From Toxonevra muliebris (Eukaryota > Arthropoda > Insecta > Diptera > Pallopteridae), in assembly GCA_963691655.1 (NCBI GenBank), contig OY829328.1, forward strand, positions 9,824,204-9,888,203: a stretch of DNA of 64,000 nucleotides. Direction: 5' to 3'. The translations under genes were made by a program, and so were the position numbers. Each line of letters starts with the position of its first letter. Position 1 is the first letter of the stretch. The notes beneath the pieces were generated by a model. That model did not search any database and was not told the origin of the DNA. It was given only the letters and a program-made list of their open reading frames with translations. Shown one piece after another: positions 1-64,000 of this stretch.

Positions 1-2590
1 ATGTTCATTTCTTTTTTTTTTTTTTTTGTTCTTTGCTGTAGCTTTCTTTTTAAGTGGCATGTGCTTCAGGCTCGTATGAATATATATAGAAAAAAAGTAC
101 AATGGAGTAGTAAGAAAATTTGCAGCTTCTTCATAATTCTCAGAAATGCAAGTGTAATTATTGACTATGATAATTACATACATTCAAATAATGAAGACCA
201 CTCAATTACTTCATTTTATTCATGTTAGTTTTTTGCATCCTTGTTTGGATTTTGCATTGTTTTTGTTGTCTTACATATTAATTTAATTATTTATATCTTT
301 AGAAGTTTTATGTATAAATATAATATGTGTAATAGTTTTAGTTTTTATTATAAGTTTCCCAAAAAAGTAAATATATTGTTAAAGAATTGCAATCATTAAA
401 ATATCCATAAATATCCATCTTTATGTTGTTAAAATTTTCACAATTTTTCAAAATATGTGGAAATTTTAGTTTATGGTAAACGATTTGTGTTTCAAGAAGC
501 ATCTTTCCTGCATTACATTGAACTCTTAAAAAAGGAAAGATGGGACACCACTTTCTGTAAAAAGAGTAAGAACTGTTCTGTTTTCATTTGGCAGCAATGG
601 AAACCGGTAGTATTACTGAGAACTAAGTTCCGATCAGATATTATGGTTGATGAGAAGGAAATAGAGGTTGGAAAAGAATAAATAGGACTGAAGAGGGAAG
701 TTGAGATCAGTTTAAGGCGGTTGTATTTGGTTCTTTTGATTTTTCTATTAATTATCTGTCAGAGTGAGGCGAATTGCTGGCTAGTGATTGCATTTGAAAA
801 ATGTTTAAAACTGATTCGCATCTCGATAATTCATCGGCCTTTTCAATGTTTCAAATATTCTTATGACATGAAATTAGCTCAGGAGAGTTATTTTATTTTA
901 AAGTTTGGTCAGTGACTGCAAGAAGTTTGACCTAAAAATCCGAAGTCGAAATAATTCAGCAATACTGAGGTGTTTTCAGAAGGGTTCCGCTTTGACTACT
1001 TGGCCTATTGTAGAGTTTGATCTCGAAGCTAGCGTCCACAAGATTTCTTCTTCAATCTGTTTCTTATAAGAATTCTAGAATTGGCTTATAATAACTTTAA
1101 GCAAATATAATGTTACCTGTGAATGGAGTCCCCCCCCACTTTTTTTTTTGAAAATCTTTTGCACGTATTGGCGATGTTGTTATTCTAATTGGCCTTACTT
1201 AACCTATTTTGGCCTGACTGGTCAATTTATCGACCAGTAACTTTTAAAATTGGCCAAAAATACATTTGTAAGTTTTTTTCAAAAGTAATCACCGTTTAAC
1301 ATTTCTATATATATTGACTTTAAAAATGCATTTAGATAATTTAAAAATATTTAATTTCACTTTACTTAAAGGCCAGTTGAACAGACATACCTTTTTGGAA
1401 TTTTTTTTTGAAAATCAACCAAAATTAGAAAATTAAATTTTTTTTGTTTAAATGTTTAGTTATTTATCCAATAAACGGGATATTTTTAAAATTAATTTTT
1501 TTTGCATTTGAAATTAGAAATTTACCTAGATAAAATAACAAAGTTGAAGCAAAGAAGCTATAGCTGACCAAACTTTTGTAAAAAAACCTATGGAGAAATA
1601 GGCGAAATTCAACTATCTTTAATTACTTCTAAAATACTGTATTAAATACATTTGATTACAGGGAATACTTATTGCTCATGATGTGGCGTACAAATATTTA
1701 TAATATTTTTTACATCTTATCACCTTTAAATTCTCGGTGTAAGCCAAAAACCAATATATCTTTTAAAATTCAGAAACAAATTTTAACAAATGAGAATTGT
1801 GTTTTGAAAATTTTCAAAATTGGATCATTGCATATACTTAGTACTGGGCTAAAATGAGTTAAGTAGTACTTTGCGTTGTCTGACAAAGTGAGTGTATGAT
1901 TCTTTAATTTGGGGAGAATAAAGTCTGGCACTAGCAAATCCCAAGATTTTCGAAGGGAGGCTTAATTTGTTTGTCTCTTCAAATTTTGTTTTTGGATTTG
2001 GTTTATCCCTTATGCTCAATGACAGGTAATATTAAAAAAAGTATAAAGCTATGATGCAATTGGAAATATTTCAAATTAAAAAAGGACAATGCAAGAATTG
2101 TACTATTGAAATATTTATATTAGGATTTTATATGTCATATAAAATATACATCTGTGTTCATACATGTGTACATAAATGCAAAAGAAATTTATTTATTGTT
2201 TATTTTTGTTTTTTTGTTCGTTCAAGATTTTACTTATAACATGAGAAAAAGCAAAATGTTTATTCAAACATACCATAGAAAAACATAATGTGAATGTATG
2301 TATGTTTATACAATATTCATGTGTGTAGAGACCGACAAAATTGCCACAGTTTGCAATTGCCACAATATAAATCAAATTATAGTTTACACAATAATATTGC
2401 AGCTCAGTGTACTCTCTACTCTTTTTCACCCTCTACTTCAATTTGCTTTTCTTTTTCTTGTTGTTGTTCTCTTTCATCTAATATATACTATGTATGTATG
2501 TTGTAAGTAATTGACATAACAATTGCTATAACACTATTTCAAGTTCCGCCCATGATTCTTTTACTGACTGCTACTGCTGTTTCTGCATCT
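1..2590. other. AT-rich noncoding stretch
   Basis: I recognise no gene, RNA or bounded mobile element here. The open frames are short, start in homopolymer runs and show no family motif. The sequence is A/T-rich with poly-T tracts and resembles intronic or intergenic insect DNA. Confidence 0.5.
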
Positions 2591-2591
2591 T

Positions 2592-2739
2592 TTGCGCTGC
2601 TACTTCAACGACTTACTTCTTTTTGTACTATGCACTACATTACTTCAAATTGACGACGACTTCAACAATGATGGCGACAGGCGAAGTGCAACAAATGTTA
2701 TATGTATATACCACCAACACAGCTACCAACACTACCAAC

Positions 2740-2772
<33 letters not shown>

Positions 2773-3049
2773 GTCATCGTATGAAGAACAAATTTACTAT
2801 TGCCTTCTTTCACTTCTGCTGCTATTTGCAGATTTCCTGCTTCTTTTTTCTTCTCCTCCTGGTTGTTGTTGTAACTGCACTTCATGTTCACAAGTTCTTT
2901 TTCTTGATTGTTATTTTGTACTCTACTTTTTTTTTTCTTTTTTTTTTTTTCTTATTTTATATACTCGTAGTTGTTGCCAAGAGCCTTTTTTGTTGCTATT
3001 GTTGCAGCTACTGCAATTGTTAATTTTTGAAATATTTCCTGTCAATTAA
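2592..3049. repeat. Low-complexity CAC/CAT and poly-T region
   Basis: A CAC run passes into an ATC run at about 2733-2770, followed by pyrimidine-rich and poly-T sequence to 2950. Both strands are open here only because the repeat lacks stop codons; the translations are runs of His, Ser, Pro, Met or Val. I treat it as simple-sequence DNA, not a gene. Confidence 0.75.
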
Positions 3050-3912
3050 TTTCTATTCACAATCTGCTAATTTTGAACTTAATTAAAGTGAAGTAAGTTT
3101 GTATAGTGAACATTGTTTTTTTATGAGTTATACATACCATAAATGCTTGAAAAGAACTTTACAACAATATTCTGATATACTGAGTATTACGCACCCAAAA
3201 CCCCTCCGCTTCTCTATGATTTGCTAGTTTATATGCACATATTATTGGAATCTTTATATAGCATAAATATTTGGAATTCACCAAAATAATGCACTTGCTT
3301 GCCTAGAATTCTCTACTGTACTCAAATCGATATACACCACAGCTTCAATTTTCATCGTTAATTGGGACTAGAGAAAGACTAGATGCAAATCTAAATAATT
3401 TTTCCTATGCTCTTATTTCATCAAGTGGTTTTTTTAATTAGTACGTACATATGGTAATAAATTATGTAATGTATAATTATAATTATTATTAAAGAAATAT
3501 TTAATTCAGTACCCGGAACTGTGAAACCGTGATCATTTTGAACAACGCAAATTCACTTCCGCTTCTGTTTACCAAGCCAAATTTCATGCAATCAGAAAAG
3601 ACTGCAAATCACCGACAAAACTTCATGATAAGATAACTCTCCTGGGCTAGTCTGGGTTCTAGGTCATAGCAACATTCAAAATAATGGAAAGGCTGAAGAA
3701 TTAACGAGGAGAGAATTAACTCAGATGCAATACGAAACGATGCAAATCGGGGTTTTAGTGTATTTACTTTATCAGATCATTTATTTACATGTAAAAAATT
3801 GCTGTCGATCAAAGATATACAATGTTTGATTGCAAATATAACTTTATGTATATTCATATGTATGCATATTCAACAATAAGTTAGTTTAAAAGCAACAACG
3901 CAGTTTTCAAGA
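3050..3912. other. Noncoding spacer
   Basis: AT-rich sequence with no recognisable coding signal. Part of it (3500-3780) is less AT-rich and could be an old transposon remnant, but I cannot name a family. Confidence 0.4.
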
Positions 3913-3988
3913 CGTCGCCTGAGAATTGATTTGGCGTATAGGCATAGGAATACTTATACATATACGCCAAATCAATTCTCAGGCGACG
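3913..3988. mobile_element. 76-bp hairpin MITE, copy 1
   Basis: Near-perfect inverted arms starting CGTCGCCTGAGAATTGATTT enclose a short loop, so almost the whole element folds into a hairpin. It is flanked by a 4-bp target duplication AAGA (3909-3912 and 3989-3992). A second copy of exactly the same length lies at 50675-50750. It encodes nothing and must be mobilised in trans. The superfamily is uncertain; 4-bp duplications that are not TTAA occur in, for example, Sola-type elements. Confidence 0.9.
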
Positions 3989-4303
3989 AAGAGGCTGAGA
4001 ATTACAAATTTTGAAAAGTAGTAGATGGCAGCCCTTGAAATATGTATATGTCCAGATACGTTATAGAAGAACCATTGGTGCTCGTCGCTTTATTCTACAG
4101 ATATTCATGCTGCAATACAATAGTTAGTAAGTGATATTTTGCTTGGATCTATTGTGTGTTTTAGATTGGTTCTTATTTCGAGTTGTTGGCGATTTTACTA
4201 AAAGAAACTCTCTTCTATGAAAGAATAAAATTTCGAACTTTTCAGTTAAAAATTGCATGTCTTAGAAGTCTTTCAAAATAATAACAGCGAACAATAAGGT
4301 GTA

Positions 4304-4690
4304 TGTTAGGTTAGGTTGGATTGGCAGCCTTCTGTTTGAAAGCACACTTAAGCACATAATTAGGCTCATTGTGATACCACAGTACGGCACGACTACCCAT
4401 TTACAGAGTGGAGAACCATGAGGATTCCATTATAAATCTGGCTATGCCCTTAATATTTATGAATGATAGCTCGGACAAACTAATGAAGAGCCGCTGCCCC
4501 GACAGAAGTCATTAAATGGCAGTCCAAGTCTTGCAGCATGTCTCCCCATTATGCAGTGTCCCGTGAGCACCGAAGTCGTAATGCTGATGGAGTTTCTGCA
4601 AAGGTTGAGTAGCTGTTTAGTTCGTCTATTGTCCAGTTGTGGCGTAGAGTTTCGGAAATAACTACTTGGATCCGCTATAGTTTATTTTAT
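4304..4690 (-). pseudogene. LINE 3' end (C-terminal domain and 3' UTR)
   Basis: Read on the minus strand, about 4470-4620 encodes a peptide containing QLLNLCRNSI, then SVLTGHC, GRHAARLGL and PFNDFCR. This is the Cys/His region that follows the RNase H domain in many insect non-LTR retrotransposons. The element ends at its 3' side in a CCTAACCTAAC tail near 4304. The RT and RNase H domains are missing and stop codons are present, so it is a 5'-truncated dead copy. Its last ~90 bases resemble the tail of the SINE at 63.1 kb. Confidence 0.75.
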
Positions 4691-4699
4691 TCCAGAACC

Positions 4700-5413
4700 T
4701 CCTACTCCTTTCCACTCCCATGGATCTACTAGCGGATCTTGAAAGTGTTCTGAGAAATGAATTTTTCTACTTATTTTCTTGATCCCCTTTAATTGTAACG
4801 TGATTGTTGTGGAGGTATTAAAACTATTTCTTGTCAAAGTATGCTGATTCTTCTGGGAATCGCGATTCAGGTGTCGAAAAATATTGGTTTTGTAATAAAA
4901 CCCATAACTTAAACCAGCCAGTGCTTTCTTCTTAACCTCAATAAAATTACATTCTCACATTTTTACCAGTGGGTATCAATTTTTCTTTCTTTTTATAAAG
5001 AACTTGCGACTTCAATGTCCTCAAGTGTTATGTTTCTTAGCACAGATTTCTAAAAAGTTTTACTCTCCCCCTTAGAGATATAGATATTTAGATTGTGTTG
5101 TATTGTATTATATAGATGGTTTTCGTAATAAATCTTATCTATTTTTAATGCGAATAATATCCTAATTTTCATTGTTTTTAATTTTTTGTTCATCGGACTA
5201 AATCGACATTTGACTTGCATGTTTCAGATTAAAAAAAAATTTAGAATACGTTTTCTACATTTTTTCAATTGTTTCAAAAAGTATTTAAAATATTTATTTT
5301 TCCACTAAATATGTATTCTTAAATTTTTAAGGCAACCCTGTCTTATAGGAATTAAAAAGGATTTCTTATATTTTAAAAACCGTGAATGTATATATTTTAA
5401 ACCAGAGTACAAC
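4700..5413. other. Noncoding spacer
   Basis: AT-rich unannotated sequence; no gene or bounded repeat recognised. Confidence 0.4.
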
Positions 5414-5417
5414 TTAA

Positions 5418-5947
5418 TCCTCTAGTTCACAAGCCCGCCCCTAGACGGTCTTCACCAAATGGGATGGAATTGCCACCATAACAGTTTTCTGTTGCTACAT
5501 TTTATCATATCGTTTAGGGAATTTCCCAAGCTTTTAAAAAAATGTATCAGTTATGAGCTATGATGCGTATTACAGAAGTTAGCGACAGTTAAAGTCAAAA
5601 ATTTGTGAAAAATGGGAAAATTAACTATTTTGATTGTAATTGAGATAAAAGTGAAAAAAAAAATAAAAAAAATAAATAAAATACTTCCCGTCATAGTATC
5701 CAGATAAAAGAAACTAGCTATGGATAGCTGAGAATTTGAATTTTTTATATAAAATATTTAATTACTTAAAACAAATTGATAAAAAGCTCATTCAAGAACA
5801 AATAATTTTAGGCGTTCAAACTTTCTCACTTCATAAAACCACGCCCATTAGTTTTTTTTTATGTTTTTAAATCAGTTAATGATTTTTATGCCAATATTAA
5901 TCAATTCCGATTTTTTTTTATCAATCAAAAATTTGGGAACTAGAGGG
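5418..5947. mobile_element. TTAA-flanked non-autonomous element (piggyBac-like)
   Basis: Terminal inverted repeats of the form YCCTCTAGTTC face each other at 5418 and 5947, and TTAA lies directly outside both ends (5414-5417 and 5948-5951). TTAA duplication is the hallmark of piggyBac-type transposition. The 530-bp interior has no transposase. A sequence closely resembling its right end, in inverse orientation, begins at 63954 and runs off the window. Confidence 0.75.
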
Positions 5948-5951
5948 TTAA

Positions 5952-7560
5952 TATTATTAATAGTGATAGTAAATTTTTTCCAATTACAAATATGGAGGGG
6001 AAGGATACCACTTGAATCCCACTTCCAATAAGAATTAAAAACAATTTGAGCCTTTTCTGAGGAAAATAAAGTACTAAAGAATTACTCAACTTATATTCTT
6101 TTTAAATAATGATCTTCCAGAAAAAACTGGTAGTGCCAGAGAAACTTTTCAGGATGAAATTTCCAAAAAATTAGTTTTGTCCGAAATGTGTTAAAACATT
6201 AAACAAATTTGAAATTGTTTAAAACGCATGAAGAAAGAATATTTTATAGATTTTTCATAGAAAATCGATAGTAGATATGGATAAACAAATTTCTTTACTG
6301 GTTAGTTTTATTCCTTCTTTAGTGGTATTGAATTATTGAAAATACATATTTTATAGATGTAAAAGGCCTAATGAACCTCGGAAAACGTGATGTTTATATG
6401 GGTGTCTTTTAATGGGTTAACTTGTAATATTCAGAATTAGTTACTTGAAAACTTAGTAAAAGTTTCGTTTTGAATTTTTTTTTTATATATTATTCTAGTT
6501 GCAAAATTTAAGATTATGATGAGAATATGCGGGACAGACTTTAGCTCAAGTTTCATTCAAATTTTTTTTTGTACTGTTATATTATAAATTGTTGCTGCTG
6601 AATCTGTATTTCGTTAAAATAATTTCAGATATGAACTTTTATTAAAAATATTTTAATTTCACACATTGTTTTCATATTTCTTCAAAAAATCCTCTAACAT
6701 TTCCATTTAAATTCTTTGCATTCTGAGTACCAAAAAAAAAAAAAAATAAAAAAAAAATAAAATAAAACATACCTACACATAACGTAAAGTAACTGAAAAT
6801 AACCAAGAACGAAAATTTGCTTTTTTATGTTTTAATCCTTGCAAATATTTTTATTGTAATCCGCTTCCAGTACAACAAATGTCAACGTTTTCACCAAACG
6901 ACTTTTGTTATTACTACATGCAGTAGCCTCAGAATAATATTGTATTTCTAGAGTTTTAATCCTTTTTAGTATGCAAAACTTACCTGTTGATGTTGTTTTT
7001 CTGCTTGTTGTAGATGCTACTGTTGACATTGACGTTGCAAGCGTTGCAGTTATTCGTAGTTAGTTGTTGATTTGAAAAAATTTTGTTTTGTTATGTTTTA
7101 CACTTAAATCCTTTTTGTGTAAAACTATGTAAGTGTGTTAGACCCAAAAAATAAGTTAAATTAAAAAAGGATAGCAAGAGAAGTTGTAAAATTTTTGTAT
7201 TGTTGCTTTCGAATGAAAATGTAAAAATCATCAAAATATTCACTATTATGTTTTTTTCTTTTATGTTTTAGATAATTTAGTTTTTTAAATAATTATCATA
7301 TTGTTGGTTTTTATTCATGGCACAATTGCAACAAAAAAACATTTCTCAATATTTCTATTATGAAAATTTTGCACTCAAATGATGCTGCACGTAAGATAAA
7401 ACACAATTGCTGAATTATCCTTTTTTGCAGTTAAACAGTTAAACAAGAACTTGAACCTCGTCAATCTGATCTTCTTCTCATAAGAGTTTCTTCTAATTCT
7501 TAAGTATTTCGCATTTCACCCGTTGACAAGTACCAAACGCTTACAGCGAATAAATCGAAC
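5952..7560. other. Noncoding spacer with poly-A/T tracts
   Basis: AT-rich DNA with an A-rich tract at about 6734-6765. No convincing coding frame. The short minus frame at 6832-7029 has no recognisable family motif. Confidence 0.4.
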
Positions 7561-8340
7561 TGATTCGTTGAGTTTCTGGCCCAGAAGACTTTTAACAACC
7601 AAACAACAACCAGCAGCCAACAAGCAACAGGCAACAACAAAATACAACGTCAAGTCTGCACATTAGACCAAATTACCATTGCGGTTGTCGTGATCGTCTT
7701 GGTCGATGTCGTAGTTGTAGCTTGATACGCTCTTGTATGCTTGTTGTTGGACTAGTAGTAGCTGCTCAATGTTGCCAACTTTGTCTTTTTTGTTTTTTTT
7801 TTTTGTTTTTCACTCCTTACTTACAAGACAAACCAAAGATATCGTACCATCTATAACCACAACAAGAAAGTGCAGTCAAAGAGCACGCTGAAATGGCCGA
7901 GATACACACATAAAAAAGAAGAACACACCATTCAAGTAAACATACACAGAGCGTCCGTAGCAGCGGTAAAAAAAAGTTTGATCCAAACTTAAACAATAAG
8001 CAGTAGCTGAAGAAGAAGACGAAGACCAAAAAGCAGCAGCAGCAGCAGCAGCACAAACAGAAACCACAAGTGCGTAAATATTGGAATGAATATTGCGAGA
8101 GAGAGCGCATGATGAGAGAAATTTATAGCTGCGCAGTCGCAGTCACAGTCAGAGTCGCCGTTGCTGGTTGGAGTAAAAGAAGCAGAAGCGGTTGTCATTG
8201 TTAAAGCTTAGCTCAGCGAGAGCGTAATTGGGTGTTTGTGTGTTAGAGCACTCTGTCTCAAACTAGAATATGAGTTAAAGAGTCAATTGTTTAGCCAAAG
8301 AGCGAGACCGGCTTTTGGTTTGCTTGCTTGTTAAGTTGTG
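7560..8340. promoter_or_regulatory. Possible host 5' UTR/promoter-like stretch
   Basis: This stretch is less AT-rich than its surroundings. It holds CAA/CAG runs (7600-7640 and 8030-8060), GAGAG clusters (8095-8120) and a CAGTCGCAGTCACAGTCAG repeat (about 8134). GAGA sites and CA-rich leaders are common upstream of fly genes. There is no identifiable exon, so this is a weak, composition-based call. Confidence 0.2.
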
Positions 8341-9639
8341 AGTACACATTTCTTAGTTTTATGAGTGTGATTATTTGAGTTTTTTTCAACGTAGCTGTTT
8401 GAGGCAGTTTGAGATGAAATAGCGGTGCTGGTTTGAAGCGTGGTTTGTTGTGTTGTTCATGTTAACTGAACGTATTCGAACCTGGTTTGAAATTGCTAGG
8501 ATGTATGGATTCCTTAGATAAGTAAGGGAGAAAAAGAAAAAGACTTAATTTCTACTATAAAGTATGTGCTCGCTAAATCGAAATGGTTATGAATGCATTC
8601 TTTATTTAACCCTTAAATGCCCAGTATGTTTGATTTCAATTAAAACCATACTTAATGTTAGTATTTGTAATTCCAAACAACGTTTGTTCCATGAGTTTTA
8701 AAATAAATTAGTTTAAGGTGCCGTAATTTGGATTTACATGGTAACAATGATGTAATGAAACAAAACAAACACGATGGCAATACAAAAATTATTCAAAAAA
8801 ACACTACCAAAAACAAATGCAACCGTTCTTTTTCATTCCAAACTATAATTTGCAGAAATAAAGCAAGCAAAAATTACAAATAGAAGTAAAGACACATCCA
8901 ACTCAGATTGCAGAGTTGTATTCAGATTATCGGGAGTTCGAGTTAATGAGAGTAATCTGTAAAACTGGATATGTGCACTGTATATTGGTGGAATTTTTCG
9001 CAAATGGCTCATGGTCGAATGCAAAACCATTTAGTTAGTTTTAACGAATTTTTGATAGACTTAATAGATCAACAAATTAATTTTTGGGGTTTATGGTCTT
9101 GCAAATAAAAAAATAGTACAACCTTGTACCGAAAATTCTTACTTATTTCAGGCGAACTTTTATGAGCTTCATGCATTGGTTAACATTGTTCATTGGATTC
9201 AAAATGGAATTGGTGCTGGATATTCTTAAAGCTCCTATGACTAGCGAAAGTAGTATATTTCTGGTTAAGCCACTAGGGTAAAAAGAGGTACATATATAGG
9301 GCTAGGGCTAAACAAGATTTTCATCTCAAGTTATTTCTCTCCCCCCGCCGATTCTTTGATTATTTCACTTCACTTAACGATCCAAAAATCGTACTACTAG
9401 AGATTCCACGCTACCAATCTCTCCAATTCTACCCAATCAGCTTAATTTGTAAAAAAAATTTTGGCGCGAAATTGGAAACGAAGTGAAAATTTTATTCAAT
9501 TCTTTTAATTTTGGTTGTAAATTCAGTGAGTTTTAACAGTTTTAAAAAGATGTTGGTAATAATTTGGAACCGATTTGTTTTCTTCCGGTAATTATCGATA
9601 TTTCGGCATTCTATCTGTGAGTGCTCAGTAATAATTTAG
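8340..9639. other. Noncoding spacer
   Basis: No recognisable gene, RNA or bounded repeat. Confidence 0.4.
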
Positions 9640-9943
9640 AGGCTGAGAGGAAAAGTGGTATAACTTCTACGTTCAGAAAAAAGTGGAATAATTTTACCTA
9701 AGAGCAAAAGCAAAACGAAATAGGTTCAGAGAAAAAGTGAAACGAAATATGTTCAGAATGAAAACGGAATAGAAAACTATGCTGTTCTTCCTCTGAAAGA
9801 ATGGTTATACCATTTTTGTTCTTACTTTTAAGGCGTTTCATTTTCACTCTAAACCGTATTACTTACGCCATTCTTGCACTGACACACTAAATTATTTCAC
9901 TTTTGCTCTTATATAAATTTTAGCCCGCTTTTCCTCTCAGCCT
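9640..9943. mobile_element. 304-bp MITE, first copy
   Basis: Bounded by inverted AGGCTGAGAGGAAAAG termini. The left half is purine-rich (GAGCAAAAG, GTGAAACG motifs) and the right half holds their complements (TTTCACTTTTGCTC), so the element is palindromic overall. There is no coding capacity. A sister copy of identical length starts 49 bp downstream. Confidence 0.85.
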
Positions 9944-9992
9944 GTCATTTATCATTCGAAAGTGATATAAAACCGAATCGTCCTCATTTGAG

Positions 9993-10296
9993 AGGCTGAG
10001 AGGAAAAGTAGTATAACTTCTACGTTCAGAAAAAAATGGAATAATTTTACTTAAAAGCAAAAGCAAAACGAAATATGTTCAGAGCAAAAGTGAAACGAAA
10101 TATGTTCAGAGCGAAAACAGAATAAAAAGCTATGCTGTTCTTGCTCTGAAATAATTGTTATACCATTTTTGCTCTTTCTTTTAAGACGTTTCATTTTCAC
10201 TCTAAACCGCATTACTTATGCCATTCTTGCACTGACACTCGAAATTATTTCACTTTTGCTCTTATATAAATTTTAGCCCGCTTTTCCTCTCAGCCT
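9993..10296. mobile_element. 304-bp MITE, second copy
   Basis: Same length, same orientation and high similarity to the copy at 9640-9943, with the same AGGCTGAGAGG termini. The 49 bp between the copies contains no obvious extra element, so they arose either by insertion next to a relative or by a segmental duplication. Confidence 0.85.
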
Positions 10297-10335
10297 GTCA
10301 ATTATCGATAATTACACAGACACACAAAAATATTT

Positions 10336-11226
10336 TTTTTTCTGATCTGGGGGTCTGATTATGTTTGTGCCATAACCTCAAAAACTCATGATTTAAGCTA
10401 TTAAATGCACACAACTCTAAGAATGAAGTTGTAATCTGAAAACCCTAGCATTTATATTTTTTAAACCCTATAACCTTATAACTTACTTGACCGCATCATC
10501 AGCTTAACCCCATAACCCACTTAACCGCATAATTCAATGTTATGACGATGCTTGCGGGCCTGCTTTCCCACCCTTACCAGCTGATACTGAGGTTCTGAGT
10601 CTCTGCATCGTAATAGGCTTACTTCGTATGTCTGCCATAACAGCATGAAAGCCGTGATCCAGAGACTTTGTTGGACTATGGATTTACTCCATTGCCCACC
10701 GTCACCACGCGGATGTGACCTAGATACAAGTATACGCAAGATATATTCGTTTTGAATAGAACCCGAGATTTGAATTCTTTAAAAGGACTTATTTTCTAGA
10801 ACCAGGTCTCGAAATGTGGAGATTTAACACTTACTTTTTTCATTGATGTACAAAGACTCAGGAATGAATGTGCAATTAGAGCATTTTAGGAGACCTGACA
10901 GATAAGCCTACATATCAAGTTATCGTTTATAGGTTTGTTTTTAGAGACTTGACAGATAAGGGTAGATATTGAGCTGTATAGGAGGTTATTGGAGTTGATG
11001 CACATTAAGTTTTGCGGTTAAATGGCCATATGGTTAAGTGAGTTATGGGGTTAAACAAGTTATAGGGTTATGGGTTTAAAAAAAATAAGTACTTGGGTTA
11101 CCGGAGTACAACTTCATTCTTAGAGTTATGCGCGTTTACAATCTTAAATCATGTTTTTTTTGAGGTTATGGCAGAATCCCGATGTGATAGGGTTCAATAA
11201 GCCTCAGCGATCTAGATCAGGAAAAT
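10336..11226. mobile_element. Foldback-like element with long inverted arms
   Basis: Roughly 200-bp arms (about 10336-10530 and 11005-11226) are reverse complements. Both carry GCCATAACCTCAAAAA, then CATGATTTAAG, then TCTAAGAATGAAGTTGTA, then subrepeats of the form AACCCYATAACC. The centre (10530-11000) is unrelated, mostly non-repetitive and has no recognisable protein. Confidence 0.8.
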
Positions 11227-11264
11227 TTTTTTTTTTGTTAGCTGTATTATTGTTAAGGAGCTAT

Positions 11265-11520
11265 TTTTTGTTTATTGAATGCAGACCGGTGTTTTGGGAT
11301 CGCAAGAAAAGTAAGTGGGAAGTGGAAAGAGGGAAAAGTAGCTTTGAATATTTGGTTTGCATTTGGAAAGATAATAACTGTCAGGAAAAATATTTATAGG
11401 AAGCTTATTCCATAAAAGCGCGTTATGATAGAGAAAATAACTATCTCTATAATGCATAGAACGTTTCACTTCCGGTTCAAGTTGTTTCGGGAGAACTTAC
11501 GAGCCTCGTGGCGTCAGATC
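11265..11520 (-). pseudogene. LINE reverse transcriptase C-terminal fragment
   Basis: The minus-strand frame 11469-11272 carries HYRDSYFLYHNALLWNKLPI followed by a weakly conserved F..Y tail. The pattern of a basic-aromatic stretch, then WN.LP, then a short helix typifies the end of ORF2 in CR1/jockey-type LINEs. Only this tail remains, so it is a relic. The call rests on one motif. Confidence 0.45.
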
Positions 11521-11524
11521 GCGC

Positions 11525-14500
11525 ATCCCTGCAGAACATCCTCCATGAAAATTGCCGTAGAATTAGGTTAACAAAATCACCTTTCGATAAAACATTATTG
11601 TTCCTTATCTATTACATATATTGTGGGGTATTAAATACAGCACGAGAGCTTCAGTTGAGTTCGTTAAATAACGGACAAAATTGGGATTTTGCGGAGTTAA
11701 ATTTAAATCCACGTTTAAGAATTCTTTGTCAGTGATAAAAGTTCATTACTGAAGATAATATAGAGTTATTGGGTATAGAAAACCAATTGGTATTAACGTA
11801 CGATCAATTGATTTTCTATTGATTATAGATTTTAAAAGGTCAATCTCTGTTTACCGCAAAATCTCGTAATGTAAAGACCTGGGCTAGAAAGAAACTGTTC
11901 CTCTATTCTCCCTTCATATGCCTGCATTTAGGTTGAAAAAAGCAACATACTTGTACTTTAGACATATTTAGTTACTTATTTTTACTAAAAAAGGCAGCAA
12001 TGAGCTCTCTAAGATTAAGTTATGAACAGCCAAATTGACTTTTATAAATTACTTTTGCTTCTATAATGTAAGCTGCCATCTTACATTATCTATTAACGGG
12101 AAAGATTTTATATATTTCTTGGCTAGCCAAATTTTTGCAAAATTAATTTTTATGTAGTTTTTTGTTTGTTTGATGGTTGCGACTAGCTCATCGTAAAGGT
12201 GGCGCCATTAACTACATTCATACACATACATATATAAAGAACGGCTAAAATCAATTGTCGATCCTAACAAATGCATTAAATTAATTAAGTTTAAAGTGTT
12301 GTTGCGTAAGTTATTGCTAACATTTCAAATGCATTTGCAACAAAAGCGTGCATAATGAAATAATTGCAAACAAAGCCAATGGTCAACGCTGGGGTTATGC
12401 ACTTTACACGCGCCCCACTGGTGACTGACAATTATTGAATGCAGACGAGTATCTGAATATAACTAGGAGTTGTAGATATTTTTCTGAACATTTTGCTACT
12501 GCATCGAATGAAGTTTGGTTTCGTCTTTTTTAAACATTTATATTATAAAAAAGTTGAACTATGGAAGGCGTGCATTTGCTGAGGCAACAATAAAAAAAAA
12601 ATGTTAAATATCAACAACAATTAATTGAACACTAAAAATTTTAACAAAAAAAAAAAAAAATTTGTTTGTGTATTATAGTGTCACAATAAACGTGAGCATT
12701 TAATACCGAGTTTTGATCATTTTTCGTAATTATATATTAATATCAGCAAAGAATTTATTTTCGGGGTACTGCGAAATATTTCTAGTATATTTCCTTAAAT
12801 GTTCGGTTAATTTGTTTTGTATTATTTTTGGCCACATTAACTCAAAATAATTTTATCAACCAGACTCGACGCCTTTAAATTAAGCAGCAATTAAAAAAAT
12901 ATCAACAATATATTTTGTTTCGGAAAGTTGTCGCTACTAATTACGTTTGACATGTTCGTTCAGCGTTAATATTCCAACAGCAAAATTTTGGTGGATGATG
13001 GTAATAAATATTAACAAAAACTTTTAGCGAACATTTTGTCAACGACGTCAAACATAAACAAAATATACGATGAAGCACTGAGAGATTGCAAACTTTCGAA
13101 AGCCAACGAAACTACAAGCAACGAATCAAAGATAAAATTTATTAGTCAATTACTTCGAAGAAGACGCAATATACGCTGAAAACTTATGTTGTAGTAAAAA
13201 GAACATTTTGATAATTATTATGTAAGTACTTATAAAATTAAAAATAAAAAATTAAAAAGAAGAAGTAAAGGAAATAAATTAGTTTTTAATTTAATTTTTA
13301 TATGCATATAAAGTCAACAGCTAAAATGTGAATTGCTTAATTAACTAAACTTAACAAAATAAAATTTGCTTTTGGCATATGCGACATTTACGAATATTGC
13401 ACGCCAACACTTTTGGTGGTATACAAATCTTTTATTAGCTAGTAGATATTCTTTGAATGTACATAAAATTTTATTTAGAAATGTTTGTGTACCTAAAAAT
13501 ACTGCAACGTCCTTGAGCTATACACACGCACACCCAAATACATAGGCATAACTAGGCATAGACATAATTGCATAGACATAATTGCACAATTCCGCATTTG
13601 AAACTCGTATAGAATGAGGACAACTACATAAGTACCAGCAACTGGAAGTAGAAGTAGAAGTAAATCTAAGTAAGGCGTTGTTGGTATTTTGTTTACCAAC
13701 ATGTAAATGAAATGTTGAAATTCACATTTAAATTATTTTTTAATTTATCAACATTTAACATTATAATTTATCAGCGTTGTCGTCATCATCATCGTCATTT
13801 ACATACATCCACCTCGACCATTTATATGAAGAACTTAACATAAGCTTCACTTTATAATCAATTGCAGTGCTGTTTTCTTGATACCATCGATGTCGTCAGT
13901 ACCACATTGCGTCCCGGAGCCGCTTGGGTCAACAAAAATTGAAATGTTGCAATTTTGACATTATCAATTGTCAAATCGTCACTGTTTTATTACATTGCTA
14001 TAAACGAGTATATGTACACTTGAACATAGTTGATGATGTTGTTTGTAATGTAGCGTTAATTTTCTAAGCTAAGTAGACATTTTCATTTATTAAATATGCA
14101 GATAAATATAAAATTAATATATATATTTTTGGTTCATTGGGTTGCTGATTGAAATGTTTGTATAGTCTATTTAAACTAACTTTAATAAACTTAGACTCTA
14201 AATAAAATTTTAGAACATTATGCAACATAATTTTTTTATGATTTTTTTTTTTTATATTTATTAAACGGAAATTAGTCGATTTATTTCATTAGCTTATGTC
14301 TCCTTTCATAAGAAAACGCATGTAGGCTTCAAACTTGTTAAAGTTAATTCTATAATCTAATGGTGTATGCATGCATTTATGTAATGCTTGAGCCTAAGCT
14401 ACTGTCGGTGAATTAATGATGCAATAATTCTTTTCAAAAATGAACTAAGTTGATTGAAATGAGCTCATATCAAGTTGGCATAAATCTTTAGCCAACAACA

Positions 14501-14692
14501 GTATAATATCATATTCCAGAAATTTTCTTTTGAATTAGTAATCATAAGAAACCAATCACTGATCTAGAAGGCCAAAATAACTGAGAGGCATTATTATATT
14601 TGTTGGTTTAGACCCCAGTATTAAAGCCTCTAAACTGATGGACGAATGATTTACCAAACTCCCAGCCATACCAAACAAGTAGCGAGAGTTTA
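11525..14692. other. Noncoding spacer with a short tandem repeat
   Basis: Mostly AT-rich, with no recognisable gene. At 13550-13590 a small tandem repeat of the type CATAGACATAATTG occurs. The minus frame at 13493-13702 overlaps that repeat and shows no family motif. Confidence 0.4.
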
Positions 14693-14862
14693 AAGTATTT
14701 AAATATTACCCTTAAAGTTTAAAAATGGGATCTGCATTAGTTTGGGAGATACATGAATTAAAGTACATAACTACCACGCTCAGTGCGCCACCTATGTATC
14801 TATCTCCTAAACTAATGTAGATCCCATTTTGAAATTTTAAGGACATTATTTAAATACTTAGA
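14693..14862. repeat. Imperfect 170-bp hairpin
   Basis: The left arm (14693-14755) and right arm (about 14797-14862) are imperfect reverse complements sharing AAATGGGATCT, CATTAGTTT and GGAGATA. Outer ends are AAGTATTTAAAT on both sides. It is probably a small MITE without a clear target duplication. Confidence 0.7.
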
Positions 14863-15332
14863 GCTAAATTTTGAAATGTAAATTTTTTTTTTTTAATGGT
14901 TGAAGTTATTTAAATTCTGTTTTTAAAGTTTTACTTCCGGTTTGGTGCATAAAAAAAATTTAAATTTCCTGTCTAATTCCATGATTGGAAAGAACAGTAA
15001 ATTTCCTATTTAAATTACCAAGTTCAATGTTTTATTGTAAAATTGTGTGTCCACATTCATATTTTCAAGAAGTCCAATTAGGCCGAATTTTAGAACTTCA
15101 CATGAAATGCCTTAAATAAATAGAAAGCACATAAAAATGTATTGTTTTACAAAATGCAAGATTACATTTTTTTTATTAAAGTTTATACAATAGTAAATTA
15201 TTGTACAAATAAGTGACACGGTTATATTGTTTGACAAAATTTCCAAAAATCTATAAAATCTTGTTTGCCAAATTATTTATTTTACACGTCTAATTTGTTT
15301 AGAAAAACTGTAAATATTTCGGGTTCAAACAA
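14863..15332. other. Noncoding spacer
   Basis: Nothing recognisable. Confidence 0.4.
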
Positions 15333-16069
15333 TAGGCGTTTTTCTTTTTTAACTCAGAGCACAGAGTAGAGTAGAGCACTAATACACCGAGCACACTCCG
15401 AACACGCTATGACAACTCCGATTTAACTTTAAAATACATGGAGCACGAACTGTCAGATAACAGCTATATACATGGATATACATATAATTAAGTTTATTTT
15501 TCAACAAAGTTTTTTTCAATCGTTTTGATCTTTTTTTGTGCTAAATGGATAAATTAATTATTCTGAGCTCTTTTTCGGCATTTCAAATAGGTGCAACCCT
15601 GTCAAAATATTTTTTTCAATCGTGCTCTGTCTGGTCAGTCAATTTAAAGGAGAATTTATACCAGGTGAAGTTACCAGCAACTCTTTTTTCTTCTTTTTTC
15701 GTAGTCAATATCATAGGCTGTCAAAATCATTGATTACTTTTGATTGTTTACATTTGTTCTCCATTTTTACATTCTCTTCACGCCGCCATTATGGCTGCAA
15801 TAGCAAAAATGTGCCGTTATTATTTTGTTGTACGGCTGATTTTGTCATTTTATGATATTTTTTGCCAAGATGAAATTGTTCTAATCTTGCTATCACCTTC
15901 TACATGATTTCACCATGGTCAATTTCTTCGTAGAGCACGTTCTGAGCGCGCTCTGATCACAAAAAGAAATACAATTACGTTTGTTCTGAGTGCTCAGAGC
16001 TGAAAAGAAACACGATTACGTTTTTTGACAACTCATGCTCTGCTCAAAGCTAATAAAGAAAAACGCCTA
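15333..16069. mobile_element. TIR element, 737 bp, non-autonomous
   Basis: Termini TAGGCGTTTTTCTTT are inverted at both ends and followed internally by related AGAGCA-rich subterminal repeats (CTCAGAGCACAGAG on the left; CTCTGCTCAAAGC on the right). The outermost TA on each side may be the target duplication. Short internal frames show no transposase motif. Confidence 0.7.
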
Positions 16070-17104
16070 ATGTAGTCATACCCGAAATCAGTGTGGGATA
16101 ATTTCGGAAGAGATTGAACCCTTTTTTAAATCATCACCAATTTAAAGGGAATTGTCTATTTTTCCCAAGCTAAAAAAAGTTGATGATTCGGAGAGAAATG
16201 GAATTTTGCGGATGAGATGGAGCGTCTTTTTGTGCCATAAAATGACAAAAATATCCGGCATTGATATATAACCATCCATTGATATATAACAACTAAGTAC
16301 TGCAAATCAGATAGTCCGATTCTATTGCATCGACTCCTTCTCATTCCATCTCTCAAATTTGTAAGGGAAAAATGAAAAAGTAAAAAAAAAAAATACAAAA
16401 ATGTATTCGCACATAACCTTCAATTTGTACTTACTTTTCAAAAGGTATACAAGCTTCAAGGTATGCACTTAAGCTGTATGCCAAAGCGATTAAATTACTA
16501 CAAATAGGTGACAAACTTAGTGCGTGAAAAGTTTTAGCTCTCACAGCGCTTACTTGTACAAGGGATCACAAAAAATTTGATTTTCTAGTTTGCGATTGAC
16601 AAAAGCACGCTTTATATTTTGTCCCTGTATGAAACGACAGTCCCACATCAAAATGCGTAATAGTTGATGAGCCGCTTTAAGAGACACACCATGGGTTCCA
16701 TGTCCCTCGCCGTTCCATCTCTCTTGGAATTGCCTTAAACTAATTAAAAAATATAATAAAAATCAGTTTTATGAAACAAAACACGGCGCCTACTTTTAGT
16801 TTTGATCATTTCACCCAGGACTTCATCGGGATTAAGGTCTTTCTTCGCTTATTGTGTTTCTCAAATAGTTTTTTATAAGCCTCAGAGATGAAATCAGTCG
16901 TTTTATTTTTTGAGGGACACGCGATTACTCAAAAACCATTTGACCGATCAGGCTTATATTTATCACACATGTGTCAACTTTTTGGTTCGGAGGCCTTCTA
17001 ATCAGACAATTATACAGTGCAATATATATTATCGGGACTCAACGAAACCTATCTCAATTAGTTAAAATTTCCAAACTTTAGTCAAAAATAGCATCAAATG
17101 ATAT
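16070..17104. other. Unassigned stretch, possibly repeat-derived
   Basis: The 16600-17050 part is less AT-rich and may be old transposon DNA, but I find no protein motif or boundary. Confidence 0.35.
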
Positions 17105-18530
17105 AAAAAATCATATGTAAATATAGAATGTATGTAGAATGGCTACTCCTTCTAACAGAGGGTGCACAATTAGTGCTAGTTTTCCAATTTCGAGTTCGGA
17201 GATCTTGGTTATGCCGTCTAGAAAAGGTTCTTGGAATAATTTTAGTCTGGTTCTGGCAAGAGCCGGGCAATGGCAGAGAAAGTGGATTATAATCTCTATT
17301 TCTTCAAAGTTGTTGCAGCTTCTGAAGTGTGTGTTAGGTAGGATGTGGAATCTGACCGCATGGTCACCTATTACCCAATGCTCCGTCAGTACTGCAGTCA
17401 GTTTGGCTATATTGGATTGCATGTGACAAAGAAAGTCCCTGTTTCTGCTATGGTTGAATTTTGCCCAAGTGTTTTTAGTTACGATGCACGTGGAAAGGCT
17501 TTTCCATTTGCTATTTGTAATCAGTCTTGATTTTATTCAAGGGAATTGCTACAGATTGCGCCTGAGTTAAATCCAGAACACAACCTCGGCTCGCTAATTC
17601 ATTGGCCTTTTCATTGTCTTCGATGTTCTTGTGATCAGGAATCCAAATAAGGCCAATGCCCAGCCTATAACTTAGGGTGGCGAGTAACTCCCTGCATTGG
17701 TTAACTAATCTAGAGGATATTGTGTCTGAACCTAGAGCCTTAATTGCCGCTTGGCTGTCTGTGAAGATAGTTACTTTAGCCTTGCTTTGAATTTTGGCCA
17801 GTGTTTTGTAGGCTTCTCTGATCGCCAGAAGTTTGGCTTGGAAAACACTGGCTTCAGTCGGGAGATCTGTTCCTCTTTGCCCTTTCTGTGTTTGTATGTT
17901 TGGTGGCTTGAATTTTCGTGTATACTTCTACCACCTTCTGGTACTTTTTATTGTCCTCGATGTTCGCTTAAGTGCTGTACCGGCCGTTTCATTTTGCGCA
18001 ATTCAGGTATCGTGACTTGAGTTGGGCATCTATAGATTTTTTTTTTTTTGACGGCCTGCGATTACTATGGCTGATGACCGAGGCCGCTTTAGAAGTTAAT
18101 GGTTTCGATATTTCTATGATAGGGTTGCTTTGGCTGGCACTGCCTATCGTAGTGGTCACTGTTTTCTGGCTTGAGGACAGCAGATTTTTTTCTCCGCGCA
18201 AGAAAGGGCCTTCCCAAGTACCTCCACTCCTTTCGCAGGGGTGCTTGGATTGGCTATAACATTATCCAGAATTTTTTCTTTTTTATTCATTTCATCTGAT
18301 TCTTACGATCGCTTCGGTGGGCCGAAGCCAAGCTCGGCAATCAATGAGGCTTAAGGGAAAATATAAGATCAACCACGGCAACGCTCCATGCCGTGGTAAG
18401 GCAACCGTTACTCTTCGATGCGGCCCGGTGTCGGAAAGGCACCTTGCAAATATAGCCAGTCTTACCGCATAGCTGTAAACTTAGTCCATGGGCACGGTCC
18501 GTATGACACCCTGGATTGTAGGGAATTTGT
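17105..18530 (-). pseudogene. Internally deleted LINE (5' UTR, ORF1 start, RNase H, C-terminal domain)
   Basis: Read from 18530 downward, a GC-richer leader precedes an ORF1-like start near 18290 (MNKKEKILDNVIANPST). ORF1 breaks off around 18000 and is followed directly by an RNase H domain. The latter shows the core TIFTDSQAAIKALGS at about 17745-17790 and a degenerate HKNIEDNEKANELASRG in place of the usual GNE.AD..A. A final domain containing HWVIGDHAVRFHILPNT and HFLCHCPALARTRLKLF follows (17422-17111). The endonuclease and RT are absent, and frameshifts and stops are frequent. FQAK replaces FQAE and ANELA replaces ADELA, so RNase H catalytic acids are lost. It is a dead I/R1/LOA-like copy. 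Confidence 0.8.
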
Positions 18531-21354
18531 TTAAGATAGTTTGCTTCCTCCTTCAGAAAATTTAACTCCTACCTATATGGGTCTTTTTGATCCTTTTTTG
18601 TGAAAGCCCATAAAAATTTTCTTTAAAAGGATATCCAGGGGTTAAAGTGTTCCAAAAATATTTTACGAAAAATTTCATAGGGGTAACTAAAAACAAAAAG
18701 TACTCAAGGGTTAAACATAACGCAAAAAAAAAAGAATATCGCCTGCTTCATTGCTCATAAAAAGAGCTACTCGTGATACTCTGAGTAGTATTCTAGCCAT
18801 CTACGCCACGGCGTAAAGCTGTACTTTAAAGAATATCGGGAATGATTCCAATTTTTTTTTTTTATAGGAGCTCTAAATTGGAAGATTCAGGTTTTAATTT
18901 AAACCCTATTAGAATTTTCTCTCACGGGAGGTTTAAAGTGTCAACAAATTATCTCGAAAACTTGAATTGACCAAATTCATATTCAGCGATAGAAAATCCA
19001 TCAGAAAGTCTTTTACGTTTCTTGTTTTGTCGATCAGTAAATTTATGTGAATTTTCAGACTCTTTTTTTTTATAAATGTTCCATATTTGATTTTCTTGAA
19101 GCATATTTGTTCCTTTTCTCAATTTTTGCTTTGCTGGGGTCGTAATTACGAAATGCTTATCAAATTAACCCCAAAATGTGGGGGAAGCGGAGTAGTGGGG
19201 TTGATAGGGCCGCCCTCAGTTTTTCGTGAGAGCAATATTTAAAGTATGTGAAAAATAACAAAATTTCGAATAGGCTATGAAGTTTCTTCTTCTTAATCTT
19301 GAAAACCTGAAATGCTTCTATCATTTCAATTGTATTCATAAAGAAAGTAAGAACATGAAATATAAACATCTTCTATATCTAACTAATTAACTCAAAAATT
19401 TAAAACTATTTTTCACTTTATGCTTAACAATTTTCTAAGGAAAATCTTCTACAACATACATACATAATTACAGAGCTCTTTACAATAATAAAAAATTTAC
19501 ATTTCGTATTAAAACTCATAAAGAATAATGGAAAAAAAAAATACAAATTCACTTGTCACTCGCAGAGCTCATTGTCAGGAAAATTGCAGTTAGATTGCTG
19601 TCATTCTGGTTTCTGACCAGAACAACAACAACAAAAACATCAGCAAAGTGTGAAAATTAAAAAAAAAAAATACAAAAAAAGCAAACAAACATAAAAAGTT
19701 AAGTCAAGAAATAAGAATATGAACCCAGTTAAACCAGAAATTTAGAGTTGCAATGTGCTGCGCATGTGCAAAGTGAGAAGCTGAAGCTAAAGTTAACCTA
19801 AGCTAAGCTAAGATGTGAGATAAATAACTATATAGCGCGCACAGTTAGCGTAAAATACATGAATGACAGGTAAATGGAAATGAAAGGTAGACAGACAAAC
19901 AGACCGACAGACAACACACACATAAAAAAGGCGAAAAAGCACACACAAACAGAACTAGAATAAAACAACAGTTAAATAAGCAAAAGTTTCATGTAAGAGA
20001 AACAGAATAGATGAAAAATGAAAAAAATCTTGCTTCTAGTAAATTAAAAGAATGAGGAAAGAAAACGAAGATATGCGGTATATACATACATACAAATAAA
20101 CAGACAAACATACAAATATTTTACAGTTTACGTATGTTTCATGATGATAATCATTGTCAGCAGCACAGCACCCAAACGAGCGTTTTCTCTCTTTCAAAAA
20201 AAAAAAAAATAATAATAATAATAATAATAAAAAAAGAAAATAAAGAAGAAAACTACAAATGAATTGTTCTAGTAGTCAAAAGTAAAAGAACTTCTAAACC
20301 ATAGTGGGTATCTAATCTTTTTTCAATTGTACGCTTAAGACCACAAGCCGAGTGCTAGGTGAGTTTCAATAATGATGCTGATGATGATAATGATAAAGAG
20401 CTTTTAGTATGATATTGTTTTGTTTTCGGATTTCTTTTATTGTAAGCCTCAAAAAGACAAGAAACAAAACATTAATAGAAACTGACAGTTAATTCATTTT
20501 TTTCGTTTTGTTTTTATTTTATTTTTTTGTTTTGAAACTCACACATTAACAACGCATTTTTCTTGTTGTAACCACAATTATTTAAAAAAAAACTTAAAAA
20601 AGAATTATGTTAATATTTCGCACGACGTTTCTAGTTTATACTTGATTTAGTTTTAGAAGAAAATGAAACTCTTTGCTCTGTGGGCCCGTCATCATGTGGG
20701 CATAATGTGTTCCGTCGCCTTAACCGACAAAAAAAAATCTGTCTAACTGATCTACCGTAAATGATATATTGAGAATTGTTATAATTTAGATTAAATATGT
20801 ACATTTGTAAATTTATCATGTATCATTAATCTTTAGTTTAGTTAAAGTGATGATGATGGCACAACAAGGTTCGTTTTGTTTTTTCTATTCATATCTAAAT
20901 ATTTTTAATTCTATTTGATTTATAATAACACTGTATAACTATACGCCTGCATTATTAGTTAAGTATGAAGAAGTCGTAATTTTTATTTTATTATAAGGAA
21001 CATTTTAGTCAAGGAAAGTATGCCATTATTTAAAGTGAACATTTAAACCAATAACTCCCGAAAGGTATTGTCTAATTTAGCCTTTTATTATTATCAACTT
21101 TACTTTTGACGTCGAAGTTGTAGGATTTAAAAAATGATTATTATATCGCTCATTTACTAAAAGACTGTCATAAGTCAAAAAACACAATTTTTGAGTTAAT
21201 GATGCAAAATTACTCATTATATCACGCTTCATATTGTGTAAAAATTTCATATTAATACCTTGTATACTCTGCGAGTTAGAATTATAAGATTTCTTTTTTT
21301 TCTGCAAAGTGGGAGTCAATTGAAACTTTCAGGGTTGTGTCTTTAACAAAGACA
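18531..21354. other. Noncoding spacer with repeats
   Basis: About 18580-18720 holds a GGGGTTAAAGTGTTCC segment related to the hairpin at 58.0-58.3 kb. From 19400 to 20560 the sequence is A-rich with CA, CAGA and (AAT)n runs (about 20207-20232) and looks like ordinary host DNA. No gene recognised. Confidence 0.45.
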
Positions 21355-21401
21355 TCTGAACATAGACATAATAAAGCCTCTTTATTATGTCTATGTTCAG
21401 A
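21355..21401. repeat. Perfect 22-bp hairpin with 3-nt loop
   Basis: Arms 21355-21376 and 21380-21401 are exact reverse complements (TCTGAACATAGACATAATAA and so on), separated only by CCT. No mismatch is present, which implies a recent origin or gene conversion. Confidence 0.9.
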
Positions 21402-22807
21402 TTTACTTCCAAATTGCATTTAATTATGAAAGGTTTCCCATCTTTTTTTCATACAAACATTCGAATATCTACTAAATTTCGTCCGTAACATTAAAGAGTT
21501 TGTTTTTATTAGTTTAATGTGATTTCACATATGAATTATGGAAAATTGTCATAAAGAAAAAAAGTCCGGACTTTACGCCCCTGTACCTAGGCAACCCGCT
21601 GATATTACTTACCCTCCTTTCACATAAAAGGTTTAGTTCACTAGTAAAACAAGTATATCAAGTTTCAAAAAAATCGGAGTGATTTTTTGCGATTTGCCTC
21701 ATATCCAGAATGAATCAATAAAATTTACGAATGAATAAGTTAATATTATTGGAGTTTCAAATCAATTTTTACAGTGTGATCTTGTAAATTATCAAATTGG
21801 AAATACTCTATAATAATACTTTTGATATCGAAATTCAACAATAATTGAAGATTTATAGAATATTTTGTTCTCTTCTCTATGTTCAGTTTCAAATCCCATT
21901 GATCAAAAGCAAACAACTCGACCAGCTATCTTCATGATTCTAGGGTAATTCAAAAAAAGAGAGTATTTCAGTTTCAACGGTTTTTGGAAAACTGTTGGAT
22001 ACAATTCTGAAATGGACATCCAATGTTAAAGACTTTTGCTAGTAAAATATTAAAACTTTCATTTAATATCGTGTAAACATTCCAAATCATACTAGCTTCC
22101 GGTAAAAGGTCACGGATAAATGATTCTAAATGTATCATTACAGAAAGAAGCAAATCCAGGTGCCAACCAAACAGTTTGAAAGCTATTTTATTAAATGATA
22201 ATATATAGAAAAATATTTGATATATAAAGCAAAGTAAAAGTGTGATTTCAAAAATGAAAGCAACGAAACAAAAATATTTTCATAAATTTTTACAGTTTGC
22301 CCCGTAATTTTTAATTGCCGATCACAGAATATTTCAATAATAGTTCAGTATTTTTTATCAACTCAATTTTTTCCATGCCACTTTGAATATTTTCCTTTCT
22401 GAAACTGTAATAATTAAGTTTTGGGCTGTTATGTTTGCAGTTTGCCCATAAATTTATATTGAGTATCTCATGATATTTCTAAATTACAGCGCGAAATCGC
22501 AATTTTTCCTGATTATTCTGCTTTTTTTCTTAATATCACACGCAATTTTGCACAAATCCTTTTTTTCCGTGTAGTATAGGTATATCACGTCAGCAGTTTG
22601 CATACTGAATGGGCAGAGTTCTGATATACAGGAATCCTAGGTTAATTGACCCCTACTGAATTGCGTTTCCAGTTTAATTGCGCTAGAACTTTTGTATTTT
22701 TAGTTTAAAACGTATTCAAAATGACCGGTTGAAATTGTGCATTTTGATCAAAACAATTAACATGTCTTGAATCATTGTAGTGTAGTGAATGAAAAGAATT
22801 CCTATAA
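21402..22807. other. Noncoding spacer
   Basis: AT-rich; nothing recognisable. A short phrase built on CAGTTTGCCC recurs at about 22294 and 22439, suggesting an old local duplication. Confidence 0.35.
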
Positions 22808-23283
22808 CCAGAGCTTGGCAATAATGATTACTTTAGGAACGAACGTTCTTAATTTCGATTTCTATTAATTGTAATTGGCAATTAACTTTTTCATTCCTTG
22901 TGTAATGGTACTGAACATTTTTCTAATTTCCAATTGTTGAAGAATTGGAAATAGGGTACCCAGATGTACTGATTTGATCATTTGGATATGTCCTGATTTT
23001 CAATTCATTTCGATTACATTTTCAATTCCTTCAAGGAATTGATATATTTTTAATTACAAAGTGCAATTCCTTGTAATGGAATCGAAAATGTTTTTCAATT
23101 CCATTACCTAGGAATTTAAAAATTTTAATTACCAATTACAATTCCTTGTAATGGAATTCAAAGTTTTATCAATTCCATTACTAAGGAACTGAAAACATTA
23201 AAGTACCAATTACAATTCCTTGCTTGTAATTGGAATGGAGATGGAATTTAATTCCTAAAGGAATCATTACTACCCAACTCTTG
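22808..23283. repeat. ATTCC/GGAAT palindrome-rich MITE sequence
   Basis: Ends CCAGAGCTTGGCAATAATGA and, inverted, CCAAGAGTTGGGTAGTAATG bracket many copies of a near-palindromic core ATTCCTTGTAATGGAAT. The same core continues at 24265-24400. The simplest reading is two related MITE copies, one of them split by the element at 22953-24264 and the other lying inside that element. Confidence 0.6.
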
Positions 23284-24264
23284 GCACAACACATGTGGTT
23301 AGCATATGACAAACATGGGCGTCATCACCGATCCAATCCATTTGCCAATCGTGTCTTGATGACGACGATACTACGTTATCGTTTGTAGTTGTCCGGCGTT
23401 CGCGAGAATCAGATTAACGCTGTTTGGTAGTGATGTCTTGAGTATGAATAATGGCCATACTTTCCCTCTTCCTGAGCTTCTAAGGTTCATCAGTGAAACA
23501 AAGAAGTTCGAGGTTGAGAGACCCTACACCGTTTTTCTTCCCATTTATCCCCTCACATAACTTTCCTGTCTCTCTACTCTCTTCTACTGGTTCTATCTTT
23601 GGGTATAGTACAATGGTCTTCGTGACTGTATGCTTTGATTTAGCCCAGCCATAGTAAAATAAACAAGTAGGCAGAGTAGTATTAAAGTACTCCGGATTGT
23701 CAAAAAATATTTTAAAAAAAGTCATCGACAATGTTGCATATTCAAAGTGCTATAAATTTTCTGACAATCATTTTTTTGAGAACCATTTGATATTAAAATC
23801 AAGTGAATCTCAAAAATTTCATTCATTTAAAGAGGGGAGAATTCGGCTTTGCATACTTCTTTATTTTACTATGGTCCAGCCCACCTTCAATTCTACACTC
23901 TAAACTCTAAACGCGTTGCTGCTATCGAGAGGAGAAAAGCAATATTTTCTTGAAGAAAATTCGGTTAACGTAAGTTTTTAAATGAGTGAAAGGAATTTGT
24001 TTTTAATTGAATTTGATTACTGTCCTCAGCTCTCACAATCCTCTAAATATGGAAACTGATACGTAATCAACATTGTCTACTGACGAAGAAAAAAAATGTA
24101 AAATGAACACACAAAATTGGAAAAAAAAGTTTAAGTACGTTTATATCACTATATTATATTGAAATTACTTGGTAATAAAGCATAACTGTACTGATTTGTA
24201 ATGATTTTCACTGCTTTCCAACCTCCAATCTACTGATTTCGCGGTTCAAAAATCTGGCTACCCT
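22953..24264. mobile_element. 1,312-bp non-autonomous DNA element with 10-bp duplication
   Basis: Inverted termini AGGGTACCCAGAT (left) and AGGGTAGCCAGAT (right, inverted) differ at one position. The 10 bases AATTGGAAAT lie directly outside both ends (22943-22952 and 24265-24274). An internal inverted repeat pairs 23643-23676 with 23850-23884 around CCATAGTAAAATAAA. No transposase frame is visible. Duplications of this size fit Mutator-like (8-10 bp) or, if part is chance, hAT (8 bp) insertion. Confidence 0.7.
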
Positions 24265-24274
24265 AATTGGAAAT

Positions 24275-26021
24275 GTTAATTATCCATTACAATTTCTTAA
24301 AATGGAATTGACAACAAAATTAATTTTATTACAAGGAACTGTTTCCAATTACTTGAAATTAGGAATATGACTGTAATGGAATTGAGGAGTAAATATTTGT
24401 TTGGTTTCCAACTAAACCTGAAGAGTGTTTCTACTGAATTTCCTTTTTTAATTTCTTTGGATCATAGGCCATTTTCCCACTGAAAGCAACACCAGTGCGA
24501 TCCAACACAAAGCCCTTGACGATGAAAATCGATTGCGATTGTTGTTTTCTTTTTTAAAAGTGATGAAATAGTGGAAAATTTTGATATTATCAAATAAATA
24601 TGAATGCATACAATACAATAGTCAATCATACTTATCATGTATATTCAAAAGAGATTTTCAATAAAACTTAAAAACTTTTGTGACCTAAATTCTTTTTTTT
24701 TATGTTTTGAAAGATTATTCCCCGTTAACTATTTAAAGGATAGAAAATTATCATAATTATTCTATCATTCATTTCATACAACCAACACACAATAATCGAT
24801 TATTTTTTTTTTTTAAATAATTTCGTTAAGGTCATTCTTGAGAAGCAAACCATAGCAAACAGAGAGAGAGAGAGAGACAGAGGGGGAAAAATATCAAACT
24901 CATTGACATAATAATTAAATAATAGCCTAAGAGTGCATTCAAGCATTGCATTTACTACATTCAAGCTTTAAATTTACATGGAAACCTACAATCATCGATC
25001 AAACTTTCAGCAGCAGCAGCAGTTGCAACAGGCAATAGGCAACAGCAACATTAAACAAAAAAATGTTTAAATTATGATCATGATCATAAAATTGTAGTTA
25101 TGTATTGAGTATGTAGATAATGAACATGCAATTTTTAATAAGAATATAAGGTATAACAGTAGAAAAGTACTATAAAATAATTTAAGAAAATGAGGAAAAT
25201 TTATTAGGGAAAACAGTTAATATTTAAAAAAAATAAAAAAAAAAACTATTAAATATAATTTGTATAACAAAATGATTCAATGATTTTTATTATTTCCATT
25301 AGTTTCATAAAATATGGAAATACATTTTTATTTGGAAGCTCCGTTAGTTTAAATTATTTCCATTTTAATACAATTGCCGGAAAAAAAACTTTCTATTTAT
25401 ATTAAGTTTAATTAATGCTTTAAAAATATTATACGCGGCAGCGACACGACAACAAATTGTTATCGTGTCGCTAGCAAAAAAACTTTGCAATTTATTAGAA
25501 AAAAAAACCCTTACACTCAATATAACCGCGGTGTAAGTTTTTCATACAAATTTCAGCGATAATTGTTTCTTTACTGGGTAAACGAGTGCAAAAAAAAAAA
25601 ACGCTGCTAATGATTGTAGTAAATCGTTCGTTCTAATTTATAATTTTGTAATCTACAACTTCTAGGTTAGAATTTAAAAAATGCGTGCGCACTTATTTTT
25701 TATAAAAAAAACGATATAGCTTTGTTATTTAACTTTGAAACAAAAAGAAAAAACCTATAACTTCCTGCATTTGTGTTCTCGCATATCGAAATAATAACAT
25801 ATTGAAGACTGTGATAGTGCCAATTGTCGTTGTGTCGTCGTGTCGTTGTGTGTCAGTTAATTCATAGTCTCTTAAAGAATACATTGTTTCTCTTTCTATG
25901 CAGGTTTACAAATGCCAAAACTTTTGAAACAAACTTAAAGAGTTGAAGAACATTATGACACTTCTTTGCTCAAATCAGGCCAAAGTTTAGTACAGAGTTT
26001 TCTCAGAACTTTATTTAAAAC
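24275..26021. other. Noncoding spacer with simple repeats and a hairpin
   Basis: Contains ATTCC-type MITE sequence to about 24400, a (GA)n run at 24860-24877 and CAG/CAA runs near 25010. A hairpin at 25441-25471 has 9-bp arms GCGACACGA/TCGTGTCGC. No gene recognised. Confidence 0.45.
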
Positions 26022-26029
26022 CTCTAAAG

Positions 26030-28100
26030 CAGTGGTTCTCAAGTGGTGGGTCGCGCCCCCCTTGGGGGCGTAGACAGATTTGAAGGGATGCGCGGAGATA
26101 TTTCAATAAACAAATATTTGAATACTCTGTAATGCACCGTAATCATAATATTTGGTATTTTACAAAATAATAATCATTTCTTTCATATTATATGTTAATA
26201 CCTACAATATGCAGTTTTTAGTTTCACATTTTCCATTTCTGACTTAAGGTACGATTTCATTGGTGCGAATCCGCAACATCTGCACATCTGCGATCATGGC
26301 GCATCGTTTTTTTCGAACACTCACAGTTCCCCTCTTTTGTCGTCCCGAAAATGCAAAGTGCTGCGTTTTCATGCCAACAAGTTACAAAATAAAGAAGAAG
26401 AGGAAGTGAAATTAAAAAAACTGAACAAAAAGAAACTAAACAAATAGTTTTAATATTTATATTTTAGTTAATTGAACTAGTAAATATCTCAAACAAAAAT
26501 CTCTTATATGCGGCAGAACGAAATGAAAATCATCTGTTGTGATTTTTTCACATTGTGTGCCCCTTTGCGTTTTCGAAATTTGTAGCAGAGACGCTTCGAA
26601 AATGGTGCGAATTCGCACCGATAATAGCTTTATTTAACCCATTAAGTCCGACCGATTAAAAACCAAAAAATCTTCAATCACACGCACGGTTGCCACTTAC
26701 TCATTTTATTTTGTATCAATATTTAGAAAAAAACTAACCAAATGATCGAAAAAATTTACCAATAAAATCAGTAACATTAAATTTTTATTTATTAAGGATG
26801 TAGTCTGCTGTTCGAGTTTCAAAAAATCGTTTATTTTTTTTAATGTATTTCGAAAGTACAATATACAGAAAGTATACTGTAAATTTCAGACCAAAATTCA
26901 AAATATTAACGAAGTTATAGCTCACAGTCGAGAGCGCCTGTTGTGAAAACTTTATCTGTCGTTAAAACTTAAAAAGCGTTATTCTCGAAACAACGTTTTT
27001 TTGACCGGCCCTGGGGTCTGAGAGAATTCTATCGAACCGATTGGGCTGAACTTTTAATGTGTTATTTTACACGCCAATGGCTCTCGTAGGTAGTAGAATT
27101 GTTTATTTTAATCATTATTTCTTATTTTTTACAACGATTTTCAACATAAAACAACGCAAATTTTTTTAAAAAAATTTTGGAAGTCCGCCATTTTGTTATT
27201 TTTTAAACAAAATGTTTAAATCGACTACCTGCTAGAATTACAAGCCCATAGAACAATAATCCATCCAAATTTTTTGTTTGAGATGACTTCAAGTATCGTA
27301 ACCACCCAGACCAGGCCCCCACAATTTTTGTAGGTGCCTACTTCAGGCGTAAAAAATACTAAAAAATATCGTAAAATAAACACCGAAAAAAATGTACCAG
27401 TTTTGGTAGAATTGTACCAAAGTTTCAACCGTGATCACACGTCTTTATCGTCACAAATTTAAACAGAAAATGGTATTATAGAATTTTTTTTTAATTTTTT
27501 TTTGAGTTTCTCTCTTCGCATTAGAATAACTGTGATAGAGATTACGTGTTCCGGCGGTAACTTTTTTTATCTGCATTAAAATATACTCCTTTGTTGTGCG
27601 TATACGCATCATTAGGACTTATGAGTTTAAAAAAAAAAAATCGAATGTAAAATACCATTTTCATAGAAAGTTCAAATAAATTTTAACGGCATTTTTTTTT
27701 TTTTTTTTTGCCTTTGGTTAGCCTCTTGACTACCTTTCACTATCGCTAACTTTAGCACTAGGAATCGTTCAAGATAATTCGTGATTGACTCGATTTATTA
27801 ATTATTTGATTAGTTTTTGCTAGCGAAGTTCCAACTAAAACTTCACCATCCCAGTTTTCCTTACGATTAACTATTCAACAACTAATTAAATTTACTAGCC
27901 TAGTTTATCTTTGATGCATACTAACCATAGCCTCCTCCATACTACGGAAAAACTAGAATTTTATCTAGGCGGGTATGTTTAATTTAAAAAATAGTAAGCC
28001 AGCATAAAAAACTGTTGTGTGAAAATTAAAGAAGGGTAGGCGCGGGTTTGGCACTAATTCGAAAAGGGGAGCGTAGGATGAACACAGTTGAGAACCGCTG
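26030..28100. mobile_element. hAT-type non-autonomous element, 2,071 bp
   Basis: The left end reads CAGTGGTTCTCAA and the inverted right end CAGCGGTTCTCAA, a terminus typical of hAT (Charlie-like) elements. A perfect 8-bp target duplication CTCTAAAG lies at 26022-26029 and 28101-28108, the length hAT transposases make. I see no hAT transposase motif inside; the longest frame (27428-27225, minus) is short and unremarkable. A perfect 16-nt palindrome GGTGCGAATTCGCACC lies at about 26605. An inner TTAA-flanked segment (about 26246-26640) may be a nested insertion. Confidence 0.9.
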
Positions 28101-28108
28101 CTCTAAAG

Positions 28109-29690
28109 TATTCGAATGCAAACAAACATATGTTCATACGAATATAGATTAAGCTTATTCCGAACTATTGATTCAATTGATTCAAGGTCTTTGATTCATT
28201 TTGGTCACTGTTGTTTATTAATCATTAGCCATTTTGGAAAAGAATAGAAAAACCTGAAAACAAAATTGAATTGAGATCAATGTGCATTCTCTTTTTTTAG
28301 TGCTTTCATTCAGAAAATTTACGATAATTATCACTGAAAATAATTCATTGAAAATTTAATTAAAATACACTTGCAATGCAAGAGAACAAATGTCGATAAT
28401 TGAGAACAATTGATGATGTATTTTGCATTGAAATATAGTTTTTGATGATGCAGTTACAAATTTTATGCACTCAAGTAAATACTAAATACACTGTTTAACA
28501 TGGAGGTAAATCTCTTGAGTTACGTAATGAAGCTGCATTTTATTAAGAACAAAAAAAAAAAAAACGTAAACAAAGGAGATGAAGAATTCATGGTAGAAGT
28601 TGAATTTTGTAGAAAATTGGAAGAAAACATTTACACAATTGACAGCAGCGACAACAAATAATTTAGAATGTTTTATCATCAATTTTATTGTCACTAGCAT
28701 TTTGTTCTGTTGTTGTTGTTGTTGGTTTTCTGCCTTATGCTGTCAATGTTGATTGCAGCTGCTATGCGGCCAACATAAGCAGTAATAGCAGCAACAACAA
28801 TATAAATAGCAACAGCAGCAGCAATATTTAATGTAATCATTGTAATTTTATTATTATTACTGTTGTTGTTGTTGCTGTTGTTTGATTGTCGATTGATTTG
28901 ATATTCCTCTATTAAATCAGTAAATCAAGCAAACCAACCAAGCAAGCAACCAACCAACCAAGCAAACAATCTAGCAAGCAAGCAAAAAGAAGAAGAAGTA
29001 AAACAAATTACATTTTGATTTATTGGTCAAAAGGTCATTGACCAATTTTATCTTTATGCTTATAAGCTTTTTTCATGCTCTTCATTATTTGTTACCAATT
29101 ATTGTTATTGTTTTGTTGCTTCTGGTGTAATGCTTTTAACCTAAACACTTAATTTTGTGGTTTAGGTTTTGCCTACATACTTCAACAAATCCAAATTACA
29201 GCTATTTACAATTTTAACAAATTGCATTTCTTTTTCCATTTGTAATAAATTTGAATGTGTTTTTTTTTATTGCTTAAAATGTGGAGAGCAGCAAATAACT
29301 ATTGAAGAAAAAATGATTAATTTAAAAAACCAAAAAAAAAAAACAAAAACATTTTAAAAAAATCTTATTTATTTGTTTGAAGTTATTGATTTTTGAACAG
29401 GAAAATATGGGTCAAGTGCAGCTACGATGCATATGTAAATATGTACATTATGCATATATGTTCAATCACCTTCAGTTCAATATTTTGCCTTCGATTTTAA
29501 ATCTCATCATTGGTTCAAAAATCATGCAATCAATTTGTAATTTGAGTACCGGCCATTTTTCCACAATTGCAGAACCTGACCATGAAATATCCTTCATATA
29601 TGCATTAGATCTAAAATATTGATAATAATAAAATATTGACATTTTTGTGAAAGATTCTCAAATAAGTTGTGATTGCGAGCAATACTGCCA
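28109..29690. other. Host-like noncoding DNA with simple repeats
   Basis: GTT/CAA/CAG trinucleotide runs at 28705-28880 and a CAAGCAAC-type tetranucleotide array at about 28925-28987. Otherwise AT-rich. The frame at 29169-29357 is A-rich with no family motif. Confidence 0.45.
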
Positions 29691-29699
29691 TACAAACTT

Positions 29700-29880
29700 G
29701 AAAGATTCACAATGTGTAATAGATCATCGAAATATTACCTGACAGATCTGCTATAGATTGTCTACTGATCTGTGATAAGTTTCGAATAGATCTGTGATTT
29801 ATTTGCGACAGTTCAGAATTAGTTTCCAAACTGATTTCTAATAGACCTGCGCTAATTGGCAATGAAATCCTTTTTTACCC
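29700..29880. repeat. GATCTG-rich dispersed repeat
   Basis: Variants of CAGATCTGCTATAGAT and GATCTGTGATTTATTTGCGAC occur here, at 30590-30860 and at 32330-32440. The LINE fragment at 30078-30590 seems to lie within this repeat family. Its nature is unknown. Confidence 0.45.
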
Positions 29881-30077
29881 GTAATTGATCATCCACAGAT
29901 ATGTGAGCGTATACTAGAAAGATTTAAGATACATTTTTTGAGAAATCCGGGGCAGATCTCTTACAAATCAGCCATCAGGATTAGATTAGATTATATTAAT
30001 ACGGAGGTGGGCAATAATTTCCCAGATCACTGCGGCCATCTAGGGCCTATTGTGATATACCTCAAAGATTATTGTGT

Positions 30078-30590
30078 TTATAGTTCTCCTATGAGTTTAT
30101 TTCCTTTGAGGAAATTTAATATCTCTTTAGGAGAACAATCCGCAATGTCTTGCGGTTGTAGGATAGAGTTTCCCAAGTAACGAAGTCGGGTCCTCATTAG
30201 ACCTTCACAGTGGCATAAAATATGTTCTACTGTTTCTTCCTTCTCGTCACATATTCGGCACGTATCGTCTTGTGCTAGACCCAAGTTCGATAGGTGTTTT
30301 TTGACCCTACAGTGCCCTGTATAGAATCCTGTGGCAATTCGGATTTGGTTCCTGCCTAAATTAAGCAGTTGTTTAGTTCTGCGTTGACAGATCTTTGGCA
30401 TGAATGATTTAGCTTGTCTGTTACCGGGGGTTTCCCTCCAGTATTGTAGCGAATTACTGTCCTGCCAATTTTTTAAACTGATTTAACGGAACTCCATGGT
30501 AGACCGCAGAATGGTCGTGGTCCAGTGAATTCACTGGATGATCCTTTCTTTGCAAGTTTGTCCGCCATTTCAGCCATCAAGATTCTCATC
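30078..30590 (-). pseudogene. LINE 3' fragment: RNase H end and Cys/His C-terminal domain
   Basis: Minus-strand translation begins with ADKLAKKGSSSEFTGPRPFC (end of an RNase H domain), then a frame break near 30480. A clean frame then contains QLLNLGRNQIRIATGFYTGH, CRVKKHLSNLGL, CRICDEKEETVEHILCHC and TRLRYLG. The CRxC...HxxxHC array and TGHC-K-HL phrase are characteristic of LINE ORF2 C termini. No RT remains. Confidence 0.8.
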
Positions 30591-32736
30591 TATTGATTTA
30601 TAGATTTTAAGAGATCAATGATAAATCCTCGATATAAAAGTTTTACAACTCCCCGACTGATCTTTGATAGTGTCTTAATAAATCAATAGGTTAACAGAAA
30701 TATCTGAGATAGATCCCCGTTGAGTTGGTAAGAAAAGATCACCTACATCTCAGTAATATATATCGAGAAACCTGCTATAGATACACAAAACAGTGCTTTA
30801 TGGGGCACTATAAAAAATCTAGCTGAAAATTCGAAAAATCGACTATCTCGGCTTGAATTCAAAAGTATATGGGATTACTCTCCATAGATCCCTCATCAGA
30901 ATCCACACACAGGATATTCTAATTAGGCAAAGGATCTGGCTGTGCGACCGCCGAAAGTTGCAATATCCTGTCGATAGTTTTAGTTTTGTTGAAAATGTGT
31001 TCTACATAAAGTGTCATAACTTAGCGAATATAAAAGCCAGCCATTATTTTTTGGTCTCATATTAACGAAAAAACTTTACACTATTAATGGATGTGATAAA
31101 AAATGGGTTTACCATTTTCTTATACCCAAAAATGTTATGGAAAAATAATAATTTTTTTTTTTTTACATTTTATTTTGTTAATGGATGAGAAAAAAAGCTC
31201 CGATTTGCTCCGAGCGAAAATAAAACCATCATATTATGTGAAGCATCTACTTTAGCATGAGGTATGAGTGCTTTGCAATTTTTGCCACAGCTTGAATAAC
31301 AAGCAAAAATATGATATCACGTTGCATTTAATTAATCATAATAGTTATTTAAGGTGTTGTATATAATCCATTTTAAATGGTAATCAGACGAAAATTGGTA
31401 TACGAAATCTTTTTTAGGCCTCATTGACTCTGTATGAAAAACTTTTTAATCAGGCAATTGCAACGCCTACCACCAATATAAATATATGTTAAATTTAAAA
31501 AATGCAATAACTTTGAACCCATTACAGATATAATCAATAAATTAAATATGCTAATATATATTGTCTTGGACATAAGCCATGCTAAAAATTAGAACTATCG
31601 GACCATTATCACGCTTACCTTTCATATGAATATAATAACAAAATACTGATATTTTATTTATATTTTTGTTTTTATTATGTATTTTTAAAGTCTCACATGT
31701 ATGAGAAGTAGGAGCAACAAGATTCCAATCGTGATAATTTTTACCTGGATATTATTTCCTAGCATATGCAATTTCACCACTATATCTGCAATGAGTTCCA
31801 AGAGTTTAAAAATTTCACATATATGGGAGGTGGGCGTGGTAATAACCCGACCTATCCCATTTTTGCAATGATATATGACAATAATAATGTTTATAAGTAT
31901 ATAAAATTTCATTATCATATCCATAATATATACCAAGTTATACTCTTTTCGCGGTTTTATTTGTATGGGAGGTAGGCGTGGTAATAGTCCGATCGTTATA
32001 ATTTTCCATGCAGTGATTGCTAATGACCCCGTGAGCAAGTAAACCGAATTTAAAAATTTTGACCAGCTAAATATGGCCCCATAGTCTACTCATAGTTGAC
32101 TATTAAAAATGAAAAAGTTCTGCGAGTGGATATAAGCAAAATTTGAGAACAGCTGCGGATTCTCATTTTCCTGTACATATTGGTGGTATATATTCTACAG
32201 ATCAGTCATTAATTCAGTATTCGTAGACTGTGCACTGGTCATTGAGAGAGGCCCAAGAGAACGCATTCTGATTTACAGTTTCATGATTTATTTCAGATTC
32301 CACATGCCAGTAAAATTGGCCATATAAGCCTTTTATATCCATAACTGATCCTAGATATATCCCGACAGATTTATGATAGATTTGCGACTTCTTTACTTCC
32401 TGAAAATCCTACAATCGATCCTCTATAGATAGCGATAGATCGCTGACTTCTGTTTAAAGCGTAACTTTTTAAGTTTTTTATATGGACGTTGTAGTAGCAC
32501 ACCACTACAAATGGCCTATTGAGTACTGGAACCTCTTTTCCGGTATAGCTCTCGCATTTTTTCAGAAAAATTTTTCGATAATACTTGAGTTGCCACATTT
32601 AAAATTCCATTCAACTAGTTTCTAAGCATTGTTCAAGACTACAATTGTTTGTTCAGATACTTCCTGAGTATATGAATTCAATAGGCATTAATTAATATGG
32701 TTTTTATACTTGGTATAACAATCACCAGACCACATA
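30590..32736. other. Noncoding spacer with degenerate repeats
   Basis: Carries two blocks of the GATCTG-rich repeat. At 31690-32010 there are three imperfect copies, about 120-145 bp apart, of a unit with TATGGGAGGTGGGCGTGGTA followed by a CCGATC-type phrase. No coding gene. Confidence 0.45.
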
Positions 32737-33490
32737 TCACCTTGATCAAAAAGTTCCCGGAATTTATTCAGAAAATTAAAAATACAAGTTTATTCATCTA
32801 AATCTATATTGTCTCCTTCAAAGTAATCCCCATCGACTGCAACACACTTATGCCAGCGCTTGATCCAATCCTCGAAACATTTTTTATATACGGTTTTCGG
32901 TATGTCCATGTATGTCCACGGTGCGTTATCATGGTGCAAAACCCACGAGTTTTCCGTCCACAATTCTGGTCTCTTTCGGCGAATTGCTTCACGCAAACAC
33001 CTCATAACGCCCAAATAATACTCTCTGATGGTTAATTTGTGGTTATTGACCAAAATTTCTTTTACTTTATCAACGTTTTCGTCGGTTTTCGATGACGATG
33101 ATCTGCCACTGCATTCCTCATCTTCGATTGACTCACGACCACTTTTGAACCGCTCGTGCCACTGGTAAACGACCGTTTTCTTTAGAGAATCGTTGCCGAA
33201 ACACTTTTCCAACATTCGCACACTAATAAATCCGTTTTTTACGCAAAATTTAATACAATACAATTTAATAAAATTGTAAAAAATCGCCAACACACTCAGA
33301 GATAGATGGATAGATAGAAGATGTTCTCTTGGCTACGTGACTTTTGCAAATGTCAAGCTATGACGCTTTGATTTAGAGGGAATATCAACAACAGATGTAC
33401 CAACTTAACAAAAAAAACAAAACAGAACTCAAATCGGAACTATGGGAGCGCCACACGGTGGTCATTCCGGGAACTTTTTGATCAAGGTGG
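32737..33490 (-). mobile_element. Mariner (DD34D family) element, copy 1, internally deleted
   Basis: Inverted termini YCACCTTGATCAAAAAGTTC lie at both ends with TA directly outside (32735-32736 and 33491-33492). At 754 bp it is well short of a full ~1.3-kb mariner. The plus strand carries the transposase in reverse, so the gene reads on the minus strand. Confidence 0.92.
32790..33293 (-). pseudogene. Mariner transposase remnant with open 167-codon frame
   Basis: Residues ~20-100 match a mariner N-terminal helix-turn-helix region (LEKCFGNDSLKKTVVYQWHE, then RSSSSKTDENVDKVKEIL). A deletion then joins KLTIRE to YYLGVMRCLREAIRRKRPEL, removing the first catalytic Asp. HDNAP with the second Asp survives at about residue 125. 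A second deletion removes the third Asp and joins directly to TYMDIPKTVYKKCFEDWIKR near the C terminus (GDYFEGDNI). The frame stays open through both deletions. It cannot transpose, but could still make a DNA-binding fragment if expressed. Confidence 0.88.
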
Positions 33491-33492
33491 TA

Positions 33493-36148
33493 TGTATGTT
33501 ATTCAAATATGCGCAAGCTAATAGATAAATGACAACGAAACAAATCTTCTTTAAATTAAAAAAAAGAAACATATTTAAAACATTGAACGTTTTAAAGAAA
33601 TCACGCCATTAAGGCGCTTCCTAAACGTTATAATTGCTATAAAAAAATATGCGAAAACAACAGCAAAAACAATAAATAAAAATACAAGATACTCGTGCAC
33701 ATAAATAACTGACAAAAATAAAACCAAATACTTTCGAGCGTTGAACAAAATATTCTAGTTTCACAGCTGTGTTGACAGTAGATTGAATTGAATGAGTAAA
33801 TTTGACCCACAAACAAAACAACAACAACAACAGCAATTGGTAGTGGAAATTTATACAAAAAAAAAAAAAAAAAAAAAAAAATTAAAAATAAAGAAGCTAA
33901 CAACGAAACGCTTTTTTAGTTTCAAAAGAAATAAAGTAAAGCAAAAAATAAAATTAAATAAAGCAGTAGCAAAAAAAAAAAAGAAATAGTGAAATAAAAA
34001 ATGGCAACACCAGCCAAAGTTAGTGATGATGATGGCAATAGAGTCTCTTTTGTCTTGTTGATTATATTAAATAAAATTGGAGCTTTATACGCTGCTAAAT
34101 GCGTTTCAATTTTTTGCTTCCTCACTTTCCCTCATTCCAGTTCCCTAACTCATTTAATTTTTCCCTTTTCTGTTACTTTTTACTCTGCATTCATTTCTTA
34201 ATTTCTTTTGAAGCGTGAAGCGTGTGTAACTTCTTCGTTTTCTTCTGCTATTTCTTTTAAAATTCTTCTTCTACATACACACATATACATATTTTTTATG
34301 TGGGAAAATAACCGCCACGCTTTTTTATGTTGATTTAATGAAACTCTGGAGGTCGACAGACCAAACGAATATACGAAACAACTTATCTACCAACAAAATG
34401 GACTTGCTCTTTTTGTGTGTGTGCTATAGACTTACGTAGAGCAGTCAAAGTCGCAGTCACAGTCACAGTCTACATAGCTACACAGTCACAAAAGTCACAC
34501 CATTAAATGAATGGTCGCAGTGTCAGCGTTTTCGTTTTTGAGATGTTGACAGCACGTACTCGTATCTGTATTTAATATATGCAATCAAAAAATAAAAAGA
34601 AGCCTGAAGTAGAAGTCAACAGCAGCCGCGAAGAAGAGGAAGCAATTTTGATGAAATAGCAACAACAACAACAACAACAACAACAACAGTATAAAAGAAA
34701 CAGTGACAGCCGTATCAAACGCAAAACAAAAACGTTTAAATTCGCGCGAACTTTTCGTTGATGAAATGATGATATCTAACGTGTGTGAGAAATCACTTTC
34801 TGTTTGCTTTTTTATTAATATGGTTGTTGTTTTTGTTACTGTTTTTATACATTATTATAAATTAATTGCATAGCGTAGCGCAGCACTCTGATTTACAGTT
34901 TCATGTGTTTTTCATGCCTCATTTGGCTTCAAGCTTTCAGCCAAAAATTCGCTAAGTTTCCTTTGAGATTTATTTCCATCATCAACGCGCTTTAATTTCA
35001 TAAGGTTCAAATGATTGTTTTTTTTTTTGTTATTTAGCTTTATGACTATTTCTTTTTTTTTTTTTTTTTGATGAAAATATCACTTTTTATTGTCATTTTT
35101 TTATGACCACATGTTATATTGGATTCTTAAGATTTTTGCCTGAAAAACACATTCATTCATAGCAACTTTCGTTTAATATACTTAATAATTAAATGCATTT
35201 GTGTAAATTATATTTGAGAGAGTTTGGAATTTTTATGTTTATGTTGAATTTTAATACGTATGTAAGGTATTCATTCATATTCCAGATAATAGGGTAGAGT
35301 GAAAATTAGTAAAGATGTAAGAACATTGAAATTTTCTGAGAACACATTAGTTTAGAATTTTGATTGCTTTTTGAAAGACCCCATATTATAAATGTTTTTC
35401 TTTCAAAACTTGATAGATTTAAGCTCAGAATAGAGCCACCTGTTCGATGAGTGGGCATAGCGAGCTTCAACTTCCCAAGGTCTATCAAACATTTAAATCT
35501 AAAATTATATATTGTAAGAGTAAAGGAGAGTGATTCCAGCTGTCGCACAGTGCGTCGATATATAAAAAAGTTGAACAATAATAAAAAGAACTATCAGAAT
35601 TTAAAGAGATTTTGTTTCTAAATGAATTCGATTTTTAGTAGGTCTAATATATTTTTATTAAATCAAATTTTTTTTGGGTAATTTTTTATTTATACATAAG
35701 TCACGTTGAAAATTAGAAAAACTTAAATTAACTCATGATATATGGATATATGGGGTCATGTTCGGATCCAGCGTAACAATTATGATAGCTGAAAATTACT
35801 TGACCTAACAATGAAAACCCTATATAAGATTTTGCCAAAAATCATGATTGGGCGTTCGGTACAGCCCGTTGAAGTTGATCGGTTTTTATGCTCATGAATT
35901 GGGGTCTCCTGCGTTTTTAGGATATAACCGTGCATTTATCGATGTTTACGTGTGAGAATACATTATAGGAAAAGGTGTAAGAAAAGCTTTTGCCTAACAC
36001 TGCAAAGCCATATCTCTTCTTCTCATGGGTCTTCTTTCGCCAAATTGATTATTAAAAAACTGGCATTTAGAGTAGAAATCAGATACGTGAGAAAAAAATG
36101 TTTATTTTAGAAAATAAATTAAGGTCTCAGAACATGACAGAGCCTTAA
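33493..36148. other. Host-like noncoding DNA
   Basis: A-rich tract at 33857-33880, (CAA)n at 34660-34687, AGTCACAGTCACAGTC repeats at about 34450-34475 and several poly-T runs. The region 33800-34750 resembles leader or promoter DNA of fly genes (as at 7.6-8.3 kb), but I find no exon. No gene recognised. Confidence 0.4.
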
Positions 36149-36153
36149 ATCTA

Positions 36154-36577
36154 TCCATTTTTGTGATATAGAACGAAAACCGAGAAAAAAAAACGATTTT
36201 CAACGTATTTTACTAATAAAAAGCAAAACAAAAAATATTAATTTTTAAATAATGTATAACAGGCTTAAGGAACTGTATATGTAGTTATCACAACAACAGT
36301 GTATAGAGAGACGGGCAAATCAGACGGCCGTTTCAGAATCCGCCACGATTCCTCATCAGTGATCTTAGTGATAACTAGTTCTTAATCTTTTAATATCCTA
36401 TACAAGCTATTAATATTTGAAATCACAACCTAGAATTACAGAAATAAAGTAGTCAAAACTTTGAAAATTAACGACTAGATTTAATTTTCAGTATTTTACC
36501 AAAAAAATATTAATTTTTTTGGTAAAATACGTTGAAAATCGTTTTTTCTCGATTTTCGTTATATATCACAAAAATGG
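36154..36577. mobile_element. Inverted-repeat element enclosing a hammerhead repeat
   Basis: Arms 36154-36213 and 36521-36577 are imperfect reverse complements (CCATTTTTGTGATATA, AACGAAAA, CGATTTTCAACGTATTTTAC). A perfect 17-bp hairpin sits at 36491-36530. The centre contains the repeat at 36250-36385 that carries the minus-strand hammerhead motif. Confidence 0.7.
36317..36365 (-). ncRNA. Hammerhead ribozyme motif (type I, minimal), copy B
   Basis: On the minus strand the order is: stem I strand AGATCA (36365-36360), core CTGATGA (36359-36353), and stem II GGAAT/AGAAT-type pairing (minus: GGAAT then ATTCT, 5 pairs with one G-U) closing loop CGTGGCGG. Then comes GAAA (36334-36331), a self-complementary CGGCCG, TC, and stem I partner TGATTT (36322-36317). 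All invariant core bases are present. Predicted self-cleavage falls after the C opposite 36323. A perfect 10-bp outer helix (36282-36291 with 36368-36377) encloses the motif. Stem III is only 2-4 bp, as in the minimal hammerheads of animal retroelements, which are thought to act best as dimers. Confidence 0.75.
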
Positions 36578-36675
36578 CATCCATTGATATATGTTTGTAT
36601 TCATATTGAATTCTGTATCTGCATGTATATATTGATTTTTGGATTGATTAGTATGGGTGACATGTACTGTTTTGG

Positions 36676-36965
36676 TTAAAAGTTATCAGATAAGTCAATC
36701 TTGCTGATTAATCTCAGTCGATGCGGCTTCAATGCTATGATGTTCCTACTTTCTGGGTAATATTGCCCCAAGTATCTTTTCGTCCTGCAATTGAGCGTCT
36801 CGCAGTGTATTAGACTATGTTCTGATGTTTTCTTGTCGTTTCGGCAAAACCTACAATTGTTATCCTGATTTATAGTTAAGTTATTCATGTATTCTCTCAG
36901 TTTACATTGTTCTGAGAGAATGCCCATGATCTGACTAAGTTGGTCTCTTCTTAGCTTGAGACTGC
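36676..36965 (-). pseudogene. LINE ORF2 C-terminal fragment
   Basis: Minus-strand frame: SLKLRRDQLSQIMGILSEQC, KLREYMNNL, NNCRFCRNDKKTSEHSLIHC and KRYLGQYYPE. The CRFC...EH...HC array is the LINE ORF2 terminal Cys/His motif. This fragment differs from the one at 30.1 kb, so a separate family or old divergence is likely. Confidence 0.7.
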
Positions 36966-37025
36966 GTGTATATAGGACGCATAGCGTAGAGCAGAAAATT
37001 CAGTCAAAGTAATCGACTTCATCTG

Positions 37026-37654
37026 ATAAATAAATACAACGATTATAAAAACGTTTTAAGAGACATTATACTTACGCAAGCTAGCTTGGAAATGCCGTCT
37101 GATTGGACGTTCCCAGAGGACCATCACCCAAAGCACACGTCTAAATTGGTAAAAGCCTTGTCGCAAAAAAATGTACAACTTCTCATTTGTCCAGTACAGT
37201 CACCCGATCTAAACTCAATGGAGAACCATTAGATGCTCGTGAAGCAAAAAATTGGCACGAATACGTTTAAGAATCGGGAGGATCTGTATGAGGATGTTCA
37301 AAAGCAATGGAAGAGAGCTCAAATTGATTAGGCGAAACATTTAATAGAGCCAATGCCACGTAGACATCTAACAGTGTTAGCTAATAATGAATATTCGACA
37401 AAGTTTTGAAAACTTTTTCGATTTTTCTTCTTCTTGCAAATTTTTTGAACTCTTCAATTCAGACTTTAATGTAATATTACTTCTTTATTTTTTTATTTGC
37501 AACATAATATTGTACTTTTAAATTTTTATAATAAATGGCAATAAATACACTTTGTTTTGAATAAAAAAGATTTTTGATAAAAATTATTTTAGTGAGCTTA
37601 AGAAGTCATTTAAAGTGTAAGTGATTTTAGTTGCAAATGATATGATCGGCAGTG
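37026..37654 (+). pseudogene. Tc1-like transposon, 3' part
   Basis: Plus-strand translation from 37026 reads INKYNDYKNVLRDIILTQAS, then a TFPEDHHPKHTSKLVKALSQ segment and SPDLNSMENH, ending NEYSTKF at 37409. This matches the C-terminal half of Tc1-type DD34E transposases. The usual QDND block is altered to PEDHH, an in-frame stop follows MENH, and the second-D-to-E gap counts 33 residues, one short. The downstream end reads GATCGGCAGTG then TA (37655-37656), a Tc1-type terminus. The 5' half is missing. Confidence 0.82.
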
Positions 37655-37656
37655 TA

Positions 37657-40600
37657 TATTTCTTACATAGGAATTATGAAAGTGTTTTTTCAATTTTATT
37701 TGGGAATTTTTGAATTTTTCACTCCACCTTATTACATACGTTGTTATTGTAAGCATGCGTGTATAGCAAACAATTGAGATTAATTTTGTGTGCACTAATT
37801 TAGTAATTTTTTCACACTTCATTTTTATTTTCGTTTTCAGTAAAAAAAAGAAGAGTTTTTTGTTGAAATTTAATTACAAGAAAGTGAAAGAAGTTTTATT
37901 TGCATATACTAAGCAAAATAGTATAAAAATTATAGGAAATAGGTACATATGTATAAGTGTTTCAAACACATATTAAATGTAGTAGCTACTAAATATATTA
38001 CGATTTGATTGTTTAAATTAAATGTATGGGTATGTAATTTTTAAAGGGATTTGCTTTTTATTTTATTACCTACATTTTTTTATTTCTAATATTATTTAGT
38101 ATAAGTATTAATTTCACTTTCAACATACATATCATAAAATTGACATAATAATGAAATTATTGTTACTGTTGCAATCAACTTAATTAGTCACGTAGAAATT
38201 ATGATGCGTTTATTATGAAACAAAGTCTAAACAAATACTCGACCGTTAAAATTATATACCTACAGACACATACCATTATGAATCTATACAAAATTATTGT
38301 ACGTGTTTGTATTTATGTGTGTGTTTGTTGAAAAGAAATATAAATATTATACAATTTGTGAATATTTATATATCCACATATTTATATACGTGATAAGATA
38401 TTCATACTTACACATATGTAGGTGTGTACCTACATAAGTAGAAATGTTAACTGATTTGTTGTTGCATATTTTATGTTCAATTATTTTTAATGCATATTCA
38501 TAGATAACTTCTAATTGGTTATTAAAGTGATTTATTTTACCACGTTTATAACAACTCGCTTTCAATGGTGTCTGTCTGTCTGTCAGTCTATCTGTTTGGG
38601 TGGAATTTTGCAATCGATTTTAAACTAACTTCCCGATGAGCTAGAGACTGGGAACTTTAAATATAGCTCAGATCTGGATGACAATGCAATATGAAATATC
38701 TAAAATATATAAAAATATAATATAATATAAAATATTAGCGTTTATTTATTTACATCTACAATAATTATAGTACAGCATACTTTCAGGCTATTGTATAAAT
38801 ATTGACATATTGTTATACAATAATTATAGTACAGCATACTTTCAGGTTGGTGCATAAAGAAGGAGTACGGTGTTAACTAACAGATGGCTTAGCTATATAT
38901 GGTTTGTGTCGAGGATAATTAATATGGCATTTTGGATAGTAGATATTTGCCAATAAAATTCATAGATCAAAGCATTGCATTAATCGTTGTAAATCTCATT
39001 TATCGATACGATCGTTGTTTCTTTAGTACACCTTAAGGTTCGGAAATACGTCATTAGTAGGTAGTAAAATAATTGAATGATTTAAAACAAAAACCGTGGG
39101 ACGCATGTGGGTAGAGATAAAATTGGTAGTGACTTAGGTGAACTATTCATCGATCAATTTCCTATTGCATGCGACCTATGCTTTTTGTTAAAAAACTGAG
39201 CCTAGTGACCTTTAAATTTTAATATTTTTTCGTGAAAATTTTAAAATGTTAGAACGAGGTTTTACCGTGTTAAACGAAAATATGCTGCTTAAAGTGAAAC
39301 GTGTTAGAGCGAGGGTGTACTATAAGAAGTACGCGTTAAGCGAGGTCTACCTGTATATGTTAACATTGTTGGAAGGATAGCATAGGGTAGCATATTTTTT
39401 TTGGTAGATAGAACATTTTTTTATGGAGGACTACGTTTTTTCCTGCTTCACCTCCATAAAACATATTTGCTCTTGCAGTAGTTTGAAATATTTGTATTCC
39501 ATGGTGGGATTCAAATTTTCTTTCGTTTATTTCTTCTTTGGCTGAATTTATTTCTCGATTCCACGTTCTACAATATTCGTGCAGTACGTTGATAATCTAT
39601 TGCCGGATTTGTGAGGTTTCTGCGAGTATGACCATCCCATCTGTGTATATTAGAACAAATATAACTAGTAAAACATGAGTGGATGCAAAAAGCTCAGTCT
39701 GGGCCCATCATAAAAGACGTTGATCCAAATAACACGCCAAAATGTAGGAAGCTGAGACTAAATGTTTGACTGTGTGTTACGTATCCAACTGTAAAAAATT
39801 ACAATTGTTCTAGTTTTAGTTCTAGTACCTACATTAAAAATTATAATAATTCTTATTTACAATTAAAAACGATGAACTCAATTTTCCAGCGTTTTTTGAT
39901 TTAAATTTACAAGGTTAAAAACAGTTGTTTGTTTTTTTTTTTTTTTTAATTACACACGCTTGTAATGAGTGAGAACAACTTCTGTTTAAAAGTGAAGTAA
40001 AGAAATTTACTGTGATAGGAATTGTACTTGTCGTCGTATTTTAGATATGCCAAAATTAATGAGCGACGTGACAACTAAAATCTACACACAGATTAAACAT
40101 TGAGATACAAAACCAAAAAGTAAGCAGATATAATAAAAACCGAATGAATGAATGAAACATTAATATAAAGATTTATGCACTTGCGATAAAAAAAGAACTT
40201 TCACAAAAAAAGAAAAAAAGTTCAAAGCCGCACAGTAGTGGCAGCACTAGCACGCACACAGTCAAACGCACACACACACACACACACTCTTGTATGCACA
40301 TTCACACGCGTCTACAGCAACGTGACGCGCATGCGCATTAAACTTAAACCATAATGTAAATACTGCAGCACTGCAGCCGCTGAAAAACTGAGCTTGCAGC
40401 GTTTGTCGTCGCTTTTATTCATTTATTATTTTTATTTTTTTGTTTTTTAGAAAGTAAAATTAGAAGCAGATGCGTTCTGGCATTTTAAATGTGGAATTTA
40501 TTCATACATAAAATACACCAAAGTAACATAGCAACTAGTTGCATACAAAAAAAAATTAAGGCACACGCAGCATAGTGTGAAAATTTTTTTACACATATAT

Positions 40601-40913
40601 TTTTTGGCACGTAAAGTATGTCTTCAGAGACATACAAACAGCCAGTCAGACAGACAGTCAGGTAGTATACGCATATATTGTTTTGGGAGACGGGTATTTC
40701 TGAGCGGACTGCCGTACCTGTTTCACATTCTATCTTTTGTGCGTCACATCTTAAATTGTTATTAAAGTATGAGTAGTGGTGGGAAATTATTTTATGCAGT
40801 TGACTGATAGAAAAGATAGAAGGTGTTTACGTGGGATATTTTAAGCATGTCTGCATTGGCAGATACAGAGATTTCCTAAGGGGGAGGGAGGTTAATTTCT
40901 TCGTCTGTATGTA
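37657..40913. other. Noncoding spacer with local duplications and simple repeats
   Basis: Contains a (CTGT)n tract near 38572-38590. A 30-bp segment duplicated at a 59-bp period (38758-38787 and 38817-38846) is followed by unassigned repeat-like sequence at 38860-39360. The 40000-40800 part is host-like and includes (CA)n at 40268-40288. No gene recognised. Confidence 0.45.
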
Positions 40914-40923
40914 ATGTATGAAT

Positions 40924-41262
40924 AACGCTCGTATCTATACAATTTTTCGCGTTAGTATACAGTTTTTTCAACTCCAAAACCGCATAGCGCCTTTTTTGCC
41001 AAAATACCGCGTTTATACTAAGAAAAAATATAAAATTTTTGAACGCTAGGAAATTCAAATTTATCAATCGCAATGCAAAACGTCTGAAAGAACAATGGCA
41101 ACTCATTGCGAGTATACTTTTAAAAGAAGTGTTAATTTTGTTAATTTTCATTGAAAAAATTGATACCGCGAAATATACAGTTTTTTTGAAATCGATATAC
41201 AGTTTTTTAAAGGATTTTGTAAGAAATATACAGTTTTTGGTCGAAAAAAAGATACGAGCGTT
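40924..41262. mobile_element. 339-bp TIR element with 10-bp duplication
   Basis: Inverted termini AACGCTCGTATCT bound the element, and ATGTATGAAT flanks both sides (40914-40923 and 41263-41272). The interior carries three ATATACAGTTTTTT phrases. Both strands are open here, but the translations have no family motif, so I regard these frames as chance. A Mutator-like origin fits the duplication length. Confidence 0.82.
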
Positions 41263-41499
41263 ATGTATGAATGAAATGTAGTTCAATAAAAAAAAGTGCC
41301 CTGATGATATTATATTCAAGTCAAGTATTCTCCGGTTGATTGGGCCTAGGAGAAAGCATAATTTTTGTTTAAATTAACAGGGAAACTCAGTTACCCCGGA
41401 TTTACCAAAAATTATTGTTACCTATTTTCCGTAAAACAAAATTGATGAAAAAGAAACAGCTTCTTTTTTTTTGCCTTGGTCAAATGCATATTTTGATGT

Positions 41500-42566
41500 T
41501 GTAACTAACAAAATTATGAAATTACAAGTTAGGTTATTTTATTTTTATATTTGGGTGCAATTAATCGGTAAAGAGTGTGAGGACGCAAGTCGGTCCCCCT
41601 CGTTTGAGTGTTATTGTTTTATTTTTTATATTACTTTATTTTCTTTTTGAATTGTTAATTTGTTATTCTTTAATTGTTAAGTTGTTTTTTATTATTTGCC
41701 CATGAAGGGACATTTTATTTTATTAAATAATTTAAAATTGCTAAATCTAAGAAGAATTGTACATTAAAACGAAAATGCAACCCTTAAATTGCATAAACTT
41801 ATGGTCGAGTGGTGAACGCAGTCATCCAGCTGTATGACGCCATGTTTAGAACTTAACGAAGAAAAGACAACGAAACAACAAGCAGATGGCGGCGAACGAA
41901 GAAACTCTTTCACTTTCGGCTATCAACAGCGGCAGGTGAGTGTCTCGTGACGGAAAAGTGAAGGGAATGAGAAAAGTGACTGGGGAAGCCATTTTGGGAC
42001 ATCGACGCTCCTCTGTGTCACGTACCAGGAGGATCACCGGGATAGGCACGCCGTCCACCTCACAGTGTTATATAAGTGAAATACAAAAGAATAAATTAAA
42101 GTTAAATAAAATAAATTTTTTTTTTTTTTAATTAAATAAATAAAAGAGGAAATTAAAACGAAGTGAGTTTGTGTTTTTTTTGTGTTCGTCCCCGTTTAGT
42201 GCTACGCACTACAGGGTCCATTTGCCGGATTCAGAACGACGCTCCTCTGTGCCACGCACTAGGGCGATTCGAGAGATAGGCCACGCCATAGTCCAGCAGT
42301 ATTTAAGGTGTAGCGCACCATACGAGACATTATAAGTAATTGCTCCCTAGTGCCACGCACTAGGAGGAACCACGAGGCCACGCCTTGAGGTAACATAAAA
42401 AAAGTGAAATTAAATGAAATAAAATAAAAGGGCAAGATCCCCAAGTGAGTTTTGTGTAGTGTTCGTAAATAGAAGGTAGTTCGCCCCGGTCCCTGTAACA
42501 AATAAACTTCTGTAGCCTCGAACCCTGGACTCGGCGATTGATACCCAGGCTAGAGCTTCGTTACAA
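41500..42566. repeat. Possible solo LTR with internal tandem repeats
   Basis: The segment begins near TGTAAC and ends near GTTACA, the short inverted ends expected of an LTR. It contains TATATAAG (about 42068) and AATAAA signals. Inside are three imperfect copies (about 42001, 42236 and 42341) of a unit with GCTCCTCTGTGCCACGCACT, AGGCCACGCC and a downstream AAGTGAGTTTGTG. I see no matching target duplication and no internal retrotransposon genes. It could also be another GC-richer repeat. Confidence 0.35.
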
Positions 42567-42599
42567 GAGTTGGTATATTTTGATGATGAAGATCAGATT

Positions 42600-43307
42600 T
42601 GGTCCAATTAAATAGGGAACTTTATCCTGTACTCAAAAACATTACGCATTTATTTCACAACCAGCACATTCGTCAGAAGGTTTTATTACTTCCAGAAGGT
42701 AGAAAAAGTTTCTGGTCATTTGTAAAAAGAGAAGATTTCATATTTTTTTGAACACGAGTAGTAAAACAATTTCTTTCGAAACTCAACATTAATAAAGTTT
42801 CGGGGCCAGATGAAATTCCAGTCCACGTAGTAAGGGAGTGTGCTTCAAATTCTAGCTCGCCCATTGTGTAATATATTTAATATTTCACATTTTTCTGGAA
42901 TATTCTTCTCAATTCCAATATCTAGTGATACTTCAAACTCAGTAAATTATAGACCCATTGTTATTTGCTCTACGCTCTTTAAAGTTTCAGAAAGTTCAAT
43001 CAACGTCCAACTTGTCTGTGCTTGCTTAGTGATCATTAATCCGATTTCTATTGTATTCATTCGTCCGGTGATCTGATAGCATTTTTCTCAGAGAAGTTGA
43101 ATTAATGCCTGTATCTCTGGGATGAAAGTAATGTGGTTACTTTCAATATTTCTAAAGCATTTAATAGAGTACTAGGCTCTAATCACTACATTATTCGCAT
43201 ATTGTATCGGGAATAACTTTGCCTCTTGGTTAACAAACTCCTTCAACGAATTAATTAATGGAGTCGCCTCTGCTGAACACACTATCAGTTCTGGTATTAG
43301 CTGATAA
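42600..43307 (+). pseudogene. LINE reverse transcriptase fragment (CR1/jockey-like), 5' part
   Basis: Plus-strand pieces read NITHLFHNQHIRQKVLLLPE, KVSGPDEIPVHVVRECAS, ILARPLCNIFNISHFSGIF, VNYRPIVICSTLFKVSESSI and NVVTFNISKAFNRV. These correspond to the early RT blocks (SGPDxIP, NYRPI, LDxxKAFDxV). The catalytic FxDI Asp of the LDISKAFD block appears as Asn. Several frameshifts and stops are present. The sequence is cut at 43307 by a MITE. Confidence 0.78.
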
Positions 43308-43558
43308 GGGGCCATTCACATATTACGTAACGCAATTTTTGACCCCTCCCCCTGGTCTTAACACATCGTAACAAAACGAGGTGATCCCTTCGCATTTTTC
43401 GTTGACCGCTTAAGATCTCTCATAAAGTCATAAAGTTAGAGTGAAAACTATTATAATAATATGAAAACACCAACAAAAAAAGGAACACTTCGTAACAAAT
43501 TGTTGGACTCCCCTTCCCTCCTCCCCACTCGAGCGTTACGAAATATGTGAACGGCCCC
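43308..43558. mobile_element. 251-bp MITE with TAA duplication (PIF/Harbinger-like)
   Basis: Inverted ends GGGGCCATTCACATATTACG and GGGGCCGTTCACATATTTCG bracket 251 bp without coding capacity. TAA directly flanks both sides (43305-43307 and 43559-43561). A GGGGCC-type end with a 3-bp TWA duplication fits the PIF/Harbinger superfamily. It lies at the 3' edge of the recognisable RT sequence. Confidence 0.8.
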
Positions 43559-43561
43559 TAA

Positions 43562-44149
43562 CCCAATATTGGTATAACTCTTTGCAGAAACCTGACTACA
43601 TACTAAAACGCAAGGAGGGAGAGTGTTTAATACCGAAACCCTCCTTCGATCCACTAGTGAACCTGAGATTACTGTGGTTATACGTTATAGTAGTAGTTAT
43701 TTGGTGTTGAAAAGCAATTTGCTTGAGAACTTATTAGCTGACAAGAGCACTATAAAAATTGGGCTTAACCCTCTAAGGATTTTCGTACACATATGCGCAC
43801 ATGAATTAGAACATTTTTCCTGACTTCGATTTAAATGCTAACCAAACCATTTTCATATTGGCGTCTTTGTTGTTTTTTCCTTCATCGTTTGAAATTTATT
43901 TTGTTTCAATTGAAGCATTACCGTCGAAACTATTGTGACTTTTATGGGACAACCTTACTTTTTTTTTGTGCTCTTCTTTTTTCTTTTTTTTTTGTGTCGT
44001 CAATTTTAAAAAAATTATTAAAAATACTAAGTAATAAAAAAGTGTGTAAAAAACAAATTTCTTATGTAGATAGAACCTTCTTCTGTCAATAAAGACACAT
44101 TTTGTGCAAGTCGGAGCATTTTAAAGCTCCCTAAACGTTTTTTTGTACA
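43562..44149. other. Noncoding spacer
   Basis: May begin with unrecognisable LINE remnant; the rest is AT-rich with poly-T. No gene recognised. Confidence 0.35.
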
Positions 44150-44151
44150 TA

Positions 44152-44953
44152 CCACCTTGATCAAAAAGTTCCCGGAATAACCACCGTGTGGCGCTGCCAT
44201 CGTTCCGATTTGAGTTCATTTGCAAAAGTTACGTAGCCAAGAGTACATCTATCTCTGTGTGTGTTGGCGATTTTTTACAATTTTATTAAACTTTATTGTA
44301 TTAAATTTAACGTAAAAAATGGATTTAATAGTGCGCGAACGTTGGAAATGTTGGAAAAGTGTTTCGGAAACGATTGTCTAAAAAAAACCGTCGTTTACCA
44401 GTGGCACGAGCGGTTCAAAGAGGTCGTGAGTCAATCGAAGATGATGAACGCAGTGGCAGACCATCGTCTTCGAAAACCGACGAAAACATTGATAAAGTAA
44501 AAGAAATTTCGGTCAATAATCGCAAATTAATTCGCCGAAAGAGACCAGAATTTTGGACAGAAAACTCGTGGATTTTGCACCATGATAACGCACCGTCGTA
44601 CAGTGCCATCATTATTTGTAATTTTTTGACGAAAAATGCAACAAATACCATCCAACAGCCACCGAATTCACCTGATTTGATTCCCTGTGACTTTTTTCTC
44701 TTCAATCGAGTTAAAAAACCATTACGGGGAACGCGTTTCAGCAGCCAAAAAGAAGTAATGGAAAAATCGCAGGAAGCACTGATGGACATACCGAAAACCG
44801 TATATAAAAAATGTTTCGAGGATTGGATCAAGCGCTGGCATAAGTGTGTTGCAGTCGATGGGGATTATTTTGAAGGAGATAATATAGATTTAGATGAATA
44901 AACTTGTATTTTTAATTTTCTGAATAAATTCCGGGAACTTTTTGTTCAAGGTG
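44152..44953 (+). mobile_element. Mariner (DD34D family) element, copy 2, internally deleted
   Basis: Same family as 32737-33490 but in the opposite orientation, with CCACCTTGATCAAAAAGTTC at the left and its inverse at the right. TA flanks both ends (44150-44151 and 44954-44955). Length is 802 bp. Confidence 0.92.
44261..44901 (+). pseudogene. Mariner transposase pseudogene
   Basis: The N-terminal region (FNVKNGFNSARTLEMLEKCF, VYQWHERF) is in one frame, with a frameshift near 44418 into RGRESIEDDERSGRPSSSKT. A deletion joins VNNRKL to IRRKRPEFWTENSW and removes the first catalytic Asp. The second (HDNAPS) and third (SPDLIPCDFFLF) Asp remain with 34 residues between them, which identifies DD34D mariner. 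The C terminus KRWHKCVAVDGDYFEGDNI matches copy 1. The two copies have different deletions, so neither derives from the other in its present form. Confidence 0.88.
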
Positions 44954-44955
44954 TA

Positions 44956-46185
44956 TTTGTATACCTCGCGTACGGCTAAACTTGGACAGGTAAATATTCA
45001 TGAATAATTTTTTTTTTTTTAAATTTAGGGTCTCCTAAACACAAAAATTAACATCTCGAATTTTTTACTACCACGGGAAGTTCTCATTCTCCTGAGAGGG
45101 TTAAATTAATTAAACTCCTGGCAAGTACCCAGATACATTGAAGTTCTTTCCTGCTCTAATATTATTTCTATATATGTACTTAAATAAGGTTGGTATTTTT
45201 GTATTTTTATAAAGAGGACATCAATTAAATATAAAAACATTTTTTATTAATATTTATATATAACTGTATGTGTAATTAGAAGAATAGTAAAAGAAGATAA
45301 AAAAAAAATAATTCTCTCGAAATTATAGGAATTGCGGCATAGCGGCATTTGAATATGATAACTGTGCTTGAGTTCTTTCCCCTTATACTTCCGCTTCCGC
45401 TCCCGTTTTTTTTATTTTTTATTTATGGTGATTGAAAAACACAGAAAGAGACAGTTTAATTATTGATTTTCCTTATAAATGCGTCAAATAAGCCCTGCCC
45501 ATCCTGATGTATCCCCCACACACAAATACAAGAAAGCACTACAGGCAAACAGTATAAAATGACAACTGAATGGTATTTTATTTAGATGACATATTAAGTT
45601 AAGGCAATTTATTATGGTGGTGTAGCAATGTCTTTTTTCAAATTGATATTCGGACTGTGTAATGAGTATAATGAAAAGTTAAATACGAATTTGTTTGGTT
45701 AAAAAAAAAAAAAAAAAAATTGGCAAAATATTGTTAACGATTGACATTTAATAAAATATAAAATAGAAAATTAAATTGACCAATTGACTAAATTGTGCAG
45801 GTATTGTAGCTAGCCAGCCAAATGGGCATCATAAAGGCATCATGGGTAAACGTAAAGGAAAGTGGAATTTCTAAAGAGAGAAAAGTAAAAAAAAAATTCA
45901 TTTAATTTTAATTTAATTTTAAAATAAAATTTTAAAACTAATATTATTTATCAAATTTTTATACTGTTTAACCCATTAAGGACGAGCGGGAACCAAAGTA
46001 GATAGATCAAGAAAGTAAATTGAAAAAAAAAAAAAAAATTGTTTTTGAACCTGGCTCAGGAACGGGTCAGAGACAAGGTGCCATATGGCATCGCTAGGCA
46101 TTACTGGTTTAAAATATTGAGCATCGTTACATCAAGAACAGCTTTGTCCCAAACATCAAACTTCTAGCTCTTGAAATTTATGTAC
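44956..46185. other. Noncoding spacer
   Basis: AT-rich with several poly-A tracts (for example 45701-45719 and 46022-46037). A TTAACCCATTAAGGACGAGC phrase at about 45969 resembles a TTAA-element terminus, but no partner end is seen. Confidence 0.4.
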
Positions 46186-46189
46186 TTAA

Positions 46190-46788
46190 CCCTCCGTTTG
46201 GCACATGTTTCGATAACCTTTGGTTTAGTACATGTGGTCCGGCCAGACCTTTATGTACTGTCATACAAATATATGAGAATGTTGCGTTTTTAGACAAACA
46301 ATAAAGTGTATTTATATAACATGTAAATAAATGTTTTTTTTTTTTTTTTTTACGTACTCAGGTAAAAATACGAAAAAAATATCAAGTAGAAAACAGGTAA
46401 AATATAGGTAAAATATTTTTTATTTTGTTTCATTCGTTTTTACGTTTTATTTTTAGGTATATTATGTTTATAAATAGAGTGTTGTGATGAAATGCGAATA
46501 GTATTTGTCTTATTTATTCATCAAACGCATTCAAAACAAACATAGTCCACTTTTGAGTTTGTTGATCATATCAAATATATGCGGGTCTGGCCAGGCCACA
46601 TATGCCAAACCGAAGTATATTAAATTACATAACATTACAATTATTCTTGTATGACTCGGATCCTTACATTTTGATACACAAAGAATATTTAGAAAAAGTC
46701 ACAAAATTTGAATTTTAAATCAGAAATATATTGAAATTACAACTAAAATCGAAAATGGTCTGGCTGGACCCATGTATCAAACGGAGGA
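46190..46788. mobile_element. 599-bp TTAA-flanked element (piggyBac-like)
   Basis: The left end is CCCTCCGTTTG and the inverted right end TCCTCCGTTTG, with TTAA directly outside both (46186-46189 and 46789-46792). Subterminal repeats with GTCCGGCCAGACC-type palindromes follow both ends and recur at about 46583-46600. No transposase. A different family from 5418-5947. Confidence 0.82.
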
Positions 46789-47039
46789 TTAATACACTTG
46801 ATTATTATCCATTGATGTTGACAAAAAAAAAAAAAAACTATAACTTTATTCAACAAAATGTTCAGCATAATATTCTCTTTCAATCACGATTTTTCTGTTC
46901 TTGGAAAAAACTTTCATTTGTTGGACTACATTCAGTAGAGAGCGGAACTCAATTGCGCCTATTGCGACAAACTCTATCAATTGAAAATTCTAAAACTTTC
47001 TTGGAAGATTTTTCCTCAAAATCTGATGACTCTAGGTAA

Positions 47040-47715
47040 TAATTTCCGAAGAAGCGAAGTCGGGGCTCATATTAGTTTGATATTGATGAGAATTCCCTCG
47101 AGCCATTTATTGAGATTGTACTTTGTGGAACTCAACGACATCCTGTAGAATGGCTCTATTTTGTGCGCTGCTAGCCTAATTAGTAGGTTCGAACAACCTT
47201 AAACTAATCTAGAATTTATTTTAAAGGTGTTAAAAAGTAGTATTACTGCTTTGCTGTCAGAGTGGATAAGGATGTGGCTATTATTTGTGGTGCCATCTAC
47301 AAATTCTTCTACTAAGTAGCGCTTTATTGCGTATATTTCGTTCGGCATGGAAAACTGAGTCTTCTTGGTATTTTCTCATAAAATCCAGCTTCAATTCCTT
47401 CGTCCATTTTTGAGCCATTTATGTACCATACATGAGAATTGTTCAATTCTGTTCTAAGATAACCTTTTTTGAAAATGTTGCTTTGAAGTTGTGTTTGAAT
47501 TTTTATTGGAGATGGCAGAAATCAGTTAGAAGTAAATTAATTGAGTGCATTTCGACTTTCGATCAGAGGCGCACCGAATATTTCTTATTAACAAAGATGA
47601 GTTTTGCTGCAAATTGAAGTAATTTTTAAAGTAATAAATGAATTGGGGATAGGCATAAAAATATTTCTAGGGCTGCAGTCGGAGCTGAGCTCATGGTATA
47701 CTACTACTACTACTT

Positions 47716-47746
<31 letters not shown>

Positions 47747-48340
47747 TACCACTACTCCTACTACTACTACTACTACTACTTCTACTATCACTATAGAATG
47801 CTCTTTGATGTTATATTTTTTCCATTTCTTGGTGAACATCTGCATAGTGTAGGTCTTTTTAGTCAGTTAGCTCCAATCTCCTACCCGACTTCGATCAGCG
47901 TTCTCTGGAGTAAATATGTGATTGTGTCATCAAGTTTTTCTCTGATAAGAGTGACAATGTCGTCGCCATAAACCTGTACATTGAAGCCATTGCTCTAAAA
48001 TCAGTTGAGAAGTTCACTACGGACCATTAAAATGGGGACAGTAATCCACTTTGAGAGTATGCTTTTCCTGCACGGACTTGAACTTCTTTGGCTCTTAGAG
48101 AGGAATTAATGTTTCTTCCCTAAATACATTTTTAATCCATCTGCATTTTATCTAATCGGTCCCTTTGTATTCCAAATCGGTATTTTTGATTACTTTTTCT
48201 ATATCAAGAAAACAGTGAAACACATACTCTTTAGCTTCAAGAGAGTTTAAATTTTCTGCTTGAAGTTCTGAAGAGCATAAGTGGTTGACTTTCCTGCTTG
48301 TTGGGCATAACTATTAATTTCTATTTATAGGGAAACTTAA
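47040..48340 (-). pseudogene. LINE fragment: reverse transcriptase and RNase H (R1/LOA-like)
   Basis: Read downward from 48340: QQAGKSTTYALQNF, then SMCFTVFLDIEKVIKNTD, and the RT active site VYGDDIVTLIREKLDDTITY near 47940-47985 (YGDD). After an interruption, RNase H follows as YINGSKMDEGIEAGF at about 47390-47420 and HILIHSDSKAVILLF at about 47240-47270. The first RNase H Asp (DGSK) is Asn here. Frames change repeatedly, so the copy is dead. A (TAC)n array at 47697-47790 sits between the two domains. Confidence 0.8.
47697..47790. repeat. (TAC)n microsatellite
   Basis: An almost uninterrupted TAC array with a few TTC, CAC and TCC variants. It keeps both strands open (poly-Tyr, poly-Thr or poly-Val), which is not evidence of coding. 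Confidence 0.95.
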
Positions 48341-49242
48341 TGTTTCCCTTGTTTTTAGGAGAAATGAGGTTAGACTGATCTGTAGGACCTGGACAGTTTG
48401 GCAGGTTTGCCACCAGTTTTCAGTATACACCCAACGATCACTTTTCTGGGTGTATAACCCCATAAAAAGCTGATTCTTGACTGTGTTAATAAAGAAATTA
48501 GAAATGTAAAATTAGAAATTTGAGCAATAAGTTTGTGCTACAATTTCACAAATGCCCATTTCTATGAGCATAACAGCAAAACTATATAAAATTGCCATTT
48601 AATTCATGTACTTAAGTGTACAAAATTTATTTGTTCTCTTATTTTTTAGCAGTACTAAGCATAAACGAGAAATGTACCCATCAACCGAATAATGAAAAGT
48701 TATAGCATATAAAATGCATGAAAACACCTAATCCGAAACAAATCGTATTTATTCACCATTTATTTTCTATTGTAAAGCTCATTTCATAAAATGATTGAAT
48801 AATGCACACGTACATATATGCTCTAAATTTTTGTGTCATTGTATACATTTTGTACAAAAAAAAAAGAACATAATTGTATCTGCAAAATATCATATACCAC
48901 GAATTAAGTATAGAATGTGTGAAGTATCATCTATGCCTGTGTGTGTGTGTGTGAGTACAGTTTGTTTTGTTGTTTTTTATATTTTGGCACAATTTGATTT
49001 TTCTCATTATTTATCAAATGGTCGTAGATCGATTTCATTATTATTATTATTGCAGGGCACTAAAGCTTTTATGCTTTTGTTCAAATTATTAGTTTTTAGT
49101 AAATAGAAACGAAATCAAAAAAAAAGTACCGACAGGTATTTAAAATTCAATTTATATTTAATTGATGCTGTAGAAGTGCGGTGATGCTAAATTTTTAATG
49201 CTGGAACTATGGATATATATTTCGTGTGCATATGATATATAT
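48341..49242. other. Noncoding spacer
   Basis: AT-rich with a short (GT)n tract at about 48940-48952. No gene recognised. Confidence 0.4.
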
Positions 49243-50276
49243 GGGACATTCTCTGTCAATGGGAGATCCCCCCCCCCCCTATCTAAAATTGGTTAAGGTA
49301 TTTTAGGGCAAGTTTAGGCACAAATGAAAGCTTATTATCTCTAGTTTAGAATGCAAGGCTTTTTTTGATTTTGCATGATGGCGGACCAATATGGCGGCTG
49401 CAAGTCTACCACCTCACCTTAAAATAATAGTTTTATCAAGCGTACGTTTACCCAAGTCTTTATAAAAAAAAATAGATAAAGGCTTTTTCGTATATTTTTG
49501 TTCGCTGAATATGAATCTAATATTATTTTTCACGGAAAATGTTACATGTCGTGTCCCTAACCTCAAGAAATGAAAAATCCCAAAAAACTTTTTTTCGTTT
49601 CTCATGTGTCCCAAGTCACCAGAAAGCTTCCCAAAAAAATTATTCTTCATTATTAATTTTGTTTTCACGCTAATAAAGCACCGCAAAGAAAACAGAGACT
49701 TACTAAGTTCACGTCGTTGTTTCTGGGTAGCGCTAAAAGTATGTTACAGACAAGTGAAGGAATGAAAATTGAAAAATAAGTCATTTGGGAAGTTTTCTGA
49801 TGACTTGGGACACGTGAGACACGAAAAATTTTTTTTTGGGATTTTTCATTTTTTGAGGTTAGGGACGACACATAACATATCCTGTAGAAAATAATATTAG
49901 ATTCATGTTCATCAACTGCAATTACACGAAAATAGGCTTTTCTCGTCGTTTTATGATGACTTGGGTAAGCGTAAGACCCGAAAAACAGCCTTTTTGGACC
50001 TTTTTTGAGGTTAGGGACAACATGTAACATTACATGTGAAAAATAATATTAGATTCATATTCAGCGAACAAAAATAAACGAAAAAGGCTTTATCTGTTTT
50101 TTATGATGACTTGGGTAAGCGTACGCTTGATAAAACTATTGTTTTAAGGTGAGGTGCAGCCGCCATATTGGTCAAATTGGTGATAATAAGCTTTAATTTG
50201 AGCCCAAACATGCCCTAAAATACCTTAACCAATTTTTGACAGGGGGGAGGGGTCTCCCATTGACAGAGAATGCCCC
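49243..50276. mobile_element. 1-kb foldback/palindromic element
   Basis: Ends GGGACATTCTCTGTCAATGG and, inverted, GGGGCATTCTCTGTCAATGG face each other. Long arms (roughly 49243-49560 and 50000-50276) remain complementary, including TTGGTTAAGGTATTTTAGGG and GCTTATTATC. The core holds further tandem copies of a TTAGGGAC...AATAATATTAGATTCAT unit in both orientations. No transposase motif is visible. Confidence 0.85.
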
Positions 50277-50674
50277 ACATTTTTTTTTTTCAATTTTCTC
50301 TTCTTCTGATTTAAATCTCTTAGTTTGTACATAAATTTTCCTGAGGTCAAAAACTTCCTAAATATGCATCAAGTTAATGTATTCTTAATATTTTATCGTA
50401 CTATGCACCCTGATGTTGGATCTATAATACTAATCAAAAGTGATATCAAGCATTACAAGATAAATTCAAGAAATTCAAGCTACAAATGTGGTTGTTGAAG
50501 ATGTAAAAGATCCGATAACATTATCGTATTATTATCTATACTCCGCCGAAACATAAAATTAAACAAGATCACTACGAAGTTTTTTTATAACCCTGGGCTA
50601 CAGATTCGTAGCTGAAGGAGACTATAATGCATAATGTGGGGCTCTCGTTTAATTGCCACCAAAGGGCGACAACT

Positions 50675-50750
50675 CGTCGCCTGAGAATTGATTTGGCGTA
50701 TGTGTGTACAAATTCGTATACCTATACGCCAAATCAATTCTCAGGCAACG
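50675..50750. mobile_element. 76-bp hairpin MITE, copy 2
   Basis: Same arms and exact length as 3913-3988. It is flanked by AACT on both sides (50671-50674 and 50751-50754). It sits inside the jockey endonuclease: removing the element and one AACT brings RQL and LSAIQNLNL into one frame, which confirms the target duplication. One arm reads CAACG where the other has CGTCG. Confidence 0.93.
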
Positions 50751-51825
50751 AACTGCTATCCGCCATTCAAAACCTAAACTTGAATATTATTTAATTAGGA
50801 AACCCTACCTATTGGCCATCAGACCCTAAAAAAAAAACACCTGATCTAATTGATTTTTGCAATGTAAAAGGTATCATCTTCATCTAATTTACTTTTGCAT
50901 TATAAAAGGTATCATCCCTACAAATTTTAAATGTCAACCAATTTTCGAGTTATCATGGTATCACTCTCCACTAAACCATGTGTCTTTCACAATGGTAACA
51001 CTGATTGGTCTTACTTTCGTGAGTTGATTGCATCCACACCTAATGTTAAACTGCCATTAAAAACCGAAGATAACATAACAGAACTACGTCTAGAAATCAG
51101 CTTGGACTTCTACCTCCGTTTACATGATGATGAGCCCCTTGATAAAATATCAAATTAAGTCTTATGATATCTTAATGAGACCAAACAATTTGATATACCT
51201 CTCAAAAGCTTTACGAAGGACGAAGTATGTTCTGTTATACAGTAAAGTAAATACACAGTAAAGCCACAAAAAACTCTCGGTTATGACTTAACCTGAAAAT
51301 GAATGAAATAACTACTATAAAAACCTGAAAACCTGGCGAAGATGCTAAGTCTTATCGACTAATAACCCTGATCTCTATACCTTCCAAAGTTATGGAATCT
51401 TTGTTCATAAAAAGGCTTATGCAAATTGTTGAAGCTAACTCTAATCTCATCCACGACCATCAGTGTGGCTTCAGGAAAAGTCATGGAACAATCGAGCAAG
51501 CCCATCGGTTGATTGAAGAAATAAACAAAATTTTCGAGCAAAAGAAGTACTATATTATAGCCTATTTTCTATATTTTACAGAAATTTGACCACTTTTGGC
51601 CCTATGGCTTACTATATAAACTTTAAAAAATTCTTGCAATTAACTTATACATTATTTTTTTTTAAATCGTATATCGGTACTCGCCACCAGTGTTGATATT
51701 TCAATTTTTTGAAAGGGCTTAAATTATATAAAAATTGTACCTTTTTCAGTCCAATTGTACCTAAAAGAGGTATGATATAATTTTCTACATAATTCAAATA
51801 CATTAAGCTCATTAATTTTTTAGCC

Positions 51826-53855
51826 ATGGGCAAGGATGCTAGGCTGACATATTCTGAACAGCAAATAATCAGAATTTTGAGAGACGCGAATTATTCCAAC
51901 AGGCAAATTGCGAACAAAATAGGCAGAAGTGAGGGAGTAATACGAAATTTTTTTGAAAAAAGGCAAAAAATATGGCGCCAAAATTCCAAATGAAGCTTAC
52001 ATTGCGCCATAAAGGACAAATCCGTTACGAACGAACCCAAAATCTGTTATCTGCTCGGCAAATCAGAGAAAAGTTCGATCTTCCCGTCACTGCCCGACAT
52101 AGTACGAGTTTTAAATGCAAAAACTCAACAAAACTAAACGGAAAACCACACCGAAAAAAATATAGGGAGTTAATACAACATTTTCTGTGAATTAATATAA
52201 CTTTTGCGGAGTTAATATTACTTTAACGCAAACAACACCGAAAAGAGTTGTTTGAAGTTTCTTTGAGTCGATTCAACTCTTTTTGTGGTTATAATAACTT
52301 TTTGTCAGTGTCAGAATGAGTCTGAAGGCAATTTCAAATTAACTCTGCAGTTTCAACCAATATGTGTTCGATTAACTCTGAAAATGGTTAATATAACCAT
52401 GGAAAAGGTAAATCAATCAACTTTTTTCTGAGTAAATATAACTCATTTCCAAAGGTTCTATATAAATCTACTATTAACTCTGAACAGAGTCAACTGTACT
52501 CCAAAACAGAGTTTCATATAATTCAACTTTCCCAAAATGTAAGATTAACTCTGAACGGGAATATTTTCATTGCAAATTCTGTAGTTAATTGTTAAAGAAG
52601 TGTGTGATTTATATTAACTTTTAAATCCTGTCGAATTTGGTGTGAATAATTGTGAATCTTTTGTAATTCTATAATATGGACGATGTGAACTCTCAATTCT
52701 GAAGTGAACCATTTTTTATCAGAGTTGAACGAAGGTTTTGTACTAGCTGAATCTGAAAGCGGTAGTTCATTTGCTATATTTTTATTCATTTATTTTTGTT
52801 AATACTAAAATATCTGTGAATATCATATATTTATCTAATAAATTAATAAAAAACTAATAAAAACATAAAAAATTAACTTTATTTTAATTTTGGTTCAAGA
52901 ATTTTAAATTGTTCATCGAACTATTTTAAGGGTTGAGACAATATTCTCTCCTTTCAATGTTGGGTGATGAATTTCACGTGGTTTAATGTACTCTTTTGAA
53001 GGTTGAGGTAACATTTTGCGGAGTTGATTCAACTCTTAGTCGGAGTTCAACTAACTCTTTTTACATTTAGTTCAAGAATTTCAAGTGGTTAATTAAACTC
53101 TTTTAAGGGTTGAATTAACATTTTACGGAGTTGTTATAACTTTTTTATTATCAGCTACTTCAAGAATTTATATTCTTAACATAACTCCTTACCGGAGTTA
53201 ATATGACTCCTTAAAAGTATACCTCACTCTTCGGAGTTGAATATACTCCGCAGTTTTTTGAGTTCACGCTTTGCTGATGCTCATAAGACCATTGGAGCTC
53301 ATAAGCGATTGGATTTTACTCGCAGATACATGCCCTGGCTTGAAGAATAGCGAAATGCTATTTTTTCAGATGAAAAACGTTTAATATAGAGAGCCGGACT
53401 GCTACAGTTGTTTTTGGCATGATTTGAACAAACACTGCGTAGTATGTTCAAAATGCTATTTCGGTGGAGGAACAGTAATGGTTTGGGGAGCCTTTTCGTA
53501 CTTTGGAGCGACACAAATTTGCTCCATCACAACTAAAATGAACTTCGAAACCTACAAGGAGTTATTAGAAGATGTATTGGTGTCTTATTATGAAAAGGAG
53601 CCTGAGATAGAGTTCATTTTCAAACAAGATAATAGGTCCCTGCATATTTCAAGGCAATCGAGAGAGTGGTTTTCCTCAAAAAACATCAAGTTACTGCAAT
53701 GTCCTGCATGTTGTCCACACTGTAAGCCTGTGGAGATCGTTTGGGGTATACTTGCTTGCAAAGTGTACTCAACGGGGAAACAGTACAGCAGCGTGATTGA
53801 ACTCAAAAACGCGATTCGTCAATCTTGGGGTGAAATCGGGTCAGAAATCCTATAA
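51826..53855 (+). pseudogene. Tc1-like DD34E transposase, disrupted
   Basis: The start ATG at 51826 opens MGKDARLTYSEQQIIRILRD, then RQIANKIGRSEGVIRNFF, the first helix-turn-helix of Tc1 transposases. A frameshift follows near 51980, then LLSARQIREKFDLPVTARH (second HTH). The gene is split by a 1.1-kb insert and resumes near 53260 with RRYMPWLEE and IFSDEKR (first catalytic Asp). It continues with GGGTVMVWGAFSYFG, FIFKQDNRSLH (second Asp) and KPVEIVWG (Glu), with 34 residues between the last two. All three catalytic positions are still readable, though SPDLNP has become CPHCKP and stops are present. Confidence 0.87.
52165..53255. mobile_element. Palindrome-rich insert inside the Tc1 transposase gene
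   Basis: About 1.1 kb of AT-rich sequence separates the second HTH from the catalytic domain. It is filled with variants of GGAGTTAATATAACT and of the near-palindrome GAGTTGATTCAACTC (for example 52265-52279 and 53021-53035) in both orientations. Motif density is highest near the two ends, as in foldback elements. Exact borders and a target duplication are not clear. Confidence 0.65.
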
Positions 53856-54855
53856 AGGCTAGTTGACTCTATGCCAAATCTAATTTTTTCCATCACTCCA
53901 TATAAAGGATAAAACTTTGACAGATAAACAACGTTGACGGTCCAAAGGTATGGCTGTAAGAAACACATAGAGTCCGATTTTTTCACAATTGTAAAAAGTC
54001 CAAATTGTACATAAAAGACTTCGGCAGGGCCGAAATACTTTGAAAAAGGGCGGAAAATGGTACGATTATACCTAAAATATCATCACTGATCGCTACTTCT
54101 TTGTAAAACAAGGTACTGAAGTGACCAACCTCTACCAAATCAAAGCAGGTTTTTCACAAGGTATCGTAATGGGCATAATTTGAGACCTACTTTTCACAGC
54201 AGATCTGTCATTAAGCAGAGGTCTTGTCACTGGCACTTGTTACTGTCTTATCAGTCGATGGTGATCCAAATACAGCCTCTATTAAACCGTAAAAATGTCT
54301 AGACAAAATATCTGTATGGCCAAAAACTGGCGTATCAAGGCTAATGATGACGACGTCGATCTAGGTAACATTTACAACTAGATGTGAAACATGCCCACCA
54401 GTTAATATAAATGGAGTAGAAATAACGCAAACAAACGAAAACGAAAGACTTATAGGAGAAAACATATTTTCACTAAGCGAAAAGCTTTGGGCCTTAAGTT
54501 AAGAAGTTTTTTTTTTGGTTACTGAATCGGAAATTATATTAAAATCAATTTGAAGCTACGGATTACAATTTCTAGCTAAAATTTAGAGATTTTCCAGCGC
54601 TTTCAATCAAAAGTGTTACGCATGATTGTAAACGCACCTTGGTATATCACTAACGCCCAACTTCACCGTGATCTAAGAATTTGTACGGTTAAAGATGAAA
54701 TTAAAACCACTGCAAACGCATACAAAACGCGAATTCTAATACATCCTAACACGTTGGCTTCCAGTTTGATGCATACACATAGAACGTTCCATAGACTGAA
54801 AAGGAAAGCTCCACAAGACCTAACATCAAGAGATAATTTAATTTAGTTTAATCCA

Positions 54856-57800
54856 AACTTCAAATAAATAGATAAACAGAATTTCAAAACTTTATTGAAT
54901 TGCACTGAATTTAAATGAATTCTAATAATATGAATATGTAAGTGGACACATACCATCCATGTCCTAAATTAATTAAACATTTATTATAAATATATCACTT
55001 AAACTAAAAATATTGTATGGGCAATATTATGATAGATTGCAATAAATATATTTTTGTACAAGAAAAAAAAAATTTCTTTTCAGATTTAAATCGATTTAGT
55101 GAGTTTGTGCTTAGATTTTTGTAATTTCAATAAAGGTATACCAGCACCAAACCTCAATGCTACAATTAGTTTTTAGTTATTAGTTATACTCTAAACGCTC
55201 CATGCCACCAACGCTGTCAATAATGGTGTACATGGTCATGCTGTGTCCACCAACACCAACATCACTTTCAACAATCAATGATCACTGTACGGATAGAAAG
55301 ATTGATGAATGAACGATGATGGCGACGAGCGATGATTGCGTGTCTAGAATTTAATTAAAAAACTTCAATTGGCATATGAAAAATATTGAAACGCCGACGA
55401 AAAACAACTAAACAGCAAGAAAATAAAAATGAAAAATAAAAACAAATAAAATCAAAAAAAGCTAGGAAAGAAAAGGGAAATTAATCATGACGTGCCTATG
55501 CCAAAGTTTTTTATGTATTTAGGGCACAACAAATGCAGTTTTTCACTCTTCTATCACTCACTCTCAATCACTAACCGAACTATTTTTCTATATACATTTT
55601 TCAATACTTTTTTTTTTTTTTTTTTCGTTTTTTTATTGTTGTATTTTGGAATTTTGTATTGTTTTGAATTACGTGCGATAATCCATTCCACCAGCAATAG
55701 TACCAGTGCTCACTCTGTGCATCACTTTCATTTGAAAAAAAAAAGAATACATTTGAGAGAAAGTCATTTTTGTTTTGCTTTTTTTTTGGGATTTTTTAAA
55801 ATTCATGCAGTTGTGTTTGTGTCCGGAGTAAAATTCCTGAATGACTTCAAAGAACTTTGTAATGAAATTCTTCTGTTTTCACTCAAAAAAAAAAAAAAAA
55901 AAAAAAAAAAATGAGGAAAACTAAAAAGGATTGAATTTCACACGATTTAGTATTTATTAATTAATATTTGAAATTTCAGTTGAAGTCAAACACAAAAATT
56001 CAAATATTCAGAATTATTTCAATGTTTAGAGAAGAAATAGGACTACTTTAATCATACAGTCTAACAGTGTTTTTGTAACTGAAAAACAGCTGGATCATGC
56101 TGAAAAAGGAAGCTCAATGAACATTTTTGCTGAAGAATGTCATGGCTTTTTTCTACTCGCATTTCAAACTCAAAAGAGTCATGATATTGATAACAATAGT
56201 CTGCAAGTATCTATATAAATTCCAAAAGGGGGAGGCTTGATGCCTGAGACATTGTTCTCTATGATTATTCAAAAATTTTTTGTTTTTACATCAACCCACT
56301 ATCCCCTTTCTCTCGCTACTCTTAATTTTTTAGGACCTTTAATAAATTTTCTAAATTAAATTTCCATACTTATATTTTTTTTTAATAAATTCACTTTAAA
56401 TCCATACACACATACTCATATACGTATGCATATATCTATGTATGCACCGTTAAGGTGCATCGAAAAAAAAAATATATATATATTAAGCATTTTCTGAAAA
56501 TTAACCGCGGTTTATTTTATAATGATATTTCGGTCTTTGACCAAATAAAAGCTAACAAGAATAATACTCAAAAATGCTTGGGTTCTGCGTGAACATTTAT
56601 TTTAAATCTGGTAACAGACTAGTGTTAATGAGTTTTTTTTTTGCTATCATTTTAGTGATCCGTCTAATACGATTTCCGTAATTCTTGTTTATTTTATGTA
56701 TTTTTTAAAATTTTCAAACAAAAACTAATCATTTTTGAATGTTCATTACTTATGAGCTTTTATTTGCTCAAACGTATTATAAGGAAAAATTATCCTATTT
56801 GAAAATCAATTTTTAAAAGTTTTTTCATAGCGATTCAAGTTACGGATGGTAATTGCTAGAGTTGAAATATTTTGGAAATCATCATAAAACAAACCGAAAT
56901 ATGGTTTTAGTGTTTAGAGTAAAGCAACAACTTTTTTTTCGTTAGGCACCTTAATGTACGTATGTTTACATTTGGATGTGTTGATTCAATGTGAAACTCA
57001 CATAAATAAAACAATAGTATCTAACTAATTGTCGTCAAGCCTATAAGTATGCAATGCAAATAAAACATAGTTTCAGTAAATGTAAATAACATACATATAT
57101 AAACAAACGTACATACTACGTAGATAAAATGAAAGCCAGTATTGCCAACAATGTTTAAATTGCATTTTGTTTATTTATGCTTCGGCAAACATATTCACAA
57201 GAGAAAGTGCACTAGAAAATTATGTTTACATAGAGGAAGGAGTATAAAAATGATTAGATGCACATTTACAACAAGTTTCAAAAAAATTCAACATAAAATG
57301 TCACTAACGACCATCATTTATGTTATATACTTGGGTATAAACAAAATATGCGTGATTATACTTAACTTTTCTAATTAACTCAACTTTTCAGTGGATTAGT
57401 AAAAAACCGTGTAGTTTAAGTGTATAGTTTTGTATAATTTTCATTAATGCTAATTTTTTAAAAAATACTATAACTATATATTAATACAGAAAACTTTTTA
57501 CGTGTGTGTAGTAAAAATTATTTAAATTACAAAAATGTTGAATATTTAACTAAATATTAGAAAGTTTAAATTAAACTTCGAACATTTTTTAACATTACAC
57601 TTAACATAACATGAGACTTTTTAGATGCGAACATCGAATTTACGTTATATATCATTTAAATAAAATGATAAACTCAATTGAAATTTAACTAATAACTTAT
57701 TAACTAATAAAAGGCCATTGCAAAAAACTTTTCATCACAAATTACTCAGCGCAATCTATTTTAAACAAATTCTTAAATCAATTACGCGGTGATAAGTTGG

Positions 57801-58044
57801 TGAAAGTACTAGTATAGCAGAGTAAAACCTTTAGTGTGGTTTGCCAGTTTGGCGACGGTCGAGGTTTTACAGTGGTTTGAAATTTTCAAATGTTAGTCGA
57901 AAATCGCATGAAATAATATGAAAAATTATGTATAAATCTACATTTAGGATGAATCTTGTCTTTGAGAACCAACAATACAATTTTACCGGGAATTTTTCCT
58001 TCGAGCACTTCAACCCATTAACTTCAACCCGTATGGCTATTTTT
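54856..58044. other. Noncoding, partly host-like DNA
   Basis: Runs of A/T with long poly-T (55609-55625) and poly-A (55885-55911) tracts. The frame at 55492-55914 is driven by those tracts and shows no family. No gene recognised. Confidence 0.45.
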
Positions 58045-58345
58045 GGCTCTATTTTGAGAAATTTCAGAAAGGCTTTCTATCAAAGGGTAATCAAGGATTA
58101 AAGTGTTCCACAAAAATTATTTACAAAAAAATTCGCTAGCGACCACCAAAGACAAGACACACTTATAGGTTAAAAGTAAGGCGTAAAACTTAATTTTGTT
58201 TTGTTGTGTGATAAAATGCTTTACCTTTAACCCGTAAGCGTTTCTTGTCTTTAGTGACTGCTAGTGAGATTCCCCATAAAATATTTCTGTGGAACACTTT
58301 AACTTTTTAATACTCATTTAAAAGAAACTTTTCCGGAATTTTTTA
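58045..58345. repeat. Imperfect 300-bp hairpin repeat
   Basis: The left arm has TTAAAGTGTTCCACA, then GCTAGCGACCACCAAAGACA, then TAGGTTAAAAGTAA. The right arm carries their reverse complements with scattered mismatches around a short loop near 58195. A related single arm lies at about 18620-18720. Confidence 0.72.
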
Positions 58346-60327
58346 AAAAAAATAGCTGAAAATATTCATACATATTTACTTCGCCATGGTAAAAATTACT
58401 TTAAAAAAAGTTCTTCAAAATAAAAGATTGAAACACTTCCAGTGATGTTAACCAATTGAAAGTACATGGCTACGACTTAAATTTGGTCTTATTCCATTAA
58501 AGATACAAACACTATTGGTTTGTAATTTAAAAGCTTTTAAGCTTTCTAACTAGTTTCCAGGACACTCAGGAATATCGGTTAATCAAAACTCTAATAGTCA
58601 CACTTGAATGAGGTGATTTGCATGCTTCTCTACCTCGAAATCTTAGTTACACTATGCGATCAAATCCAATTTGTTTTCTTCGACATGAGGTTTGACTACG
58701 GATTCAAAAAGAGATGGTGATACTGATCACTCCTGCATTCATAGTTTTTCTAGGTCAGTAACTGTTTTTGATCTAAGGTTTCGTCCTGAATCAGTTTCAA
58801 AAGTTTAAAAATTAATAAAAATAGAAAAAATTATCGGATCCTTGTAAAATTAGACTTGCTTGAACCCCATTTTTTTCCTAAAACGTGACGTGATGGGAAG
58901 TTTTTGACCACAGATTCAAGTTCAACGTGAAAAATTCTTTCGCGAAAACTCCATCTTATTAGCAAAACCCATGCAGTTTAGGAGGCAATCTCAAAATATA
59001 ATTAATTTTTTAACGCATTATTGGTCAGAGCACCACGAAAGATCTCAACCTCATTCGGGTTCCTTATCATTGATAATGGCTCAAATTCCCAATGATAATC
59101 ATTTGAAAAAATGAGCCTCTACTATTTTTGGTAATTTTTTTAAGGTTGAGTACATCATCAGCTGTGGGAGGTCAGCGAGTTAATGAAATTATGTCCTTCA
59201 CGATAAAAAAATGCATTAGAATGCATATTGAATATTTATTTGAAAAAATTTAATTTGATTATTCTGTGAAATTTTTGTCACTTTTGGCCATTTTTTGAGG
59301 TTACGATTAAAAAAAATCGGAAAATTTTTCCTAAAATTTTATTTATTGTATTTAAAAATCCCCCTAATTTAATTTATTGTATTTAAAAATCCCCCTAATT
59401 TAATTTATTGTATTTAAAAATCCCCAGAAAAAAATTTCTGGCTACGGCCCTGCTACAAGAATATGATGTTTTTGAAAAATTTGGGAATCGTTTCATATTC
59501 ATTTTATTAAGTGCACTTCCAGCAATATTTCCATAAATTTTTATTAAAAAATAATGAATAGTTTTGGAGATATGGGCGTTGCGGTGGAGCCCGAATAAAA
59601 TTACCCCCTCCATGGTCGCGTCGATTTTTCAAGAACGCATTTTCTGAAAAAAATTTTTTTTAGTTTTTAATAATCTATATGAGTATAATTCTCGTCGTAC
59701 GTAGCGTTTTTTATTGTTTTTTATTTTCCACAAAATGGCGACTGATTGAATATTTTTTCATGTTTTCAACCCTTTTTTATTTTGTTTCAAAAGAGCTTAA
59801 AAAATAGTAAAAATCAAAAAGTAGAAAATCGGCTGCGCTTAACTATGGCCACTGCAAAGACGAACAAAACTTGAAAATCGGTTAATATTTGATCGAGTTA
59901 TCGACGCGACCAGTTCGAAAAAAGTCGTTTCGAGAAAAAAGCGTTTAATGTTTTCAGTCCATCTACTTCGGTCGATCTACTTACTATCACTAAAATGGCT
60001 GTAACCCAAGCAATTTTTGGAATTTTGACTTGTAATTCATTACACATATTTTTGTTTATATAAATTTTAATTTAAGATAAAAAATGACCCGTCACAGTGG
60101 CCTTCCCCCTTAAATCTACTAGGAATTCTGTGAGAAAGCTTTACGTATATTTTACTGAAGCTAGATACTCTCGAAAATTTGTGACAAACAAATTTGGGGT
60201 TCCAAAGTAGAATACCCCTTTAAAATTGTCCTCATTTTCTTTTCGGAAAAAATAGTCAACGTAATTATATTAAAGGCATACACATTCACTACGCTTGCTA
60301 CTTGCTAATCTTCGTTTCATATGTATA
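58346..60327. other. Unassigned sequence with a 31-bp tandem repeat
   Basis: At about 59339-59424 there are nearly three tandem copies of a 31-bp unit containing TTGTATTTAAAAATCCCC. The rest (58700-60110) is less AT-rich in places and could be old transposon DNA, but carries no protein motif I can name. Confidence 0.45.
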
Positions 60328-60329
60328 TA

Positions 60330-61096
60330 AAGGGTTTTCCATTAGGAACATAAAAATTTTATATCTTTATATGAACGCACTTTTAAAATTTTTTAAATGA
60401 ACTCTCAATGTCAAAAGGTTAGTTAAAGTTAACATTTTCATCATGGTTAAGTTCAAGAACCAGCAACGTTTGGAAATTATTAAAAATTACTAGTGAAATT
60501 CTGAGTCGATGGCCGCCACTTTAAGAGCGCTTACTCTAATTTTCGGTCGTAATACCGTCATGTTACCGTCAATGGAGAGCGCTATCGTGTTATGTTGGAA
60601 GATTATTTATGGCCAGAATTGGATGAACTTAACATCAACGATATGTGGTTTCAACAAGACGGTGCCACTAGCCACACAGCACGCATCACAATCGATTTAT
60701 TGAAAGGTAATTTCGGTGAACATGTTATCTCGAGAAATGGTCCGGTGGAATGGCCGCCTCGTTCATGTGATTTAAAGCCTTTGAATTTCTTTTTATGGGG
60801 CTATATCAAGTCACTGGTTTATGCCAACAAGCCAGCAACTTTAGACGAGCTCAAAGGCAAAGAAAAAGATATCAAACGCGAAATTGCCAACGTTCCGGTC
60901 GAAATTTATGCGAGAGTGGTGGAAAATTGGGTCTCAAGAATCGATTGCTGTAAACGGGCTCGTGGTGGTCATATGACCAAATTCGAATTTCATTTGTAAA
61001 ATTTAATGCTTGCACAATAAATTTGAACTCAATATTTCAAAAAATTCTATGTTTTATTAATAGATAAAATTGTTATGTCCTTAATGGAAAACCCTT
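60330..61096 (+). mobile_element. Mariner-related DD41D transposon, internally deleted
   Basis: Inverted ends AAGGGTTTTCCATTA lie at both termini, with TA directly outside (60328-60329 and 61097-61098). Total length is 767 bp. It carries a shortened transposase gene on the plus strand. Confidence 0.9.
60444..60999 (+). pseudogene. DD41D-type transposase pseudogene
   Basis: It opens with MVKFKNQQRLEIIKNY then a stop, then SMAATLRALTLIFGRN. A deletion joins this to VNGERYRVMLEDYLWPELDE. The intact C-terminal frame contains MWFQQDGATSHTA (second Asp), WPPRSCDLKPLNFFLWGYIK and a GGHMTKFEFHL end. The third catalytic position, usually Asp in the LTPLDFF block, is Asn here, 41 residues after the second Asp. 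The first Asp is missing with the deletion. The deletion joint carries the direct repeat TACCGTCA twice (about 60550-60575). Confidence 0.85.
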
Positions 61097-61098
61097 TA

Positions 61099-63110
61099 CA
61101 AATACACAAAGTGGAAAAAGTGCAGGAACGCGTTTATCAAAGTGAAATAAAACTATTTCAGTATTCATACCTACTTACCTACCTATCTATATATATATGT
61201 TTTTTATAAAGTTATAAATGAATATGAAGATGATATATGCAAAAATATATATGTGTGTAAGTATAAGTACCATAAATTGAATGCAACACAGCAGCAGTAA
61301 AAATGCTCTGGGGTATCAAAGACTCTAAATAACATAACATAATCATTATGGATGAAAAAGGAACATAATATTATGATTAAAAAAAAAAAAAACAAAAATA
61401 AAAATAAATAACTATATAAAGTAAAGTATAAATCTGTTATAAAGATAGGGGCGAAGCTTATTGCTGTGTGTTCCAAAAAGAGTAAAAACGAAATAAGGCA
61501 CTTTATGCATAATGCCACTAACTACAAGCAAGGAAAACTCATTAGCAGAAAACGCATTCATATTTATATTTAGTACTTATATACTACATATACAAACAAA
61601 CACACATACTTGTGCTTAAGTGTAATAAAAAAAAAAAAAACAAATATTAAAATGAAAATAATACACGAAATGTGTGAAACTATGAATGAGTTGAATGAGT
61701 GTGTATGTGTGAGAGTAGTTCTTGTTATTAATTTCAAAAAACGAAAAGTGAAAATACATAAATAAATTACCAACTTAAACTGATACATACCGTTGAAGTT
61801 GTAGTGGTGTACTTGTGTTTGTGTGTGCGAAATTTGTTATGCAATTTCACACAAAATAAAAAAAATATATGTATAAAAAAGACACAGAAGTAGCAACAGC
61901 TAAAGAACTCGAGCAGTTGTACTCTGTAAAAAAAAAAAAAATAATAATAATAAGCAAAAAAAAAAAAAAGGAATCGCTTTAGTGTCATAGTTACTATCAT
62001 GCTAGTAGTGAGAAAAAGTACGTAGCTGCATCCTTCATTTATACGTTCATGTATTCACTTATTCATGCATGCATTCATTCATTTATTTAAACACTTATTC
62101 ATTCATTCAATCATTCATAAATTCATACATGTTATAGCGTATAACAGACACACACATACTCGTACATACAATGAAGAGCCACCCATGCTCATTTCCGTGT
62201 TACAATATGCGAGGCCATGAATGGCGTTCTCAATTTCCTGTTTTTTTTTATGTATCTGTGTTTGCGACTCTATCTGTGTAATTGTGTGCGTTTCGCTAGT
62301 TTCATATTATAAAAGTTTTACTCCCAAGAATGAAAAAATCCTAACCATAGAAAGTAATAAGGCTAAAAAAGTAGAAATAGTCGTAAGGTAAGTGCAGCTA
62401 ATTCCGTGCTAGTGGGTAATTCCGTGCTATTTTACTAAAAGAAGTAAATTAAGAAATCTCGCATACTTTCCAACAATATTTTTTTTTGAGGTTGTTTACT
62501 ATACTTAAAACATTATGTACCTGTATTTCTACTTCTTAAATCTCGTTAGTTTTATAAAAATCTGCATTAGTTTATCATTTTACCAAAAATCCTTATAAAG
62601 TGCGCAAGTTTTATTGTATCGCGTAATGAAGCAGCATAATTTGGATAAGATTATTAAGAGTTATTTGTAAGTATAAATCCATTTTTATTTTACTAGTTTG
62701 ACCATATTTGATGTCTTCTTTCTATATCTGTGTATTTTCATTTAATTTGAAGCATAACAAAGCTAAAATCTGCATTTAGAAATGGCATGGAATTAGCTGC
62801 ATTTACTTTTGCACTTGAATCTATAACATTTAGATTTGTTATTCTCTTACTTATTTTGTTTAAAAGTTGTGAAGATGTTTATTCCGGTAAATAATATGAA
62901 CTATAAATATACTTGGGATCTAATTACGTCATATCAAATTAAGAACCATATTGTTATTTTTTAGTTGTAAAGTTGACAAAATTAGCAAAAATTAGATTTA
63001 AAATTATAGAATGTCTCCTTTCTAAATCACTTATATTTTGGAATTTTATTAAATTTACGGATATATTACTTCAGTATTTCAAAAAAAGTGGATAAGTAAA
63101 TGTATTTTCT
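61099..63110. other. Host-like noncoding DNA with simple repeats
   Basis: Poly-A and (AAT)n tracts (61379-61391 and 61930-61970) and an (ATTC)n-type array at about 62035-62130. The phrase TAATTCCGTGCTA at about 62399-62432 recurs at 63755-63815. No gene recognised. Confidence 0.45.
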
Positions 63111-63120
63111 TAGGAGACTG

Positions 63121-63445
63121 GACGACTGGTATGGACGACCTCGATAGCCTAGTGGATAGTGCACTAGACTTTCATCTGGGAGGTTCGGGTTCGATTCCCG
63201 TCTTCGTCTGGTGGTTAATTTTCATTACTTTCTTATATTCACTATCAATATGAAGTGTATGAGAATTATAAGATAGTGTACAAGTACACACATTGGTTGG
63301 TAATGGCAAAACCACCAAGCCGATAAAAAATTGCCACACCGCCGTTCGGAATCGGCGTTAAACTGTAGGTCCAACTATGTGGTATCACAATGGGCCGTTC
63401 AGGCCTAAGTGTGTCTCTCGACAGCCACTCCAACCTAACCTAACC
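63121..63445 (+). mobile_element. tRNA-derived SINE
   Basis: RNA polymerase III promoter boxes are present: box A TAGCCTAGTGG at 63145-63155 and box B GGTTCGATTCC at 63188-63198, in a 4-bp paired T-arm CGGG/CCCG. The base triplet at the anticodon position reads TTC, suggesting tRNA-Glu, but the anticodon and acceptor stems no longer pair well. A tRNA-unrelated body follows, ending in CCAACCTAACCTAACC. Likely target duplications TAGGAGACT (63111) and TAGGTGACT (63446) flank it. Its tail resembles the LINE end at 4304-4400. Confidence 0.85.
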
Positions 63446-63524
63446 TAGGTGACTATGAAAATTAAATCTAGAGGTTAATTTTCAAAGTCATGACTTAAGT
63501 TCATGTCAATTTCGTTATTTGAAG

Positions 63525-63657
63525 TTATATATAAACAGGCTTAAGATCACTGATGAGGAATTGTGGCGGATTCCGAAACGGCCGTCTGATTTGCCCGTCT
63601 CTATATACATTGTTGTTGTGATGACTACATTTGTTCATTAAGCCTGTTTATATATAA
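63525..63657 (+). mobile_element. 133-bp hairpin-ended repeat carrying a hammerhead
   Basis: Perfect 20-bp inverted ends (63525-63544 and 63638-63657) with TATATAAACAGGCTTAA enclose a sequence about 110 bp long that recurs in reverse orientation at about 36255-36370. No clear target duplication is visible. Confidence 0.82.
63544..63592 (+). ncRNA. Hammerhead ribozyme motif (type I, minimal), copy A
   Basis: Order on the plus strand: stem I strand AGATCA (63544-63549); core CTGATGA (63550-63556); stem II GGAAT (63557-63561), 8-nt loop TGTGGCGG, ATTCC (63570-63574), a perfect 5-bp helix. Then GAAA (63575-63578); CGGCCG with A-U closing as a 2-4 bp self-complementary stem III; TC (63585-63586); and stem I partner TGATTT (63587-63592), pairing 6 of 6 with one G-U. 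Every invariant core base is present. Cleavage is predicted after C63586. Copy B differs only in the stem II loop and a C-to-U that keeps pairing by wobble. Confidence 0.78.
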
Positions 63658-63949
63658 TTTTAAATGCATTTTCATTTAAATTTATTTTTCTAATTGGCTC
63701 TTGGAGTAGAATCACATAGGACGGAAATAGATTCACAATATATCCCAACTTTGGTAATTCCGTGCTATATGCCGTAATTAACAACCATAATTAGGTAATT
63801 ACGTGCTATTTTATTTCAACAGCGCCTATATCAAGTTTGCAAGCGGATAAAGAATAAATACACACAAAAGTGTTGTAAAATATGTTCATCATTTAGCCGA
63901 GATAGGTTTCCCAATAACTAAAGGACAGCTAGTAGGTTGTGTTGCTAAC
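63658..63949. other. Noncoding spacer
   Basis: AT-rich; contains repeats of the phrase GGTAATTCCGTGCTA also seen near 62.4 kb. Confidence 0.4.
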
Positions 63950-63953
63950 TTAA

Positions 63954-64000
63954 CCCTTTTTAGTTCACAAATTTTTGATTGATTTACAAAAAATTGATAT
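63954..64000. mobile_element. Start of a second TTAA element like 5418-5947 (cut by window end)
   Basis: TTAA at 63950-63953 is followed by CCCTTTTTAGTTCACAAATT and TTTGATTG. These match, in inverse orientation, the right end of the element at 5418-5947. Only the first 47 bases are visible. Confidence 0.6.

Follow-up and report, generated by a model that had tools for sequence, protein, structure and literature searches.

A type I hammerhead motif in a 487-nt retrozyme family of Toxonevra muliebris and its likely link to Penelope-like elements

Described retrozymes and Penelope-like elements

Animal retrozymes carry type I hammerhead ribozymes, occur in insects among other animals, and consist of 150-450 bp repeats with RNAs of about 170-400 nt; Penelope-like elements are a strong candidate for their mobiliser, according to the part of the report by Cervera and de la Pena (2020, PMC7229834) drawn on here. 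A 2024 review (PMC11722881), in the portion used here, continues to list LINEs or Penelope-like elements as candidates for this role. Hammerheads in interspersed repeats of Aedes aegypti have a palindromic stem and loop III and are thought to need dimers, as stated in an excerpt of Perreault et al. (2011, PMC3088659). With the protein of the anole element PAc, both strands are cut and extended, and reverse transcription begins at two internal positions of the RNA; in the PAc assay, hammerhead mutants were still inserted, and no RNA-seq reads started or ended at the cut (Frangieh et al. 2024, PMC11167929). The mobiliser of animal retrozymes and the role of the hammerhead in Penelope-type transposition are open questions in the field. 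In 2017, Lunse et al. are said to have described small hammerhead variants of Penelope-like elements with a tiny stem III, which probably act as dimers.

We analysed a 64,000-nt stretch of T. muliebris DNA (hereafter, the window) and the genome assembly from which it comes. A hammerhead-bearing repeat in the window resembles animal non-LTR retrozymes, as far as the cited part of PMC7229834 describes them, in its tandem and dispersed few-hundred-bp repeats, its type I hammerhead, its lack of coding capacity and its target-site duplications longer than 4 bp; the unit of 487 nt differs from those described there. That part does not describe the pair of end sites, the inverted arms or the cleavage-point breaks seen here. 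The combination of an interspersed-repeat hammerhead and a palindromic stem III is shared with the A. aegypti repeats of the cited excerpt. The tiny stem III and the probable action as a dimer would be shared with the small Penelope variants. The genome combines near-identical tandem retrozyme units with long-frame Penelope-like elements of similar insertion anatomy. Breakpoints of the repeat are a possible read-out of ribozyme cleavage, and together these features make both questions of the field directly testable.

The hammerhead motif and its repeat family

The window was read directly and scanned with a hammerhead descriptor. The scan gave two matches, one on each strand.

63544..63592, plus strand: minimal type I hammerhead ribozyme motif, copy 1 (sequence read and descriptor scan)
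63578..63585, plus strand: ACGGCCGT, a perfect 8-nt palindrome forming stem III of copy 1 (sequence read)
36317..36365, minus strand: hammerhead motif, copy 2, second subfamily (descriptor scan and copy comparison)

In copy 1, the 5' strand of stem I (AGATCA, 63544-63549) is followed by the catalytic core CTGATGA (63550-63556), by stem II (GGAAT/ATTCC, 63557-63561/63570-63574) with the 8-nt loop TGTGGCGG, and by the second core segment GAA (63575-63577). In a monomer, the palindrome ACGGCCGT gives a stem III of 2 bp with a loop of 4 nt, and between two copies an 8-bp helix. C17 is position 63586, and cleavage is predicted 3' of C63586. The 3' strand of stem I is TGATTT (63587-63592), giving 6 bp of which one is a G-U pair. 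The type I core order, CUGANGA ... GAAA ... UH with stems I and II, is thus present. The sequence-only reading had described a complete minimal hammerhead in the right order with C17 at 63586, and a tiny self-complementary stem III as in dimer-type hammerheads; direct reading bears out the first and the 8-nt palindrome the second. The motif at 63544-63592 is confirmed as real.

Copies 1 and 2 are identical at 47 of 49 positions. One difference lies in loop II, and the other is a C-to-U change that keeps a G-U pair in stem II. We estimated how often such matches arise by chance using Markov sequence. Per 128 kb, 0.017 descriptor matches were expected, or 0.035 with an order-2 model. In 2892.8 Mb of order-2 sequence, 56 matches had stems II and I of at least 5 bp, corresponding to 0.0025 per window, and a stricter descriptor (stem I of at least 6 bp and a short stem III) matched three times in total in 2892.8 Mb of Markov sequence.

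Rfam models did not recognise the motif. No hammerhead was reported in the whole 64-kb window at the gathering score, over 63300-63900 at E<=10, or at E<=10 in the array at L012, in L032, a locus of the second subfamily, and in three Penelope-like loci of the host in which hammerhead-like motifs occur. This result agrees with reading the motif as a chance match of no catalytic meaning. Such a reading would have to accommodate two copies in a window where 0.0025 are expected (5 bp or more in each of stems I and II), as well as a hammerhead conserved over its flanks, and we consider it extremely improbable. The covariance check that the sequence-only reading had named first among its refuting conditions came out at background level with the Rfam models; we give more weight to the conservation and breakpoint data, and the lack of recognition by Rfam is a matter of detection, not a structural feature. 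On their minus strand, L012 and L032 showed a weak SNORD24-like score of ~28 bits, compared with a gathering score of 41, which is probably due to chance.

Folding analysis gave no consistent RNA-folding signal. The isolated 49-mer folded no better than shuffled sequences (z -0.47), and its hammerhead fold (-2.7 kcal/mol) was less stable than its minimum free energy fold (-11.2 kcal/mol). The folding z was -0.66 for copy 2 and -4.74 for copy 1, the latter because of the inverted arm of copy 1.

The repeat family was searched in the source assembly (491.4 Mb, 96 contigs). The search with copy 1 gave 608 first-look candidates and that with copy 2 gave 2506, of which 40 were scored in each case. 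Both copies belong to one family of 487-nt units, tandem or single, with at least two subfamilies, copy 2 falling in the second. The arrays at L012, L030 and L006 have a tandem period of 486-487 bp, and their units match at 99-100%. The claim that the motif lies in a small dispersed repeat was therefore correct, the family being tandem and dispersed in the manner of retrozymes. Units were numbered from the first base 3' of the cleavage point as position 1. In the one unit tested, which has a GC content of 0.34, the longest open stretch was 52 codons; this indicates no coding capacity, and the RT/GIY-YIG open reading frame of an autonomous Penelope-like element was absent. A scan of viral contigs for the hammerhead found nothing. 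A circular RNA from the unit is plausible, because the tandem units run through the cleavage site.

We examined conservation in 98 hammerhead-bearing stretches, reduced to 45 distinct sequences. These loci were picked by similarity to hammerhead-containing queries, a bias that favours the hammerhead. Variant cells amounted to 6/450 (1.3%) in the core, a count to which at least one row truncated inside the hammerhead added, compared with 314/2430 (12.9%) in the 3' flank; the 5' flank had 714/3915 (18.2%), a figure inflated by truncated copies. C17 was invariant (0/45 variants). There were 3/270 variant cells on the 3' side of stem I, 11/360 in the palindrome and 27/360 (7.5%) in loop II. One divergent copy kept the palindrome in the altered form ACGATCGT. 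The core is thus better conserved than the flanks, and in this respect, too, the earlier proposal held. Unit copies with G at hammerhead position 17 occur at L074, L078 and L090 and are predicted to be non-cleaving. C-to-T at this position, which hammerheads tolerate, is commoner than G in unit copies.

Insertion ends, inverted arms and target duplications

We mapped the two insertions of the window onto the unit (window position = L001 position + 61999 for copy 1, and 38002 - L031 position for copy 2). Their parts are as follows.

63542..63586, plus strand: copy 1 direct segment, unit 443-487, upstream of the cleavage point (L001 map)
63587..63665, plus strand: copy 1 direct segment, unit 1-79, ending at the first 3' end site (L001 map)
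63446..63544, minus strand: copy 1 inverted 5' segment, unit 150-52 (L001 map)
63110..63119, minus strand: outermost letters TTAGGAGACT of the copy 1 inverted segment (by eye; reverse complement in unit)
63097..63109, no strand: copy 1 candidate left target-site duplication TAAATGTATTTTC (31/1000 shuffles reach its score)
63661..63673, no strand: copy 1 candidate right target-site duplication TAAATGCATTTTC, overlapping the end of the direct segment
36258..36442, minus strand: copy 2 direct segment, unit 371-487 and 1-62 (alignment, L031)
36451..36510, plus strand: copy 2 inverted 5' segment, unit 159-101 (alignment, L031)
36502..36518, no strand: copy 2 candidate target-site duplication AAAAATTAATATTTTTT (1/1000 shuffles reach its score)
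36230..36246, no strand: second 17-nt copy of AAAAATTAATATTTTTT (same pairing test)
36155..36577, no strand: fold-back MITE hosting the copy 2 insertion (inverted repeats 36155-36221 and 36514-36577)

The letters TTAGGAGACT are separated from the rest of the copy 1 inverted segment by a later SINE-like insertion. This insertion (63120-63445), nested in the inverted arm, has a AACCTAACCTAACCT tail and, by eye, a tRNA-like head at ~63137-63215; ARAGORN called no tRNA in the window. Its own target duplication was not significant alone (450/1000 shuffles). We rejected the SINE-like piece as part of the retrozyme, as it splits the copy 1 inverted arm. Covariation between the upstream hairpins of copies 1 and 2 was likewise rejected, both hairpins being inverted copies of the unit.

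An inverted repeat of 28 nt surrounds copy 1, and copy 2 has inverted repeats on either side, which raises the alternative that the hammerhead is part of a MITE or DNA transposon. However, the repeat around the copy 1 hammerhead is its own inverted arm, due to the inverted 5' segment at 63446..63544, and the outer repeats of copy 2 are those of a fold-back MITE that closes without the insert. There are no family-wide terminal inverted repeats, and most of the 60 mapped loci have no arm. The literature found on hammerhead and miniature inverted-repeat, in the parts available, describes no MITE with a hammerhead. A transposon or MITE origin is hardly credible in our view, and the fold-back MITE at 36155-36577 is separate from the retrozyme. 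When the retrozyme insert is omitted, this MITE closes to a near-perfect 137-bp palindrome. A possible second MITE was noted by eye at 62391-62803, with AAGTGCAGCTAATTCCGTGC and an inverted copy of it and GGTAATTCCGTGCTA repeats close by.

The right ends of insertions were counted in 52 of the 60 mapped loci, with one end per array; L011 is the L012 array cut by the locus end, and L032 and L034 are near-identical over their length. The distance from the cleavage point was 75-89 nt in 27/52 and 152-172 nt in 21/52, so that two fixed internal end sites account for 48 of the 52 loci. The remaining four (L009, L056, L057 and L058) end elsewhere. The start of PAc lies 85-92 nt after its hammerhead cut, as computed from the numbers in PMC11167929, and the corresponding distance in the retrozyme is ~80. 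The retrozyme shares with PAc two internal start or end sites downstream of the hammerhead, AT-rich targets, tandem copies and, as its arms suggest, both-strand extension, and differs from it in that the unit has no RT or endonuclease.

An inverted 5' segment was counted in 13 loci (L001, L002, L003, L012, L015, L019, L024, L031, L033, L038, L039, L048 and L060), and most mapped loci had none. Additional minus-strand pieces in L007 and L027, and weak ones lying over direct sequence in L051, L053 and L059, were left uncounted. All 13 arms have the inverted segment on the left and the direct segment on the right. The outer ends fall at unit 80-87 or 150-163 in 12 of the 13, L039 being the exception. 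The inner ends vary, often with short homology at the junction, and by eye three of 13 (L012, L033 and L038) lie exactly at the cleavage point, unit position 1. The direct 5' ends of 12 arm-less loci are scattered from unit 70 to 436.

Target duplications were evaluated in 17 insertions with both ends in view. A score of at least 10 was reached by 12/17 own pairings compared with 15/272 cross-pairings, and a score of at least 8 by 15/17 compared with 50/272. At several insertions, the duplicated target resembles by eye the RNA at the end site, indicating short target-RNA homologies.

Duplications of this size and short homologies are usual for LINE-type elements, and one of these (for example L1, R1 or Jockey) might move the retrozyme through target-primed copying, in which L1-style twin priming makes the arms. 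Fragments of non-LTR elements (RNase H, zf-RVT) are indeed present in the window. However, the insertion ends lie at two fixed positions inside the unit instead of at a tail, and the use of the same two sites by the outer ends of 12 of 13 arms is unexpected if the second priming occurs at variable internal positions. We regard LINE-type mobilisation as unlikely. The end sites and arms are best explained by Penelope-type mobilisation, which is probably the correct reading. The short target-RNA homology at the retrozyme ends is unlike the published PAc assay (PMC11167929).

The non-LTR retrotransposon debris lies on the minus strand at 17511-17927, 30078-30482 and 36679-36999 (RNase H and zf-RVT, the zf-RVT matches in the window being below the Pfam cut-off). 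The window also contains sequences that by eye look mariner-like at 32790-33332 (minus strand), 44332-44901 and 60553-60999 (both plus strand), without a Pfam match at E 0.001, and a DDE_3 match at 53385-53855 (plus strand).

The tandem arrays with 99-100% matching units could also be explained by an ordinary satellite spread by recombination or extrachromosomal DNA circles, with the hammerhead as a passenger. In contrast, the single and partial copies, together with the target duplications, fixed ends, inverted 5' arms and the breaks at the cleavage point described below, point to an RNA-derived insertion, which makes this explanation very unlikely. Membership of the repeat in the class of animal non-LTR retrozymes is well supported.

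Cleavage-point breaks and host Penelope-like elements

If cut RNA serves as the template, insertions are expected to begin at unit position 1. We collected every place in which the exact pattern starting at position 1 is preceded by a non-C base; there were 40, and all 40 were fetched. Breaks were found at 24 of them, 15 adjoining unrelated DNA and nine adjoining another unit segment. A further 15 run on upstream as hammerhead sequence, of which 12 are more than 75% identical over 40 nt and three (L074, L077 and L088) partly so, and one is a remnant (L087). Two control positions were used for comparison. Position 22 was added because position 4 lies within reach of drop-off near the RNA 5' end. 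Breaks at position 4 were also fairly common (10/25), and position 22 gave 6/23; these control counts look somewhat too low, as the test discards chance A bases in front of the position more frequently than C bases. The binomial p values for position 1 were 0.024 against position 4 and 0.0014 against position 22. The break excess at position 1, the end sites and the arms fit cleavage in vivo and Penelope machinery that would prime both target strands. In the literature, which was searched by other phrases, we found no publication describing breaks of retrozymes at their cleavage point.

We then considered Penelope-like elements of the same genome as a possible partner. The Pfam GIY-YIG model matched two places in the genome; by eye, one looked SLX1-like, and the other lay within a Penelope-like element. 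The RT of this GIY-YIG-bearing element was used as the query, and this one Penelope RT matched 148 places in the host genome, with open frames of up to 866 aa. The first Penelope-like locus has both RT and GIY-YIG domains. The hammerhead descriptor matched nothing in the fetched Penelope-like loci. By eye, L063, L064 and L065 have hammerhead-like motifs consisting of CTGARGA, one extra base, stem II and GAAA, in contrast to the retrozyme, which has the standard CTGATGA..GAAA with stem II directly after the core. Because these motifs were read by eye and have one extra base before stem II, the Penelope-like cut points used below are putative.

For family B, eight 3' ends were retrieved, of which six were informative (L073 was unaligned and L067 ran off the contig). 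Measured by eye from the putative cut, the ends lie at ~72-77 nt in L066 and L072 and at ~111 nt in L068-L071. Neighbouring RT matches on opposite strands within 6 kb were arranged tails-out in 6/6 pairs, alongside 33 same-strand pairs. In the elements examined, those of the host's Penelope-like group, two ends (family B) and tails-out pairs are thus seen, which argues further against a LINE-type mobiliser.

The cut pattern of family B corresponded to a break in four of nine matches, a count made by eye and without a control position. Two of these breaks adjoin seemingly unrelated DNA and two adjoin inverted family B sequence; the other five matches are continuous copies with an extra G. L069 is among the matches.

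A comparison of the unit with four Penelope loci by blastn gave no significant similarity (best E 0.077). The retrozyme unit has the 8-mer AAGCCTGT at +54, and family B has it at +53. With position respected, 81/5000 shuffles matched this sharing; in unrestricted alignment, 467/2000 did so, which is not significant. We take AAGCCTGT as modest evidence that RNA recognition may be shared. In family A, AAGCCCG was read by eye at about +58.

The sequence itself displays the motif within its unit, a pair of end sites, inverted arms, target duplications, more breaks at the cut than at two control positions, and Penelope-like elements with similar anatomy. We propose from them that the repeat is a hammerhead-cut non-LTR retrozyme likely moved by a host Penelope-like element through both-strand priming at two internal sites. 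The hammerhead, probably acting as a dimer via the palindromic stem III, would cut tandem or circular transcripts, and the Penelope-like element would provide the endonuclease and reverse transcriptase. At an AT-rich target, both cut strands would be extended on the RNA from the two sites ~80 and ~160 nt past the cut. Copying would proceed upstream through one or more units, or halt at the 5' end of the cleaved RNA. Extension of both strands would leave an inverted arm on the left, the same RNA tail facing outward at both ends, and short flanking direct repeats. The sequence-only interpretation as a whole is supported, and the 487-nt unit, the inverted 5' arm and the Penelope-like link are additions to it.

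A stronger version, which we hold to have roughly even chances, is that the retrozyme is a true Penelope satellite with a borrowed RT start region, symmetric priming and templates cut by the hammerhead in vivo, as recorded by breakpoints. If so, the breakpoints of the genome would record ribozyme activity. At L164 and L165, inverted family B sequence abuts sequence that begins exactly at the putative hammerhead cut of family B.
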